64,000 nucleotides of DNA, from the NCBI GenBank assembly GCA_029077825.1, contig JAQNCT010000001.1, forward strand, positions 62,001-126,000, in the 5' to 3' direction. The stretch comes from Acidocella sp. Lineage in GTDB: Bacteria > Pseudomonadota > Alphaproteobacteria > Acetobacterales > Acetobacteraceae. Below, in pieces: positions 1-64,000 of the stretch. A program made the position numbers and the translations under genes. Numbering within the stretch: position 1 is the first letter of the stretch; each line of letters starts with the position of its first letter. The notes under the pieces were generated by a model. It had not been told where the DNA came from and ran no database searches. It worked only from the letters and a program-made list of their open reading frames with translations.

Positions 1-433
1 ATAGTTCCTTCGGGTACGCGGTATCATAACCACCCAGACCGATCAGATCGATCGCCGCTTCAGTACGCTCGTCGCGCTCGGCCTTCTTCACGCCCTGGGC
101 TTCCAGACCAATTTCCACATTTTCCTGCACGGTCAACCAGGGAAACAAAGCAAAGCTTTGAAACACCATTGCCACGCCCGCAGCAGGCCCGGTGAGCGGT
201 TGGCCACGCCACATCACTTCACCGTCGGTCGGCTTCAACAAGCCTGAGACAATACGCAGCAAGGTGGATTTACCAGAGCCCGAGCGCCCCAGCAGCCCAA
301 CAATCTCGCCTGATTGCAGGGTGAGGTTTACATCATCCAGCACAATCAGATCAGCGCTGCCATCCTTATGGTAGGATTGCCGGCAATTACGAACAATGAC
401 GAGTGGGTCTTGATGATTAACAACCTGATCCAT
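1..433 (-). CDS. ABC transporter ATP-binding protein, NitT/TauT type (partial, C-terminus outside window)
   Basis: This is the ATPase subunit of an inner-membrane importer. It starts 11 bases after the stop of the double permease and has a good GGGAGAG ribosome site. About 144 codons are visible. The Walker A motif GRSGSGKST lies at residues 49-57 and the Q-loop glutamine near residue 92. The Q-loop is followed by FALFPWLTVQENV, a form typical of nitrate/sulfonate/taurine-type ATPases such as SsuB and TauB. The Walker B and ABC signature lie beyond the window edge. No substrate-binding protein is visible, so the substrate (nitrate, sulfonate, or a pyrimidine-like compound) cannot be named. 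The family assignment is firm; the substrate is not known. Confidence 0.9.
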   Translation of the reverse strand, partial: MDQVVNHQDPLVIVRNCRQSYHKDGSADLIVLDDVNLTLQSGEIVGLLGRSGSGKSTLLRIVSGLLKPTDGEVMWRGQPLTGPAAGVAMVFQSFALFPWLTVQENVEIGLEAQGVKKAERDERTEAAIDLIGLGGYDTAYPKEL

Positions 434-444
434 CGTATCTCTCC

Positions 445-2175
445 CTAGCCCAATGTGGTCCGCCGCGAGGCGTAAGCGTATAATGGCCGCCATAAAACGC
501 GGTTGAAGGTAATCACGAAGGCTGACATCACCGCAACACCCAGCACGATCCGCGGCGTGTCGCCGGCGGTGGTGGCTTGCGCGATGTACGCACCCAACCC
601 CTGCGCTTGCAAATTCGTGCTACCCCAGCTTGCCACTTCCGCCACAATCGAGGCGTTCCACGCGCCGCCGCTGGCGGTAATGGCACCGGTGACAAAATAC
701 GGCAAAATGCCAGGGATCATCACACTGCGCCAACGCAACCAGCCGCGAATCCGAAAATTCGCCACAGCTTCACGCATATCACCAGGAAACGCCGCGGCAC
801 CGGCGATAACGTTGAATAAAATATACCATTGCGTGCCGATCAGCATCAGCGGTGTTAGCCAGATATTGGGGCTAACATGAAAATACACAATCGCCACCAC
901 AAACGGCGGAAACAGCAAATTCGCCGGAAACGCTGCTAAAAATTGCGCAATCGGCTGGGCAATGCGGGTTGCCTTGGGGCGCAGGCCAATCCACACCCCA
1001 ATTGGCACCCAGATAAGAGCGGCAATGACCATCAATACGATAACCCGGAACATGGTAAATACACCCATCAGCACCGCCGTCCCAAGGTCGCTCCAATGCA
1101 AACTTGTTGAGACAAAGCCAATAATTTGCCACAGCGCATAAACCGCCAAAGCGGCGATCATCACAAACCAGATGCCATCGATAACGCGGGATGGTTTACG
1201 GTTTTCATCAACTTGCACCGATGAACTGCCGCTCAAACGCAGCCGAAAAAAGGCCCCCACTACGATTCCCATTTTATCAAATATCGCCTGCAACAGCCGC
1301 GTTTGGCGGATCAGTTTCAGCATCCACGGGTCAGGCGTTGCCACGGCGGCGGTGGTTTCAAACCGGAATTTGCCAGACCATGCCACCAGCGGGCGAAACA
1401 CCAGTTGATCGTAGAGCAAAATCACGATCAACATTGCCAGAATGGCATATAAAATCGCCAGCAGGTTTTTCTGCGCCAGCGCCAGCGCCACGTAGGAGCC
1501 AATACCCGGTAGCGCAAAACTTGTGTTGCCCACAGTAATCGCCTCGGATGCGACCACGAAAAACCAACCACCCGACATTGAAAGCATGGTGTTCCACACC
1601 AGCCCCGGCATGGCGAACGGCACATCAAGCCGCCAGAATTTCTGCCAGGGTGACAGCCGGAAGGCGCGCGAAGCCTCCTGCAAATCATTTGGTAGGGTGG
1701 TAAGCGATTGGTAAAAGCTAAACGCCATGTTCAAGGCCTGGCTGGTGAAAATGGCAAACACGCACGCTAACTCAGCCCCCACAACGCGGCCGGGAAACAG
1801 GTTGAGAAAAAAAACTACCGTGAAGGATAAAAACCCTAAAATCGGCACTGACTGCAAAATATCGAGAATCGGGATCAAGATCAGCCCGGCCCGGCGGCTT
1901 TTGGCGGCCAGCGTGGCAAAGGTGAAGGTAAAAACCAGTGAGCAAAACAACGCCGCGAACATCCGCGCCGTGGTGCGCAGCGCGTAGCCCGGCAAATAAG
2001 CCGGGTCGAGGTGAATGGTGGTGGCCTGGCTGGCCAACAACGGCGTAAACAGCGTGCTCCGACCCACATCCACCAGCCCAATCAGCAGCCCCATGACCAG
2101 CAGCATCGCCACGCCATCCCAGCGGTTGGGCATGCGGCGGCCGGAGGTAAGCGCTGAAGGGGTAAAATTTACCAT
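445..2175 (-). CDS. ABC transporter permease with two fused BPD_transp_1 domains
   Basis: Integral membrane subunit of the importer whose ATPase follows 11 bases downstream. At 576 residues it is about twice the usual 250-280 for a NitT/TauT permease. It has two copies of the permease fold: the first at roughly residues 60-275 with an EAA-type loop (EASRAFRLSPWQKFWRLDVP), the second at roughly 360-570 with EAVANFRIRGWLRWRS. A hydrophilic linker of about 70 residues joins them. One polypeptide could therefore replace the usual permease dimer. The ATG start has no strong ribosome site. Distant relatives are annotated as nitrate, sulfonate or taurine permeases, but that does not fix the substrate. 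Confidence 0.88.
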   Translation of the reverse strand: MVNFTPSALTSGRRMPNRWDGVAMLLVMGLLIGLVDVGRSTLFTPLLASQATTIHLDPAYLPGYALRTTARMFAALFCSLVFTFTFATLAAKSRRAGLILIPILDILQSVPILGFLSFTVVFFLNLFPGRVVGAELACVFAIFTSQALNMAFSFYQSLTTLPNDLQEASRAFRLSPWQKFWRLDVPFAMPGLVWNTMLSMSGGWFFVVASEAITVGNTSFALPGIGSYVALALAQKNLLAILYAILAMLIVILLYDQLVFRPLVAWSGKFRFETTAAVATPDPWMLKLIRQTRLLQAIFDKMGIVVGAFFRLRLSGSSSVQVDENRKPSRVIDGIWFVMIAALAVYALWQIIGFVSTSLHWSDLGTAVLMGVFTMFRVIVLMVIAALIWVPIGVWIGLRPKATRIAQPIAQFLAAFPANLLFPPFVVAIVYFHVSPNIWLTPLMLIGTQWYILFNVIAGAAAFPGDMREAVANFRIRGWLRWRSVMIPGILPYFVTGAITASGGAWNASIVAEVASWGSTNLQAQGLGAYIAQATTAGDTPRIVLGVAVMSAFVITFNRVLWRPLYAYASRRTTLG

Positions 2176-2280
2176 GGACCCGCCTTGTTAAACGCCTGAT
2201 TGCACAATGGTTTGACCCTGGCCTTAGCCGTCAAGCGCAGTCCTGTCACCCCCACCAATCATTGCCTTTTTAAGACAGTT

Positions 2281-2730
2281 TCAGCGTCCCGTGCTGCCGA
2301 AACCACCAGCACCGCGCGCTGTTTCATCAAGGCTTTCAACCTCCACCCATACGGCCCGTACCACCGGTGCCAGCACCGCCTGGGCAATGCGCATCCCACG
2401 GGTGACGATAAAACGCTCCTCGCTGGCGTTCATTACAATCACCTGAATTTCGCCCCGGTAATCCTCATCAATCGTGCCAGGCGTGTTGGGCAGCGTGATG
2501 CCATACTTCAACGCCAGGCCCGAGCGCGGGCGGATTTGCAATTCAAACCCCGGCGGTAAGGCAATGCTAAGGCCGGTCGGGATCAACACCCGGCCAAGCG
2601 GCGGGATGATCACCGGCTTGGCAACCGCCGCCAGTAAATCCATGCCCGCGGCACCCGCTGTGGCATAGCTTGGCAACTCTAAATCTGCACCATGGGGCAG
2701 ACGGTGAACCCGGACATCGATGTTGGTCAT
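2281..2730 (-). CDS. dut: dUTP diphosphatase (dUTPase)
   Basis: Hydrolyses dUTP to dUMP and pyrophosphate, which keeps uracil out of DNA and feeds dTMP synthesis. It has 149 residues, normal for the trimeric all-beta family. All five motifs are visible: [28 protein letters not shown] with the catalytic aspartate, RIAQAV, and the C-terminal [10 protein letters not shown] arm that closes over the substrate. The start codon overlaps the coaBC stop as ATGA, so the two are translationally coupled. This completes the conserved ubiE-coaBC-dut order. Confidence 0.97.
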
Positions 2731-3947
2731 GCAACCTCTTGGGCAATAAGTGCGGCGAGTTTAACGGCAACCTCATGCTTGCCCATGACCGGCCAGATCT
2801 CCTCGCCCGCAGCATTGATCAACGTCACCTCATTGGAATCCCCGCCCATGATGCCGGTGCCGCCCACATTATTGGCGATGATCCAGTCACAACCCTTGCG
2901 TTCGCGCTTGGCGGCGGCGTGGGTGTAAAGATTTTCAGTTTCCGCTGCGAACCCAACCACCAGCTTTGGCCGGCGCGGGCCGGGCGTTGATATGATGCGC
3001 AAAATGTCAGGATTTTCGGTCAAAGTGAGTGAAGGCGGCGCATCGTTGGTTTTTTTAATTTTATGTGCCGCCAGAGTTTCAACCCGCCAATCCGCCACAG
3101 CGGCGGCGCACACCGCAACATCGGCGGGCAAGGCTTCCCGTACCGCCGCCAGCATCTCTAACGCGGTTTCCACATGCACCACATTTACCCCCGCAGGATC
3201 AGGGATGCTCACCGGCCCGCTCACCAGCGTCACCCGCGCACCGTAAGCGGCCAGCGCCGCCGCAATGGCGTGGCCCTGCTTGCCTGACGAGCGGTTGCCC
3301 AAATAGCGCACCGGGTCGATCGGCTCATGCGTCGGCCCGCTGGTGACCAGCGCGTGTTTGCCAGCCAATGCACCGTTTAATGAGCCACCTGCCCCCAATA
3401 TTTGGGCAAGTGTTTGGGCAATGGCTGCCACTATGGCGGGCGGTTCGGCCAACCGCCCGGGGCCAAACTCACCGCATGCCATCGGCCCTTCATCGGGCGG
3501 CACCACCAACACGCCACGCTTGTTAAGCGTAGCCATATTGGCCTGCGTAGCTGCGTGTTGCCACATCCGCACATTCATTGCGGGGGCCACCAACACCGGC
3601 TTATCCGTTGCCAGCAACAGCGTGGTGGCCAAATCATCCGCCAGCCCCGCCGCCATTTTCGCCAAAATATCAGCGCTGGCCGGCACCACCACCACCAAAT
3701 CCGCCGCGCGGGACAGTTCAATATGCCCCATCTCGTTTTCATCGGTGAGCGAAAATAAATCAGTGTAAACCTTGGCACCTGAGAGTGCTTGCAACGATAG
3801 CGGCGTGACAAACTGCGCCCCGGCTTTGGTCAACACACAGCTTACCCCACAACCTTCCTTGGTAAGCAGCCGCACCAGCTCCAGCGCCTTATAGGCAGCA
3901 ATGCCGCCTGCAATGATCAGCAGAACCCGTTTGCCATCCAGGCTCAC
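2727..3947 (-). CDS. coaBC: Bifunctional phosphopantothenoylcysteine decarboxylase / phosphopantothenate-cysteine ligase
   Basis: Carries out two coenzyme A steps: CTP-dependent joining of 4'-phosphopantothenate to cysteine (CoaB, C-terminal half), then FMN-dependent decarboxylation to 4'-phosphopantetheine (CoaC, N-terminal half). In the CoaC part, [17 protein letters not shown], the APAMNVRMW substrate clamp and the [13 protein letters not shown] loop with its cysteine are visible. The CoaB part begins near residue 193 with [20 protein letters not shown] and [10 protein letters not shown]. The length (406 residues) is normal. The start is GTG and overlaps the ubiE stop as GTGA; the stop overlaps dut as ATGA. 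CoaX further along the window supplies the first step of the same pathway. Confidence 0.97.
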
Positions 3948-4696
3948 AGCCGCCAGCCCTGATGAATGGCAGCAATGCCACCTGAGAGGTTGCGCACGCT
4001 CACCCGCTCCAGCCCTGCCGTCTCCAGCATCCCTTTCAATGTGGCTTGGTCAGGAAACATCCTGATACTTTCAGCCAAATATTGATAACTGGCGGCATCC
4101 TTAGCAACCATTTTGCCGATCGCGGGCATGGCTTTGAATGACCATGCGTCATAAATTTTCTCAAACGCTGAAATCTGTAACTTGGAAAATTCCAGGCACA
4201 GAAACTTGCCACCGGGTTTGAGCACCCGCCGCGCCTCCGCCAGCACTTTGTCCTTGTTGGTGCAATTACGCAGGCCAAACGCCATGGAAACCCGGTCCAC
4301 TGAGCGGTCTGGCAGTGCCAGCGCCTCAGCATCCGTGACCAGAAACGACAAATCCCCAATAAACCCGCCGACGGTGGCACGGTCTCGCCCGACGCTGAGC
4401 ATAGCGGCGTTGATGTCGGATAAAATAGCGGGTCCACCACCCTTTTTCAGCCAGCCAAAGCTGATGTCCCCGGTGCCGCCGGCCAGATCGAGCAAGGTCC
4501 GGTTCGGGCGCGGGTCCAGCGCCTGGATAAAGTCATGCTTCCACAACCGGTGCACGCCCAGCGACATCAAATCGTTCATGATGTCATATTTACCGGCCAC
4601 CGAATCGAACACTTCGCGCACCAGCTTACGCTTGTCATCCCGGTTGACGGTTTGGAAGCCAAAATCAACTGAATCAGGGGGGCTATCATCATTCAT
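3944..4696 (-). CDS. ubiE: Ubiquinone/menaquinone biosynthesis C-methyltransferase
   Basis: SAM-dependent C-methyltransferase of the quinone ring. The SAM-binding motif I reads LDLAGGTGDISF, and the later YAFGLRN-like segment (SMAFGLRNCTNKDKVL) is characteristic of UbiE/MenG. An upstream ATG at 4810 would add 38 residues but overlaps the divergent mutM gene by 87 bases. The ATG at 4696 gives a normal 250-residue protein and leaves a 27-base divergent gap. The stop overlaps coaBC. In many alphaproteobacteria ubiB sits between ubiE and coaBC; here no gene intervenes. Given complex I in the same window, ubiquinone is the likely product pathway. Confidence 0.95.
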   Translation of the reverse strand: MNDDSPPDSVDFGFQTVNRDDKRKLVREVFDSVAGKYDIMNDLMSLGVHRLWKHDFIQALDPRPNRTLLDLAGGTGDISFGWLKKGGGPAILSDINAAMLSVGRDRATVGGFIGDLSFLVTDAEALALPDRSVDRVSMAFGLRNCTNKDKVLAEARRVLKPGGKFLCLEFSKLQISAFEKIYDAWSFKAMPAIGKMVAKDAASYQYLAESIRMFPDQATLKGMLETAGLERVSVRNLSGGIAAIHQGWRL

Positions 4697-4723
4697 GGTC
4701 TGACTATAACCTGATTTTGTAAT

Positions 4724-5551
4724 ATGCCGGAACTCCCCGAAGTTGAAACTGTCATGCGTGGCCTTGATGCCCGCCTCACCGGCCGCACCATCGCCCTGGC
4801 GCGCCTGCACCGGCCCGATTTACGCTGGCTGATTCCGCCTGAATTTGCCGCCACCCTCACCGGAGCCAAAGTGTTGGGGTTCCGCCGCCGGGGCAAATAT
4901 ATGTTCATGCGGCTATCGGGCGGTGTTTCAGCCCTGATCCACTTGGGCATGTCTGGCCGGATGCTGATTGACGCGCCCCCTGCCCTGCACGAGCACCTGA
5001 CCATTGAGACCAACGATGGGGGGCGGATTGGCTTTGTTGACCCACGCCGGTTTGGCGCGCTTGATCTGATAGCCACTGAGGCTGAGGATACGCACAAGCT
5101 GGTGGCAGAGTTAGGGCCGGAACCGCTTGGCAATGAATTTAACGGGCCAATGCTGCTGGCAGCCCTGGCCGGACGCGCCAGCCCAATTAAAATAGCCTTG
5201 CTGGACCAAAGCCTGGTGGCGGGCATTGGCAATATTTACGCCAGTGAGGCGTTGTTCCGCTCTGGCATTAGCCCCAAGCGCCTGGCTGGTAATTTAGGGG
5301 CAAAGCGGGTGGACCGGTTGGTGCCCGCCATTAAAGCCACACTTACCGAGGCGATTGCTGCTGGTGGGTCATCATTACGCGATTACGTGCAGCCCAGCGG
5401 CGAGCTTGGTTATTTTCAGCACGCCTGGAAGGTTTATGGCCGCGCGGGGGAATTTTGCGAGCACTGCCCCGGCCCGCCCGCTTGTTCTGGCATTCGTAAA
5501 ATTGTGCAAACCGGGCGCGCCACCTTCTATTGCCCGCTGCACCAGGGCTGA
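4724..5551 (+). CDS. mutM: Formamidopyrimidine-DNA glycosylase (Fpg/MutM)
   Basis: Bifunctional glycosylase/AP lyase that removes 8-oxoguanine and ring-opened purines. The mature N-terminus PELPEVET gives the catalytic proline and glutamate. The helix-two-turn-helix region contains [12 protein letters not shown]. Length is 275 residues, normal for the family. The C-terminal zinc finger is unusual: after GEF it reads [10 protein letters not shown], and the last pair is CPLH instead of the usual Cys-x2-Cys, so a histidine may be the fourth ligand. It is divergent from ubiE with 27 bases between start codons, so both promoters must lie partly inside the opposing genes. Confidence 0.96.
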
Positions 5552-5583
5552 TTACGGTACGCCCCAACAACTGGAGCGAAACA

Positions 5584-6357
5584 ATGCCGTATGAAACAAT
5601 TTTGGTGGAAACCCATGGCCGCGTTGGTCTGATCAAACTCAACCGCCCGGCGGCTCTCAATGCTTTGTGCGACCAGCTGATGAGCGAACTGGCCACCCAG
5701 TTAAAAGCCTTTGATGCTGACCCCGCGATTGGTGCCATTGTGCTCACCGGCTCTGAAAAAGCCTTTGCCGCTGGGGCTGACATTAAGGAAATGCAGCCGC
5801 GCAGCTACCCTGGCACGGTGCTGGAAGATTTTATCTCCCCCTGGGAAGCTATCACCCACACCCGCAAGCCAGTGATCGCCGCGGTGGCAGGATTTGCCCT
5901 GGGGGGTGGCTGCGAATTGGCGATGATGTGCGACATCATGATCGCCGCTGACACCGCCAAATTCGGCCAGCCCGAAATCAACCTCGGCGTTATTCCCGGT
6001 GCCGGTGGCTCTCAACGCCTCACCCGCGCGGTGGGCAAAGCCAAGGCGATGGATATGTGCCTTACCGCCCGCATGATGGATGCCACCGAGGCCGAACGCG
6101 CCAATCTGGTAAGCCGGGTGTTTCCCGCTGCCGAGCTGCTCCAGGAAGCGCTGAAAATGGCCGAGAAAATCGCCAATCTTTCACCCGTTGCGGTGGCGCT
6201 GGCGAAAAAGGCAGTAAATACCGCGTTTGAGACCACTTTGGCGCAGGGTGTGGCGTATGAACGCGCAAGCTTTCTTGGCCTGTTTGGCACGCCAGACCAA
6301 AAAGAGGGCATGGCAGCATTTATTGAGAAGCGTAAGCCGGTGTTCAGCCAGGGCTGA
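5584..6357 (+). CDS. Enoyl-CoA hydratase (crotonase family)
   Basis: Hydrates trans-2-enoyl-CoA in beta-oxidation. The longer frame from 5530 overlaps mutM; the ATG at 5584 has GGAG about eight bases upstream and gives 257 residues, the usual size. The oxyanion-hole segments [10 protein letters not shown] and [16 protein letters not shown] are present. The two catalytic glutamates correspond to GGGCELA and FGQPEINLG, so it looks like a true hydratase rather than an inactive family member. It follows mutM by 32 bases. In several alphaproteobacteria this gene leads into rpsT and dnaA; here the next sequence is a repeat cluster. Confidence 0.93.
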
Positions 6358-6408
6358 GCGATACGGTGTGGCCTTCTACGCGCGGGCAGACAATCGCCAG
6401 CCCCCACC

Positions 6409-6660
6409 AATTTGTCACTCCCGTCACCCTTTTGTCATTCCTGCCACTTTTTTGTCATTCCCGCGAAGGCGGGAACCTCACGACCTGGAGGAGATCCTCG
6501 CCTGCGCGAGGATGACGGGGGTGGCAGGAGGATGGCGGTAACGCGAGGATAACGGGGGGGGGGGCGCAAGGATGACTGGGTTGGCGCGAGGATGACAGGG
6601 AGTGGCGAGAGTGACAGGGGGGGGGCGAGAGTGACTGGGAGTGGCGGGAGTGACAGGGGG
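6409..6660. repeat. Cluster of short degenerate repeats with an inverted GTCATTCC/GAGGATGAC arrangement
   Basis: The 337-base gap 6358-6694 holds no believable gene. The left part has three units beginning TTGTCAYTCC (near 6411, 6431 and 6451). The third runs into the palindrome CCCGCGAAGGCGGG at 6460-6473. The right part (about 6506-6660) has seven imperfect head-to-tail units of about 19-22 bases with consensus near GCGAGGATGACAGGGAGTG, the reverse complement of the left units. A run of 11 G lies at 6554-6564. Related GTCATTCCCGCGAAGGCGGG repeats are scattered through many proteobacterial genomes. It could fold into a long hairpin between the convergent hydratase and xthA genes and act as a transcription barrier. 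Confidence 0.8.
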
Positions 6661-6694
6661 GCAAAGAGGAATGGCTGAACGGAATGCCCCGCGC

Positions 6695-7501
6695 TTAAAC
6701 CTTCAGCGTTACACTCACCGGCACATGGTCAGAAGGTTGCACCCAGTCACGCGCGTCAACCAAAATTTTATGACTGACCAAATTTTCAGCCAAATCATCT
6801 GACACCCAAACATGGTCCAGACGCCGCCCGCGGTTGGAGGCGCGCCAATCCCGGTTGCGGTATGACCACCACGTGTAAAGCTTCTCCTCGGCTGGCACAA
6901 AATGCCGCAACGCATCGGTAAAACCTTGCGCCATCCAATTATTCAGGCCGGTGGTTTCAACCGGCGTGTGGCTGACAATTGCAAGCAGCTGCTTGTGATT
7001 CCAAACATCATTCTCCAACGGGGCGATATTCAAATCCCCCACCAGCACGGCGCGATGCGGGGGATATTTGGCAAAATGCGCACGGGCTTGCGCGATAAAA
7101 TCCAGTTTATGACCAAATTTAATGTTCTGGTCACGGTCTGGAATATCGCCGCCCGCTGGTACGTAAAAATTATGGATAATCACCGGCGATGTACCGGTAT
7201 GAAGCTGCGCTGAGATATGCCGACAGTCGTTTTTCTCGCACCAGTCGGGTGTATCGGCCACCAGGCTTAGCGGCAATTTCGAAAATATCGCCACACCATT
7301 ATAACTTTTCATACCGCGCTTTAGTACATAAGGAAATCCGATGCTGGCGCCAAGCGTTTCAGGAAACGCATCATCAGGCACTTTGGTTTCCTGCAAACAA
7401 ATCACATCAGGTTGCAAACCGCTGATCAGCGAGTCTAGTAAGCCCTGGCGCAGCCGCAGCGAATTAACATTCCAAGTCGCAATGGTAAGGTTTTTTGTCA
7501 T
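6695..7501 (-). CDS. xthA: Exodeoxyribonuclease III
   Basis: AP endonuclease and 3' to 5' exonuclease of base-excision repair, a functional partner of MutM in this window. It has 268 residues, normal for the EEP superfamily. Visible motifs are WNVNSLR near the N-terminus, CLQETK with the metal-binding glutamate at residue 38, FYVPAGG, GDLNIAP with the Asp-x-Asn pair, RRLDHVW, and the C-terminal SDHVPV with the catalytic histidine. It is the last gene of a ten-gene minus-strand run and starts 31 bases after lolA. Its 3' end faces the repeat cluster. Confidence 0.96.
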   Translation of the reverse strand: MTKNLTIATWNVNSLRLRQGLLDSLISGLQPDVICLQETKVPDDAFPETLGASIGFPYVLKRGMKSYNGVAIFSKLPLSLVADTPDWCEKNDCRHISAQLHTGTSPVIIHNFYVPAGGDIPDRDQNIKFGHKLDFIAQARAHFAKYPPHRAVLVGDLNIAPLENDVWNHKQLLAIVSHTPVETTGLNNWMAQGFTDALRHFVPAEEKLYTWWSYRNRDWRASNRGRRLDHVWVSDDLAENLVSHKILVDARDWVQPSDHVPVSVTLKV

Positions 7502-7532
7502 GCCCTGGTTTCACCATGGCTGAACAATGCAA

Positions 7533-8159
7533 TCAACCACCACCCGTGGTCGGCGTATTGGCTTGATAGGTAAATAATGAATCCGGAAATGGCCCGCCCG
7601 GTGCGATATCATACAGGCTCACCCGCGTCTGGCGCTGCTGCGCGTCCATCACCACCCATTGCCGCAGTTCCAGCGGATTGGTGCCGAACACCAAGGTCAG
7701 GCTACCTGCCTGCGGCTTGCCTGTACGAATCAGCGTGAGGTGCACCTCACCAGGCTGCCGGTCGATGTTGGTGACCGTGACGGCGCCTGAAAACACCACA
7801 TGGTCAGCCAGCAGAATGCCGAGCGGCGTTTCTCCCAACGGAATATTGGTGGTCTGGGACAATTCAGGGTCATGAAAAACCAACAGCCCAAAGCCCGCAA
7901 CCAGCAATTCCGGGTCCGGCGGATCATATTGGAAACGCATTTTGCCAGGACGCTGCAGCCAGGCCTTGCCGGTGCGGGTTGAACCATCCGCCGCGACCTG
8001 CAGAAAATTTGCCGTCAGCGAAGTCAGACCATTAAGATAAGTCTGGATTTGATTAATTAAGCCGTTATCAGTCGCGGTGGGCGCTGCGGCCCACACAAAG
8101 CGAACTGGCGCAGCAAACGCCGCGCCAGCTAACAGGCTCAGAACCAAGCGTCGCTGCAT
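7533..8159 (-). CDS. lolA: Outer-membrane lipoprotein carrier protein LolA
   Basis: Periplasmic chaperone that takes lipoproteins from the LolCDE transporter to the outer membrane. It has 208 residues with a cleavable signal peptide (MQRRLVLSLLAGAAFAAP, cleavage probably near WAAA). The body matches the LolA fold: LTANFLQVAADGSTRTGKAW, RPGKMRFQYDPPDPELLVAG, and LRQWVVMDAQQRQTRVSLYD near the end. It begins 11 bases after the MarR-type gene and precedes xthA. The rest of the Lol system, lolD and lolC/E, is at 26522-28439. No LolB is seen, as is usual outside gamma- and betaproteobacteria. Confidence 0.93.
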   Translation of the reverse strand: MQRRLVLSLLAGAAFAAPVRFVWAAAPTATDNGLINQIQTYLNGLTSLTANFLQVAADGSTRTGKAWLQRPGKMRFQYDPPDPELLVAGFGLLVFHDPELSQTTNIPLGETPLGILLADHVVFSGAVTVTNIDRQPGEVHLTLIRTGKPQAGSLTLVFGTNPLELRQWVVMDAQQRQTRVSLYDIAPGGPFPDSLFTYQANTPTTGGG

Positions 8160-8170
8160 GGGCCGAAGGA

Positions 8171-8548
8171 TCAGGCAGCCGAACGGCGGCTGGCGGCTTC
8201 GGTCTTGTTCGCGGCAAAGGCCTCATTCATGATATGACGTGTTTCGCGCAGGAAAGCTGCACCTTTAACGGTGCGCTGTACCAGCACGCTGCGGCGATCT
8301 GAGGGGTCAACCTTACGGCGGACGAAGTCAAGTTCAGTCAACCGGTCAAGCGCACGCGTGATCGCTGGCTTGGAGACGTTTAAATCTTGCGCTAACCCGC
8401 GCACCGTATGGCCACCTTCATTTAGATAGCAGGTGAGAAACACACCAAGCTGGCGTGCCGACAAATCAACACCATCACGGCGAACCAGAGACACGATTGT
8501 ATCACGAAGAATACCGACCAGCTGGTCGGACGAAAGTTGAGCTGCCAT
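8171..8548 (-). CDS. MarR-family transcriptional regulator
   Basis: Winged helix-turn-helix regulator of 125 residues. An upstream start at 8596 is possible, but the ATG at 8548 sits behind AAAGGG and begins MAAQLSSDQL. The DNA-binding segment TVRGLAQDLNVSKPAITRALDRL is followed by the wing RRKVDPSDRRSVLVQRT, which has the conserved Asp-Arg-Arg turn. It lies 11 bases before lolA and so may affect envelope genes, but its ligand and targets cannot be read from the sequence. The 280-base AT-rich region upstream carries inverted repeats that could be its own operator. Confidence 0.88.
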   Translation of the reverse strand: MAAQLSSDQLVGILRDTIVSLVRRDGVDLSARQLGVFLTCYLNEGGHTVRGLAQDLNVSKPAITRALDRLTELDFVRRKVDPSDRRSVLVQRTVKGAAFLRETRHIMNEAFAANKTEAASRRSAA

Positions 8549-8828
8549 TTTTATACCCTTTCCCACGTAAGGCTTTATCACAAGCCATCGTACCAAAACC
8601 TGAAGATTATCGGACGAAACGAGCTTTTAACCACTGCTGCGTTCAAATCTTCGAACAAGGAATATTGTTCATTTTTAGCAAGGACTGACTTATGATTTAA
8701 TTATGACTTCGACAAGTCATCGAAACATGAAAACATTGCAATTTCATTGAATAAATTTCGATATAGCGCCGAAACATTGTTCACGATTAAGTGAGACGGC
8801 GTAGTAACAATCAAAGATGTACTGCTTG
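8549..8828. other. AT-rich intergenic region upstream of the MarR gene, with an inverted repeat
   Basis: No gene is supported here. The stretch is much more AT-rich than its surroundings. It contains the inverted repeat GAACAA-N6-TTGTTC (8653-8670) and GTTC-N8-GAAC just before it (8641-8656). A 17-base sequence at 8767-8783 (CGCCGAAACATTGTTCA) recurs exactly at 9015-9031, inside the 3' end of the aminopeptidase gene. The region most likely holds the promoter and operator of the MarR-lolA-xthA unit. Confidence 0.5.
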
Positions 8829-10199
8829 TTAAAGAGAATTAAAGTTCTCGATAGCGGAAAATAATGCACGTAAAGATTGTGCCTCACCACCTTCAGGTCT
8901 GCCAGGCCGCGCCTGATCGTTCCAGCAATAAACATCAATATGCGCCCAGGCAATTTCCTTAGGCACAAAACGTTGTAAGAATAATGCCGCAACAATTGCT
9001 CCAGCGAAAGGTTTCGCCGAAACATTGTTCATGTCAGCAATATTACTATCCAACCAGGAATCATAACCATGCCATAAAGGCAGGCGCCACAACGGATCAT
9101 GCGTGATCTCACCGCCTGTGAGCAGGGAGTTTGCCATTTTGTCATTGTTACAAAACATTGCCGGCAGATCCGGCCCCAGCGCCACGCGCGCCGCACCAGT
9201 CAAAGTTGCAGCATCTATCAGCCAATCGGGCGTTTCCGCCGCAGCTTCCGCCAGCAGATCACATAAGACCAGCCGGCCTTCCGCATCAGTGTTACCAACC
9301 TCCACAGTTTTGCCGGCATGTGTTTGAAGCACATCAGAGGGGCGCATAGCGCGGCCTGAAATGCTGTTTTCCACACAACCAATTCGTACCTGCAAGCGAA
9401 TTGGTAAATCACAAGCCATGATCAATTTCGCAAGGCCCAGCAAAATTGCAGCGCCACCCATGTCTTTTTTCATTCGCAGCATGGCGGCGCTGGGCTTCAC
9501 ATCATAACCGCCGGTATCAAAGCACACGCCCTTGCCGCATAACGAAATTAACGGCGAAGCCGCTGTGGCTTTGCTGCCTTCCCACTCAAATCGCGCGACC
9601 TGTCCAGGCCGTTCCGACCCCGCAGCCACCGCCGCGAGCGCTGGGTAGCGGTTATGTAATTCTGAACCCGTGATAATTTCCGCCCTCGCCCCAAACGCCG
9701 CCGCCATCTGCACAGCGGCTGCCGCCAATTCCTCCGGCCCTAGTAAATTTGGCGGGGTGTTGATCAGGTCGCGGGCAAAACAAACCGCCTCGGCCATCGC
9801 AATGCAACGCGGGCTAACCCCCAGCGGCGATAACAGAGCCGAGCCGCGCTTGCGCGGCTTGAAATGCTCATACGCATAAGCACCAAGGAGAAACCCCAGG
9901 GCCGCCTGCTCAGCATCATAATCACCGGCAACCAATCGCCACACGCTGCCCGCCGGCAAAGCCGAGGCCAAATCGCCGAACACATAGGGGCCTTGCTCGA
10001 CGCCCAGGCCAAGCACCGCACCCGCCAGCCCGGCCTCGCCGGTCAGCAGGCCAAGCTGGCGGGCTGAGCCATCAAAACCATGCGCCTGTAGTACAGCAAC
10101 CTGTGCTGCCGACAGGGTGGATAAAAAAGCCGCCAAAGCTACCGGGCGAACCGCATAAAGCGGTAACGCGCTCGCCTCATTCACCGCCAGACCAAGCAT
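8829..10199 (-). CDS. M17-family leucyl aminopeptidase
   Basis: Two-metal cytosolic aminopeptidase that removes N-terminal residues from peptides. Of the two nearby starts (GTG at 10202, ATG at 10199), the ATG has GGAGG six bases upstream; it gives 456 residues. The catalytic C-terminal domain shows GKGVCFDTGGYDVKP (metal-binding lysine and aspartate), MKKDMGGAA (aspartate), and the family signature NTDAEGRL (aspartate, glutamate and catalytic arginine). The N-terminal domain, about 130 residues, is shorter and less conserved than in PepA. This resembles the alphaproteobacterial leucyl aminopeptidase subgroup rather than PepA itself. Confidence 0.93.
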   Translation of the reverse strand: MLGLAVNEASALPLYAVRPVALAAFLSTLSAAQVAVLQAHGFDGSARQLGLLTGEAGLAGAVLGLGVEQGPYVFGDLASALPAGSVWRLVAGDYDAEQAALGFLLGAYAYEHFKPRKRGSALLSPLGVSPRCIAMAEAVCFARDLINTPPNLLGPEELAAAAVQMAAAFGARAEIITGSELHNRYPALAAVAAGSERPGQVARFEWEGSKATAASPLISLCGKGVCFDTGGYDVKPSAAMLRMKKDMGGAAILLGLAKLIMACDLPIRLQVRIGCVENSISGRAMRPSDVLQTHAGKTVEVGNTDAEGRLVLCDLLAEAAAETPDWLIDAATLTGAARVALGPDLPAMFCNNDKMANSLLTGGEITHDPLWRLPLWHGYDSWLDSNIADMNNVSAKPFAGAIVAALFLQRFVPKEIAWAHIDVYCWNDQARPGRPEGGEAQSLRALFSAIENFNSL

Positions 10200-10267
10200 C
10201 ACGAGCCTCCTATAATGAAGGCACGAATATCAACGAAGCATCGATGCCGCGTCCAGTGCTGAAAGCG

Positions 10268-10531
10268 TTAGCTGACCCGCTGCAGTTCAATCGCCGCCAC
10301 CCGGCCCTCGCGCTGCTGCAGCAAGAACTTCACCTTCTCGCCCTCATTTAGCTTGCGCAATCCGGCACGTTGCACCGCACTGATATGGACAAAAACATCT
10401 TCCCCGCCGGTCTCCGGCGCAATGAAACCATAGCCTTTGCCTGGATTGAACCATTTCACAGTCCCTACCAAAGCACTCAGTCCGGTTGGGTCAGCTTGTA
10501 CGTAGTTAGTCTCGAGTTGTGCCGTTTCCAT
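10268..10531 (-). CDS. Cold-shock domain protein (CspA family)
   Basis: Small single-stranded nucleic-acid-binding protein, probably an RNA chaperone. The ATG at 10531 follows AAAGGTGG and gives 87 residues; a GTG three codons earlier is less well placed. The cold-shock domain begins near residue 22 with [16 protein letters not shown] (RNP1) and continues with [10 protein letters not shown] (RNP2). An N-terminal extension of about 20 residues precedes the domain. The 164 bases between gcrA and this gene could serve as a long leader of the kind found on cold-shock mRNAs, but I see no specific structure. Confidence 0.93.
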
Positions 10532-10695
10532 ATGAACCACCTTTATTCGCCCCCAATAGAGAGCGATGGCTTATTTTATTCCCGGCTTAATCTCCGGATT
10601 TAAAACCTAATCCTTTAATGGCAAAAACGGCAAACGAAATTTTTCCCGAGACAACAAACGCGCCAGGATCACTGGCCAGCCTATCTTTTAAGTGG

Positions 10696-11145
10696 TCAGG
10701 CGGCATCCTCACGGCGGTCGCGCACGCGTACGTAAGCAATCGCGGCATGCTCCTCACAATATGGTTTACCCGCCGTGGCATTGGCATTGCAGAAATGAAA
10801 GCTCGGTTTACCCGGCTCGCCAATCGGCCAGCAGCAAGGCGTCTCACGAGAGCTGCTTTTGGGCGGTGTAACCACTTGGCGCAGCATGGGCACTGGCGCC
10901 CCCATTGAAACTGCCAGCGGTGGCAGGGTCGGCCCCTGGGTACGGCGCGGCGCGGCCACGCGCGGCGCACCATTTTCATTGGTGCCACGGCGGATTGGCG
11001 ACGGCCGGGGTGGCAGGTTAAGGCGGTGCGCTTTGCCCACCACCGCATTTTTTGAAATATTCAGCCGACGGCCGATTTCGGCGGTCGATAGACCCTCGGC
11101 CCAAAGCGCACGCAGCTTCGCAATAATTTCTTCTGACCACTCCAT
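10696..11145 (-). CDS. gcrA: Cell-cycle regulator GcrA
   Basis: Alphaproteobacterial transcription factor that binds sigma-70 holoenzyme and acts at promoters carrying methylated GANTC sites. The N-terminal helix-turn-helix begins MEWSEEIIAKLRALWAEGLS and continues AEIGRRLNISKNAVVGKAHR, the family hallmark. A variable proline-rich linker follows. The C-terminal sigma-binding part keeps CCWPIGEPG, FHFCNA, and PYCEEHAAIAY. Length is 149 residues (Caulobacter GcrA is about 170). The start is preceded by GAGGAGA. The upstream 100 bases contain a perfect inverted repeat and two GANTC sites. It sits two genes from gapR. Confidence 0.96.
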   Translation of the reverse strand: MEWSEEIIAKLRALWAEGLSTAEIGRRLNISKNAVVGKAHRLNLPPRPSPIRRGTNENGAPRVAAPRRTQGPTLPPLAVSMGAPVPMLRQVVTPPKSSSRETPCCWPIGEPGKPSFHFCNANATAGKPYCEEHAAIAYVRVRDRREDAA

Positions 11146-11160
11146 ATCGTGGGGTCTCCT

Positions 11161-11181
11161 CTGTATGCCTACTACATACAG
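11161..11181. promoter_or_regulatory. Inverted repeat in the gcrA leader
   Basis: CTGTATG-N7-CATACAG, seven perfect bases per arm, lies directly upstream of the gcrA ribosome site, ending 16 bases from the start codon. It could be a DNA operator for a dimeric regulator or an RNA hairpin next to the ribosome site. No known family motif was recognised. Confidence 0.5.
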
Positions 11182-11190
11182 TAGCGAAGC

Positions 11191-11231
11191 GACTCGAAAA
11201 CCTCAATATCTAGAACGTCTCTCGCCGAGTC
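11191..11231. promoter_or_regulatory. Two GANTC (CcrM) sites upstream of gcrA
   Basis: GACTC at 11191-11195 and GAGTC at 11227-11231 fall 46 and 82 bases upstream of the gcrA start. GANTC is the CcrM methylation target in alphaproteobacteria, and GcrA acts on methylated sites. Two sites within 41 bases next to gcrA suggest cell-cycle-linked or autoregulatory control. This is inference; chance occurrence cannot be excluded because GANTC is only four fixed bases. Confidence 0.4.
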
Positions 11232-11246
11232 TTTTCTGTGGACAAC

Positions 11247-11759
11247 TTATTTCACGGCCTCATTGGCAAAGGCGCCCCAGAAATCCGCCCGGTTGAGGTA
11301 GCCGGTTTGCGAGCCCACCGCGGCCCGGCACCAGTCAGAAGCGGGCTCACACCCCAACAATACGCCAGATACGCCAAAATCGAGCACCGCCACCAGCCCC
11401 GACTCGGCAGATTTCCCGGCATGCAGGTCAGCCTTGGAAGTCGTGACGATAAAGCCACGGCGGGCGCGGATGGTTGCCATATGCACCCAGCCAGTACCGC
11501 CATCTGGCGCCAATATCTGCCGCCAGACATCAAATTCCCCGATAATTTCAACCGGCAGGCCATCGCGCTGGTAAACCCAGGTTACCGGATACTGAAACCC
11601 CGGCCCGGCACGAACATTCACCTTGTCAGTGCGCAATGAAACAAAGCGTGGCACCGGCAGCTTGCTCACAACCCCAAGGGCTGGGCCAGGGCCAGCGCCC
11701 TCAGGTGCCGCCGTCCAACCCGCCAGCAGCAGTGCCAGCACCAGCAGCCAAAGCCGCAT
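11247..11759 (-). CDS. Exported bacterial SH3-domain protein
   Basis: Predicted periplasmic protein of 170 residues with a signal peptide (MRLWLLVLALLLAGWTAAPEG). A bacterial SH3 domain starts near residue 40: LRTDKVNVRAGPGFQYPVTW, then DVWRQILAPDGGTGWVH. A second, more divergent SH3-like half follows (LHAGKSAESGLVAVLDFGVSG, then CRAAVGSQTGYLNRADFWG). Such proteins usually bind peptidoglycan or protein partners. A TTG start at 11768 is possible, but the ATG at 11759 overlaps the upstream stop as TGATG and lies about 10 bases after AAGG. Its substrate is unknown. It ends about 100 bases upstream of gcrA. Confidence 0.88.
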   Translation of the reverse strand: MRLWLLVLALLLAGWTAAPEGAGPGPALGVVSKLPVPRFVSLRTDKVNVRAGPGFQYPVTWVYQRDGLPVEIIGEFDVWRQILAPDGGTGWVHMATIRARRGFIVTTSKADLHAGKSAESGLVAVLDFGVSGVLLGCEPASDWCRAAVGSQTGYLNRADFWGAFANEAVK

Positions 11760-12520
11760 CAATGGCAAACCTTACAATGCGGGTCACGCTTCAACCGCAC
11801 GGTTCTGAATTGCATGGCCAGCGCATCCCATATCAACAACCGGCCTGAAAGCGTCTCGCCAATGCCCATAATCTCCTTCAGCACTTCGGTGGCCTGCAAT
11901 GTGCCCATTACACCGGTAACCGCACCCAGCACACCCGCCTCGCTGCAACTAGGCACCAAACCCGCCGGCGGCGGTTCAGGATAGAGGCAACGATAGCACG
12001 GGCCATTTGCATCGGCGTGTGGTTTGAATGTTGAAAGCTGCCCCTCAAAGCGCAGCACGGCGGCTGAAACCAAGGTTCGTTTGGCTGCCACGCAGGCGTC
12101 AGCCAGCATGAACCGGGTCTCAAAATTATCCGTGCCGTCGCAAATAATATCGTAAGGTTCAATCAGGGCCCGCACATTCCCGGCATCCAGCCTTACGGCA
12201 AATGTTTCCACCCGCACCAGCGGGTTGATCTCGCTCATCGCCTGCGCCGCTGACTTCACCTTGAGCATGCCAATCCGCGCGGTGGTATGCGCAATTTGGC
12301 GTTGCAGGTTAGAGAGTTCCAGCACATCAGCATCAACAATGCCAATGCTGCCAACCCCGGCGGCGGCCAGATACATGGCCAGCGGTGAGCCTAAGCCACC
12401 CGCCCCCACAACTAACACTTTTGCCGCCTTCAGCCTGGCCTGGCCGGTGCCACCCACCTCACGCAGCAGAATATGCCGCGCGTAGCGATTTATCTCAGCA
12501 TCGGTAAAATCAAAGTCCAA
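11759..12520 (-). CDS. moeB: MoeB/ThiF/HesA-family sulfur-carrier adenylyltransferase
   Basis: E1-like enzyme that adenylates the C-terminus of a ubiquitin-like sulfur carrier such as MoaD or ThiS. It has 253 residues, typical of MoeB. The nucleotide-binding motif is VLVVGAGGLGSPLAMYLA, followed by DADVLELSNLQRQIAH with the conserved arginine and DGTDNFETR with the catalytic aspartate. The zinc site is formed by CYRCLYP and the C-terminal CKVCH. The molybdenum-hydroxylase maturation genes at the right end of the window give it a plausible client pathway, but ThiF activity cannot be excluded from sequence alone. It starts three bases after gapR. Confidence 0.9.
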   Translation of the reverse strand: MDFDFTDAEINRYARHILLREVGGTGQARLKAAKVLVVGAGGLGSPLAMYLAAAGVGSIGIVDADVLELSNLQRQIAHTTARIGMLKVKSAAQAMSEINPLVRVETFAVRLDAGNVRALIEPYDIICDGTDNFETRFMLADACVAAKRTLVSAAVLRFEGQLSTFKPHADANGPCYRCLYPEPPPAGLVPSCSEAGVLGAVTGVMGTLQATEVLKEIMGIGETLSGRLLIWDALAMQFRTVRLKRDPHCKVCH

Positions 12521-12523
12521 AGC

Positions 12524-12787
12524 TCACATGCCAATAGCACGGCGGTAAACATCCAGCAGGGTTTCCTGCTCTTCAATCTCCGCTGGCTCCTGTTTGCGAA
12601 TTCTAATCAGCTGACGCAGCACTTTCACATCAAACCCAGCCGATTTCGCTTCAGAATAAATATCCTTGATGTCCGAGCCAAGCGCTTTGCGCTCTTCTTC
12701 GAGACGCTCAATGCGGTCCACGATGCTGCGCAACCGCTCGCCCGCAACATTTGTCGGTTTTTCGTCAGAGGTGGCATCAAGCGCCAT
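12524..12787 (-). CDS. gapR: GapR-family nucleoid-associated protein (DUF2312)
   Basis: Small coiled-coil protein that in Caulobacter clamps overtwisted AT-rich DNA and aids topoisomerases during replication. Length is 87 residues (Caulobacter GapR is 89). Visible family features are RLRSIVDRIERLEEERKALG, then DIKDIYSEAKSAGFDVKVLR and QLIRIRK. The helical pattern with heptad leucines spans residues 18-65. It lies in a minus-strand run between a DUF1244 gene and moeB, close to gcrA, so two chromosome/cell-cycle proteins share one neighbourhood. Confidence 0.95.
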   Translation of the reverse strand: MALDATSDEKPTNVAGERLRSIVDRIERLEEERKALGSDIKDIYSEAKSAGFDVKVLRQLIRIRKQEPAEIEEQETLLDVYRRAIGM

Positions 12788-12841
12788 AAGTATATCCTTT
12801 AATCTTGGGCCGCACCGGATAGAGCCGCGCGGCCCTGCGGG

Positions 12842-13159
12842 TCAATGGTTGTGCTGCGTGATGGCCTTGGCGAATGCCGCCTGCTTTTCAGCCGAGGCCG
12901 GAGTCTGGTTCTGCGCCTGCCAGTCTTTATAGGGCATGCCATAAATAATCTCCCGCGCATCGGCATCCGCCAGCGTTATTCCAAGCGTGGCGGCGGCCTC
13001 ACGATACCAGCGCGAGAGGCAGTTGCGGCAAAACCCGGCGAGATTCATCATATCGATATTCTGCACATCCGGGCGGCCACGCAAATGTGCGACCAGTGCT
13101 CGGAACGCCGCCGCTTCCAGGGCCTGGGTAGTGGCTTCATCAAAAACCGGCTGACTCAT
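12842..13159 (-). CDS. DUF1244 domain protein
   Basis: Protein of 105 residues, family of unknown function common in alpha- and gammaproteobacteria. The ATG at 13159 has GAGGAGA at a good distance; a longer frame to 13192 overlaps the divergent gene. The conserved core MMNLAGFCRNCLSRWYREAA contains the paired cysteines (Cys-x2-Cys) typical of the family, and GMPYKDW follows. The cysteine pair suggests metal binding or redox activity, but this is not established. It heads the ten-gene minus-strand run ending at xthA. Confidence 0.9.
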   Translation of the reverse strand: MSQPVFDEATTQALEAAAFRALVAHLRGRPDVQNIDMMNLAGFCRNCLSRWYREAAATLGITLADADAREIIYGMPYKDWQAQNQTPASAEKQAAFAKAITQHNH

Positions 13160-13194
13160 GGTATTTCTCCTCACAATTGGGCATATACGCATCC

Positions 13195-14319
13195 ATGGGA
13201 GATGATAACGCCAAATTGCTGCGCGGCATATTCGCCGCCGCCATAGCCGCTGCTAACCCGGCTTTAACGCTGGCCAAACACCTGCCGCCGCCCGGCCCTG
13301 GCCGCAACATCGTGATTGGCGCAGGCAAGGCCGCAGCCTCAATGGCGGTGGCGCTGGAAGCCGCCTGGCCAGATGTAAACATCGAAGGTGTGGTGGTAAC
13401 CCGCTATGGACACTCCCTGTCCACTCACAAAATTAAAGTTTTGGAAGCTGCCCACCCGGTGCCGGATGGTGCCAGTGAAGCCGCCGCCCGCGAGATCATG
13501 GCCCTGGTGCAAGGGCTAACACCGCAGGACCAGGTGATCGCATTGATATCAGGCGGCGCTTCGGCGCTGCTGGCCATGCCCGCCCCTGGCCTGACCTTGG
13601 CGGATAAGCAAATGGTGGCCAAAGCCCTTCTGGACTCGGGGGCGCCCATTGGCACCATGAACCGCATTCGCCAGCAATTATCTGCCGTAAAGGGCGGCAA
13701 ACTAGCCGCCGCCTGCGCCCCGGCCAGGCTGATCACGCTGGCCATCAGCGACGTGCCGGGGGACTCCCCCGCGATCATCGGCTCCGGCCCCACCTGGTAC
13801 GAGGGTGCTGACTACCGGCTGATCGCCACCCCGCAACTGGCCCTGGAGGCCGCCGCCGCTTTTGCCGGGACACATCATATCAAGACCAAAATCCTGGGCG
13901 ACGCGCTGGAAGGTGAATCCGCCGCGTTAGGCCGGAACATGGCTGAACTGGCGCTGGCTGAGTGCCAGCCGGTGCTGCTGCTGTCCGGCGGCGAGACCAC
14001 CGTGACCATCGGCCAAGTCAAGCCAGGCCGTGGCGGGCGCAATAGCGAATTTCTGCTCAGCCTTGCGATCGCCCTGAACGGTGCGCGCAACATCTGGGCC
14101 ATTGCCGGTGACTCCGATGGCATTGACGGCACCGAAGATGCGGCAGGAGCACTGATCCATCCTGACACGCTGACCAGGGCGCGCGCCCTTAACCTAGACC
14201 CAGCGGCCTATCTGGCACGGCATGACAGTTATAGCTTGTTTGCGGCACTGAATGACCTAGTGATTACCGGCCCGACATTAACGAATGTAAATGACATTCG
14301 CGCGATTTTGGTAAGTTGA
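13195..14319 (+). CDS. Glycerate 2-kinase (DUF4147/MOFRL family)
   Basis: Phosphorylates D-glycerate to 2-phosphoglycerate in glyoxylate or tartrate breakdown. It has 374 residues, slightly shorter than the usual 400-450. The N-terminal DUF4147 domain includes IVIGAGKAAASMAVALE and HPVPDGAS, and the conserved ALISGGASALL loop. The C-terminal MOFRL domain includes LLSGGETTVTIG, GRGGRNSEFLLSLA and AGDSDGIDGTEDAAGA. A TTG start 18 bases earlier is possible, but the ATG is preferred. It is divergent from the DUF1244 gene with a 35-base gap. No tartronate or glyoxylate genes are adjacent. Confidence 0.92.
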   Translation: MGDDNAKLLRGIFAAAIAAANPALTLAKHLPPPGPGRNIVIGAGKAAASMAVALEAAWPDVNIEGVVVTRYGHSLSTHKIKVLEAAHPVPDGASEAAAREIMALVQGLTPQDQVIALISGGASALLAMPAPGLTLADKQMVAKALLDSGAPIGTMNRIRQQLSAVKGGKLAAACAPARLITLAISDVPGDSPAIIGSGPTWYEGADYRLIATPQLALEAAAAFAGTHHIKTKILGDALEGESAALGRNMAELALAECQPVLLLSGGETTVTIGQVKPGRGGRNSEFLLSLAIALNGARNIWAIAGDSDGIDGTEDAAGALIHPDTLTRARALNLDPAAYLARHDSYSLFAALNDLVITGPTLTNVNDIRAILVS

Positions 14320-14428
14320 TTAAATATCTTGCAACGCTCTAGGTTATTATCGCTTTGTATGGGTTGGGTATCGCGGCGAATCAGGGTAATTAGCACCAGG
14401 CTTCGCAGCGTATCTCGATTAAAGGCTA

Positions 14429-15097
14429 TTGGCATTGAATTTACTGACTTCTGAAAAATTATCCGGCCGTCCAGCCAAAGCCTGGAGCTTGCCGGGCTTT
14501 TTCATCTTGGCGTGCCTGGCCGGATGTGCGCAGCCGGCCTCGCCGCCCGGGCCACCAGCGCCAGTTGGGCATATATATCAGAGCCTGGTGCCGGTGCCGC
14601 CGCCGCCGCACTGGGTGCATATTAAGCCAGATGACCAGGAACAGCTTCAGACCGCCTTCAACGTCATCGGCCTGAAATCAGCTTTGATGGTCGGCGCGCT
14701 CTCCTGCGGCCAGCAGGACCGCTATGATCAATTCATGCGCGCCTTCCAGCCGCATATTCTGGCTGACCAGCATATGATGGACGCCTATTTCCGCCGGATC
14801 GGCGGCCAGACCAAGGAGGACCAGTTCGTCACCCTGCTGGCCAACAACCAATCAGTCGGCGGCATCGACCAGGGTAAAATCTTCTGCCTGAACAACCAGG
14901 CTGAGTTCGACCGGGTGGCCTCATTCAAAACCCCAGAGGAGCTGGACAGTTTCGTGACTGACCAGTCACCAAACCCACCCGCCGCCACTGAAGCCGCCCC
15001 AGTGGCCACGAGCGTCAAGAAAAAGCTGAAACCAGTCAAACACACCAGCGCGACCAGTGCTGAGAGCAAGTCCGCCGCAGCCAAAACAAATTCTTGA
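14429..15097 (+). CDS. Predicted lipoprotein of unknown function
   Basis: Protein of up to 222 residues. No ATG is available; TTG at 14429 or TTG at 14435 (about ten bases after AAAGG) are the candidates. The segment GFFILACLAGCAQPASPPG is a lipobox with Cys near position 34, so it should be a lipid-anchored envelope protein. A proline-rich tract follows, then a soluble domain of about 110 residues with two cysteines (GALSCGQQDRY and KIFCLNNQ) that could form a disulfide. The C-terminus is a lysine/alanine/serine-rich tail. I do not recognise the domain. The stop overlaps the start of the phosphatase gene (TGATG), so the two are probably coupled. Confidence 0.8.
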   Translation: MALNLLTSEKLSGRPAKAWSLPGFFILACLAGCAQPASPPGPPAPVGHIYQSLVPVPPPPHWVHIKPDDQEQLQTAFNVIGLKSALMVGALSCGQQDRYDQFMRAFQPHILADQHMMDAYFRRIGGQTKEDQFVTLLANNQSVGGIDQGKIFCLNNQAEFDRVASFKTPEELDSFVTDQSPNPPAATEAAPVATSVKKKLKPVKHTSATSAESKSAAAKTNS

Positions 15098-15885
15098 TGA
15101 ACCGCGCCGCGCCAGCGCCATTGCTGAGCGGCGCCCATAATTTTCGCGCCGTCCAGCCCTATAAAACCGCCGACGGACGGATGCTGCGGGCGGGTATAAT
15201 TTACCGCTCGGGCGAATTATCCCGCCTCAGCGACGCCGATCTGGAAATCATCGCCGGACTGAATATCCGCTTGGTTTGTGATTTGCGTACTGGCCGCGAA
15301 CAATCAGAATTCGTTTCGCGCTGGCCCGTAGCCCCGTTGCCTCTGAAACTCGATCTGCCGGATCGCCATGATTCTGATGCCGGGCCGCATAAAATTTTCG
15401 AGCTGATCGCCAGCCACCCAGGCGAAACCGGCGGCCTGCTGGCTATGGATATGCTGTACCGGCGCAAGCCAAAAGCCTTCGCCCGCAGCTTGCAGATCTT
15501 ATTCCAGACGATTCTGGGCGGCAATGGCCTGCCGCTGCTGGTGCATTGTCATGCGGGCAAGGACCGGACCGGCTTTGTGGTGGCCATGCTGCTTGCCGCC
15601 GCCGGCGTGACGCGCAATGACATCATTGAAGACTATATTGCGACATCAAATTATTTTCTGGCCGAAAAAGAGGCGCTGGCACTGGCATCATGGGCCAAGC
15701 GTTCCTTTGGCCAGGAAATAAATCCGGCCGCCGCCAGGCCGATGGTTGCGACGCGCCAGGATTACATCGAGGCCGCCTTGCAGGAGATCGATACCGGCTG
15801 GGGCAGCGTGGATGGCTATTTGCGCGACGCCGTGGGCTTAACCGGCCATGACCGTGAGGCCGTGCAAAATCTGCTGGCTTTGTAA
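15097..15885 (+). CDS. Tyrosine-protein phosphatase (Y_phosphatase3 family)
   Basis: Cysteine-dependent phosphatase of 262 residues. The P-loop signature HCHAGKDRTGFVVA carries the catalytic cysteine and arginine (Cys-x5-Arg). The N-terminal part shows NFRAVQPY, then GIIYRSGELSRLSDADLEII and CDLRTGREQSE, characteristic of this family and of phosphoinositide-phosphatase-like relatives. No signal peptide is seen, so it is probably cytoplasmic. The substrate could be phosphotyrosine or a phosphoinositide-like lipid. It is translationally coupled to the preceding lipoprotein gene and followed by a strong terminator. Confidence 0.9.
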   Translation: MNRAAPAPLLSGAHNFRAVQPYKTADGRMLRAGIIYRSGELSRLSDADLEIIAGLNIRLVCDLRTGREQSEFVSRWPVAPLPLKLDLPDRHDSDAGPHKIFELIASHPGETGGLLAMDMLYRRKPKAFARSLQILFQTILGGNGLPLLVHCHAGKDRTGFVVAMLLAAAGVTRNDIIEDYIATSNYFLAEKEALALASWAKRSFGQEINPAAARPMVATRQDYIEAALQEIDTGWGSVDGYLRDAVGLTGHDREAVQNLLAL

Positions 15886-15914
15886 CAACATCATCCATCG
15901 TCACTCCGGCAAAC

Positions 15915-15947
15915 AAAAACCCTGGCAGTTTCCTGCCAGGGTTTTTT
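15915..15947. terminator. Bidirectional intrinsic terminator
   Basis: The stem AAAAACCCTGGCAG pairs perfectly with CTGCCAGGGTTTTT across a four-base loop (TTTC). The run of T on one side and A on the other gives a terminator in both directions, serving the phosphatase gene (plus) and the convergent ompA-type gene (minus). Confidence 0.95.
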
Positions 15948-15969
15948 CCGATGCAAGTCGCGTTAGATT

Positions 15970-17052
15970 TTAGTTAAGCACGATTTCCACGCGGCGATTC
16001 TGCGGCTCACGCACGCCCGGGCCGGTTGGCACCAGCAAATGGGTTTCACCGTAACCATGGATCGAGATTTCCGCCGCCGGTACGCCATCCGTCATCAACT
16101 GAGCCGCCACCGCTTTGGCGCGGCGAATTGACAGACCCTGGTTATAGGTCGGGGTGCCGGAGGTATCGGTGTAACCCGAGACGTTGAGGGTGGTGACCTT
16201 GGTGGTCTTGGAGTCTTCCGCCGCTTCCGCGATGATCTGGGTGGCGCGCGGGGTCAGGTTAAACTTGTTCCAGTCAAAGAACACCAAATAGGTTTTGGCT
16301 GGTGCCGGGGCAGGTGCGGCCATGGGGGCCGGGGCCGGCGGCAGGGCCGCCGGGGCGACACCAAAAGCGTAACGCAGACCAACAAGGAAGGAGTTGTTGA
16401 TATCATTGTTTAGTTTAACAGAAACTGGCACGGCTGCAGTTATTAAAGGGTTATACGAACCGTTGTAGTGGCTGCCATTGAAGATATCAATGAAACGATA
16501 TTCCAAAGTTGCGGACAGACCAGGGATCGGCGAGATCGGGAATGCCAAACCAGCAATGCCCTGAACCGCGAACGAACCATTGGTTTGATTAAGAGTAAAA
16601 CCTGAAGAACTGACGTTTTTGAAACCAACTTCCTGGTAACCTACACCGCCGCCGATGTAAGGATAAACATAAGGTGAACCAACATCGAGGTCATAGAGTG
16701 CATTTACGAACCCACCGTAGGTCTGGTCTTTACCAGAGACCCCAGTCGATCCGCCACCGAACTTGACTTTGTTAAGGCTGTTTTCGAGGTAATCACCTTC
16801 TAACTCAACCCGAATGCCATTACCAAAACCGTAACCAACGCTGGCAATGCCGGTGAAACCACCATGGAAAGAGAGGTTTCCGCCAGCTGAGCCCCCACCC
16901 AAATATCCGGTCCCACTGATACCATCATTGATGTTGTAACCCATGCCACCAGCGACATAAACGCCGTTGACTGGCTGCGCTTTCGCAACGCCGGACAATG
17001 CCAGCGGCGCGACAAATACTGTGGCTGCGAGCAGAATATTACGTAATTTCAT
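15970..17052 (-). CDS. OmpA-family outer-membrane protein (beta-barrel plus OmpA domain)
   Basis: Outer-membrane protein of 360 residues linking the membrane to peptidoglycan. The signal peptide MKLRNILLAATVFVAPLALS ends at AKA. Residues about 30-235 form a glycine- and aromatic-rich beta-barrel with alternating pattern (VYVAGGMGYNIND, GGFTGIASVGYGFGNG, LEYRFIDIF). A proline/alanine linker follows. The C-terminal OmpA domain starts near residue 255 (YLVFFDWNKFNLTPRA) and has SGYTDTSGTPTYNQGLSIRR and EPQNRRVEIVLN, the peptidoglycan-binding signature. The start has AAGGAG upstream. A G8 tract lies about 100 bases upstream. Its monocistronic layout and terminator suggest high expression. Confidence 0.94.
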   Translation of the reverse strand: MKLRNILLAATVFVAPLALSGVAKAQPVNGVYVAGGMGYNINDGISGTGYLGGGSAGGNLSFHGGFTGIASVGYGFGNGIRVELEGDYLENSLNKVKFGGGSTGVSGKDQTYGGFVNALYDLDVGSPYVYPYIGGGVGYQEVGFKNVSSSGFTLNQTNGSFAVQGIAGLAFPISPIPGLSATLEYRFIDIFNGSHYNGSYNPLITAAVPVSVKLNNDINNSFLVGLRYAFGVAPAALPPAPAPMAAPAPAPAKTYLVFFDWNKFNLTPRATQIIAEAAEDSKTTKVTTLNVSGYTDTSGTPTYNQGLSIRRAKAVAAQLMTDGVPAAEISIHGYGETHLLVPTGPGVREPQNRRVEIVLN

Positions 17053-17264
17053 TTATAGGCTCCTTTTTATGTCGAACCGGGAAGGTTCAACTGGCGTTAA
17101 GTTTGAAATAAAACCAACTGTTAGATAGCAAATACACGGGATAAATAGGAGGGGGGGGACGGCGATTATCTGTAACTGTACCAAAAATGCAACAAATTAA
17201 TACATTTTCAAGACAATTAAACGACCACACATCGACCCACCATAAAACACACAGGTTTGGTTAC
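17053..17264. promoter_or_regulatory. ompA-type gene leader and promoter region with a G8 tract
   Basis: This 212-base gap is AT-rich, which contrasts with the surrounding genes. It contains AAGGAG just before the start and a run of eight G (17151-17158) about 100 bases upstream. No clear -35/-10 pair was identified. Because the DUF2155 gene upstream is co-directional, this gap should contain the porin promoter. Confidence 0.45.
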
Positions 17265-17756
17265 TCAGTTACAACTGACAACCCGCAGGGTATCGCTACC
17301 GTCGCCCACCACGGAGTCCGCCGGCACCGAACGGACCATCCAACCGCGAAATAGCGGCGGACCGGAAAGCTTGTCAGTGGTTTGAATAGAAACGAAAATC
17401 GCGGAATCCGGAACATGATCGGCCGACCGGTTAACGCAGGCCAGGACACTGATCTGCATATCGCCCGAGGTCACCTGCCCGCCAACCGGCACCTGCAAAT
17501 TGGCAATCCCGCCATCAACCTTATCAAGCACGCCGATCACCGCCGCTTTGCCGGGCACCCAGTCATTCGATTCCATGGGCGGCGTCGTGGGAACCGCATT
17601 TATAGCGGCGGCACCATTATTGACCGATGGCGCAGGCGTGGATGGTGTGGCAACCAGCGGCGGTGGTGGCGGCACCGCGACAGTACCGCCTGTTTGCGCA
17701 AGTGCAGCAGCCGGCAACAGCCCGGCCAGCATCACCCAGGCCCGCAACCCAAACAT
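17265..17756 (-). CDS. DUF2155 domain protein, exported
   Basis: Protein of 163 residues with a signal peptide (MFGLRAWVMLAGLLPAAALA). A low-complexity Pro/Ala/Thr region follows (residues 22-62). The DUF2155 domain includes AAVIGVLDKVDGGIANLQVP, then MQISVLACVNRSADHVPDSA, and FRGWMVRSVPADS, with two cysteines probably in a disulfide. The function of this family is unknown. It starts with TAATG overlapping the mlaD stop. The gene order NDUFA12-mlaD-DUF2155 recurs in alphaproteobacteria. Confidence 0.9.
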   Translation of the reverse strand: MFGLRAWVMLAGLLPAAALAQTGGTVAVPPPPPLVATPSTPAPSVNNGAAAINAVPTTPPMESNDWVPGKAAVIGVLDKVDGGIANLQVPVGGQVTSGDMQISVLACVNRSADHVPDSAIFVSIQTTDKLSGPPLFRGWMVRSVPADSVVGDGSDTLRVVSCN

Positions 17757-18316
17757 TATTTCGCAACACCCGGAGCCGCGTTGGCTGCCGGAGCCGCGGC
17801 GCCGCCAGGCCCTGAAACCGCCCCCGAAGCCGCCCCTGAATTTGCCCCTGAACCCGCCGCAGATTTACCGGGGTCACCGCCCATGCTGAAAATAAACTTG
17901 CCAAGCAGGTCCTCAATATTCACCGCCGACTGCGTCACCCCAAACGACTGGCCGGGCTTGAACATAGTATCAGAGCCACCGGGCGAGAGCCCGACAAAAT
18001 TGCCACCCAGCAAGCCGTCCGAATTGATCGAGGCGCTGGTATCGTTTGGCAATTTCACGTTGTTATCAACCTGTATCGTCACAATCGCTGCATAGGTCTG
18101 CGGATCGAGATGCTCATTGGTCACATGCCCAATTGTCACGCCGCCAAGTTTAACATCGGCCCCGACGGTCAGCCCGCCGATGTTAGAGAACTGCGCGACC
18201 AGCGGGTAACCTGACCCACCAAGCGCCTGGGCCTGGGTCAAGGCGTACATCAGAAACAGGCCCGCAATTATAATAATAGCTAACCCTGTGAGCAGCTCAG
18301 GCAATTTACGTGTCAT
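17756..18316 (-). CDS. mlaD: MlaD-type (MCE domain) lipid-transport protein
   Basis: Inner-membrane-anchored periplasmic protein of the phospholipid retrograde-transport system. ATG at 18316 gives 186 residues; the frame extends further upstream into the NDUFA12 gene. One N-terminal membrane segment (LPELLTGLAIIIIAGLFLMY) precedes a single MCE domain (YPLVAQFSNIGGLTVGADVK, then GGVTIGHV, and GLLGGNFVGLSPGG). The C-terminus is a 36-residue Gly/Ala/Ser tail. MlaF, MlaE and MlaB are not in the window, so the partner ABC transporter must be elsewhere. Start spacing to NDUFA12 is 11 bases. Confidence 0.92.
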   Translation of the reverse strand: MTRKLPELLTGLAIIIIAGLFLMYALTQAQALGGSGYPLVAQFSNIGGLTVGADVKLGGVTIGHVTNEHLDPQTYAAIVTIQVDNNVKLPNDTSASINSDGLLGGNFVGLSPGGSDTMFKPGQSFGVTQSAVNIEDLLGKFIFSMGGDPGKSAAGSGANSGAASGAVSGPGGAAAPAANAAPGVAK

Positions 18317-18327
18317 CCGGAAATTCC

Positions 18328-18747
18328 TTAAGCCTCTGGTGTCCATGCCTCATAGTCGGCCGAGGCGCTGGCCCGCTTGCCACCGGCATAATCATGCCCG
18401 GCGGGGCGGTAACTCTCAGCCGTTCCGGTCAAATTTGCCTGATGCGGCTTCTGCCAGGGTTTACGGCCAGTGTCTGGCAACGGCTTCTCGGTCAGGTAAT
18501 GCAGCCAGGCGTGCCATTCCGGCCCGATGGTGGAAGCTTCCGCCGCTCCGGCATACACCACCCAGCGGCGCGTCCGGGTTCCCGTAACTTGCCTGCGCTG
18601 CTGGAAAAACTGATTGCCGGCGCTATCCTCACCCACATGGCTGCCGCTGAACAGAGTGTGCAAGGTAAGTCCCGGCTGCAAAAGCAGGCCTTTGAGGCCG
18701 CCGAGTTGATTCAGAGTGACTTTGGTATCAGGCGTTGCTGTGCTCAT
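18328..18747 (-). CDS. NDUFA12-family complex I accessory subunit
   Basis: Homologue of mitochondrial NDUFA12 (B17.2), an accessory subunit of NADH:ubiquinone oxidoreductase restricted to alphaproteobacteria and mitochondria. It has 139 residues. The conserved core is GEDSAGNQFFQQRR, then RRWVVYAGAAEASTIGPEWH and AWLHYLTEKPLPD. The C-terminal KPWQKPHQANLTGTAESYRP matches the family ending. It is separate from the nuo operon, which begins about 30 kb away. It leads the NDUFA12-mlaD-DUF2155 run. Confidence 0.94.
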   Translation of the reverse strand: MSTATPDTKVTLNQLGGLKGLLLQPGLTLHTLFSGSHVGEDSAGNQFFQQRRQVTGTRTRRWVVYAGAAEASTIGPEWHAWLHYLTEKPLPDTGRKPWQKPHQANLTGTAESYRPAGHDYAGGKRASASADYEAWTPEA

Positions 18748-18897
18748 GCCTCCCGATATAGGTGATGCGATGCGGATGGTCCATTGCCGTTATTCTTCTT
18801 GGACATTTTGCTTCTATCCACAGGATTTTGTGGTCAAAATTCAATTTCACCACTAAATGTACTTCTCCTGGAGCGATGATCGGCATAAGATCTGGCT

Positions 18898-20394
18898 ATG
18901 GAACAGCATCGTACGCACAAATCATGGCATGGCATCAGGCAGGCGGTTTTCAGCGGCCAGGCTGACCCGGACTCCCCGGCGGTAGCCGTCACCATTCCCG
19001 CTGCCTGGGGGCAAACTGCGGCGGACGCGCTGGCGGCTCTGATGCCCGAAAAATCCGCGCTCGACATCACGCAACTGGCACAAAATTTTGCCACGCAAGC
19101 GGCAGCAGCAGCGCCACAGCAAGCCAACGAAATTGAATGGGGGGTCAATTCATTATTGGCCAACCGGCAAGCCTGCCCGGTACCGCTGAATGGCAACTTC
19201 GCCAGCAGCACCCCAGGCTATATTTTCAACCCGAACGGATTTTGTGATGCCGCGGGTGTTTTTGATACCGCTGAATTTGCTGACGCGGTTGAACTGGCTG
19301 TCACCATCCTCAGCATTACCACCCCCGAAGCCACCATATTTAGCCTCGGCCTGACTGACCTGCATCTGTTCGTCACCCGCCTAAATCTTGGCTATGACAC
19401 ACAAATTGCCCGCGACACGCTGGCCGCACTGTGCGCTCTGATGACCGCCTGTGCTGACGCCGCGTCAGGCGAGCTTATAACTTCTGAGACCGCGACCGTA
19501 ACGATCTCGCCCTATCCGCCATTGCCGGCAAGTTGCGCCATTCCCGGCTTGCTGGAGGCCGCCGCAGCCGTGCAGCGCCTAGCCATGCAAACCGGCGTTA
19601 AGCGGCATCAGCACTTGACCAGCCTGCTGCCGCAGCCCGCCACCGAAGCTTTGCTGGGGGCCGAAACCCTCGGCTTCAGCCGCGCTGTTGCGGCTCTGAA
19701 CGATACCGGCAACCTCAGCCGCTGGGCGCTTGCCAAGCTGGCCGCCACCGGCATGTCAGCTGAAGCGGCCCTGGCGGCGCATCTGCGCGGTGAGGATATG
19801 CTGGTCCCTGCCAGCCTGGCCGCTCACCAGATGATGCATGAAGCACTCGCCCCTTATGTGCACGCCATGCCGGCGGCTCCCGAGGCCCTTGCATTGGCGC
19901 CGCCCGCCAGCGTGCGCGAGGCGCTGCCTGCCCGGCGCGCCGGCTATACGCAAAAAGTCAGCATCGGCGGCCATAAATTATTTCTCTCCACCGGCGAATA
20001 TGGCAACGGCAAGCTCGGTGAAATTTTCATTGCGCTGCATAAGGAGGGCTCGGCCTTTCGCGGCCTGATGGATGCTTTCTCGATCGCGGTGAGCATGGGC
20101 TTACAGCATGGCGTGAAACTGGAAGATTTTATCGAAGCCTTCACCTTCACCCGCTTCGGCCCCGCCGGGGCCGTGGAAGGCGACCCCGCCGTCGTCCAGG
20201 CAACTTCGATGATCGACTATGTGTTTCGCAATCTGGCGGTCAATTATCTCGGCAACCACAGCCTCGTGCCCGCCACGCCAGAGGCCCCTGATTCAGTGGG
20301 TGACGGCGCTGCCGACCGCGCCCCCTTGTTGCCGCTTGACCTGCCCGCCCCCGCCCCGCGCGAACGCCGCCGGGCCTTCAAACTGGTGAGCTGA
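18898..20394 (+). CDS. Ribonucleotide-reductase-derived protein with TSCPD domain, apparently catalytically dead
   Basis: Protein of 498 residues. Residues about 350-460 match the conserved C-terminal TSCPD region of class II (B12-dependent) ribonucleotide reductase: [20 protein letters not shown], then [20 protein letters not shown], then [20 protein letters not shown]. The preceding 300 residues follow the reductase barrel in outline (for example [17 protein letters not shown], then [20 protein letters not shown]). The nucleotide-binding PTGTIG-type loop is replaced by [15 protein letters not shown], and the active-site Cys-x-Glu-x-Cys arrangement and the C-terminal Cys-x2-Cys arm are absent. 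Only five isolated cysteines exist. The stop is one base before the RidA start. A structural or regulatory role is likely; none is known to me. Confidence 0.82.
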
Positions 20395-20395
20395 C

Positions 20396-20857
20396 ATGAA
20401 CGTCATCCAACGCCTCGCCGATCTCGGCATTACGCTACCCAAACCGATGATCCCGGTTGGGTCCTATGTGCCGGTCACCATCACTGGTCATCTGGTGGTG
20501 GTCAGCGGCCAGTTGCCCGCCATCGACGGCACGGTGGCCGTCACCGGCAAACTCGGCGGCAAGGTTTCCATCGATGAAGGCCAGCATGCCGCGCGGCTCT
20601 GCCTTATTAATGTGCTGGCACAACTACAGGTAGCTTTGCCCGGCGGGTTGGACAGCATCACCCGCGTCAGCAGGCTGGGCGGCTTTATCGCCGCCACGCC
20701 TGAGTTCACCCAGCATGCAGTGGTCATGAACGGCGCCTCTGACCTTGCGCTGGCGGTCTTTGGCGATATTGGCCGCCACGCCCGCGCCACCGTCGGCGTG
20801 GCCTCATTGCCGCTCGATGCTAGCGTTGAGGTTGAGGGGATGTTTTGGCTCGGTTGA
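20396..20857 (+). CDS. RidA family protein
   Basis: Trimeric RidA/YjgF/UK114 fold protein of 153 residues. Family members hydrolyse reactive enamine or imine intermediates. Visible segments are VTITGHLVVVSGQLPAIDGT, then QHAARLCLINVLAQLQVALP, SITRVSRLGGFIAATPEF, and the end segment RATVGVASLPLDASVEVEGM. The arginine of RATVGVASLP is the usual substrate-binding residue. This belongs to the slightly longer subgroup often annotated as a RidA-like translation-inhibition endoribonuclease, an outdated name. It is translationally adjacent to the RNR-derived gene (TGACATG), suggesting joint function. Confidence 0.93.
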   Translation: MNVIQRLADLGITLPKPMIPVGSYVPVTITGHLVVVSGQLPAIDGTVAVTGKLGGKVSIDEGQHAARLCLINVLAQLQVALPGGLDSITRVSRLGGFIAATPEFTQHAVVMNGASDLALAVFGDIGRHARATVGVASLPLDASVEVEGMFWLG

Positions 20858-20862
20858 TTTTT

Positions 20863-20892
20863 CTATGATACAATTGTTAATAAAAATCATAG
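20863..20892. promoter_or_regulatory. Candidate MarR operator: CTATGAT-N16-ATCATAG with central ACAATTGT
   Basis: An inverted repeat with seven-base arms begins six bases after the RidA stop and overlaps the ribosome site of the MarR gene that follows. An eight-base palindrome ACAATTGT sits at 20870-20877 inside it. The sequence is AT-rich, unlike its surroundings. Autorepression by the adjacent MarR protein is the simplest reading; an RNA hairpin masking the ribosome site is an alternative. Confidence 0.55.
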
Positions 20893-20901
20893 GAGACCTG
20901 T

Positions 20902-21393
20902 TTGCCCCCAGCCAAGCCCCTGTCACCCGAACTAACCGAACGGCCAGGTCAGGTTGAGTCGAGCAGCGGGATTGATATGGGCATCCTGCCAAGCCTGATG
21001 GGCTATATGCTCAGGCAGGGTCAGCTCTGCGTTTATCAGGATTTTTTCCATAGTCTCGCCACCGAGAATATCCGCCCGCCGCAATTGTCCATCCTTGAGG
21101 TCGTCAGCCGCAATCCCGGCATTCGGCCGTCTGACGTCGCGGCGGCCATCGGGATCAAGCGCGCCAATCTGGTACCGTTGGTAGCCGCATTGGAAGAAAA
21201 AGGGTTCCTCACCCGTGCCATGGCCGAGACTGACCGGCGGGCGCAGTCGCTGCAGGTCACACCGGAGGGGGCTGAAAAATTGCAATATTGGCTGAGCATC
21301 GTGCGCCCGCATGAAGACCGGTTGGCGGAGCGGCTAGGGGCGCATGGACGCGAAACCTTGCTGAAGCTGCTGCAAACTCTGGTACGCGGATGA
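20902..21393 (+). CDS. MarR-family transcriptional regulator
   Basis: Winged helix-turn-helix regulator of 163 residues, starting at TTG after AGGAGA. The DNA-binding region reads LSILEVVSRNPGIRPSDVAA, then AIGIKRANLVPLVAALEEKG, and the wing TRAMAETDRRAQSLQVTPEG keeps the Asp-Arg-Arg turn. The N-terminal 30 residues are a nonconserved extension. It starts 44 bases after RidA behind the inverted repeat and is followed by the sugar-dehydratase gene after 25 bases, so it could control either unit. The ligand is unknown. Confidence 0.9.
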   Translation: MPPAKPLSPELTERPGQVESSSGIDMGILPSLMGYMLRQGQLCVYQDFFHSLATENIRPPQLSILEVVSRNPGIRPSDVAAAIGIKRANLVPLVAALEEKGFLTRAMAETDRRAQSLQVTPEGAEKLQYWLSIVRPHEDRLAERLGAHGRETLLKLLQTLVRG

Positions 21394-21418
21394 GGCGGTC
21401 CGGACAGTCGGCCACGCC

Positions 21419-23365
21419 GTGACTAACCTGACCATGCCCGCCATCAACCGCCGCCGGCTCGGTAATCTGGCACTGAACATGGCGCTCGACGGCATTTTGG
21501 CATCAGCCGCCGTGGTGATTGCCGGATGGCTGTGCGCCCCCGGCTCATCATGGCCCGGTCGGCTGATGCTGGCGGTCGTAGGGGCTTTAGCGGTCTGGCT
21601 GATCGGCGTGCCGTTTGGTCTTGCGCGCCTGCATTGGCGCTACACATCAATGCGGGATCTGGCGTTGGTCGGCGGCGCGGGTGTCTCCACCGCCATCCTG
21701 CTCATCCTTTTGATCATCGGCTCCGGATTAAGCCTACCCTCCCCGAGCTACCCGCTGGGTTTGATGTTCTCCATGCTGGTCTGTCTGGTGGCGCCCAGAA
21801 TCGCCTACCGGCTGTGGCGCAACACCGGTTCATCAAGCGCTACCAAAGCCATGACCAGCGCGCTGCTGGTAGGCAATGGCGAGACAGCGGAGCTATTTCT
21901 CGCCGCCCTGGCCTGGACCGCCGAACCGACATACCGTGTCACCGGGCTGATGGCGCTCTCAGCGCGCCACACTGGGCGGCGGATGCATGGGCTCGACGTG
22001 ATTGGGGCTGTCGGACAAGCCGAACAAGTGCTCGTCGGGTTGGCCGTTAGCGGCGCGCTGCCGGATTTACTGATCATCACCGACCCGGAATTTTCCGGCT
22101 CAGCCTTGGCCAAAGTTCTTGCCGCCGCGGACAAACACGGCGTGCAGGTATTGCGGGCACCGAACCTGACCACCCTGTCCCCCGCCGAGCAGGGACAACT
22201 GCAATTGCAGCCGATCTCCATCGAGGATTTATTGAACCGTAAGCAGGTGAGGCTGGACAGGGATGGCATGGCCCGGCTGATTGCGGGGCGGCGCGTAATG
22301 GTGACCGGTGCTGGCGGCTCGATCGGCGCGGAACTGGCCCGGCAAATGGCAGGGTTTGCCCCTGCCTCGCTGATGCTGCTTGATAACGGTGAATTTGCGC
22401 TCTGGCAGATCGACCTGGAGCTTACTGAAAATCACCCCGCCGTGCCCCGGATCTCGGTAATCGCCGACGTGCGCGACGAGGCCCGGATGCGGGATGTATG
22501 TGCAGAATTTAAGCCTGAACTGGTGTTCCACGCCGCTGCCCTCAAGCACGTGCCGATTGTCGAAGCCAACCCGCTTGAGGGCCTGCAGACCAACGTGCTG
22601 GGCACCAAAGCGGTGGCCGATGCCGCCCGCGCCAGCGGTGCTGCGCTAATGGTGCTGATTTCCACCGACAAGGCGGTGAACCCAAGCTCCGTGATGGGTG
22701 CTACCAAACGCCTCGCCGAACTATATTGCCAGGCGCTCGATGTCGCTTCATGCCAAAATGGCGGTATGGGCTGCGTGACCGTGCGATTTGGCAATGTGCT
22801 GGGCTCAACGGGTTCCGTGGTGCCCTTATTCCACCGTCAGTTGGCGAAGGGCGGTCCACTGACCGTCACCCACCCCGACATGCAACGTTATTTCATGACC
22901 GTGCGCGAAGCGGTGGGGCTGGTGCTGCAAGCCTCGGTGGTGGGGGCAAAAGACGGCGAGCGCAACAAGCATGGCAGCATTTTCGTGCTTGATATGGGTG
23001 ACCCGGTACGAATTGTTGATCTCGCCAGGCAGATGATCCGGCTTGCAGGCTTGCGGCCCGACATCGATATCGCCATTCGTTTTACCGGCCTTCGGCCTGG
23101 GGAAAAACTCTTCGAAGAATTATTCCATGGTAGCGAGCGGCCGGTACCAACAGGCTTTCCCGGCCTGCTGATGGCCAGGCCCAGAGTGGCCGACATGGCG
23201 CAAGTACAAGCAGCACTGGCCGAGATTGCCGCCCAAGGCAGCAACGGCAATACCGCAGCCGCGCTGGCGGTGCTGGCACGGCTGGTACCGGAATTTGCCC
23301 ATAATGCCGATGGCAGTGCCGATAGCGGTGAAGCGCCTCTCGCGATTTACGACAAGGCGGGTTAA
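21419..23365 (+). CDS. Membrane-anchored nucleoside-diphosphate-sugar 4,6-dehydratase/epimerase (CapD/PglF/WbpM type)
   Basis: Protein of 648 residues for exopolysaccharide or O-antigen precursor synthesis. The N-terminus has four or five membrane helices (GILASAAVVIAGWLC, LMLAVVGALAVWLIGVPFGL, GVSTAILLILLIIGSGL). A Rossmann-like CoA_binding domain follows (residues 140-260). The catalytic short-chain dehydrogenase domain starts near residue 294 with VMVTGAGGSIGAELARQMAG and has STDKAVNPSSVMGATKRLAE, where the usual Tyr-x3-Lys is Met-x3-Lys, as in the FlaA1/WbpM/PglF group. The substrate is probably UDP-GlcNAc. It starts with GTG and is followed ten bases later by an aminotransferase, a typical pathway pair. 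Confidence 0.93.
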   Translation: MTNLTMPAINRRRLGNLALNMALDGILASAAVVIAGWLCAPGSSWPGRLMLAVVGALAVWLIGVPFGLARLHWRYTSMRDLALVGGAGVSTAILLILLIIGSGLSLPSPSYPLGLMFSMLVCLVAPRIAYRLWRNTGSSSATKAMTSALLVGNGETAELFLAALAWTAEPTYRVTGLMALSARHTGRRMHGLDVIGAVGQAEQVLVGLAVSGALPDLLIITDPEFSGSALAKVLAAADKHGVQVLRAPNLTTLSPAEQGQLQLQPISIEDLLNRKQVRLDRDGMARLIAGRRVMVTGAGGSIGAELARQMAGFAPASLMLLDNGEFALWQIDLELTENHPAVPRISVIADVRDEARMRDVCAEFKPELVFHAAALKHVPIVEANPLEGLQTNVLGTKAVADAARASGAALMVLISTDKAVNPSSVMGATKRLAELYCQALDVASCQNGGMGCVTVRFGNVLGSTGSVVPLFHRQLAKGGPLTVTHPDMQRYFMTVREAVGLVLQASVVGAKDGERNKHGSIFVLDMGDPVRIVDLARQMIRLAGLRPDIDIAIRFTGLRPGEKLFEELFHGSERPVPTGFPGLLMARPRVADMAQVQAALAEIAAQGSNGNTAAALAVLARLVPEFAHNADGSADSGEAPLAIYDKAG

Positions 23366-23375
23366 TCTGACCATC

Positions 23376-24524
23376 ATGAATGCATCACAACGCGCCGCCA
23401 TCCCTTTCCTCGATTTGAAAGCCCAGCAGGGCCGGATCGGCCCCGCCCTTCGCAACCGGCTTGATGCCGTATTGGCGCATGGGCAATATATTCTTGGCCC
23501 CGAAGTGGCAGAATTGGAAGATCGCCTCGCCGCCTTCTGCGGGGCGAAATATTGCGTCAGCGTCAGCTCCGGCACTGATGCGTTGCAGATTGCGATGATG
23601 GCAGAGGGTATTGGCCAGGGCGATGCTGTTTTTTTGCCGGCCTTTACTTACACCGCCACCGCTGAAGTACCGCTGCTGCTGGGTGCCACGCCGGTGTTCG
23701 TTGATGTCGATCCGCGCACCTTTCAGATTGATCTAAACCACCTCGAAACCCGCATTGCCGATGTAAAGCGCTGCGGCGTTTTGCAACCCCGTGCCGTGGT
23801 GGGTGTGGATTTATTCGGGCAACCCGCCGACTGGCCTGGGATTAACGCCATCGCCGCCCGTGAAAATCTATTCACCCTGGATGACTGCGCCCAAAGCTTT
23901 GGCGCCGTGCTGAACGGCAAGCGCCTGGGCACCGCGGCGGATTCCACTGCCACCAGCTTCTTCCCCTCCAAACCGCTGGGCGCTTATGGCGACGGCGGGG
24001 CGCTGTTCACGCAATCGGCTGAGCGCGCCGCCCTGTATCGCTCATTGCGCACCCACGGCGAAGGCACCACCCGCTATGAGGTAATGCGGATTGGCATGAA
24101 TGGCCGGCTGGATACCATGCAAGCCGCCATCCTACTGGCCAAGCTGGATGTTTTCGAAGCCGAGATCAGTACCCGCGAAACCATTGCCGGTATTTACGAT
24201 GCGGCCTTGGCTGATGTGCTGGATATTCCCGCCAGGATGCCAAATTCTGCCAGCGCCTGGGCGGTTTATGCTATTTTGTTGCGCGATAGCGCGACCCGGG
24301 AAGCTGTGCAGGCGGCGTTACGGGCTGAAAATATCGCCAGTGCGGTGTATTACCCGCGCCCGCTGCACCGCCAGCCAGCCTATGCGTCCTGCCATGACGG
24401 CGCCGCTTTACCGGTGTCCGAGAATATCAGCGAGCGCATCATGGCGCTGCCGATTCACCCCGACCTCACGACCGAACAAGCCGCCCGTGTGGCTGCGAGC
24501 GTGCGCGCCGCTTTGGGCACTTAA
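23376..24524 (+). CDS. DegT/DnrJ/EryC1/StrS-family sugar aminotransferase (WbpE-like)
   Basis: PLP-dependent transaminase of 382 residues that aminates a keto nucleotide sugar. The ATG at 23376 is preferred over a longer frame that overlaps the dehydratase. The PLP lysine is in FFPSKPLGAYGDGGA, and DDCAQSFGAVLNGK is the neighbouring family motif. The opening (IPFLDLKAQQGRIG, then HGQYILGPEVAELEDRLAAF) resembles WbpE, the UDP-2-acetamido-3-keto-glucuronate transaminase of Pseudomonas, from memory of that family. With the preceding dehydratase it should make an amino sugar for a surface polymer. No glycosyltransferase is adjacent. Confidence 0.93.
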   Translation: MNASQRAAIPFLDLKAQQGRIGPALRNRLDAVLAHGQYILGPEVAELEDRLAAFCGAKYCVSVSSGTDALQIAMMAEGIGQGDAVFLPAFTYTATAEVPLLLGATPVFVDVDPRTFQIDLNHLETRIADVKRCGVLQPRAVVGVDLFGQPADWPGINAIAARENLFTLDDCAQSFGAVLNGKRLGTAADSTATSFFPSKPLGAYGDGGALFTQSAERAALYRSLRTHGEGTTRYEVMRIGMNGRLDTMQAAILLAKLDVFEAEISTRETIAGIYDAALADVLDIPARMPNSASAWAVYAILLRDSATREAVQAALRAENIASAVYYPRPLHRQPAYASCHDGAALPVSENISERIMALPIHPDLTTEQAARVAASVRAALGT

Positions 24525-24529
24525 CGCCG

Positions 24530-25480
24530 ATGCCGCGCGGCGATCTGTTTCCTGAAATCGGGCCGTACGAGACCGGCTACCTGCCGCTTTCCGGCGAACA
24601 TACAATGTATTGGGAGCAAGTGGGCAACCCCCGCGGCAAGCCGGTGCTGTTCCTGCATGGCGGTCCTGGTGCTGGTGCCGGGGCGGTACACCGGCGGTTT
24701 TTCGATCCCTCGATCTGGCGGGTGATTATTTTTGACCAGCGCGGTGCCGGACGCTCCAAGCCGCTTGGCAGCATTACCGCCAACACCACGCCGCACCTGG
24801 TCGAAGATATTGAAAGCCTGCGTAAATTCCTTGGCATCGAACGGCTGTTGCTATTTGGCGGCTCCTGGGGCTCTACCCTCGCCCTGGCCTATGCCCAGGC
24901 CCACCCGGAAGCGGTCATGGGCCTGGTGCTGCGCGGCATCTTCCTGGGCCGCCCCGAGGAGGTGGACTGGTTCCTCTACGGCATGGCCCGGGTGTTCCCC
25001 GACGCTCATGCCGCCTTTGCACAGTTCCTGCCCGAGGCTGAGCGCGGTGATTTGCTGAAAAGCTACCTCGCCCGGCTGATCAACCCCAACCCGGAAATTC
25101 ATGGCCCGGCGGCCCGCGCCTGGAGCATCTATGAAGGCTCCTGTTCAACCTTGCTGCCCAGTGTCGAGGCGGTCTCGGCGTTCGCCCAAGACCGTGCCGC
25201 CATCGGTCTGGCCCGCATTGAAGCGCATTATTTTGAACATAATTTGTTTCTCCCCGACGGCGGATTACTGGCCCATATGGCGGCACTGCATCAGATCCCC
25301 GGCGAAATTGTGCAGGGCCGTTATGACATGATTTGTCCTGCAAAATCAGCGTTCGACCTGATGGCAGCCTGGCTAACCGCACGGCTAACCCTGGTGCCTG
25401 ATGCTGGTCATTCAGCGCTTGAGCCAGGCATTCGCACAGCGTTGATCGCGGCATTGGAGCGTTGCCGCGCCTTGACGTGA
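24530..25480 (+). CDS. pip: Prolyl iminopeptidase
   Basis: Alpha/beta hydrolase of 316 residues (family S33) that removes N-terminal proline from peptides. The oxyanion motif LFLHGGPGAGAG, the FDQRGAGRS box, the nucleophile elbow GGSWGSTLA with catalytic serine, the NTTPHLVEDIE segment and the C-terminal GHSALEP with catalytic histidine are all visible. Length is normal. It begins six bases after the aminotransferase stop, but this is probably just tight packing, since no functional link to sugar synthesis is known. Confidence 0.94.
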   Translation: MPRGDLFPEIGPYETGYLPLSGEHTMYWEQVGNPRGKPVLFLHGGPGAGAGAVHRRFFDPSIWRVIIFDQRGAGRSKPLGSITANTTPHLVEDIESLRKFLGIERLLLFGGSWGSTLALAYAQAHPEAVMGLVLRGIFLGRPEEVDWFLYGMARVFPDAHAAFAQFLPEAERGDLLKSYLARLINPNPEIHGPAARAWSIYEGSCSTLLPSVEAVSAFAQDRAAIGLARIEAHYFEHNLFLPDGGLLAHMAALHQIPGEIVQGRYDMICPAKSAFDLMAAWLTARLTLVPDAGHSALEPGIRTALIAALERCRALT

Positions 25481-25538
25481 CCATCATTCCGCCCTCAAGT
25501 CCCGCTGTCATAAAAGCCACAAAATCTTGGAGGGCTCA

Positions 25539-26525
25539 GTGAAGATTTCGAGGCGGTCGTTATTGGCTGCATCCGTGATAGTTCCGGCAAGCCGTGCGCT
25601 GGCTGCGCAGGCGGTTCCCGAGGCCTGGCCGAAAGCGATTTTAATGGCAACCGGCAGCCCCGGCGGCGTGTATGATGTTTACGGCGCGGCCTGGGGACGG
25701 GTTGCGCAACAAACCAGCGGCGTGATGATTGCTTACCGGGCCTCCGGCGGCGCTGCGGCTGATATTCTCCTGATTGAACAAAACGCCGCCCAGCTTGGCA
25801 TGACAACGGTAACAGTGGCGGACCAGGCCCGCACCGGCACCGGCCGTTGGACAGCGGGGGTTAAGTTTGGTGCCTTTCGTGCGTTGTTCCCGATGTTTCC
25901 CTCTATTTTGCAAATCGTCACACCGCGCAGCAGCGGCATCACCTCCTTAGCTGGCTTGGCGGACCGGGTGATCGGCGTGGGGCCAGATGGCGGCAGCGGT
26001 GCTGCGGCCGTGCCCAGCATTTTTGCCAGCATCGGCATTATTCCAGCCCAGGCCCTGACAGGTGATTATGCAAATCAACTGCATGATTTGCTCGCTGGCC
26101 ACTTGGATGCCTGTGCCTTCATCGGCGCGCCGCCATTACCAGCGATCCAAAAAATTGCCGAGAGCGAGCAACTTGGCATCATCGGCTTCACCCCGGCGGA
26201 AGCCGCACATGTTGACCGCATTATTCCCGGTGTGCATGGCATGACCATCCCGGCCGGCACATTTTCCCGCCAGAGTGCTGCGATTGCGAGTGTGGGCACT
26301 GCGAATTATGCCATCGGTGCGGCGCATCTGCCAGACGAGCTGGTCCATGCAATCACCCTGGCTGCAATGCGCAATCAAGCCAGTTTGGAACGCGTGGTGC
26401 CGGCTGCACATATCTTCAATGAACCCGGCCTTGTCATGCCTGGGCAAATGCCGTTTCACCCAGGTGCCGCCGCAGCTTTGCGCAGCCTTGGAATGGCGGT
26501 TCCAGCTAAATTTGTCGTGCGCTAG
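25539..26525 (+). CDS. TAXI-family TRAP-type substrate-binding protein
   Basis: Exported binding protein of 328 residues starting at GTG behind GGAGGG. The N-terminus SRRSLLAASVIVPASRALAA looks like a twin-arginine-type or Sec signal. The TAXI fold is seen in MATGSPGGVYDVYGAAWGRV, YRASGGAAADILLIEQNAAQ, and VIGVGPDGGSGAAAVPSIF. No DctQ/M-type permease gene is nearby, so it is an orphan in this window. The substrate is unknown (glutamate-like or keto acid in characterised relatives). Its stop TAG shares the CTAG with the convergent lolD stop, so the two genes overlap by four bases. Confidence 0.9.
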   Translation: MKISRRSLLAASVIVPASRALAAQAVPEAWPKAILMATGSPGGVYDVYGAAWGRVAQQTSGVMIAYRASGGAAADILLIEQNAAQLGMTTVTVADQARTGTGRWTAGVKFGAFRALFPMFPSILQIVTPRSSGITSLAGLADRVIGVGPDGGSGAAAVPSIFASIGIIPAQALTGDYANQLHDLLAGHLDACAFIGAPPLPAIQKIAESEQLGIIGFTPAEAAHVDRIIPGVHGMTIPAGTFSRQSAAIASVGTANYAIGAAHLPDELVHAITLAAMRNQASLERVVPAAHIFNEPGLVMPGQMPFHPGAAAALRSLGMAVPAKFVVR

Positions 26526-27196
26526 ATAAGTTTACCGCCGACCAGCGTGAGTTGACGGTCCATGCGTTTGGCCAACTCCGGGTTATGGGTGGCAATGAGT
26601 GCCGCGACATTTTCTGAACGCACGATGCGCAGCACTTCGGTGAAAACAATTTCAGCGGTGGCAACATCCAAATTACCTGTGGGCTCGTCAGCCAGCAGCA
26701 ACGCCGGCGCATTGGCCAGCGCCCGCGCAATGGCAACGCGCTGCTGTTCACCGCCGGAGAGTTTGCCGGGCAAATGATCAGCCCGCGCGGCCAAACCTAA
26801 TTTGGTAAGCAATTCCATTGCGCGTTTTTCAGCCTGAGCCTCAGATTTTCCGGCAATCATCTGTGGCAGCACGACATTTTCGAGAGCTGAAAACTCCGCC
26901 AATAAATGGTGGAACTGATACACAATACCAATGGTATGCAGCCTGATGTTGGTGCGCTCGGTATCACCCAACTTGCCCGCGTCCACGCCATTAATGGTCA
27001 CCGCCCCACCATCAGGTTTTTCCAATAATCCTGCCAGATGAAGCAAGGTTGATTTGCCGGACCCCGAGGGTGCCACCAGCGCCACAATCTCGCCGCGCCG
27101 CAAATCCAAGTTGGCGCCATCCAAAACCGTCAGCGCTTCACTCTCGCTTTTATAGGTGCGTGAGAGATTGGAGAGTTGCAGTAAAAACTCACTCAC
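26522..27196 (-). CDS. lolD: Lipoprotein-releasing ABC transporter ATPase LolD
   Basis: ATPase that drives release of lipoproteins from the inner membrane to LolA. It has 224 residues. The GTG start at 27196 overlaps the lolC/E stop by eight bases (GTGAGTGA), so translation is coupled. Walker A is APSGSGKSTLL, the signature LSGGEQQRVAIARAL, and Walker B LLLADEPTGNLD. The LolD/MacB-type YQFHHLLAEFSALENV Q-loop is present. An alternative start 24 bases upstream is less likely. The pair serves lolA found at 7533. Confidence 0.96.
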   Translation of the reverse strand: MSEFLLQLSNLSRTYKSESEALTVLDGANLDLRRGEIVALVAPSGSGKSTLLHLAGLLEKPDGGAVTINGVDAGKLGDTERTNIRLHTIGIVYQFHHLLAEFSALENVVLPQMIAGKSEAQAEKRAMELLTKLGLAARADHLPGKLSGGEQQRVAIARALANAPALLLADEPTGNLDVATAEIVFTEVLRIVRSENVAALIATHNPELAKRMDRQLTLVGGKLI

Positions 27197-28439
27197 GACG
27201 CAGCGCCTCAATCGGGTCAATGCGGGCGGCCCGCCAACTTGGGTAGATGGTGGCGAGCAGTGATAGCGCTAAAGACATAACAAGCACTTCCGTAACCTGG
27301 TGCCAATCCAGCTTGGCTGGCAATTGTTCAAGGTAGTAAACCGTGGGGTCAAACAACGGCGTGCCTGTGAGCTTTTGTACAAATTGGCGGATGTTTTCGA
27401 TGTAAGCGCAAAACACCGTGCCCAGCACCAGCCCGATGATTGTACCCAAAAACCCCACTGATGCGCCGCACATTAAAAATATTCGTAATATGGCGCCAGA
27501 ACTGGCGCCCATGGTGCGCAAAATAGCAATATCGCGGGCTTTGTCCTTCACCATCATGATCAACGAGGAAATCACGTTAAAGGCAGCCACAAGAATAATC
27601 AGCGTCAGGATCAGGAACATCACATTACCCTCCACTGTTACAGCGGCAAGAAAACTATCATTATTCTGCCGCCAGTCCAGAATGCGCATCGGCGTGCTGG
27701 CGAAACGCGTCTGGATGGCCTGTTTGATCGCATCGTCATTGTCAGGGTCAGTGACGTAAACCTGAATTTGCGTCGCTTGATTGGGCTCCTGAAACAAAGT
27801 TTGCGCGGCCTGCAGCGGGATGAACACAAAACTCGAATCATATTGCTGCATCCCGGTTTCAAATACCGCGACAACTTTGAAGCTCTGGATGCTGGGAATG
27901 GTGCCGATGATGGTGGCTTTGCCTTGCGGCAAAATAAGCTGGATGGTGGAGCCAACCGTTAACCCAAACTGGCTGGCCAAACCCCCACCTATCGCAATCA
28001 CGCCATCACCGGTCAGATCGCTCAAACTACCAGCGGTTACGTGTTTTGAAACCGTTGGCAAAGCTGCTAGCCCCTGCGGGGTGATGCCACGCGCAATGCC
28101 GCCAAGGGCGCCACCTTGCGGGCCAGACATTAAAACCTCACCCTGCACAATCGGGAAGGCTGCGGTAACACCTGGGATTTTTGCAATATTATTGGAAATA
28201 TCATCGTAATTCGTCAACGGCTGACCCGCGGCATAAACCCCGATATCGCCGTTCAGACCCAGAATTTGTGAGAGCAATTCCTGCCGGAAGCCATTCATCA
28301 CACTCATCACAATAATCAAGGTGGCAACACCAAGTGCTATGCCAACCAGCGAGAAAATAGCGATGACTGATACGAAGCGCTCGCCACGCCGGGCCCGCAA
28401 ATAACGTGCGGCAACCTTGCGCTCGAACGGGCCAAACAT
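27189..28439 (-). CDS. lolC: Lipoprotein-releasing ABC transporter permease LolC/E
   Basis: Inner-membrane permease of 416 residues with four predicted membrane segments: one near residue 20 (FVSVIAIFSLVGIALGVATL), three in the C-terminal half (LILTLIILVAAFNVISSLIM, GASVGFLGTIIGLVLGTVFC, LVMSLALSLLATIYPSWRAA). The periplasmic MacB-like domain fills residues 50-260. Only one permease gene is present, so it probably acts as a homodimer, as proposed for LolF-type systems. It starts with TAATG overlapping the proS stop. Confidence 0.94.
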   Translation of the reverse strand: MFGPFERKVAARYLRARRGERFVSVIAIFSLVGIALGVATLIIVMSVMNGFRQELLSQILGLNGDIGVYAAGQPLTNYDDISNNIAKIPGVTAAFPIVQGEVLMSGPQGGALGGIARGITPQGLAALPTVSKHVTAGSLSDLTGDGVIAIGGGLASQFGLTVGSTIQLILPQGKATIIGTIPSIQSFKVVAVFETGMQQYDSSFVFIPLQAAQTLFQEPNQATQIQVYVTDPDNDDAIKQAIQTRFASTPMRILDWRQNNDSFLAAVTVEGNVMFLILTLIILVAAFNVISSLIMMVKDKARDIAILRTMGASSGAILRIFLMCGASVGFLGTIIGLVLGTVFCAYIENIRQFVQKLTGTPLFDPTVYYLEQLPAKLDWHQVTEVLVMSLALSLLATIYPSWRAARIDPIEALRRE

Positions 28440-29743
28440 TAGCCGCGCACTTTCAATATGGCTTCGGCGAGCGGCAGTTCTAACCGCTCACCGTTGGCGC
28501 GGCGCTTCAATTCAACCAAGCCATTGGCGGCACCGCGCGGCCCGACAATGATCTGCCAGGGATGCCCCATTAAATCGGCTTCGGCGAATTTGGCACCAGC
28601 ACGTTCCTCGCGGTCATCATATAGGCAATCAGCACCAAATTCCTGGTGCAGAGCTTCGCAAATATCACCAGTGACAGCATCACCCTGGCGCAAATTCAAA
28701 ATGCCCACGCGGAATGGCGCAATCGCATCCGGCCAGATAATGCCAGCCTCATCATGCCGCGCTTCAATAATGGCGCCCACCAACCGGGAAACACCGATGC
28801 CGTAGCTGCCCATTTCTGGGAATAATTTCGCGCCATCCGGACCGATGACGCTGTAGTTCATGGATTCTGAATATTTTTTACCAAAATAGAAAATCTGCCC
28901 CACTTCAATGCCCCTGCCCTCGCGCTTGCGCGCCTCGGGGATTGTGGCCCAGGCATCCAAATCATGCTTCTCGTCGGTCGCGGCATATTTGGTGGTCATG
29001 GATTCATAAAAATCCTCGAGTGCTGCAGGCTCATAACCGACACTCAAAGCATCACCGGCCTCAAACGCCGCATCATAAAACACGCCGCTTTCACCGGTGG
29101 GGGCCAGAATATGAAATTCATGGCTCAAATCACCGCCAATCTGGCCAGTGTCAGCGCGCATGGGAATCGCGGTGATGCCAATCCGCTGAAACGTGCGCAT
29201 GTAAGCCAACATCATCTTTTTATAGCTGAGCAGCGCGCCCGCATAATCAAGGTCGAAGCTGTAAGCATCCTTCATCAAAAATTCGCGGCCCCGCAGCACG
29301 CCAAAGCGCGGCCGCACTTCGTCGCGAAATTTCCATTGAATATGATAGGGGATTTGCGGCAAATCCCGGTAGCTTTTGGTGGTATCGCGCAAAATCGCGG
29401 TGATCATTTCCTCATTGGTCGGGCCGTACAGCAATTCGCGCTCGTGGCGGTCATTAATGCGCAGCATCTCCTTGCCATAGGCATCATAACGCCCACTTTC
29501 GCGCCATAAATCAGCACTCTGGATGGTGGGCATCAGCAGTTCCTGCGCGCCGGCGGCATCTTGCTCCTCGCGCACAATCTGCGCGATTTTATTGAGCACC
29601 TTCAGCCCCGCCGGTAGCCAGGCATAGATGCCAGACGCCATCTGCCGCACCAGCCCGGCGCGCAGCATCAACCGGTGTGAGGCAATTTGCGCCTCCGCCG
29701 GGGTTTCCTTCAAAGTGGGGATCAAAGCTTGGGACAGGCGCAT
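28439..29743 (-). CDS. proS: Prolyl-tRNA synthetase, short alphaproteobacterial form
   Basis: Class II synthetase that charges tRNA-Pro. At 434 residues it lacks the INS editing domain that makes the E. coli enzyme about 570 residues; between [20 protein letters not shown] and [20 protein letters not shown] there is no insertion. Motif 2 is the [10 protein letters not shown] segment and motif 3 [12 protein letters not shown]. The C-terminal anticodon-binding domain begins near residue 340. Editing of Ala-tRNA-Pro would then need a free-standing ProXp/YbaK protein elsewhere. It is translationally coupled to lolC. Confidence 0.95.
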
Positions 29744-29796
29744 GAAATACTCTCAACTAAACAATTTTGCTGGCGTGCTTATACGTGCTTGCGTGC

Positions 29797-30894
29797 TTAC
29801 AAGGGCTGACCCGCAACGGCTAGAGGCGGCTGTGGCACCGCCAACCAGCGGTCCGCCAGCCGCCGGGCGGGTGTTTCCACCAAACGGTGCAGGGCAATCG
29901 CCAGTGCCAACGTGAGGATGGTCATGGCGGCCCCGTATGCCAGTCTATGGCTTGCCGGGTCCCAGCCCTGGTGGCGGAAAAGCTGCGCCAACAGCAGTTC
30001 GATGGTGCCGAAGCTCATGTAAAACGAATAAGATATTTGCCCTAAAAACCGCAAGATCCTCGGATTGCGGATCACCGGCGGGCGCTCGGCATCGGCCTGC
30101 ATCGCCAAAGCCGCTAGCAGCACCCAAAGGGCAAACACGACCAGGATATCAAAGCTGGAGGCCGAGGTGAGCAACACGATGGCGGCGAGGCTGATATAGG
30201 CCAGCCATTTATTGGGCATGAAGTCAGCATTCAGCGGCACCAGCCTTAGGGTGGCCATGCCGATGATGAATTCCGGAAAAAACCGCCATAGGGCGTTGGC
30301 ATAGGTGAGGTTGAGGGTTTCTCCGGCCTCATAGGCAATCATCCCCAATACAGCAAAACTTATCACCATGATCTGCCCGGGAATAATCTCCCGCCAGGTG
30401 CCCAAAAACATCCAGAGCAGCGGAAACATCAAATATCCCGCCCATTCGGTACTCACCGACCATGAAGGGTAATTCCAAGCCAGATGTTCGCCCACCCCCC
30501 AGCCCTGCACCAGCAATAAATTGGCGATGAATGAACCACCGGTGAACCGGTCAGCATCACGCGGCGTAAAGCCCAGCGCCAGCCCGGTTGCCACAATCAC
30601 CAGCAAAATCAGCATCACCGCCAGATGCACCGGATAAATCCGCGCCAGCCGTTTGCCCCAAAAGCGCGCAATGTTGGCCCCCTTAAGTTCTGCTGCCGAA
30701 TGCACCGCCGCCAGAATTAACCCAGAGAGCATAAAAAAACCGTCAACCCCCAGATACCCATGCCGGATGAAACCCGCAAACGGCCCCAAAGACCCGGAGA
30801 AATGCGCGTGCAAATCAACATGATAGGCAAATACCCAGGCGGCAAAAAACGCCCGGACCACGGTAAGGTCGGTGATTTCGGCAAAGTACTTCAT
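29797..30894 (-). CDS. Acyltransferase family 3 (OafA/YrhL-like) membrane protein
   Basis: Integral membrane O-acyltransferase of 365 residues with about ten hydrophobic helices. The N-terminus DLTVVRAFFAAWVFAYHVDL places the catalytic histidine, and GYLGVDGFFMLSGLILA is the second family hallmark, followed by FWGKRLARIYPVHLAVML with the conserved arginine. Family members acetylate or succinylate surface sugars. It starts 253 bases downstream of the rnj stop and sits 53 bases upstream of proS. It may modify the polymer whose precursors come from the 21419-24524 pair, which is inference only. Confidence 0.9.
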   Translation of the reverse strand: MKYFAEITDLTVVRAFFAAWVFAYHVDLHAHFSGSLGPFAGFIRHGYLGVDGFFMLSGLILAAVHSAAELKGANIARFWGKRLARIYPVHLAVMLILLVIVATGLALGFTPRDADRFTGGSFIANLLLVQGWGVGEHLAWNYPSWSVSTEWAGYLMFPLLWMFLGTWREIIPGQIMVISFAVLGMIAYEAGETLNLTYANALWRFFPEFIIGMATLRLVPLNADFMPNKWLAYISLAAIVLLTSASSFDILVVFALWVLLAALAMQADAERPPVIRNPRILRFLGQISYSFYMSFGTIELLLAQLFRHQGWDPASHRLAYGAAMTILTLALAIALHRLVETPARRLADRWLAVPQPPLAVAGQPL

Positions 30895-31147
30895 GCAAAA
30901 GATTGTAAAACGAAAGAAGCCCGCCAGCCCATAGGGCGGCGGGCCAAGTTCAGGGAGGAAACGCCAGTCACACGGCAGGATGAAGAACCAAACTTCATCC
31001 TAGGACCCATAGTGCAACGCACAACCCTTTACGTCTAGCAAAAACACACTCAAAAAAGTAACTTTTTTAGGCGATTTTTCATATTTTGGTTCAAAAATCA
31101 TCTGTTGAATTTCTTTTAGGCAAAAATTTGCATATTTATTGAACAAT
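30895..31147. other. Intergenic region downstream of rnj with two hairpins and an AT-rich part
   Basis: No gene is supported. On the minus strand, after rnj, the AT-rich part 31030-31147 contains the palindrome AAAAAAGT-A-ACTTTTTT (31053-31069). Next comes a hairpin AGGATGAAG/CTTCATCCT (30978-31001), then GCCCGCC/GGCGGGC (30919-30944) followed on the minus strand by TTCTTTCGTTTT, a reasonable terminator for the nuo-birA-coaX-rnj transcript. Confidence 0.5.
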
Positions 31148-32845
31148 TTAAATCCACATGATGTGCGCGTCCACAATCGGGCGCTTACCCATGCGTTTGC
31201 CGACTATTTTTCGCAGCACGGCACGCGCGGCATCGGTGAAGGCGGCTTCGTCTCTGCGCAACGCCGACGGCAATTCACCTAAAACCTGCGCGAATTCGGC
31301 TTCCAACGCGCGTTGCAAACCAATTTCCTCGTCCAAAAGTCCCGGCGCTGAGATTCTGGCCTCGCCGCGCACTTTTCCCGCCCCGTCGATCATCGCGCTG
31401 CCCACCACCACGCCATTAAACAGCATGCGCCGGCGGGCCGCCATTATGCCGCCTTTCAGGGGCACCACCGCATTGCCGTCAACCGCCATCCGCCCGGTGG
31501 ACACCTGGTCGATGACTTCAGGGTTGTTGGAGGACAATGACAATACATCACCATTCTCAATCAAGATCGAGGTGATCCCCTCCTCGCGTGCCAAAGCGGC
31601 CTGTGCTGAGAGATGGCGCCATTCGCCATGGGTGGGCACCAGATATTTTGGCCGCACTAGTTTATACATTTTAATCAACTCATCGCGCGCCGGATGACCC
31701 GAGCAATGCGTAAGCTCATCATCATCGGTGATGACATCCACACCGCGGCGCACCAGCGTATCCTGCACGGCGGCAATGGCTTTCTCGTTGCCTGGGATCA
31801 TGCGCGAGGAGAAAATCGCCACATCGCCCTCACCCAGCACCGCGTAGCGGTGGGTATCGGCGGCGATGCGCGCCATGGCAGAGCGTGGCTCGCCCTGGCT
31901 GCCGGTGACCAGCAGCAGTAAATTATCATCCGGGATCGAGCCTAAATCTTCCTCGGGCACAAAATCAGGGATATCCTGCAAATAGCCGGCTTCTTGCGCC
32001 GCTGCCACATAATTGGCCAGGCTGCGGCCCACCAGCGCCACATGGCGCCCACAGGCTTCTGCGGCATCAATGACGCTGGAAACGCGGGCGATGTTGCTGG
32101 CAAAACAGGTTACGGCAATGCGCCCCGGCAAATCGCCGATCAACGCCTTCAGGCTCTTTTTCACGTCTAGTTCCGAGCCGGAATGGCCGTCCACCATGGC
32201 GTTGGTGGAATCGATCACCATGGCCAGCACGCCCTTGTCACCCAGCGCCTTGAGAGCGGCTTCATCAGTTACCTTGCCCACCACCGGGTGCGGGTCAAAC
32301 TTAAAGTCACCAGAATGCAGCACCGTGCCGTAGCGGGTGGTGATGGCCAGCGCCTGCGACTCGGGGGTAGAATGGGTGAGTTGAATGAACTGCAGGTCAA
32401 ACGGGCCAACCTCGAACTTGCCGCCCGGCTGAATGACATGCAGCTTTACCTCACGACCCAAGCCGGCCTCTGAAAGCTTGCGGCGCAAAATCGCGGCGGT
32501 GAAAGGGCTGGCATAGATCGGGCAACGCAGTTGCGGCCATAGCCGGGCCACGCCACCGATATGGTCTTCATGCGCATGAGTAATAACCAAGCCGTGCAAT
32601 TTATCAGCGCGAGCTGCGATGTAGCCGGGGTCGGCCAGCAATAATTCGGCTTCGGGCGCTTCCGGCCCGGCAAACCCCATGCCGCAATCAACCGCCAGCC
32701 ACCCGCCGTCGCAGCCATACAGATTGAAGTTCATGCCAATTTCGCCAGTACCGCCCAGCGGCACGAATACGAACCCGCCCGGACTCTGCGCTGCTGGCGT
32801 GAGCGCACGGGTTTTGCCCGGCTTTTTGCCGGATGAGGCTGCCAT
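31148..32845 (-). CDS. rnj: Ribonuclease J
   Basis: Metallo-beta-lactamase ribonuclease with endo- and 5' exonuclease activity, used in alphaproteobacterial RNA processing and decay. It has 565 residues, normal. The metal site HAHEDHIGG, the second ligands in VLHSGDFKFDPHPV and the C-terminal VPTHGEWRHLSAQA identify it. The beta-CASP region includes IAVTCFASNIARV and VTGSQGEPRSAM. It ends the run nuoN-birA-coaX-rnj, a gene order shared by many alphaproteobacteria. The 83-base gap to coaX is the widest in the run. Confidence 0.96.
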   Translation of the reverse strand: MAASSGKKPGKTRALTPAAQSPGGFVFVPLGGTGEIGMNFNLYGCDGGWLAVDCGMGFAGPEAPEAELLLADPGYIAARADKLHGLVITHAHEDHIGGVARLWPQLRCPIYASPFTAAILRRKLSEAGLGREVKLHVIQPGGKFEVGPFDLQFIQLTHSTPESQALAITTRYGTVLHSGDFKFDPHPVVGKVTDEAALKALGDKGVLAMVIDSTNAMVDGHSGSELDVKKSLKALIGDLPGRIAVTCFASNIARVSSVIDAAEACGRHVALVGRSLANYVAAAQEAGYLQDIPDFVPEEDLGSIPDDNLLLLVTGSQGEPRSAMARIAADTHRYAVLGEGDVAIFSSRMIPGNEKAIAAVQDTLVRRGVDVITDDDELTHCSGHPARDELIKMYKLVRPKYLVPTHGEWRHLSAQAALAREEGITSILIENGDVLSLSSNNPEVIDQVSTGRMAVDGNAVVPLKGGIMAARRRMLFNGVVVGSAMIDGAGKVRGEARISAPGLLDEEIGLQRALEAEFAQVLGELPSALRRDEAAFTDAARAVLRKIVGKRMGKRPIVDAHIMWI

Positions 32846-32928
32846 ATAAAAAATACTCCTGAGAACTGTTACTTAGTGTCTGATTACAGTCTATAGATAG
32901 TCATCCCGCCAATAACCACCATAGGCGG

Positions 32929-33738
32929 CTATTCAGCATCTACAAACGGTGTGCGATCGCGCGGCAATTGCGGCGGCTTATTGCGCAGTGACAACAGGCG
33001 CAAGCCATCAAGCGTTAAATCCGGGTCAATGGTGGTTAATTTCAGGGTGCCTTCTGCAAATAACGGCGCCAATCCGCCCGTGGCGATTGCTTTCAGCGGT
33101 TGGCCGAATTCACCTTCAATGCGCACCAGCAAACCCTCGATCAAACCCACATACCCCCAATAAATGCCCGAACGCATCGCTGGTATGGTGGAACGGCCAA
33201 TAACTGATTGCGGCCGGCCAATGCCAATGCGTGGCAGCCTTGCCGCCGCCTGATGTAAAGCTTCGATGGAGAGGTTGATACCTGGTGCGATCACGCCGCC
33301 AAGATACGCGCCGTCCTTGTCCACCAGGTCAAACGTTGTGGCGGTACCAAAATCCACCACCACCAGCGGGCCGCCATAACGATGGTGCGCTGCCAGCGCG
33401 TTCAACAAACGGTCAGCCCCCACTTCATCAGGGTTGTCGATTTTGATCGGGAACCCCCAATCCAACGCAGCACTTGCTACTAACGGCTCCACATCGAACC
33501 AGTCCCGGCAGAGACGGCGTAAATGGTAAAGTGCGGCTGGCACCACCGTGCCAATCATCGCGCGACGAATTTGCCCGGCCTTAATGCCACTGCGTGTCAA
33601 CAGCGATTCCAGCCAGACACCATATTCATCGGAGGTACGCTGCGAGGATGTCGCCAGCCGCCACGTACCGCGCCATTCGGTGCCGTCATGCACGGCGAAA
33701 ACGATGTTGGTATTGCCTGCGTCGATTACCAGCAACAT
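32929..33738 (-). CDS. coaX: Type III pantothenate kinase
   Basis: First step of coenzyme A synthesis, ATP-dependent phosphorylation of pantothenate by the ASKHA-fold, feedback-insensitive form. It has 269 residues. [19 protein letters not shown] is the phosphate-1 loop, [17 protein letters not shown] carries catalytic aspartate, [17 protein letters not shown] is phosphate-2, and [11 protein letters not shown] the substrate-binding segment. It follows birA after six bases. CoaBC at 2727 acts two steps later in the same pathway. Confidence 0.96.
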
Positions 33739-33744
33739 GGCCGC

Positions 33745-34482
33745 TCAGCCTCCCTGGCCTGCGAGCAATATTTCGCCCGTTTGGAATGTTTCGATACGAT
33801 TTTCGACGCGCAACTGCAACGCTCCAGTGTGCGAGAGGCCGGCGAACCTGCCATGGGTCGTGCTCTGAGCGCCACGCACGGTCATCTCGGTACCGAGCGG
33901 AAGTGCAGCCTGCAGCCAGGCCGTTTGAATCGCCTCAGCGCCGCCGGCCGCCAATATCTCCAGCCAGCCGGATAGACTCTGCAACACCGCCTGGGCGGCC
34001 ACCTCAGCCGCAACAACCAAGCCGTGACTGGCGAGACTGGTTGTTAAGCGGCCTGGAATTTGTGGGGCAAATGCCAGATTTACCCCAAACCCCATCACCA
34101 ACCAGTCGATCCGGCCTTGGCTGGGTGCGGCGTCAATCAAAACGCCGGCCAATTTGGCGCCATCCAGCAGCACGTCATTTGGCCATTTCAACACGGGTTG
34201 TACAATATCAGGCGCTAGTTGCCCAATGGCCTGCGCCACCGCCAAACCAGCCAGCAGCGGAAAGCGGTTAAGGCTGGAAACCTCCTGCGCGGGCCGAAGC
34301 AAAACCGAGAGGTACAAATTCCCCGGCGCTGAGACCCACTCCCGCCCGCGGCTACCACGCCCGGCAGTTTGCACATCGGCCAGCACCGCCAGCCCAGCAA
34401 CCTCACCCGCCTTAGCGCGGGCGACACAGATATTCGACGTTGAATCAGCCTCAGCCAGGTGCTCCAGCCGCCAATCAACCAA
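33745..34482 (-). CDS. birA: Biotin-[acetyl-CoA-carboxylase] ligase
   Basis: Attaches biotin to the carboxyl carrier protein through biotinyl-AMP. It has 245 residues and lacks the N-terminal DNA-binding domain of E. coli BirA, so it is a ligase only (class I). ADVQTAGRGSRGREWVS is the biotin/AMP loop with the GRG motif, and VLKWPNDVLLDGAKLAGVLI is the second core motif. No ATG is available; TTG at 34482 follows TATAGG and lies eight bases after the nuoN stop. Its place in the nuo transcript is conserved in alphaproteobacteria. Confidence 0.95.
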   Translation of the reverse strand: MVDWRLEHLAEADSTSNICVARAKAGEVAGLAVLADVQTAGRGSRGREWVSAPGNLYLSVLLRPAQEVSSLNRFPLLAGLAVAQAIGQLAPDIVQPVLKWPNDVLLDGAKLAGVLIDAAPSQGRIDWLVMGFGVNLAFAPQIPGRLTTSLASHGLVVAAEVAAQAVLQSLSGWLEILAAGGAEAIQTAWLQAALPLGTEMTVRGAQSTTHGRFAGLSHTGALQLRVENRIETFQTGEILLAGQGG

Positions 34483-34490
34483 AGCCTATA

Positions 34491-35918
34491 TCAGCCCATC
34501 AAGGCGCGTGCCGCCGCACCCGCCGCACTCACCAGCGGGCCAGGAATAAACACGAAAAATACTGTGGCCAGTGCGCCCGCCAGCATAACCAGCCTTACAC
34601 CACCCGCCGCTTGGTCAAAATCAGGGCTGCCACTATCAAAATACATTACCTTGATGACCCGCAGATAATAATATGCCGCCATCACGCTGGTAAGCACGCC
34701 CACCACCGCCAATGTGTCCAACCCGACATTGATGGCGGCGGCAAATACATAGAGCTTGCTAAAGAACCCAGAGAGCGGCGGGATTCCCGCCATTGACCAT
34801 AGCAGCACCGCCAGCGCCAGCGCATAACCCGGCTTCTGGGTGGATAGCCCGGCCAAATCGGCAATGGTTTCCACCGCCTGCCCCTTGCGGCGCATCGCGA
34901 TGATGCAGGCAAACACGCCAAACGACATCACGATATAAATGGCGAGGTACACCAAAGTTGCCTGCACCCCAGCCTCAGTGCCCGCCGCCAACCCAATCAG
35001 CGCGTAACCCATATGGCCGATTGAGGAATACGCCATCAGACGTTTTATGTTGGTCTGGCTGATGGCTCCCAAAGCCCCGATTGTCATTGAGATGATGCTG
35101 AGAATTTCAATCAGCATCTGCCATTGGCTGAGCAGGTGACCAAATGGCCCGACCATGACTGAAATCAGCAACGCCATGGCTGCTACTTTCGGGGCGGTGC
35201 CGAACAGTGATGTCACCGGGGTGGGAGATCCCTCATAAACGTCGGGGGTCCACATATGAAACGGTGCCGCCGAAATTTTGAACGCGATGCCCACCAACAC
35301 GAACACCACGCCAATCACGGTGCCGTAACCCGCACCTTGGCTGGCGTTCAGCTCCTGGGCGAGAGCGGCAAAGTTGGTTGTGCCGGCAAAGCCATAGACC
35401 AGCGAGATCCCATAAATCAGCAGGCCGGAGGCCAATGCGCCAAGCACAAAATATTTCAAGCCAGCTTCGGTGGAGCGCAGGGAATCCCGTGCAAACGCCG
35501 CGCAAATATACAACGCCAGCGATTGCAGCTCAAAGCCGAGATACAAAGTCATCATGTCAGACGCTGAGATCATCACGATCATCCCAAGCACCGCCATAAC
35601 CACCAGTACCGGGAATTCGAAACGCGCGATGTCTTCACGCTGGTTGTAGTCAAGCGACAGGACCAACGCCGCCGCAGCGCCCAGCAGTACCAGCACATCG
35701 GCATAGCGGGTAAAATCGGTGGTGGTCAGCAAGCCGCCAAAAACCATTCCGGCGGGGGCCAGCAAAACAAATACGCCGGTCACCGCAAACAGCGCTACCG
35801 CCGCTAAGCTACAGGCGATGAACTGATTGCCCTTAGCAAGCACACCAAACATCAGCAGCGCCATACCGCCCAGGCCCAGTGCCAGTTCCGGCAGTAATGT
35901 TGGAAATAGCGGGCTCAT
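34491..35918 (-). CDS. nuoN: NADH-quinone oxidoreductase subunit N
   Basis: Antiporter-like membrane subunit of complex I, one of three proton channels. It has 475 residues with about 14 membrane helices. Characteristic segments are [20 protein letters not shown] (with the conserved glutamate), [20 protein letters not shown] in its local form ([20 protein letters not shown]), and [18 protein letters not shown]. It overlaps nuoM by four bases (ATGA) and is followed by birA. It is the last subunit gene of a complete nuoA-N set. Confidence 0.97.
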   Translation of the reverse strand: [475 protein letters not shown]

Positions 35919-37447
35919 TTGGTCACCATGGCTAGAGACACCGGCGGCACGGATAGCGGCGGGGTGAGTGACGCAAAATGCGCCTGCACCATCGCGCTCA
36001 CCGGCGCCTCAAAAATATGGGTGAAGCTGGTCGGATAAATGCCAATCCAGAGCACCATCATCGCCAGCGGCACCAGCATGGCAAACTCAACGGCGCTGAG
36101 GTCTTTCAGGCCATCCAAACTGGGCCTTGCGGTTTTATCAAACAGCACGGCACGCAGCAGCACCAGCATGTAGGCAGCACCCAGCACCATGCCGGTCGCG
36201 CTCAGCAGCGAGACCCAGAAATTCACTTTCATGGCGCCAACGATCACCAGAATTTCGCCAACAAACCCCGAAGTGCCAGGCATGCCCATTGAACCAAGCG
36301 CAAATAACATCAGCAGCGTGGCATAAACCGGCATCCGCACCGCCAGACCGCCGAGCTTCGAGAGTGTCATGCTCTCGCCTCGCGCCAACAGCACGCCGAC
36401 ACAGATAAACAAGCCCGTGATGATGAAACCATGCGAGAGCATTTGCAACAAGGCGCCCTCGATCCCTTCGACCGTGAAGGTAAAAATTCCAACCACGATC
36501 AATCCCATATGAGCCACCGAAGAATAGGCGATCATCCGCTTCATATCGGTCTGCGCCAGCGCCACCAGCGAAACATAAATCACCGCCACTACGCCGAGCG
36601 TAAACATCAGCGGCGCGGCTACCGCGCTGGCGTGCGGCAGCATCGGCACGGTAAAGCGCAGGAACCCGTATGACCCCATTTTGGAGAGCACCGCCGCCAG
36701 CATGATGGTACCCGGCAGCGGCGCCTCGCCGTAGGCATCAGGCAGCCATGTATGCAGCGGCCACACCGCCGCCTTGACCCCAAACGACACCAAAAACGCA
36801 ATAAACAACCATGTTTGCACCTGCGGCGGGATCGGCGTGTGCAGCAAAGTTACCATATCGGTGGTGCCAGCGTTACGCCACATCCACACCAGCGCCAGCA
36901 GCATCAGCAATGATCCTGTTAACGTGAACAGGAAGAATTTTACCGCCGCATAAACCCGCCGCTCGCCGCCCCAGACACCGATAATGAGATACATCGGCAG
37001 CAATACCGCTTCAAAGAAAACATAGAACACCACGAAGTCCAAAGCGCAGAACATGCCGATGGTCATGGTATCAAGCAGCAGAAACGCAATCATGAACTCG
37101 CGCACACGCTTGTTGATCGACCAGCTTGAGACAATGGCGATCGGCGTGATGAAAGCCGAGAGAAGAATGAGAAACAGGCTGATGCCATCAACACCCATGC
37201 GATACTGCACGCCCAGACCGCTCAACCAGGAATGCGCCTCGACAAACTCAAAGCCCGGCTGGGCAGGGTCAAACACCACCCATAAATACACCGCCAGCGC
37301 CAGCACCACCAAGCTGACCCAAAGCGCCCCCCAGCGGGCATTGCGCGCCACCGCCTCGTCATCGCCGCGTAACGTAGCAATAAACGCCACCCCCACAAGC
37401 GGCAGGAAGGTAATCAACGAAAGAATTGGAAAGCCCAGCGAATTCAT
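35915..37447 (-). CDS. nuoM: NADH-quinone oxidoreductase subunit M
   Basis: Second antiporter-like proton-pumping subunit, 510 residues, about 14 helices. Diagnostic segments are CALDFVVFYVFFEAVLLPMY (conserved glutamate), FGVKAAVWPLHTWLPDAYGE (broken-helix lysine) and DMKRMIAYSSVAHMGLIVVG. It overlaps nuoN by four bases and follows nuoL with one base between. Length and order are normal. Confidence 0.97.
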   Translation of the reverse strand: MNSLGFPILSLITFLPLVGVAFIATLRGDDEAVARNARWGALWVSLVVLALAVYLWVVFDPAQPGFEFVEAHSWLSGLGVQYRMGVDGISLFLILLSAFITPIAIVSSWSINKRVREFMIAFLLLDTMTIGMFCALDFVVFYVFFEAVLLPMYLIIGVWGGERRVYAAVKFFLFTLTGSLLMLLALVWMWRNAGTTDMVTLLHTPIPPQVQTWLFIAFLVSFGVKAAVWPLHTWLPDAYGEAPLPGTIMLAAVLSKMGSYGFLRFTVPMLPHASAVAAPLMFTLGVVAVIYVSLVALAQTDMKRMIAYSSVAHMGLIVVGIFTFTVEGIEGALLQMLSHGFIITGLFICVGVLLARGESMTLSKLGGLAVRMPVYATLLMLFALGSMGMPGTSGFVGEILVIVGAMKVNFWVSLLSATGMVLGAAYMLVLLRAVLFDKTARPSLDGLKDLSAVEFAMLVPLAMMVLWIGIYPTSFTHIFEAPVSAMVQAHFASLTPPLSVPPVSLAMVTK

Positions 37448-37448
37448 C

Positions 37449-39368
37449 TTAGCGCACCAACAGGAAGATACTGAGGAAGCCCAGCAGGCCGATCAGCATA
37501 ATGAACGCATACAGCGCAATCGAGCCGGTTTGCAGCTTCACGCTTTGCGATGAGGCATCCGAGGTCAATGCCGCCAGCCCGTTCGGCACACCGTCGATCA
37601 TCTGCTCATCACCCACATGCCATGCGAACTTTGCCAGACGCATGGTGGGCTTCACCAGCACCGCATCGTACAACTCATCAAAGTACCATTTATTCAGCAG
37701 GAACTGATAAACCCCGGCAAAGCGCGTGGCGAATAGCGATGGCAGGGTTGGCACGAAAATATAGAATGTCGCCGCCACCAAAATCCCTGCAATACCTGCA
37801 AATAATGGCGCCATCGCAACCATCGATGGAATAGTCTCGAACGATTGCATAATACTGCCAGCGCTGATGCTGGCTCCCCAGAAGTTTGCTGAGCCAGTGC
37901 CAACGAATAAGCGATCCAGCATAAAACCAGTGGCGATCGCACCACAAGCCAACAGCGCCAACGGTGCCAGCATCACCAATGGGCTTTCATGCACATGGTC
38001 CTGCACATCCTGCGGGGCGTGTGACTTGCCGTGGAAGGTCAGCAAAAACAGCCGCGATATATAAAATGCCGTCAGCCCGGCGGTAACCACGCCGCAGGCC
38101 CAGCCGTACATGCCAACCGCCGAGTGGGAAGCATACGCGGCATCCAAAATAGCGTCTTTTGAATAGTAACCCGAAAACGGCGGAATGCCGGCCAGCGCCA
38201 ATGCGCCAATCAGCATCATCAGCCAGGTGAACGGAATTTTCTTGAAAAGCCCGCCCATCAGGCGAATATCCTGCTCTTCAGACATCGCGTGAATCACTGA
38301 GCCAGCCGCCAGGAACAGCAGAGCTTTAAAGAAGGCATGGTTGATCAGATGGAACATCGCCACTGGATACGCGCCCACACCCGCCGCCACGAACATATAG
38401 CCAAGCTGCGAACAGGTGGAATACGCAATGATGCGCTTGATATCATTCTGCACGCAGCCCACCGTGCCCGCGAAAAACGCCGTGGAAGCGCCAATGACCG
38501 TGACCACCTCCAGCGCCACTGGCGCTGCATTCAGCAATGGCGACATCCGCACCACCATGAACACCCCCGCCGCGACCATGGTGGCCGCGTGGATCAAGGC
38601 GGAAACCGGGGTTGGGCCTTCCATCGCATCGGCTAGCCAGGTGTGTAAAAACAACTGTGCAGATTTACCCATCGCGCCGATGAACAACAAAACACCGATC
38701 ACTTCGAGCGCTGGCAGCGGCGTACCAAACAGCCGGTAATGGTCGTGCGCATGGGCACTGACCGCGGCAAAAATCTCATCGAACGAAATGGTCTTGAACA
38801 CCAGATAAGTGAGCGCAATACCGATCGCAAACCCGACATCACCCACCCGGTTGACGATGAACGCCTTAATCGCGGCCGCATTCGCCGTAGGCCGTTCGTA
38901 CCAATAGCCGATCAGCAGATATGAGACGAGGCCCACACCTTCCCAGCCGAAGAACAGTTGCAACAGATTATTGGCCGTCACCAGCATCAGCATGGCAAAA
39001 GTGAACAGCGACAAATAGGCGAAAAAGCGCGGCTCGGTTTTATCGTGCGCCATGTAGCCCACGCTATAAATATGAATGAGCGCCGAGACAAAACTGACCA
39101 TCGCCACCATCACCAGGCTGAGCATGTCCTGACGCAGCGTCCAGTCCGGTGCGAAATTACCTACCGAAATCCAGACAGCGAGATGCAAAGGCGCCAAACC
39201 GCTACCTGATTGCACAGCTTGCGCAAAGTCCAGCACACCAGCGGCAGCCGATATCCCCATGAATAAAATGCTGGCCGCGATTGAGAGTTGCTTGCCCAGA
39301 AATGGCCGGAATATTCCGGCCAGAACGGCTCCCACCAGCGGCGCAAAAACGGCGATTGAGGTCAGCAT
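37449..39368 (-). CDS. nuoL: NADH-quinone oxidoreductase subunit L
   Basis: Third and most distal antiporter-like subunit, 639 residues, with the extra C-terminal lateral helix that braces NuoM and NuoN. Diagnostic segments are LLQLFFGWEGVGLVSYLLIG (conserved glutamate), HTWLADAMEGPTPVSALIHA, and KRIIAYSTCSQLGYMFVAAG. It starts one base after nuoK. The C-terminal end (GFLSIFLLVR) is normal. Confidence 0.97.
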   Translation of the reverse strand: MLTSIAVFAPLVGAVLAGIFRPFLGKQLSIAASILFMGISAAAGVLDFAQAVQSGSGLAPLHLAVWISVGNFAPDWTLRQDMLSLVMVAMVSFVSALIHIYSVGYMAHDKTEPRFFAYLSLFTFAMLMLVTANNLLQLFFGWEGVGLVSYLLIGYWYERPTANAAAIKAFIVNRVGDVGFAIGIALTYLVFKTISFDEIFAAVSAHAHDHYRLFGTPLPALEVIGVLLFIGAMGKSAQLFLHTWLADAMEGPTPVSALIHAATMVAAGVFMVVRMSPLLNAAPVALEVVTVIGASTAFFAGTVGCVQNDIKRIIAYSTCSQLGYMFVAAGVGAYPVAMFHLINHAFFKALLFLAAGSVIHAMSEEQDIRLMGGLFKKIPFTWLMMLIGALALAGIPPFSGYYSKDAILDAAYASHSAVGMYGWACGVVTAGLTAFYISRLFLLTFHGKSHAPQDVQDHVHESPLVMLAPLALLACGAIATGFMLDRLFVGTGSANFWGASISAGSIMQSFETIPSMVAMAPLFAGIAGILVAATFYIFVPTLPSLFATRFAGVYQFLLNKWYFDELYDAVLVKPTMRLAKFAWHVGDEQMIDGVPNGLAALTSDASSQSVKLQTGSIALYAFIMLIGLLGFLSIFLLVR

Positions 39369-39369
39369 A

Positions 39370-39678
39370 TCAACCCTTCATCAATGTCACGTCCTCGACC
39401 TCGATCGAGCCACGGTTACGCGAATAAATCACCACAATCGCCAGCCCGATGGCGGCTTCAGCGGCAGCGACAGTGAGCACAAACATAGTGAAAACCTGCC
39501 CCACCATGTCATGCAGCGCGCCGGAAAAGGCGACGAAATTGATGTTGGCGGCGAGCAAAATCAACTCAATAGACATCATGATAACAATGATATTCTTGCG
39601 GTTCATGAAAATGCCGAACACGCCAATCACCATCAGCAATCCGGCAACCACCAGAAAATGTGAAAGTGCAACTTGCAT
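39370..39678 (-). CDS. nuoK: NADH-quinone oxidoreductase subunit K
   Basis: Small membrane subunit of complex I, 102 residues and three helices. The two conserved glutamates are in [19 protein letters not shown] and [20 protein letters not shown]; they lie on the proton path through the membrane arm. The ATG overlaps the nuoJ stop by one base. Normal size for the family. Confidence 0.97.
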
Positions 39679-40313
39679 TACAGCGCCTCCTCGGCTGGCG
39701 CAGGCAGTTTTGCCGCTTCACCCAGCTTGGCGTTTACCATCCGCAATGTATCGGCTGGCACCCGCGCATGCTGGGCGCTTACATCCTGGCGCTTACCGCG
39801 GTTGCGGTCGCGCAAGGTCAATACAATCGCACCGATCATCGAAACCAGCAAAACTGCGCCAGACAGCTGGAACAGAAAGATATATTTGGTATAGAGTAGC
39901 GAGCCCAAAGCCACCGTGTTGCTCACATCAGCCGGGGTTGGTGATTGCAGGAACACTGCCGTACCCGGTGCCATGGTCCAATTCACCGCCATAAACGCCA
40001 GTTCGCCAAACAGCACCATGCCGACCGCCAGGCCAACCGGCGCATAGCGTTGCACGCCCTCGCGCAAGGCCACAAAATCAACATCGAGCATCATCACGAC
40101 GAACATGAACAGCACCGCAACCGCGCCGACATACACAATCACCAGCACCATCGCCAGAAACTCGGCACCAGCCATCAGGAACAGCACCGCGGCGTTGATG
40201 AAGGCCAGGATCAGGAACAACACCGAATGCACCGGGTTGCGGCTGCTGATCACCATGACCGCCGAGGCCAGCAGGATGGCAGAGACGATGTCAAAGAAAA
40301 TATTTGCAATCAT
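39678..40313 (-). CDS. nuoJ: NADH-quinone oxidoreductase subunit J
   Basis: Membrane subunit of complex I, 211 residues and five helices. The flexible third helix region is [20 protein letters not shown], with the pi-bulge sequence [20 protein letters not shown]. The C-terminal part beyond residue 175 is a hydrophilic, alanine-rich tail ([13 protein letters not shown]). It starts eight bases after nuoI. The order I-J-K is canonical. Confidence 0.96.
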
Positions 40314-40320
40314 GTTTGTT

Positions 40321-40812
40321 CTACCGGTACGGCGCGTCGAGTTCGAGGCGTTTGGCGAGTTCGGGTTCCCACCGGTCGCCGTTGGCCAGCAGCTTCGCTT
40401 TGTTATACATCAACTCTTCGCGGGTTTCGGTGGCAAATTCAAAGTTCGGGCCTTCAACAATCGCATCCACCGGGCAGGCTTCCTCGCACAGGCCACAAAA
40501 TATGCATTTGGTCATGTCGATATCATAACGCGTGGTACGGCGCGAGCCATCATCACGCGGTTCGGCCTCGATGGTAATGGCCTGCGCCGGACAAACCGCT
40601 TCACAAAGCTTGCAGGCAATGCAGCGTTCCTCGCCGTTCGGATAGCGGCGCAACGCATGCTCGCCCTTGAAGCGCGGGCTGATCGGGTTCTTCTCGAATG
40701 GGTAATTCAGCGTCACTTTCGGCTTAAAAAATGTACGCAATGTCAAAGCCATGCCGGAGACAAGTTCCGTCATCAGCAAGCCGCGCGCGGCACGATCAAG
40801 ACGCATACTCAT
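40321..40812 (-). CDS. nuoI: NADH-quinone oxidoreductase subunit I
   Basis: Peripheral-arm ferredoxin-like subunit of complex I, 163 residues. Two [4Fe-4S] motifs are complete: [16 protein letters not shown] and [16 protein letters not shown] (clusters N6a and N6b), each followed by the distal proline-cysteine ligand. The N-terminal amphipathic helix ([20 protein letters not shown]) contacts the membrane arm. It starts 15 bases after the nuoH stop. Confidence 0.97.
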
Positions 40813-40827
40813 ACCGCCCTTATGTAA

Positions 40828-41841
40828 TTAAGCATTTGGCAACCACCCGAAAACTTCCAACACGCCGGCCACCAGTACCAGATAGCCCAGCGAAAGCGGC
40901 AGAAATACTTTCCAGCCAAGCGCCATCAACTGGTCATAACGGTAACGCGGAAACGTCGCCCGCACCCATATGAATACGAACAGGCAGGCAAAAAGTTTCA
41001 GCAAAAACCATATAACCCCCGGCACCCAGATGAATGGCGCAAAGGGGATCGGCGAAAGCCAGCCCCCCAGAAACAAAATCGTGGTGGTGGCGCTGATCAA
41101 AATCATGTTGGCATATTCACCAAGGAAGAACAGCGCGAAGCTCATGGCGCTATATTCCACGAAGAACCCAGCCACGATTTCAGTCTCGCCCTCTGCCAAA
41201 TCGAATGGAGCACGGTTGGTTTCAGCCAAACCAGATATGAAAAAAACCACAAACATCGGAAACAGCGGAATGGCGAACCAGATATGGCGTTGCGCCATAA
41301 CGATATCATTCAGGTTTAGACTGCCAACACAAATCAACACCGTGACAATGACAAACCCCATGGAGACTTCGTAGGACACCATTTGCGCCGCACTACGCAT
41401 CGCGCCCAGAAAGGCGTATTTCGAATTACTGGCCCAACCAGCAATGATAATGCCGTAAACACCAAGCGATGAAATGGCGAGCAGGTACAAAATACCCACA
41501 TTGATGTTGGCGATCGCCCAATGGTCATTTACCGGAATTACGGCCCAGGCAACCACAGCGAGACCAAAGGTGATCATTGGTGCCATCATAAATAAAATCC
41601 GGTCTGAACCGGCCGGGATAATGGTTTCCTTAAACATCATCTTCAGCGCGTCAGCGAATGGCTGCGCGAGACCAAACGGCCCTACTATATTCGGGCCTTT
41701 GCGCAGCTGTATGGCGCCCATCACCTTACGTTCGGCGTAAGTGAGATAGGCCACGCCAATCAACAATGGTACGATCAACGCCAGAGATTTCAGCAAGGTT
41801 AAAATGACAATGCCGAGATCAGTGTCAAAAAACGCCATCAT
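40828..41841 (-). CDS. nuoH: NADH-quinone oxidoreductase subunit H
   Basis: Membrane subunit at the junction with the peripheral arm, forming the quinone entry site. It has 337 residues and eight helices. [20 protein letters not shown] is the first signature, and [20 protein letters not shown] the conserved acidic loop that reaches the quinone site. ATG at 41841 overlaps the nuoG stop as ATGA; a second ATG directly follows and would shorten the protein by one residue. Confidence 0.97.
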
Positions 41842-43883
41842 TCGGCGGCCTCCGCCTGAGTGCCGTAATGTGCCGCGACGCAGGCTGCCATGGTGGGGCT
41901 GGCACGGCTGATCGGGTCGGTCTGATAGTAGTTATGCACCGCATTGCTGAACGGCACCGAACCGATGCCAGCCGCGTCACCAACCGGCGCTTCATGGTTC
42001 AGCCCGGCCAAACGGCGAACCTCGCCAATCTCACCGAAAATCGGGTTGGCCTGAATCAGCCGCGCCCGCAATGCAGAAACATCATCATAAGGCAGCGCGT
42101 GGCCGATATAGGCGCTGATGGCGCGCAGAATCCGCCAATCTTCCCGTGCATCACCTGGCGGGCTGACTGCCATGAAGCCAAATTGCGCACGGCCTTCGGT
42201 ATTCACATAGGTACCGGGCTTTTCGGTATAGGCAGCCCCCGGCAAAATAACATCGGCCCGCGCCGCGCCGGCATCCCCATGATGGCCCTGGTAAATCACG
42301 AAGGTTTCACGGCCGATTTTCGACGTATCAAATTCATCCGCCGCCAGCAGCCACAATACATCCACGCCGCCGCCCAGCATCGCCGAGATTTTTTTGCCGC
42401 CCACACCCGGCACCAACCCCAAATCCAGAGCCCCAACCCGCGCTGCCGCCGTGTGCAGCACGTTGAACCCATGCCATTCGGCATTCAGCATGTTGTATTT
42501 CGCAGCCAGCGCCCAAGCCGCCGCCAGCACCGCCGCGCCATCGTCACGCTGCAACGCACCTTGACCGAGAATGATCATAGGCTTCTTCGCCGCCTGCAAC
42601 TTATCAGCAAAGCCACCCAGCGCCTTCAAACTCTCAGGCCCACTACCGATATAGTCAAATTCGTATGTCAGATCAGCAAGTTCGCCAATCAGCCCCACCG
42701 CCAGCCCGCCGGTTAGCCAGCGTTTGCGAATACGGGCATTCAACACCGGGGCTTCGCGGCGCGGGTTGCTGCCGATGATCAACAGCGCATCAGCCTCCTC
42801 AATACCGGCGATGGTGGTGTTGAATAAATAAAATTCCCGACGTGAGGCATCGAGCGCTGCGCCATCCTGCCGGCAATCGATATTCGGCGAGCCAAGTGCC
42901 GACATCATATCTTTCAGCGCTAGCATGCTCTCAGCATCGCACTGGTCACCGATGATCGCGCCGATTTTTTCGCCCGGCACGGCCTTTATGCGGTTCGCAA
43001 TAACCGCGAAAGCCTCTTCCCAACTGGCTGCACGCAGCTTGCCATTTTCACGTATCCACGGGCGGTCCAACCGGCGGCGCTTTAAGCCATCCACCGCAAA
43101 GCGCGACTTGTCGCCCAGCCATTCCTCATTCACCGCGTCATTCACCCGCGGCAGAATGCGCAGCACCTCAGCACCACGCGCATCCACGCGGATGTTGGCG
43201 CCCACAGCGTCAAATACATCCACACTATCAGTCTTTTTCAACTCCCAAGGCCGGGCCGTGTAGGCGTAAGGCTTTGAAGTCAGCGCCCCGACGGGGCAAA
43301 GATCAATAATGTTGCCTGAAAGTTCCGAACTCAGCGCCTTTTCAACATAGGTGCCAACCCGCATCGATTCCCCACGCGCGGTCGCGCCCAGTTCCGGCAC
43401 ACCAGCCACTTCGGTCGAGAAGCGGACACAGCGCGTGCAATGAATGCAACGCGTCATGGTGGTTTTTACCAGCGGCCCCCAGTCGGCCTGGCCAACCGAG
43501 CGTTTATTTTCCTCATAGCGCGAATAGCCGCGGCCATAACCCACAGCCTCATCCTGCAAATCGCATTCACCACCCTGGTCGCAAATCGGGCAATCCAGCG
43601 GGTGGTTGACCAGTAAAAATTCCATCACGCCACGGCGCGCCTTGCGCACCGTTTCAGTATCAGTTTTGATCACCATGCCATCACCCACCGGCTGCCCGCA
43701 TGAGGCCACCGGCTTTGGCATCTTCTCAATTTCTACCAGGCACATCCGGCAGTTTCCGGCAATGGAAAGCCGCTCATGGTAGCAAAAGCGCGGAATTTCC
43801 TTACCCGCCATTTCGCACGCCTGCAGCACCGAAGACCCGTTGGCAATTTCTATCTCGATCCCGTCAACCGTAACCTTTGCCAT
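41838..43883 (-). CDS. nuoG: NADH-quinone oxidoreductase subunit G
   Basis: Largest peripheral subunit, 681 residues, carrying iron-sulfur clusters. Residues 1-230 include the [2Fe-2S] ligands in [15 protein letters not shown] and SCGQPVG, the histidine-containing N5 site [18 protein letters not shown], and the [4Fe-4S] ligands [10 protein letters not shown] with a distal CPVGALTS. The rest is a molybdopterin-oxidoreductase-like fold without cofactor ligands. I see no N7-type extra motif of the E. coli kind. The stop overlaps nuoH; the start lies three bases after nuoF. Confidence 0.97.
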
Positions 43884-43886
43884 GAT

Positions 43887-45182
43887 CTATTCCGCCGCCT
43901 GCGCCAGCGCATTTCGCTGCTGCGCTTCAATAACCCGTTGTTCTACCAGCGGCCTAAAGGCCCGCAGCAACCCTTGGATCGGCCAGGCCGCGGCATCGCC
44001 GAACGCACAAATCGTGTGGCCTTCCACCTGCCGTGTCACGGTTTCCAGCAAATCAATATCCGAGAGTTGCGCTTGCCCGTCCACAATCCGCGCCATCATG
44101 CGCATCATCCAGCCGGTACCTTCACGGCATGGCGTACACTGGCCGCAGCTTTCATGCTTGAAGAATTTCGAGAGTCGCCAAATTGCCTTGATCACGTCAG
44201 CGGATTTATCCATCACGATCACCGCACCGGAGCCAAGCCCGCTGCGCACATCCTTCAGACTATCAAAATCCATCAGGATGGTGTCGCACATCTCCTTGTT
44301 CAGAATCGGCATTGAGGCACCACCAGGGATCACTGCCTGCAAATTATCCCAGCCGCCGCGTACGCCACCAGCATGTTTCTCGATTAAATCCTTCAAAGGA
44401 ATGCCAAGCTCTTCCTCAACATTGCAGGGATTATTTACGTGGCCTGAGATACAGAAAATCTTGGTGCCGGAATTTTTCGGGCGGCCAAGTGCCGCAAACC
44501 ACGGTGCGCCACGGCGCAGAATGGTGGGAACACCAGCTATGGTCTCAACATTATTCACGGTCGTCGGGCAGCCATAAACACCCATCGCTGCCGGGAAAGG
44601 CGGCTTCATGCGCGGCATGCCTTTTTTGCCTTCAAGGCTTTCCAGCAATGCTGATTCCTCGCCGCAAATATACGCACCCGCACCGCGATGCACATACAAA
44701 TCAAAATCGAACCCGGAACCAGCCGCATTTTTACCAAGCAAGCCAGCTTCATAGGCTTCAGCAATCGCCGCGTTCAGCCGCACCGCCTCGTTATAATATT
44801 CGCCACGGATATAAATATAACCGGTATTCGCCCCCATCGCGAAACCCGCGATCAGGCAACCCTCAATCAACTTATGCGGCTCGTTCCTGATGATATCACG
44901 GTCTTTGCAGGTGCCCGGCTCGCTCTCGTCAGCATTCACCACCAGGTAACTCGGGCGGCCATCACTTTGCTTTGGCATAAACGACCATTTCATACCGGTC
45001 GGGAATCCCGCACCGCCGCGGCCACGCATCCCGGAAGTTTTCACCTCCTCGATGATCGCATCGCGGCCACGCGCCAAAAGTTCAGTAATCCCGTCCCAAT
45101 CTCCACGTGACTTTGCAGCCGCCAGCTTCCAATCCTGCAAGCCATAGAGATTTTGATAAATCCGGTCTTTATCGTTCAGCAT
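43887..45182 (-). CDS. nuoF: NADH-quinone oxidoreductase subunit F
   Basis: NADH- and FMN-binding subunit, 431 residues. The NADH loop is [19 protein letters not shown], the FMN region includes [12 protein letters not shown] and [20 protein letters not shown], and the N3 [4Fe-4S] cluster ligands are in [15 protein letters not shown] with a final cysteine in [12 protein letters not shown]. It starts three bases after nuoE. Length is normal for the alphaproteobacterial form. Confidence 0.97.
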
Positions 45183-45185
45183 CTC

Positions 45186-45809
45186 TCACTCCACCGGTTC
45201 ACTGATGGGCAGCAGCGCCGTCAAGCCAGCTGCCGGTGCCGAGCCGCTGCGGCCCGCCGTGGAACCCGCTGGCGGCAACGCACCCCCTGCTTTTAAATTC
45301 TCCAGCATCGCTTGCGTACGCGCACCATCCATGTCTTCAAAATAATCATCGTTAATCTGCAAAATCGGCGCATTCACGCAACCGCCCAAACATTCCACTT
45401 CGGTCATAGTAAACAAACCATCTTCACTGGTTTCACCAAACTCTGAAATACCTGCGTGTTTCTTGCAGGCCGACACCACTTCATCCGAGCCGCGCAGCCA
45501 GCATGGCGTGGTGGTGCAAACCTGCAGGTGATATTTGCCCACCGGCTTGGTGTTATACATCAGATAAAATGTTGCGACTTCGTAAACCCGAATCGGCGCC
45601 ATGCCGAGCCGTTTAGCAATCACATCCATTGCCACGCGCGGCACCCAGGCCGAACCGGTATGGCGCGCCACCTGCCGCTGCGCGATATCAAGCATAGGCA
45701 TCACGGCGCTTGCCTGTTTACCAGCCGGGTAACACGCAATGGCCGCCAGTACCAAACCCTCAGACTCGGTATCAAATTCAAAACTCGTTGGTTCAGCCTG
45801 CATCGTCAT
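45186..45809 (-). CDS. nuoE: NADH-quinone oxidoreductase subunit E
   Basis: Thioredoxin-like [2Fe-2S] (N1a) subunit, 207 residues. Ligands are CTTTPC near residue 98 and CLGGC near residue 139. The core (residues 1-170) is standard; the last 35 residues form a Gly/Ala/Pro/Ser-rich tail ([20 protein letters not shown]) not needed for the fold. Two starts are possible, ATG 45809 and ATG 45803; 45809 overlaps the nuoD stop by four bases. The tail resembles those of MlaD and DUF2155 in this window, suggesting a species habit. Confidence 0.96.
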
Positions 45810-47008
45810 CGATCAATTTCACCAAACACAATATCAATGGACCCGATAATCGCCACCACGTCGGCCAACATATGGCCGCGTGACAATTTATCGAGCACCT
45901 GCAAATGCGAAAATCCAGTTGGGCGAATTTTGCAGCGGTATGGGCGGTTGGTACCATCTGCCACCAGATAAACCCCAAATTCACCCTTCGGCGCTTCAAC
46001 CACCGTGTAGGTAGCACCCGCCGGCACATGATGCCCTTCAGTGTAGAGTTTAAAATGATGGATCAGCGCTTCCATCGAATGCTTCATATCAGCGCGCTTT
46101 GGTGGCGCAAACTTGGTGTCCTGCACCTTAACCGGGCCTGGTTTAATTTTTGCCAGCGCCTGGCTGACAATTTTTACACTCTCGCGCATCTCAGCAATGC
46201 GCACCAAATAACGGTCGTAACAATCACCGTGCAGGCCAACGGGCACGTCAAATTCAACCTCGGCATATTTGTCGTACGGCTGCGCCCGGCGCAAATCCCA
46301 CGCCACACCGCAAGCCCTCAGGTTTGGCCCTGAAAACCCCCAGGCCAGCGCATCAGCGGCAGAAATCACGCCAATATCCACCACCCGCTGCTTCCAAATA
46401 CGGTTGCCTGTCAGCAGAGATTCTAATTTATCAACAAACTTCGGAAACTCCGCGCACCAGGCTGCCAGATCAGCTTCCATGCCGGCTGGCATATCCTTTG
46501 CCACCCCACCCGGGCGGAAATAATTGGCATGGAAGCGCGCACCTGAGGCTGCTTCATGAAATTCCAGCAGCTTCTCGCGTTCCTCATAGCCCCACAGGCC
46601 CGGTGTTAAAGCGCCGCAATCCAATGCAAAACTGGCCACGCTGAGCAGATGATTCAAAACCCGTGTTAGCTCAGCAAAAATCATCCGTATCCACTGCGCC
46701 CGCTCTGGTGCGGTAATGCCCAACAATGTCTCGGTGGCCAAAGCAAAAGCATATTCGCACGCCATTGGCGAGACATAATCCAGCCGGTCAAAATACGGCA
46801 CGGATTGCATGTAGCTTTTATATTCGATGAGTTTCTCGGTGCCGCGGTGTAACAGCCCAATATGTGGGTCCGCGCGGGTAACAACCTCGCCGTCCATCTC
46901 CAAAATCAGCCGCAGCACGCCGTGCGCTGCCGGGTGCTGGGGGCCAAAATTTATGGTGTGGCTGTCAATTTCTATGGTTTTGGTAACCGACGGCATAATC
47001 TGGTCCAT
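45806..47008 (-). CDS. nuoD: NADH-quinone oxidoreductase subunit D
   Basis: 49-kDa-type subunit forming most of the quinone site with NuoB. The ATG at 47008 directly follows the nuoC stop (TAAGATG) and gives 400 residues, preferred over an upstream start inside nuo[21 protein letters not shown] holds the quinone-site histidine, [20 protein letters not shown] the conserved core, and the C-terminus [20 protein letters not shown] and VFGEIDR match the family. No accessory fusion to NuoC is present, unlike in E. coli. Confidence 0.97.
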
Positions 47009-47009
47009 C

Positions 47010-47618
47010 TTAACCCCGTGCCTTCTCATCGCCTGGCAGCGTGGTCATGGCTTCCCAGGGTGACAAAAAGTCAAAATTACGAAACTCCTGCGTGAGCTTC
47101 ACCTTTTCATAAACAATGGCTTTACGCTCATCGTCATAACGCACTTCCAAATAGCCGGTCAGCGGAAAATCCTTGCGCAACGGATGGCCTTCGAACCCGT
47201 AATCAGAAACGATGCGGCGATGGTCGGCCAACCCATCAAAGGGAATGCCGAACAGATCCCAAACTTCACGCTCCCACCAAGTCGCACTCGGCCAAATACC
47301 GGTCACAGATGGCATGGCAGCACCATCAGCCACCGGCACCACCAAACGCAGCCTCGCATTGCGGGTAACAGACAGTAAATTATACACCAACTCAAAGCGC
47401 AGGGGCCGCTCAGGCCAATCCACGCCGCAGATATCCATTACCTGGGCAAAACCAAACCCATCACGCAATTCCTGGCAAAGGCTTAACAGGGCTAGCGGCG
47501 TGGTGTGCGCCACCAGCGCCCCAAGCTCACGCACCACATTCGTGACACCTGCCAGAGCCGCGACTGCTACCAGCGCTTCATCAACCTGCACCGCCGGTTC
47601 CACCACATTATCAACCAC
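47010..47618 (-). CDS. nuoC: NADH-quinone oxidoreductase subunit C
   Basis: 30-kDa-type peripheral subunit. The frame is open far upstream inside nuoB, but the usual size points to the GTG at 47618, which overlaps the nuoB stop by eight bases and gives 202 residues. The signature is [20 protein letters not shown], followed by [20 protein letters not shown]. NuoC and NuoD are separate genes here. The choice between this GTG and another four codons later cannot be settled by eye. Confidence 0.95.
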
Positions 47619-48165
47619 GAAGAATCGTTCCCGTCCGGCGGATTTTTTTCTGTAATTGCATAATCCCGTACACCAGCGCCTCAGCGGTGGGCGGGCAGCC
47701 TGGCACATAAATATCCACCGGCACCACCCGGTCACAGCCGCGCACCACCGAATATGAGTAATGGTAATAACCGCCACCATTAGCGCAGCTTCCCATTGAA
47801 ATCACCCAGCGCGGCTCGGGCATCTGGTCGTATACCTTGCGCAGCGCCGGGGCCATTTTGTTGGTCAGCGTGCCAGCTACAATCATCACATCGCTCTGGC
47901 GCGGGCTGGCGCGTGGAATAATGCCAAACCGGTCGAGGTCGTAACGCGGCATGTAGGCGTGGATCATTTCAATCGCGCAGCAAGCCAGCCCGAAGGTCAT
48001 AGGCCACAGGCTGCCAGTGCGCGCCCAGTTCACCATTTTATCGAGATTCGCCACCACGAAGCCCTTGCCTGCGATCTCACCCGTAATGCCCCTGATTACG
48101 GCATCCTGGGCATCACCAGGCGGCAACGCATCACGGTTCCAGGCTAAATCTGCGGAATCGCTCAC
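47611..48165 (-). CDS. nuoB: NADH-quinone oxidoreductase subunit B
   Basis: Peripheral subunit carrying terminal cluster N2 next to the quinone. GTG at 48165 follows GAGAAG five bases after the nuoA stop and gives 184 residues; an upstream ATG would lie inside nuoA. Ligands are the adjacent cysteines in [15 protein letters not shown], then [20 protein letters not shown], and [18 protein letters not shown]. The extended N-terminus (about 30 residues) is typical of alphaproteobacteria. Confidence 0.96.
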
Positions 48166-48170
48166 CTTCT

Positions 48171-48536
48171 CTACTCCCAATCCAAGGCACCCTTGTTCCA
48201 CTCATAGATGAAGCCAATGGTCAAAACGGCAAGGAAGCCCAGCATCGAAAAAAATCCGAGCAGTCCAATCCGCGACAGGCTGACAGCCCAGGGGAACAAA
48301 AACGCCACTTCGATATCAAATATAATGAAAAGAATGGCCACCAGGTAAAACCGCACGTCAAACTTGCGCCGTGCATCATCAAACGCCTCAAACCCGCATT
48401 CATAGGGCGATAATTTGGCGGCGTAAGGTTTTTGGTGGGCAATGAAAATTGACCCGACGACAAAGGCAACCCCCAGCAGGGCGGCGATCGCCACAAATAC
48501 CAGGATGGGAAAATATTGCGTGAGAACTGGCTGCAA
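48171..48536 (-). CDS. nuoA: NADH-quinone oxidoreductase subunit A
   Basis: Small membrane subunit of complex I, 121 residues, three helices. No ATG exists at the right place; TTG at 48536 follows AGGAGAG at good spacing and starts the expected hydrophobic helix ([18 protein letters not shown]). The loop [20 protein letters not shown] is the family signature with its quinone-site cysteine. The next helices read [20 protein letters not shown]. It is the first gene of the nuo operon. Its promoter should lie in the 109 bases between it and tRNA-Asp. Confidence 0.96.
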
Positions 48537-48645
48537 CGCGTCTCTCCTGCTCCTGAACCGGGTCAAAACCAAACAAGTCTCGTGTCGCACCGCAACAAGG
48601 CCTGGTCAAGGTTAGTTCATCTGCTAAATTATCGGTACTGCTGCG

Positions 48646-48722
<77 letters not shown>

Positions 48723-48811
48723 ATTACTGCGTGACGGCGGTTTAGTGCCCCCCGGCACACAGGTCAAGCGTGCCGGAGAATGAAAAATTTGGTAGGAAAA
48801 ATAAAGGGGTA

Positions 48812-48883
48812 TAGGCGATGACGGGTTTGAACCGCCGACCCTCTCGGTGTAAACGAGACGCTCTACCGCTGAGCTAATCGCCC
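48812..48883 (-). tRNA. tRNA-Val (TAC)
   Basis: Cloverleaf on the minus strand. Acceptor GGGCGAT pairs with ATCGCCT, with a terminal G-T pair. The D-arm is TAGCTCAGCGGTAGAGC, and the anticodon stem-loop TCTCG-TTTACAC-CGAGA gives TAC. The T-arm is GGCGGTTCAAACCCGTC. The discriminator is A and CCA is not encoded, unlike the neighbouring Asp and Leu genes. Confidence 0.95.
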
Positions 48884-48946
48884 AAAAACCTTGGAAAATT
48901 CAGAGGATTAGCGAACCAACCCCCTGATAGCATGAAACACGGCCGA

Positions 48947-49219
48947 TTAGTTAACAGCGTCTTTCAAGGTTTTGCCGGCCTTGAAGCGCACCGCAGTGGA
49001 GGCCGGAATGTCAATTTCATCGCCGGTACGGGGATTGCGGCCCTTTGAAGCTTCACGGTCCACAGTGGCAAAGGTGCCAAAGCCGACCAGCCGGACTTCA
49101 ACCTTCTGCTTCAATGAACCCTCGATCGCGCCAAACACGGCATCCACAACTTCCGCAGCCTTGGCTTTTGAAATTTCGGTTTTCTCTGCCACAGCGGCAA
49201 TTAAATCCATTTTGTTCAC
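48947..49219 (-). CDS. hupB: HU-family DNA-binding protein
   Basis: Nucleoid protein that bends DNA, 90 residues, typical of HU. The frame is open further upstream, but GTG at 49219 after GGGAG gives the usual start (NKMDLIAAVAEKTEISKAKA). The beta-arm segment GFGTFATVDREASKGRNPRT contains the DNA-binding GRNPRTG motif, followed by the family end RFKAGKTLKDAVN. It follows lon on the same strand with a 139-base gap. The order clpX-lon-hup is conserved in many proteobacteria. Confidence 0.96.
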   Translation of the reverse strand: MNKMDLIAAVAEKTEISKAKAAEVVDAVFGAIEGSLKQKVEVRLVGFGTFATVDREASKGRNPRTGDEIDIPASTAVRFKAGKTLKDAVN

Positions 49220-49358
49220 AGTAAAGTCTCCCTGTTTTCGTTCATCAAAATCATTCGCACGTTCGAATAACCAAATTGGTCTCTGCGAACAAGGCCACCA
49301 ACCGTGCCCAAGCCGCGCAGAGTACCGAATTTGGCCGCTTTCAGTCAATTATTGCCAA

Positions 49359-51773
49359 TTAGTGTGGCAGTGATGCCGTCCTCGTATCAGCTGACGCTGC
49401 CGCAATCTCCTCGGGCTTTTCTTCCCAAACGATCGCTTCCGGCTGGCGCGATAATGCCAAGGCGATCACCTCATCCACATGCGATACCGGGATGATATGT
49501 AAGCCTTTTTTGACATTATCCGGGATCTCGATGAGGTCTTTTTCGTTATCTTTGGGGATAATGACCGTCGTGATTCCGGCCCGCAAAGCCGCCAGCAGTT
49601 TCTCCTTTAAACCGCCAATCGGGAGCACCCGGCCGCGCAGGGTAATTTCGCCGGTCATCGCAATATCCCTGCGAATCGGGATGTTCGTGATGACGCTGAC
49701 GATGGATGTCGCCATCGCAATGCCGGCTGAAGGCCCATCCTTGGGCGTCGCACCTTCCGGTACGTGCACATGGATATCGCGTTTATCAAAGAAAGGCGGC
49801 TTGATGCCGAACTGGGTGGCCCGCGAGCGGATATAAGAATACGCCGCCGCCACACTCTCCTGCATCACATCGCCGAGCTTGCCAGTTTGCTTGATCGTGC
49901 CTTTACCCGGCAGCAACAGGCTCTCAATGGTGAGAATCTCGCCGCCTACCTCGGTCCAGGCCAAACCAGTCACAACCCCCACCATGTCCTCAGCCTCGGT
50001 CTCGCCGTAGCGGAACCGGGGCACGCCGGAGAACTTCTCCAGGTTCTTTTTGGTAATGGCGACCTTCTTGACCTTGGAAGTGACAATCTCCTTCACCGCC
50101 TTGCGGGCGAGGTTGGCAATTTCACGCTCGAGGTTCCGCACGCCTGCTTCCCGCGTATAGGTGCGGATCAATTCATGCAAAGCTTCATCGCTGATCGACC
50201 ATTCTTCTGGCTTCAGCCCATGGGATTCGCCTTGCTTGTTCACCAAATGGCGCTTGGCGATTTGAACCTTCTCATCCTCGGTGTAACCAGGAATACGAAT
50301 GATCTCCATGCGGTCCAGCAAAGGCTGCGGCATCTTCAATGTGTTTGCAGTGGTCACAAACATCACATCCGAGAGGTCATAATCAACTTCCAGATAATGA
50401 TCCGCAAAGGTCGCGTTCTGCTCAGGGTCCAGCACTTCAAGCAACGCCGAGGACGGATCGCCCCGCCAATCATTGCCGAGTTTGTCAATTTCATCGAGCA
50501 AAAACAGTGGATTAGACGTTTTTGCCTTCTTCATGCCCTGGATCATCTTGCCCGGCATTGAGCCGATATAGGTGCGCCGGTGACCACGAATTTCAGCCTC
50601 ATCGCGCACGCCGCCCAGCGACATCCGCGCGAAATTGCGGCCAGTGGCTTTGGCAATGGATTTGCCCAGCGAGGTTTTACCAACACCCGGCGGTCCCACC
50701 AAACACAAAATCGCCCCCCGCAGTTTCGGGCTGCGCGACTGCACAGCCAGATACTCGATAATCCGCTCCTTGACCTTCTCCAGACCATAATGGTCCTCGT
50801 TCAGAATCCGCTCAGCTTCCAGCACATCGTTCTTGATCTTGCTGCGCTTCTTCCAGGGGATGCCCAGAATCCAGTCAAGATAATTGCGGACCACCGTCGC
50901 TTCCGCACTCATCGGGCTCATGCTGCGCAGCTTCTTCAACTCTGAGAGCGCCTTCTCGCGGGCTTCCTTGGAGAGCTTGGTCGCCTTGATCTTGGCCTCC
51001 AGCTCGGCGGTCTCATCCTTACCGTCCTCGCCCTCGCCCAGCTCCTTCTGAATGGCCTTGAGCTGCTCATTCAGATAATATTCGCGCTGGGTCTTCTCCA
51101 TCTGCCGCTTCACCCGGTTGCGAATTTTCTTCTCAACCTGCAGCACACCAATTTCGGATTCCATATGGCTGAACACCCGCTCCAGCCGCTCGGCTGTGGT
51201 GTCGATCTCCAGCAGTTCCTGCTTATCCGAAATCTTTAATCCCAGATGACTGGCTACGGTGTCGGCCAGCTTGGAAGGATCATCGATCTGGTTGACCGAG
51301 ACCAGCACTTCCGGCGCGATCTTCTTGTTCAGCTTGATATATTGCTCAAACTGCGAAACCACGGTGCGCGCCAACGCCTCGATTTCCTTACTATCATCAT
51401 GCTTCTCTTCAAGATTCTCATAAAAAACCTCAAAATAGGCTTCGGTTTCCTTGAAATCAGTAATCCTGGCGCGGCGCACGCCTTCCACCAGCACCTTCAC
51501 CGTGCCGTCCGGCAGCTTCAGGAGCTGTAAAATGGTCGAAACCGTGCCGACCTTGTAAATATCATCCGCCGATGGGTCGTCCTGGGCGGCATTCTTCTGC
51601 GCGACGAGCAGGATTTGCTTATCCTCCTTCATCACGGTTTCCAGCGCGCGCACTGACTTATCACGGCCAACAAACAGCGGCACGATCATGTGCGGAAACA
51701 CGACAATGTCGCGTAGGGGCAAAACCGCCAGAGTCTCAACTAGCTCAGGCGTTGGGCGTTCAGCTTCAGGCAT
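49359..51773 (-). CDS. lon: ATP-dependent protease Lon
   Basis: Homohexameric AAA+ serine protease of 804 residues, normal for LonA. The N-terminal substrate domain ([20 protein letters not shown]) spans about 200 residues, followed by a coiled coil. Walker A is [15 protein letters not shown], and sensor and pore segments follow. The protease domain near residue 600 has the catalytic serine in [14 protein letters not shown] and the lysine in [16 protein letters not shown]. In Caulobacter, Lon degrades cell-cycle factors such as CcrM and DnaA, which connects it to the GcrA/CcrM theme here only by known biology. Confidence 0.97.
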
Positions 51774-52070
51774 GATAAATTCCTATCACTCACAAAGACC
51801 GCCCTGAAAGGCTCGGTCCAAGGTGCCGGGTAATCCGGCCACATGCAATATATCGGCAAGCTTGGCGTAACGCGCAAGTACGTTCGACAAAACAGCACAA
51901 AAAACCAAAAAACCGGTCATTTTTTGCAAAAAATGACCAAAAAACCCTTAATGTACGCTGCTTCAGCGAAACAAACCACCACTAGGTAAATTAGTTATGG
52001 CGAGTCAGTTGGCGTGGATTTCAAGCACCGGAGACGCAAAAAAACACATCAATGAACCGCCAGAACAGGT
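51774..52070. other. Intergenic region between clpX and lon
   Basis: This 297-base gap has no gene. Besides a perfect 24-base palindrome (separate entry), it should hold the lon promoter. On the minus strand, CTTGCG (rc 51873-51878) lies 17 bases before CGATATATT (about 51847-51855), vaguely like a sigma-32 promoter. The spacing is longer than the usual 13-15 bases for heat-shock promoters, so this is weak. The rest shows nothing I recognise. Confidence 0.4.
51915..51938. terminator. Perfect 24-base palindrome, possible clpX terminator
   Basis: Eleven bases (GGTCATTTTTT) are perfectly mirrored around a central GC. On the minus strand the hairpin is followed by GG-TTTTTT-GG-TTTTTT, which fits termination of clpX. 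The AT-rich stem is unusual for an intrinsic terminator in this GC-rich genome, so a protein-binding site upstream of lon is also possible. Confidence 0.6.
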
Positions 52071-53330
52071 TTACGAAGCAGTGTCGATGCGTTCTTGGGT
52101 GTAGAGGAACAACGGCTCGGCCCTTCCTTCGGCCACCTCACCGCTGATCACCACCTCAGAGACCGAATCCAGCCCCGGCAGGTCAAACATAGTGGTTAGC
52201 AGAATGGATTCCATGATGGAACGCAAACCACGTGCGCCAGTTTTACGCTTGATGGCACGCGCCGCCACCACTTTCAGCGCATCCTCGGTGAAGGTGAGCT
52301 TCACCCCTTCCATTTCGAACAACCGGCCATATTGCTTGACCAACGCGTTCTTGGGCTTGGTGAGAATCTCGATCAGCACGGATTCGTCAAGGTCATCGAG
52401 CGTTGCCACCACCGGCAGACGGCCAATGAATTCCGGGATCAAGCCAAATTTCAGCAAATCCTCCGGCTCAATTTCACGCAAAATCAAACCGGTACGGCGC
52501 TCATCCTCGCTGCGCACATCGGCACCAAAACCGATTCCGGTGCCTTTTTTACCGCGCATGGAGATAATTTTCTCCAAGCCGGCGAAGGCGCCACCGCAGA
52601 TGAACAGAATGTTGGTGGTATCAACCTGCAGAAATTCCTGCTGCGGATGCTTGCGCCCACCTTGCGGCGGCACCGAGGCTACAGTGCCTTCCATAATCTT
52701 CAACAACGCCTGCTGCACACCCTCACCGCTTACGTCACGGGTGATCGAGGGGTTATCAGATTTGCGGGAAATTTTATCGACCTCGTCGATATACACAATG
52801 CCGCGCTGCGCGCGTTCCACATTATAATCAGCAGCCTGTAATAGTTTGAGGATGATATTCTCAACATCCTCACCTACATAACCAGCTTCGGTTAGGGTGG
52901 TGGCGTCCGCCATGGTAAACGGCACATCTAGAATCCGCGCCAGCGTTTGCGCCAGCAAGGTTTTACCCGAACCAGTTGGCCCCACCAGCATGATGTTGGA
53001 TTTGGCAATCTCGATATCGTTATTTTTGGTGGCGTGAGCCAGGCGCTTATAATGGTTATGAACCGCAACTGAAAGCACCTTCTTGGCGTGGCCCTGGCCG
53101 ATCACATAATCATCAAGAACTTTACAAATTTCCCGCGGAGTCGGCACGCCGTCACGCGACTTCACCATATGGGTCTTGTGCTCTTCACGGATGATATCCA
53201 TGCACAGCTCAACACACTCGTCGCAAATAAACACCGTGGGCCCAGCGATAAGCTTACGGACCTCGTGCTGAGACTTGCCACAGAACGAGCAGTACAGGGT
53301 GTTTTTCGAATCACTCGACTTGCTGCTCAT
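52071..53330 (-). CDS. clpX: ATP-dependent Clp protease ATP-binding subunit ClpX
   Basis: AAA+ unfoldase that feeds ClpP, 419 residues. The N-terminal zinc-binding domain has [18 protein letters not shown] and CDECVELC. Walker A is [18 protein letters not shown], Walker [21 protein letters not shown], and the ClpP-binding IGF loop is [13 protein letters not shown]. The ATG at 53330 has GGAG six bases upstream; a GTG two codons earlier is possible. In alphaproteobacteria ClpXP degrades CtrA and other cell-cycle proteins. It follows clpP by 220 bases. Confidence 0.97.
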
Positions 53331-53550
53331 AACCACTCCAAGAGCGCGAAAATTTCAAATTAAAGACTAGTCCCCGATGCAACGGGGCACAATAGTCCGG
53401 CACAGCGCGCTAAAAATGCCAAAGAAAACAATTCTCTACGGAAAGACTTCCGGTCTGCTATGCCGCTCTCGCACCGATTTCCGGTCAAAACCAGCCCATG
53501 AGAATCGCAAGCTCATGCGCCGACGGCCACCGCCACCGGCGCATATATGG

Positions 53551-54237
53551 TCAGTCCTTCGGCTCGGATTTCACCGGCTCGGCCTTGCCGTCGCCCGGCA
53601 CCGGCTGGCTCTTCACCACCTCATCAACAATGCCGAAATCCTTGGCTTCCTGGGCAGACATATAGGTGTCGCGTTCCAACTTGGCCTCAATGGCTTCGAG
53701 CGGCTGGCCGGTATGGTCCACGTAAATCTGGTTCAACCGCTTGCGCAGGTTGAGAATTTCCCGTGCCTGAATCTCGATGTCGGTGGCCTGACCCTGGGCA
53801 CCGCCGGAAGGCTGGTGCACCATCACGCGGGCATTCGGCAGAGCGAAACGCTTGCCCTTCTCGCCGGCGCACAGCAGCAAGCTGCCCATTGAAGCCGCCT
53901 GGCCGATACATACCGTGCTCACTGGCGAGCGGATATATTGCATAGTGTCATAAATCGCGAGACCAGATGAGACCACGCCGCCTGGGCTATTGATATAAAA
54001 CGAAATATCCTTGTTGGGATTCTCGCTCTCCAGGAACAAAAGCTGGGCGCAGATCAAAGCGCTCACCTGGTCGTAAACCTGCCCGGTGAGAAAGATAATC
54101 CGCTCCTTCAACAGGCGCGAGTAAATATCATAGGAGCGTTCACCACGCGCCGTCTGCTCAACCACCATCGGCACGAGATTGTTATTGTAAATCTCGACTG
54201 GATCCCGATCCCACATATGCTCAAATCCTTGTTTCAT
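53551..54237 (-). CDS. clpP: ATP-dependent Clp protease proteolytic subunit
   Basis: Barrel-forming serine protease, 228 residues. The catalytic triad is Ser in [13 protein letters not shown], His in [12 protein letters not shown], and Asp in [18 protein letters not shown]. The handle helix region [20 protein letters not shown] is normal. A 20-residue charged C-terminal tail ([13 protein letters not shown]) extends beyond the usual end. It starts 108 bases after tig, in the standard tig-clpP-clpX order. Confidence 0.97.
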
Positions 54238-54345
54238 ATAACCGGCAACCCCGGCACCGCATCACGCCTCACAGAGGCCGCGACGCGGGCGGGACAAACC
54301 GTCATTAGCTTAAGGTAGTCAATCGCAGGCCCGCGTCTAGGGGTC

Positions 54346-55668
54346 TTATACTTCCGGGTCGGCGGCAAGTTCCTCAGGGGTCACCGAGACCTCTTCGAGG
54401 GTCAGACTGCCGAGCAGATAATCCACCACCTTGTCCTCAAAAATCGGGCCACGGAAGCGTTCCATCTCACGCGGGTTCTTTTTGAAGAATTCCACAACCT
54501 GCATCGCCTGGTCACGATATTTCATCGCTTCGGCGAACATGGCGCGCTGCAAATCCTGGTCATTCACGGTAATTTCGTTCGCGCGGCCAATTTCCGCCAC
54601 CAGCAGGCCCAAACGCACGCGGCGGTCCGCAATAGCGCGGTATTCCGCCCGCAGCGTTTCATCATCCTTTTCGGCATCCTCGGGGTCAGCCCGGCCAGCG
54701 GCCTTCTCGGCCTCAACCTGGCGCCAAATTTCGCTGAACTCGGCCTCAACCAGACCTTGTGGCGCCTCGAAATGGGCGCGCTCCGAGAGGGCATCCAGCA
54801 GGGTGCGCTTCAATTTCAGACGCGTCATCTGCTGATATTCCCGGTCAATTTGCTCGGAAATGGTCTTTTGCAGCGCCTCAAGGGACTCAACGCCCAAACT
54901 CTTGGCAAATTCGTCATCAACCACGGCAATCTTTGGCACTGCCAGCGATTTGGCGGTGATTTCAAACTGCGCGGCCTTACCGGCCAGGTCCTTGGCGCCG
55001 TAATCGGCGGGGAAATCAACGGTAATGGTGCGGGTTTCGCCCGGTGCCATGCCCTCCATCTGCTCGGAGAAGCCTGGGATGAAGCCTTCGCCAGCAATGG
55101 TAATGGCAACATCCTCGGCGGAGCCGCCGGGGAATGCCACGTCATCAATGCGGCCAATAAAATCAACGGTTAATTGCTCGCCTTTGGCAGCCGGGCGGGG
55201 TTCTTCCACCGGCTCAAACATTTTGCGGCTATCAGCCAGCTTGGCCAACGCATCGGCCACGGCGGTATCAGTCACCGTCGCCACCGGCTTTTGCAGGACG
55301 ATATCGCCCAGGCCCGGCATCGTGATATCAGGCAGAATTTCCATTTCCATGGTGAATTCCAGGTCGGAATTCTCGCCATGTTTGGTCACTTCCAGCTTCG
55401 GCTGCATCGCCGGGCGCAGGTTGCGCTCCGAGATCAGCTGGTCGGAGGCCGCATTGATCGCACCTTCCGCAATTTCGGCGGCGACCGCACTGCCATAGCG
55501 CTTGCGCACCAATGACATCGGCACCTTGCCAGGGCGAAAGCCCGGCACCTGCATGGTGCGGCCCAACTCAGCCAGGCGTTTCTCACGCTTTACCGCGAGT
55601 TCGGGTTCGGGAACCACGACCGTGAAGCCACGCTTCAAGCCGTCGGAGAGCGTTTCGGTAACCTGCAT
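54346..55668 (-). CDS. tig: Trigger factor
   Basis: Ribosome-associated folding chaperone, 440 residues. The ribosome-binding N-domain has GFRPGKVPMSLVRKRYG, which includes the signature GFRxGKxP. The FKBP-like PPIase domain spans about residues 150-240 (LTVDFIGRIDDVAFPGGSAE, then FIPGFSEQMEGMAPGETRTI). The C-terminal chaperone arms follow (MQVVEFFKKNPREMERFRGP). The frame is open into tRNA-Leu, but ATG at 55668 gives the normal start (MQVTETLSDGLKRGFTVVVP). It opens the tig-clpP-clpX-lon cluster. Confidence 0.97.
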   Translation of the reverse strand: MQVTETLSDGLKRGFTVVVPEPELAVKREKRLAELGRTMQVPGFRPGKVPMSLVRKRYGSAVAAEIAEGAINAASDQLISERNLRPAMQPKLEVTKHGENSDLEFTMEMEILPDITMPGLGDIVLQKPVATVTDTAVADALAKLADSRKMFEPVEEPRPAAKGEQLTVDFIGRIDDVAFPGGSAEDVAITIAGEGFIPGFSEQMEGMAPGETRTITVDFPADYGAKDLAGKAAQFEITAKSLAVPKIAVVDDEFAKSLGVESLEALQKTISEQIDREYQQMTRLKLKRTLLDALSERAHFEAPQGLVEAEFSEIWRQVEAEKAAGRADPEDAEKDDETLRAEYRAIADRRVRLGLLVAEIGRANEITVNDQDLQRAMFAEAMKYRDQAMQVVEFFKKNPREMERFRGPIFEDKVVDYLLGSLTLEEVSVTPEELAADPEV

Positions 55669-55710
55669 CGACGAGACCATCCTTACACAACAAACCAATA
55701 CCAAACGCTT

Positions 55711-55795
<85 letters not shown>

Positions 55796-55923
55796 CGCGT
55801 TCAACAAGCCGCGCCGTCTAGCGCGAGTTCGGTCACTTCACAAGCAGCGGCTCTCGTATAAGCGGCTTTTGCCTGCTATTTCGGCCCGGCAACCATCTCA
55901 TGCCGACGGGGTATCATAAGCCG

Positions 55924-58410
55924 ATGACCATGAAACGCGCCCTGCTGGCACTGCTTGCCTTGGTTGTCGTGCTCCCCGCACTGGTGGCTTCGGTGCTGGT
56001 GGCTAGCTTCAACCCCAACGACTATGCGCCGCAAATTGCCGCCGCCGTGCAAAAAGCCACCGGCCGCACCCTTATTTTCGGCGGGCCGATCCGCCTGACC
56101 CTCTCGTTAACCCCCACCATCGGCGTTGATGACGTCACACTCAGCAACCCCACGGGGTTTGCCGATGCCAATTTCGTCACGCTGCAGCGTTTGGAGGCCA
56201 AAATCGCGCTCTGGCCGCTGTTTTCGCACCACATCGACATCCTCAGCCTGATCCTGGCCAACCCCCGCATCAATTTCCAAACCAACGAAGCCGGCCAGGC
56301 GAACTGGGATTTCGCAGCCCCAGCGGCCCACAGCCGCAACCTGATCAGCGGCTACGACATCGCGCTGGAGTCAGTCGATGTGCAAAACGCGCTGATCACG
56401 CTGAAAGACGCCGGCGGTCACACGCGGCAGACCCTGACTTTACAGGATGTGCGTGGCACCGCGGATTCGATCGCCGACCCGTTGAAGCTCACAGCCATGG
56501 CGGCGGTGAATAATGTGCCGGTCACGCTGCGTGGCATGGTCGGGCCGGTGGAGCGGCTGTCGGGTATCGGCAGCGGGCCGTGGCCGGTGGCGCTGACCCT
56601 TGCCGGTGGCGGCGCGCAAGCCAGCATCAACGGCACCGTTGCTTACCCACGCACCGCCAGCGGCTATAATTTCACGCTCAACGCCAGCATTCCGGCACTC
56701 GAAAAAGTGGCCCCCATGCTGCCAGCCGGGCTATTTCAAGCGGGGCCGCTGGCCAGCCTGCTGCCGCCAATTCACGGCCTCACCGTCACCGCTCTCATCG
56801 CTGACCAGGGTTCGGCGATGCCTGCCATCCGCAATCTCTCCATCAAGGCCGCTGGGTCTGATTTATCCAGCCTGCGGCCAGGCCTGACCCTAAATAATCT
56901 TGCGATCGCCATGCCATCGCTGAACGCGGCGGTAACCCTTAATGCCGCCGCCAGCCTTGGCGGCATGCCACTCACCATCACCGGCAATTTCGGCGCGATG
57001 GCAAGGTTGCTGAACCCAGCCTGGCTGCCCGCCACCGCCCAGCCGGGCAACGGCAATTTCCCGGTCACGCTGCAGGCCCAGGCCGGTAGCGCCATCCTCA
57101 ACGTCTCCGGCGGCCTTGCCACACCCGCCAACGCCTCCGGCGTCGCACTGGCGGTCAGCCTCACCATCCCCGATCTCTCCGCCCTCAGCCCGCTGGCCGG
57201 GTTCAGCCTGCCAGCCTGGAAAAACATCGCTCTGCAAACCACCATCACCGACCCCGGCGGGCTAGGGCTAGGCCAGGCCGCCGGGTTGGACGGGCTAGCC
57301 CTGACCATGGACAACGCCGCCCTAGGCGGTGATGCCAGCCTGTATTTTGGTAAAACCCCCCGCCTGCAGGTGGCTCTGAAGGGCCAGCAGATCGACCTCG
57401 ATGCCTTGCGCGCCGCTTTCCCCGCGCCAGCCGCCACGAACGCAGCCATAACCCCAGCCAGTTTTATCGTCTCGAGCGCCAAACTGCCGCTTGACGCCAT
57501 GAAAAATTTCGATGCCGATATCCAGCTCGCCGCTGACTCAGTGGTGTTCAACAAGGCCACCTATACCGCTTTGCAAGGCCATGCGGTGCTGCAAGATGGC
57601 GTCCTCACGCTCAACCCGCTCTCCGGGCTGTTGCCGGGCGGCGATATCACCGCCAGCGCCAGCCTGGACGCCACCAAGGACCCCGCCGCCGCAAGCTGGA
57701 GCTTGAATGCCCCAGCCCTGGCGCTGGGGCCAATTCTCAAAAGCTTCGGCGCACCGGACAAGGCGCAAGGCACCATGCAAGTGGCCCTGAGTGCTACCGG
57801 CACGGGCGACAGCCTGCATGATATTTTGGCCTCGGCCAACGGCCAGCTCGGGCTGGCTTCGGTCAATAGCGTGGCTGATGGCGCGGTGCTTGGCAGCCTG
57901 TTCGGCCCGCTGCTGCGTGCTGATGCTCTGGCGAATGCCAGTTCCAGTGCCAGTTTCAGCACCAGTTTTAACGCACCGGGGCCAGTGCCGGTCCGCTGCC
58001 TGGCACTGCGGCTTGATACCGCGAACGGGATTGCCAGCATCAGCACCCTGACACTGGAGTCCAGCCGCCTTCGGTTGCAGGGCAGCGGCAAGATAAATTT
58101 TGGCGATGAAACGCTGGCGCTGACTCTGCAGCCCAGCCTGCTGAACTCGCCTCCTGGCACGCCCCCCAGTATCGGCGCGCCGGTAACGTTGGGCGGCAGC
58201 TTCGCAGCCCCCACGCTTGCCGCAGCACCCGCCGCCGCCCTGCCTGACAGCAGCAACGATCTTTGCCCCGCAGCACTGGCACTGGGCCGGCTTGGCAAAC
58301 CCGGGCCCGCCGCCGAGCCGCCGGTAAGTGTTGCGCCCGCCGCCACCGGTACGGCGCCGCCAGCGCCGTCCGGCCCGAAAAACTTGCTGAACCTGTTAAA
58401 CGGCCAGTAA
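55924..58410 (+). CDS. AsmA-family protein
   Basis: Large inner-membrane-anchored periplasmic protein related to AsmA/TamB-like lipid-transfer bridges, 828 residues. The N-terminal helix ALLALLALVVVLPALVASVL is followed by the AsmA start signature (SFNPNDYAPQIAAAVQKATG). A beta-rich region repeats segments with LTVAALNLP-type patterns, and the C-terminal AsmA domain includes QVALSATGTGDSLHDILASA and GKINFGDETLALTLQPSL. The last 70 residues are a Pro/Ala-rich tail. ATG at 55924 was chosen over one eight codons earlier. It starts a plus-strand pair with the ATP12 gene. Confidence 0.9.
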   Translation: MTMKRALLALLALVVVLPALVASVLVASFNPNDYAPQIAAAVQKATGRTLIFGGPIRLTLSLTPTIGVDDVTLSNPTGFADANFVTLQRLEAKIALWPLFSHHIDILSLILANPRINFQTNEAGQANWDFAAPAAHSRNLISGYDIALESVDVQNALITLKDAGGHTRQTLTLQDVRGTADSIADPLKLTAMAAVNNVPVTLRGMVGPVERLSGIGSGPWPVALTLAGGGAQASINGTVAYPRTASGYNFTLNASIPALEKVAPMLPAGLFQAGPLASLLPPIHGLTVTALIADQGSAMPAIRNLSIKAAGSDLSSLRPGLTLNNLAIAMPSLNAAVTLNAAASLGGMPLTITGNFGAMARLLNPAWLPATAQPGNGNFPVTLQAQAGSAILNVSGGLATPANASGVALAVSLTIPDLSALSPLAGFSLPAWKNIALQTTITDPGGLGLGQAAGLDGLALTMDNAALGGDASLYFGKTPRLQVALKGQQIDLDALRAAFPAPAATNAAITPASFIVSSAKLPLDAMKNFDADIQLAADSVVFNKATYTALQGHAVLQDGVLTLNPLSGLLPGGDITASASLDATKDPAAASWSLNAPALALGPILKSFGAPDKAQGTMQVALSATGTGDSLHDILASANGQLGLASVNSVADGAVLGSLFGPLLRADALANASSSASFSTSFNAPGPVPVRCLALRLDTANGIASISTLTLESSRLRLQGSGKINFGDETLALTLQPSLLNSPPGTPPSIGAPVTLGGSFAAPTLAAAPAAALPDSSNDLCPAALALGRLGKPGPAAEPPVSVAPAATGTAPPAPSGPKNLLNLLNGQ

Positions 58411-58419
58411 GCCCGCCGC

Positions 58420-59148
58420 ATGAAACGCATCTGGACAATTGTTGAAACCAACCCCACCGCCGATGGTTTGCAGGTTTTGCTTGACGGCAAGCCGATTAAA
58501 AAACCAAGCGGCGCAGCCCTGCTAATCCCCTTTGCGCCCCTGGCGGAGGCCATCGCTACCGAATGGCGCGGCGCCGGGCTGGATGGCGGCGATATCAAAC
58601 CCGATGATTTACCGCTTACCCGCATGGCCACCACCGCGATTGACCGGGTGGCCACATCGCACAGCAATATCATCTCCCAATTGGCCAGTTATGGGTTGAA
58701 TGACGCGCTCTGCTACCGCGCCGAAACCCCAGCCTCATTGGCAACACTGGAACAGGCGCAATGGCAGCCTTGGCTGAATTGGGCATATACGGCCTACCAG
58801 ATCACGCTCAACACCGGCTTTGGTATCACTCCTATTATCCAACCACCTGATACCGCGGAAAAATTCCACGCCATATTGCAATCGTTTGATATCTATCAAC
58901 TCACGGCATTGGGCGTTGCGGTGCCGGCAATGGGCAGCCTGGTCCTGGGCCTGGCACTCGCCACCGGCGAGCTTGACGCGCCAACCGCCTTCGAAGTTTC
59001 GCACATTGAGGAAAATTTTCAAATTCAGCGCTGGGGCACCGATGAGCTGGCCGAACAACGCCGACTGAATATCCTCGCTGATTTGGATTTATGTGTCCGC
59101 TTCGTGGCGCTGTGCGATCAGAAAAACAGCACCGACATCAAAATATAA
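58420..59148 (+). CDS. ATP12-family F1-ATPase assembly chaperone
   Basis: Homologue of mitochondrial Atp12, which binds the F1 alpha subunit during ATP synthase assembly; it is present in alphaproteobacteria. It has 242 residues. The conserved segments are LDGKPIKKPSGAALLIPFAP, then EAIATEWRGAG, PLTRMATTAIDRV, LCYRAETPASL, and the C-terminal FEVSHIEENFQIQRWGTDEL. It begins nine bases after the AsmA stop. Its 3' end overlaps the convergent transporter gene by 31 bases. ATP synthase genes are not in the window. Confidence 0.93.
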   Translation: MKRIWTIVETNPTADGLQVLLDGKPIKKPSGAALLIPFAPLAEAIATEWRGAGLDGGDIKPDDLPLTRMATTAIDRVATSHSNIISQLASYGLNDALCYRAETPASLATLEQAQWQPWLNWAYTAYQITLNTGFGITPIIQPPDTAEKFHAILQSFDIYQLTALGVAVPAMGSLVLGLALATGELDAPTAFEVSHIEENFQIQRWGTDELAEQRRLNILADLDLCVRFVALCDQKNSTDIKI

Positions 59149-60398
59149 ATCGGTGTCAGTACCAAAATCATCGCCACGGCATAAGCGAAGAACCCCGGCA
59201 TTTTAACACCGCGCCGGGCCGCGATTTCGCGGATCATCAGATTTGGCGCATTGCCCAAATAGGTCACTGGCCCGAAAAACACAGACCCTGCCGCCAGCGC
59301 CATCAGCAGATGCGAGGGGGCCGCCGCCAATTGCGCGGCATTGCCGCCGGCGGCCTGGAAAAAAATCAAATAGGTCGGTGCGGCATCCAGCACCGCCGAG
59401 GCAACGCCGCTGGCCCAGAACCACAGCAGCGGATGGTTAACATTCAAATTCGCCTGCGCCAGCAAGGCAAAAACCGGACCAATGGTGGCGAAGATGGCAA
59501 AAAATAGAATCCCGATCTCGCGCATCGCGGTCCAGGCAAAGCGGTTATGGGCGCGTATCGATTGCGGTGTAAAAATCTCCGAGATGGCAATGCAGCCAAC
59601 CGCCAATGCCGTAACCGCCAAATGCTCGAGCGGCAGGTGGACTGAGAATAAATTCACCGATCCTGGATGCCAGACACCCTCCAACGGTATCGCCAGCATC
59701 AGCGCCAGCAGCAGGAAAATATTTAACGCCCCGCTCACCCGCAGTTTTTGCAACCGCGGCAGCGCCTCGCGCCGCGCCAGATACATATCAACGCCGTAGC
59801 AAAGCCCCAGCACCGGCACCGCCAGCACCAGCAGCGGCGCCCATAAATATGTCAGCGGCCAGAAAAACGGCACGCCGCGCAGAAACCCCACCAGTAAAGG
59901 CGGGTCTCCCAGCGGCGACAAAGCACCCCCTGCATTGCCCACCAGCACGATAAACCCCAGCACCAGATGCCGCTTCTCGAATCGATGCGCGTTGGCGGCC
60001 AGCAACGGGTGGATCAGCAGCAAGGCAGCACCGATGGTGCCCATCACCGCCGCCAGCAGGGTACCGATGATCAGGAGCAGCAAATTACCGGCGGGACGCC
60101 CCCACGGGCCGCCGGTAATGAGAATCCCGCCACCCAGCGCATAAAGCGCCAACAGCAGCACCATGAAGGGCACAAACTCGGCCAGCGTAACTTGCCACAA
60201 CGCATACACCGCATCGCTGGCGCCGCTGGCGGTTGCACTCAAAACCAGCCCCAGCCCCACCCAGAATAGCGACATAACCGCCATGCGCCGGTGCCAGAAC
60301 CGCGGTGCCAAACCCGGCAACACCGCGAAGCTCAGCAGCACCATCGCAAACGGCACAGCCAGAATAAATGTCACCGGCGCACGGCCCCGGTGCCGCAA
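59118..60398 (-). CDS. Sodium:proton antiporter/citrate-transporter-like membrane protein (NhaD/ArsB-related ion-transporter superfamily)
   Basis: Polytopic membrane protein of 426 residues with about twelve helices. Diagnostic features are VGNAGGALSPLGDPPLLVGF (a Gly/Asp/Pro-rich re-entrant loop of the ion-transporter superfamily) and the matching second-half loop GPVTYLGNAPNLMIREIAAR. Relatives are annotated as Na+/H+ antiporters or citrate transporters; the substrate cannot be chosen from sequence. No ribosome site is obvious for the ATG at 60398. It is convergent with and overlaps ATP12, and divergent from the coxG-like gene. Confidence 0.88.
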   Translation of the reverse strand: MRHRGRAPVTFILAVPFAMVLLSFAVLPGLAPRFWHRRMAVMSLFWVGLGLVLSATASGASDAVYALWQVTLAEFVPFMVLLLALYALGGGILITGGPWGRPAGNLLLLIIGTLLAAVMGTIGAALLLIHPLLAANAHRFEKRHLVLGFIVLVGNAGGALSPLGDPPLLVGFLRGVPFFWPLTYLWAPLLVLAVPVLGLCYGVDMYLARREALPRLQKLRVSGALNIFLLLALMLAIPLEGVWHPGSVNLFSVHLPLEHLAVTALAVGCIAISEIFTPQSIRAHNRFAWTAMREIGILFFAIFATIGPVFALLAQANLNVNHPLLWFWASGVASAVLDAAPTYLIFFQAAGGNAAQLAAAPSHLLMALAAGSVFFGPVTYLGNAPNLMIREIAARRGVKMPGFFAYAVAMILVLTPIYILMSVLFF

Positions 60399-60458
60399 TG
60401 TTGCCCCCGCTGGTCAACACCGATAGGTTGCCCACAGATTTTAAGGAGACCTGCCTGC

Positions 60459-61058
60459 ATGGATATGTCCGGAGACCGCCTGATCGCCGCCCCGCGCGCA
60501 AAAGTGTGGGATGCGCTGAATGACCCGGAAATTCTTAAACAATGTATTCCGGGCTGCGAAACCATAGAGAAACTCTCCGACACTCAATTAAAGGCCACAG
60601 CCGCCATCAAGCTTGGCCCCATCGCCGCGCGCTTTACCGGCAATGTGCAGCTTTCAGAACTTGACCCACCGAACGGTTACATAATTTCAGGCGAGGGCCA
60701 AGGCGGGGTTGCCGGGTTTGCCAAAGGAGGGGCTACGGTTAAGCTCACTGATGAAGCCGAGGGCACCAGATTAGCCTATGTGGTGAACGCCCAGATCGGC
60801 GGCAAAATGGCCCAGCTTGGCGCGCGTTTAATTGATTCTACCGCCAAACAAATGGCTGAGGCGTTTTTTACCAAATTTTCCGCAATTTTAGCACCGGAGC
60901 CCAGCGTGACCAAAACCACCGAGACGCCTCATCATGAATCAACGGATACAACAGCTGACCCCAGCAACCCGCAATTTTTTGGGCTGCCTTTAGGGGTGAT
61001 CATCGCTGCTGCGCTTGCCACCCTCGCCGTGGGGCTGACCGTGTTGAAGTACCACTAA
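60459..61058 (+). CDS. coxG: CoxG/SRPBCC-family protein with C-terminal membrane anchor
   Basis: START-like protein of 199 residues, related to CoxG, which in CO oxidisers recruits the dehydrogenase to the membrane. ATG at 60459 follows AAGGAG; the frame extends upstream without support. The core is APRAKVWDALNDPEILKQCI, then PGCETIEKLSDTQLKATAAI, then GEGQGGVAGFAKGGATVKLT, and the C-terminus is a single membrane helix (LPLGVIIAAALATLAVGLTV). It overlaps the MoxR gene by one base (TAATG) and starts the cox-like operon. CoxMSL genes are not visible. Confidence 0.92.
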   Translation: MDMSGDRLIAAPRAKVWDALNDPEILKQCIPGCETIEKLSDTQLKATAAIKLGPIAARFTGNVQLSELDPPNGYIISGEGQGGVAGFAKGGATVKLTDEAEGTRLAYVVNAQIGGKMAQLGARLIDSTAKQMAEAFFTKFSAILAPEPSVTKTTETPHHESTDTTADPSNPQFFGLPLGVIIAAALATLAVGLTVLKYH

Positions 61059-61960
61059 TGTTGCCAAACAGCGTTGCGGATACCGCCGCCCTGCTGGCTG
61101 AGCAAGGCTATGTGGCTGATAAAGCGTTGGCCACCACGGTGCATCTGGCGTTGGCCATGCAGCGCCCTTTGCTGCTGGAGGGTGAACCTGGTACCGGCAA
61201 AACTGAAATTGCCAAGGTGCTGGCCGCCGGGCTGAACCGCCGCCTGGTGCGGCTGCAATGCTATGACGGGCTTGATCTTGCAGCCGCTGCTTATGAATGG
61301 GACCATGCCCGCCAGCTTATGGCCATCAGGCTGGCCGAGGGTGATGCCGCCCAAAACCCTGACACGCTACAGCGCAATATTTACAGCCGTAACTTCCTGC
61401 TGGCGCGGCCTTTGCTGTCTGCCATTGACCCGGATTTGCCACCAGCGGTGCTACTGATTGATGAGCTTGACCGGGCGGATGAACCATTCGAGGCGTTTTT
61501 GCTGGAGTTATTGGCGGATTTTCAAATATCGGTGCCAGAATACGGCACCATCAAGGCCAAAACCAAGCCAGTGGTGGTGCTAACCTCGAATCGTACCCGC
61601 GAAGTGCATGACGCGATCCGCCGCCGCTGCTTATATCAATGGGTGGATTACCCAACCGCCGCCCGCGAGCGCGCGATTTTGCACAATAAGGCCCCAGGCA
61701 TTCCTGCCGTGCTGGCGGCTGAAATTGTGGCGTTTGTGCAATCGGTTCGGCGGGCTGATATTTTCAAGCTCCCCGGCGTTGCTGAAACGCTCGATTGGGC
61801 TGCCGCCCTCACCGCCCTTGACCAGGAGGAGCTTGCCCCCGGCGCGGTTGAAGATACGCTGGGCGTGCTGCTGAAATACCAAGATGATATTGCAGCCATG
61901 AAAGGCGCTGACCTTGCCAAATATGTCAGTGATGCCAAAGCGGCGGCCCGCACAGCATGA
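61058..61960 (+). CDS. coxD: MoxR-family AAA+ ATPase (CoxD-like)
   Basis: AAA+ chaperone of 300 residues that in carboxydotrophs helps insert sulfur and copper into the Mo-Cu dehydrogenase. Walker A is LLLEGEPGTGKTEIAKVLAA, Walker B PAVLLIDELDRADEPFEAFL, and sensor region VVVLTSNRTREVHDAIRRRC. It has the MoxR-type LYQWVDYPTAARERAIL lid. It is coupled at both ends (TAATG, ATGA) to the CoxG-like and VWA genes, as MoxR and VWA partners usually are. CO or another substrate for the target enzyme cannot be decided. Confidence 0.93.
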   Translation: MLPNSVADTAALLAEQGYVADKALATTVHLALAMQRPLLLEGEPGTGKTEIAKVLAAGLNRRLVRLQCYDGLDLAAAAYEWDHARQLMAIRLAEGDAAQNPDTLQRNIYSRNFLLARPLLSAIDPDLPPAVLLIDELDRADEPFEAFLLELLADFQISVPEYGTIKAKTKPVVVLTSNRTREVHDAIRRRCLYQWVDYPTAARERAILHNKAPGIPAVLAAEIVAFVQSVRRADIFKLPGVAETLDWAAALTALDQEELAPGAVEDTLGVLLKYQDDIAAMKGADLAKYVSDAKAAARTA

Positions 61961-63165
61961 CCCCGACCAGCGGATTGCTGGCCAGCAACGTCATGCATTT
62001 CGCAAGGTTGTTGCGCCGCACCGGCCTGCCGGTTGGCCCGGCTGAAACCATCGCCGCTACGCAAGCTCTCACCCATATTGAAATTGGCCAGCGCCACGCG
62101 GTGCAGGCAGCGCTGCGGGCCATTATGGTGCACCGGCACGAACACCAAGAAATGTTTGATACCGCCTTTTCGCTGTTTTGGCGCAACCCGGATGCCACCA
62201 AATTCGCCGCCGCCCTGGCGGCCATGGATGGTATGCGTGCCCCTGATGAGGAACGCCCACCCCCTGGGGCACGGCGCCTAGCCGAGGCAATGGCCGCCAC
62301 CAAAAACCAGCCGCCGCGCGCGGGAGAGCCGCCGCAAACCATCGATGCCACCCTTACATTCAGTGAGAGCGAAAAACTCAACGCGATGGATTTTGAGGCG
62401 ATGAGCGCCAGTGACATCATCCGCGCCAAAGCCGAGATTGCCAAATTGCGCCTGCCGCTGGACCAGCACCGCACCAGGCGTTGGCGAAATTTGCCCACTG
62501 GCCGGCGGATTGACCTGAAAGCCACCATGCGGGCTTCAATGCGCACCGGCGGTGAAATTCTGTCGCTGGCCCGCCGCGCGCCCAAAATCAAACCGCCGCC
62601 ATTGGTGGTATTGTGCGATATTTCCGGCTCGATGGCGCGTTATGCGCAAATTTTGCTGCATTTTTTGCACGCGGTTGCCAATGAGCGTGAGCAAGTGAGC
62701 GTGTTTTTGTTCGGCACCCGGCTCTCCAACATCTCGCGCCAGTTGCGCCAGCGTGACCCTGAGGTGGCGTTTCAGATGATTGCATCCTTGGTGCCGGACT
62801 GGTCAGGCGGCACCCGAATCGGTGAGGCATTGGCCAGCTTCAACCGCAACTGGGCGCGCCGGGTGTTAGGCCAAGGTGCCGTGGTGCTGCTGGTAACTGA
62901 CGGGCTGGACCGTGACGGCGCGCACGGGCTTGCTACCAACATGGAGCGCCTGCACCGCTCATGCCGGCGTTTGATATGGCTGAACCCGCTGCTGCGCTGG
63001 GAGGGGTTTTCACCAAAAACCCAAGGGGCCAAGGCAATGCTGCCGCATGTTGATGAATTCCGGCCGGTGCATAATCTGGCCAGTTTGCAATCGCTTATCA
63101 CCAGCCTGTCCGCCCCGCCTACCGCCCGCGGCCAGGCCATTCACAATTGGAAAGACCCCGCATGA
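61957..63165 (+). CDS. coxE: VWA-domain protein (CoxE-like)
   Basis: Partner of the MoxR ATPase, 402 residues. The N-terminal half is helical and variable. The VWA domain starts near residue 208 with LVVLCDISGSMARYAQILLH, the Asp-x-Ser-x-Ser metal-binding site, followed by SGGTRIGEALASFNRNWARR with the conserved threonine and VVLLVTDGLDRDG. No signal peptide. It overlaps the preceding gene by four bases (ATGA) and the next XdhC-like gene by four. CoxE in characterised systems works with CoxD in active-site assembly. Confidence 0.93.
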   Translation: MTPTSGLLASNVMHFARLLRRTGLPVGPAETIAATQALTHIEIGQRHAVQAALRAIMVHRHEHQEMFDTAFSLFWRNPDATKFAAALAAMDGMRAPDEERPPPGARRLAEAMAATKNQPPRAGEPPQTIDATLTFSESEKLNAMDFEAMSASDIIRAKAEIAKLRLPLDQHRTRRWRNLPTGRRIDLKATMRASMRTGGEILSLARRAPKIKPPPLVVLCDISGSMARYAQILLHFLHAVANEREQVSVFLFGTRLSNISRQLRQRDPEVAFQMIASLVPDWSGGTRIGEALASFNRNWARRVLGQGAVVLLVTDGLDRDGAHGLATNMERLHRSCRRLIWLNPLLRWEGFSPKTQGAKAMLPHVDEFRPVHNLASLQSLITSLSAPPTARGQAIHNWKDPA

Positions 63166-63482
63166 TCGACGTTGAAGATGTATTGAGCATTGCTGCCAGC
63201 TGGCACGGCGCTGGTGAGCAGGTTGCCATTGCTACCGTCACTGAAACCTGGGGCAGCTCCCCCCGCCCGGCTGGCAGCCGCATGGCGGTGACCACATCAG
63301 GCAAAATGGCGGGTTCTGTTAGCGGCGGCTGTATTGAAGGGGCGGTGGCTGAAACAGCGCAGCAGGTGATGGCCAGCGGTGTGCCCAAATTGCTGAGTTT
63401 TGGCGTCACCAATGAGAGAGCCTGGGAGGTTGGCCTGGCGTGCGGTGGCAAAGTGCAGGTATTTGTTGAGCCGCTGATATGA
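63162..63482 (+). CDS. XdhC/CoxI-family N-terminal domain protein
   Basis: Short protein of 106 residues matching the N-terminal XdhC_CoxI domain (ASWHGAGEQVAIATVTETWG, then SSPRPAGSRMAVT, and GSVSGGCIEGAVAETAQQV). XdhC proteins supply the sulfurated molybdenum cofactor to xanthine-dehydrogenase-family enzymes. Here the Rossmann half is a separate gene that follows with an ATGA overlap. The conserved cysteine GGCIEG is present. The start overlaps the VWA gene stop. Confidence 0.9.
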   Translation: MIDVEDVLSIAASWHGAGEQVAIATVTETWGSSPRPAGSRMAVTTSGKMAGSVSGGCIEGAVAETAQQVMASGVPKLLSFGVTNERAWEVGLACGGKVQVFVEPLI

Positions 63483-64000
63483 AAAACGCCACCATCACCG
63501 CTCTGAACCACGCCATGGCCACCCGCCAGCCGGTGGCATTTGCCAAAAATCTGAGCGATGGTACGGAGTTTTTACTCCCTGACCCGCATGCCCCTGAGGC
63601 TCTGAACGAAGCGGGCCGGTTGGCCCTGGCGGCTGATAAATCCACCACGCATGTGCTGGGCAGTGAAAGCTGGTTTATTGAAGCGCGCAACCCCGCCCCC
63701 CGGCTGGTTTTGGTGGGGGCTGTGCATATTGCCCAAGCGCTCGCCCCGCTGGCCAGCATGAGCGGCTTTGAAGTTATTTTAATCGACCCGCGCCAGGGCT
63801 TTGGCAACCAAGAGCGTTTTCCTGGTGCCAATCTGGTCAATGACTGGCCAGATGAGGCGCTCAACCAGCTAAAGCCAGACATGCGCACCGCTGTGGTTAC
63901 CCTCACCCATGACCCCAAGCTTGATGACCCAGCGCTGGACCGTGCCTTGCATTCCAACGCGTTTTACATCGGCGCCTTGGGGTCACGCAAAACCCACGCC
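63479..64000 (+). CDS. XdhC C-terminal Rossmann-domain protein (partial, truncated at window end)
   Basis: At least 174 residues, coupled by ATGA to the N-terminal XdhC gene. The Rossmann fold shows PRLVLVGAVHIAQALAPLAS with the NAD-binding glycine region, then GFEVILIDPRQGFGNQERFP, TAVVTLTHDPKLDDPALDRA and FYIGALGSRKTHA, the XdhC_C signature. The first 60 residues precede the Rossmann domain. No stop is reached. Together with the previous gene it forms a split XdhC for a molybdenum hydroxylase expected just downstream. Confidence 0.9.
   Translation, partial: MKNATITALNHAMATRQPVAFAKNLSDGTEFLLPDPHAPEALNEAGRLALAADKSTTHVLGSESWFIEARNPAPRLVLVGAVHIAQALAPLASMSGFEVILIDPRQGFGNQERFPGANLVNDWPDEALNQLKPDMRTAVVTLTHDPKLDDPALDRALHSNAFYIGALGSRKTHA

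Follow-up and report, generated by a model that had tools for sequence, protein, structure and literature searches.

Between two convergent genes of an Acidocella sp., one encoding an enoyl-CoA hydratase family protein (ECH) and the other an exonuclease III-like protein (xthA), lies a head-to-head pair of CGTC-type REP hairpins of the published CGTC-1 kind, and outward of each hairpin stands a tandem array of copies of its 5' half. Such half-unit arrays recur beside hairpins of the same family elsewhere in this genome and in other genomes of the genus, where they stand predominantly 5' of the tag and end sharply at the junction of stem and loop, after the last base of the 5' arm. Because of this sharp end, the one-sidedness, the agreement in stem type between arrays and their hairpins, and spacers that appear to derive from the flank, we consider hairpin-anchored local duplication the probable origin of the arrays, through a replication mechanism, and in a direction, that we infer. 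In the available portions of the open-access (CC-licensed PMC) literature, a search found no description of half-REP arrays.

The repeat cluster between ECH and xthA

The cluster occupies positions 6358-6694 of the window, by which we mean the whole stretch of 64,000 nucleotides analysed, and is bounded by the open reading frames of ECH (5584..6357, + strand) and xthA (6695..7501, - strand), both of which point their 3' ends toward the repeat. A first-pass annotation of this DNA had given the order ubiE-mutM-ECH-(gap)-xthA, with ECH and xthA on opposite strands, and the reading frames and the comparison with relatives agree with it. It had also counted at least ten short repeat units, which are real: 10 sites in these 337 bp match GTCAYYCYCGC with at most one mismatch (6 of them exactly, hairpin arms being counted), while 500 dinucleotide shuffles of the same interval gave a mean of 0.19 sites and a maximum of 2, and the remainder of the 64 kb window has 11. 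The palindrome that it reported (CCCGCGAAGGCGGG, 6460-6473) and the 11-base G run (6554-6564) are likewise present, and a second run, of 9, begins at 6617.

The same annotation had sorted the units into inverted and tandem families. Direct families, spaced at 17-23 nt, and inverted arms do exist, but rather than a loose mix they make up an ordered pair of hairpins with half-units on the outside. The left hairpin (6454..6475, + strand) has the tag (T)GTC, the stem type TTCCCGC and the loop GAAG, and the right one (6495..6516, - strand) has the tag (C)GTC, the stem type TCCTCGC and the loop GCAG; with their tags outward, the two form a head-to-head, heterotypic pair. Outward of them are two clear half-units on the left and six on the right, together with degenerate ones. 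In the left array (6414..6444, + strand), copies of GTCA plus the 5' arm lie at 6414 and 6434, with one mismatch each, and a degenerate copy at 6423. The right array (6526..6654, - strand) has units with 5' ends at 6536 (degenerate), 6553, 6576, 6596, 6615, 6635 and 6654, spaced at 17-23 nt, of which the inner ones resemble the TCCT hairpin and the outer three (CTCT, CTCT and CTCC) do not; the 11-base G run is a portion of the spacer between two of these right-hand half-units. A scan of 6200-6850 for promoters and terminators returned nothing relevant, and a search of the window for structured RNA families returned three tRNAs only.

The hairpin family

A hairpin pattern search of the genome under study (G000), belonging to a genus that we take to be placed in Acetobacteraceae, yielded 82 copies against 0 for the reversed control pattern, counts that are not fully independent because some hairpins, on C86 and C99, have been copied in tandem. 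In the 436 kb of G000 that were fetched, 69 perfect 7-bp hairpins follow GTCA, and each of nine other feet is followed by 0-1. When sites are collected by the frame GTCA-4-CGC-4-GCG-4, all 70 keep all four unconstrained pairs (69 are fully Watson-Crick and one has a G-U pair), with 2, 4, 1 and 2 Watson-Crick pair types at the four variable stem positions; in a control with seven other feet, none of 21 sites is fully paired. The changes in the stem are compensatory. At two places in G000 (L077:7437-8329 and L076:8700-9200), the unit repeated in tandem is a complete head-to-head pair together with its long flanks, in 3-4 copies, with a period of about 150 bp on C86.

With CGTC-1 REPs, as the available portions of Di Nocera et al. 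(2013; PMC3733652) describe them, the elements share the GTC tag and a short, G+C-rich stem of varying types; in the same portions, the group includes Neisseria dRS3 and Rickettsia RPE-6. The terminal tag of CGTC-1 REPs is CGTC, often TGTC, and here the + hairpin has TGTC and the - hairpin CGTC; the loop of 4 nt is the same. The CGTC-1 stem of 8 bp, starting with a paired A-T, is matched by the - hairpin (8 bp, A with T), while the + hairpin has 7 bp (tail ACC), and stems of both lengths occur throughout the genome, many of them 7 bp long. The tail differs, being near CCA in CGTC-1 REPs and mostly CCT, TCT or CCC here; most published CGTC-1 tails, not all, fit CCA in the available portions of PMC3733652, and the mismatch therefore lowers the exact subfamily assignment and not that to the superfamily. 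As CGTC-1 REPs mostly do, the hairpins of G000 pair head-to-head (13 pairs, all heterotypic, against 3 tail-to-tail within 60 nt). Heterotypy was considered as a rule for such pairs and rejected: it holds for 13/13 in G000 and 3/3 in G018, but for 4/9 in G006, 5/9 in G010 and 3/4 in G015. The position at gene 3' ends, in convergent or co-directional gaps, is also the same (24 convergent, 8 co-directional and 1 divergent here), as is the lack of a dedicated flanking transposase, the one RAYT of the genome having no GTCA hairpin in the 8 kb around it. Although CGTC repeats are stated to be missing in Acetobacteraceae in the available portions of PMC3733652, CGTC REPs do occur in a lineage of that family.

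The arrays set these elements apart: half-units 5' of the tag are not among the features of CGTC-1 REPs described in the portions of PMC3733652 at hand. REPINs and BIMEs (Bertels and Rainey 2011, PMC3116915, in the portions available) are alike in that two hairpins are paired in inverted orientation, at times clustered in tandem along with their flanks, but they repeat whole REPINs or REPs and have the tag GTAG, whereas here the 5' half alone is repeated and the tag is GTCA. In RAYT-mobilised GTAG REPs and REPINs, moreover, the RAYT is flanked by the same REP, unlike the RAYT here, which stands without such hairpins. The TM/PIT intrastrand triplex motif (Holder et al. 2015, PMC4666352), as far as available portions of that paper go, likewise joins a hairpin to an adjacent direct copy of one arm, but with one copy, a 3-nt spacer and an unrelated E. 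coli consensus, whereas here there can be as many as 11 copies, separated by spacers of 6-12 nt. Judging from its bases, the arm here appears ill-suited to a regular triplex.

Structure, turnover and origin of the half-unit arrays

The repeated unit consists of the tag GTCA, the 7-nt 5' arm and a local spacer of 6-12 nt, and the array, with a period of 18-22 nt, lies 5' of the tag. Half-units were counted after hairpins too close to the end of a locus, and those that recurred with an identical 60 nt, had been dropped (66 of 69 were kept in G000). Within 105 nt of a hairpin and at no more than one mismatch, same-strand half-units of G000 number 57 on the 5' side and 6 on the 3' side, with 40 and 5, respectively, of the 66 hairpins having any. 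The corresponding 5'/3' numbers, which for relatives come from the fetched part of the pattern matches only, are 70/5 in G006, 11/0 in G010, 4/0 in G018 and 8/0 in G015, all of the same genus, and 2/0 in G030, 0/0 in G028 and 0/0 in G023, of other genera. The array of the pair partner lies near the 3' side, and opposite-strand units are accordingly expected there (they number 6, 15, 1, 0 and 7 in the five genomes of the genus).

Compared with their hairpins, the 177 units of 89 phased arrays have an identity of 0.87-0.97 to position 10, which falls to 0.40 at position 11 and to at most 0.22 at positions 12-15. When units are sorted into exact 8-nt types, they share the type of their own hairpin in 42/48 cases in G000 and 54/63 in G006, where the maxima of 5000 shuffles are 26 and 35; in genomes with few units the match is 7/9 in G010 (a value reached by 28 of 5000 shuffles) and 6/6 in G015 (50 of 5000), and it is weak in G018 (3/4, reached by 406 of 5000). 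The spacers of the 89 phased arrays are pyrimidine-rich (C 0.44, T 0.38, A 0.12, G 0.07) and locus-specific, with a similarity of 0.80 within arrays and 0.39 between them, for which the permutation maximum is 0.44.

Arrays are rare elsewhere in the class and common in this lineage, since an exact half-unit adjoins 14 of 44 hairpins in G000 against 9 of 875 in other class genomes, a comparison by exact patterns and for two stem types only, in which 875 is a manual sum over the 71 of 384 genomes searched that hold such hairpins. On these numbers, half-unit arrays are about 30 times commoner in this genome than elsewhere in the class.

Orthologous gaps, compared with gene calls from a simple, purpose-made codon-usage caller that also served the gap statistics below, show turnover of arrays and joint change of hairpin and array. 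At one such gap hairpin and unit are both TTCC in G000 (L090) and both TCCC in G010 (L218), and a similar 3' flank follows. At another, TACC in L088 corresponds to TACT in L218, a compensated change at the same site. In the gap shared by L095, L204 and L231, from three genomes, a TTCC hairpin with a conserved 3' flank carries arrays of 3, 5 and 2 units whose spacers differ; the G006 array there includes TACC units, which departs from strict matching. At L099/L221 G000 has an array and G010 has none.

We propose that such arrays grow from a CGTC-type REP pair lying between convergent genes. Replication would slip or switch template after copying the 5' arm, on meeting the rest of the hairpin, and about 20 nt (upstream flank, tag and arm) would be copied again in each event, such that each hairpin would extend outward a tandem array of its own 5' half; further slippage, with homogenisation between units, would keep the array and the hairpin arms of one type. 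The spacers bear on this proposal in that the outermost ones resemble their own pre-array flank (best 7-mer score 4.95 against 4.25 when permuted, reached by 0 of 300 permutations) and do not resemble the hairpin's own 3' tail (4.00 against 4.32). The duplicated flank is only partly visible, because per-base agreement with the spacers is about 0.4-0.7 in the 10 nt that precede the outermost unit, below the 0.6-0.9 found among the inner spacers. Counted against duplication are the three outermost right-hand units in the window, which differ from the TCCT stem, and the hairpins that stand alone: among 198 hairpins in five genomes, 109 are without a phased unit, 40 have one, and 49 have two or more, up to 11.

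The half-units could instead be what remains of tandem whole REPs after loss of the loop and the 3' arm, a reading that agrees with the intact tags and arms of the units and with the occasional tandem whole REPs (C86, C99). The spacers, however, are like the pre-array flank and unlike the 3' tail of the REP, which favours a local duplication that takes in flank, tag and 5' arm over such losses, and we regard the losses as very unlikely. A RAYT that recognises the GTC tag might also place or copy half-units as by-products of REP mobilisation; the half-units do carry the tag, and the genome has one clear, intact-looking RAYT (L117:3837-4367, - strand, on contig C38; NF047646, 205.7 bits against a cut-off of 80). 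The stretch around this gene is free of GTCA hairpins, however, and Y1_Tnp occurs in 5 of 38 genus genomes, with no match in the array-rich G006 or in the array-bearing G018 and G015; in the available portions of PMC3733652, Di Nocera et al. found no case of CGTC repeats flanking a tyrosine transposase. RAYT involvement in the arrays is thus unlikely. An open reading frame near the RAYT (L117:5192-5500, - strand) resembles, on visual inspection, a degraded fragment of a second RAYT copy, without NCBIfam support.

Hairpin-anchored duplication, our preferred reading, can be carried a step further, though only as a tentative suggestion: REP hairpins might serve as local printing sites, from which tag, 5' arm and spacer are copied directionally outward, with feedback on the hairpin itself. 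If this were true, both stem arms and the array would change type together, which would account for the perfect compensation with which REP stems diversify; in the portions of the REP literature available, we found no explanation of how stems change while their arms stay complementary. Half-unit arrays that match their hairpins and turn over would form a natural record of hairpin-anchored copying, testable in a culturable acidophile.

Transcription ends and the history of the junction

In the fetched loci, hairpins occur in 24 of 43 convergent gaps and in 9 of 151 others (8/96 co-directional and 1/55 divergent; Fisher 3.7e-12), fractions that are not genome-wide, since repeat content was the main reason for choosing these 436 kb of G000. 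A preference for convergent gaps is likewise published for REPs (PMC3733652, in the portions available). The repeats had been suggested to act as a transcription barrier between the converging genes, and both this enrichment and the composition of the 5' flanks are compatible with that suggestion: C is 0.41 and G 0.17 over the 60 nt on the 5' side of hairpins, against C 0.26 and G 0.28 over the 60 nt after stops in hairpin-free convergent gaps. Such C-rich, G-poor sequence upstream is what a Rho-dependent terminator would have, and it is possible that the repeats help to end the transcripts of both converging genes.

In a stronger form, the arrays would be kept by selection as part of a functional bidirectional transcription end, made up of C-rich, G-poor, rut-like (Rho) RNA and then a hairpin. 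Besides the gap and flank data, this form would account for spacers with C 0.44 and G 0.07, and for the folding of both strands of the repeat region, each better than 100/100 shuffles (z -3.6 and -4.8). Intrinsic-terminator-like sites, however, are no rarer with repeats than without (11/24 repeat-bearing convergent gaps against 7/19, p 0.76), and on these numbers the idea that the repeats replace intrinsic terminators was rejected. As the locus-specific spacers are explained by duplication, and relatives have no arrays, or far shorter ones, at the same gap, we find selection for a transcription end a doubtful account of the arrays.

The junction itself is shared among relatives. The order dfp-ubiE-mutM-ECH-(gap)-xthA-lolA-marR-pepB is kept in G018, G006, G004 and G010 (in G010 a contig break inside ECH divides it between two contigs), and ECH and xthA are convergent in all four, these being the relatives with a complete gap; in G035 the left side of the junction is present and the contig ends inside the gap. 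The content of the gap differs in each of the four: G018 has a TTCC hairpin with one half-unit, G006 has one hairpin, and G004 (L066), whose ECH is 82% identical, has a different long palindrome and no CGTC repeat.

The first-pass annotation had taken ECH to be normally continued by rpsT and dnaA in many alphaproteobacteria, and had read the repeats as a possible mark of a rearrangement at this break in gene order. rpsT and dnaA could be located, adjacent to each other on contig C108 and not on the ECH contig, and in G018, G006 and G010 they also lie together on contigs other than that of ECH. All 20 rpsT/dnaA loci tested, 16 of them with only about 1.5 kb of flank, are without ECH, mutM and xthA. 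That ECH and xthA are neighbours is clade-specific, as only 4 of 80 xthA loci from public genomes have ECH within 3 kb (3 Acidocella and 1 Acetobacteraceae; it is missing there from the other 76, in some because the contig ends), and this much would suit a breakpoint. The junction, however, is common to relatives including G004, which is free of the repeat, and a search for the same repeats elsewhere in the genome found the 82 hairpins at dozens of ordinary gaps; the rearrangement reading therefore fails, and it is extremely improbable that the repeats are the breakpoint that parted ECH from rpsT-dnaA.

Other contents of these gaps can be recorded. In G010 the ECH-xthA gap holds a Y-family (IMS, PF00817) polymerase gene and an 85-aa open reading frame without a Pfam match (L067:436-1973). 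In G035 the gap after ECH starts with a different palindrome (GTCATGGCCGGG...CCCGGCCATGAC; L065:7778-7846), followed by the contig end. The loci of G004 have mainly the stem type TGCC.
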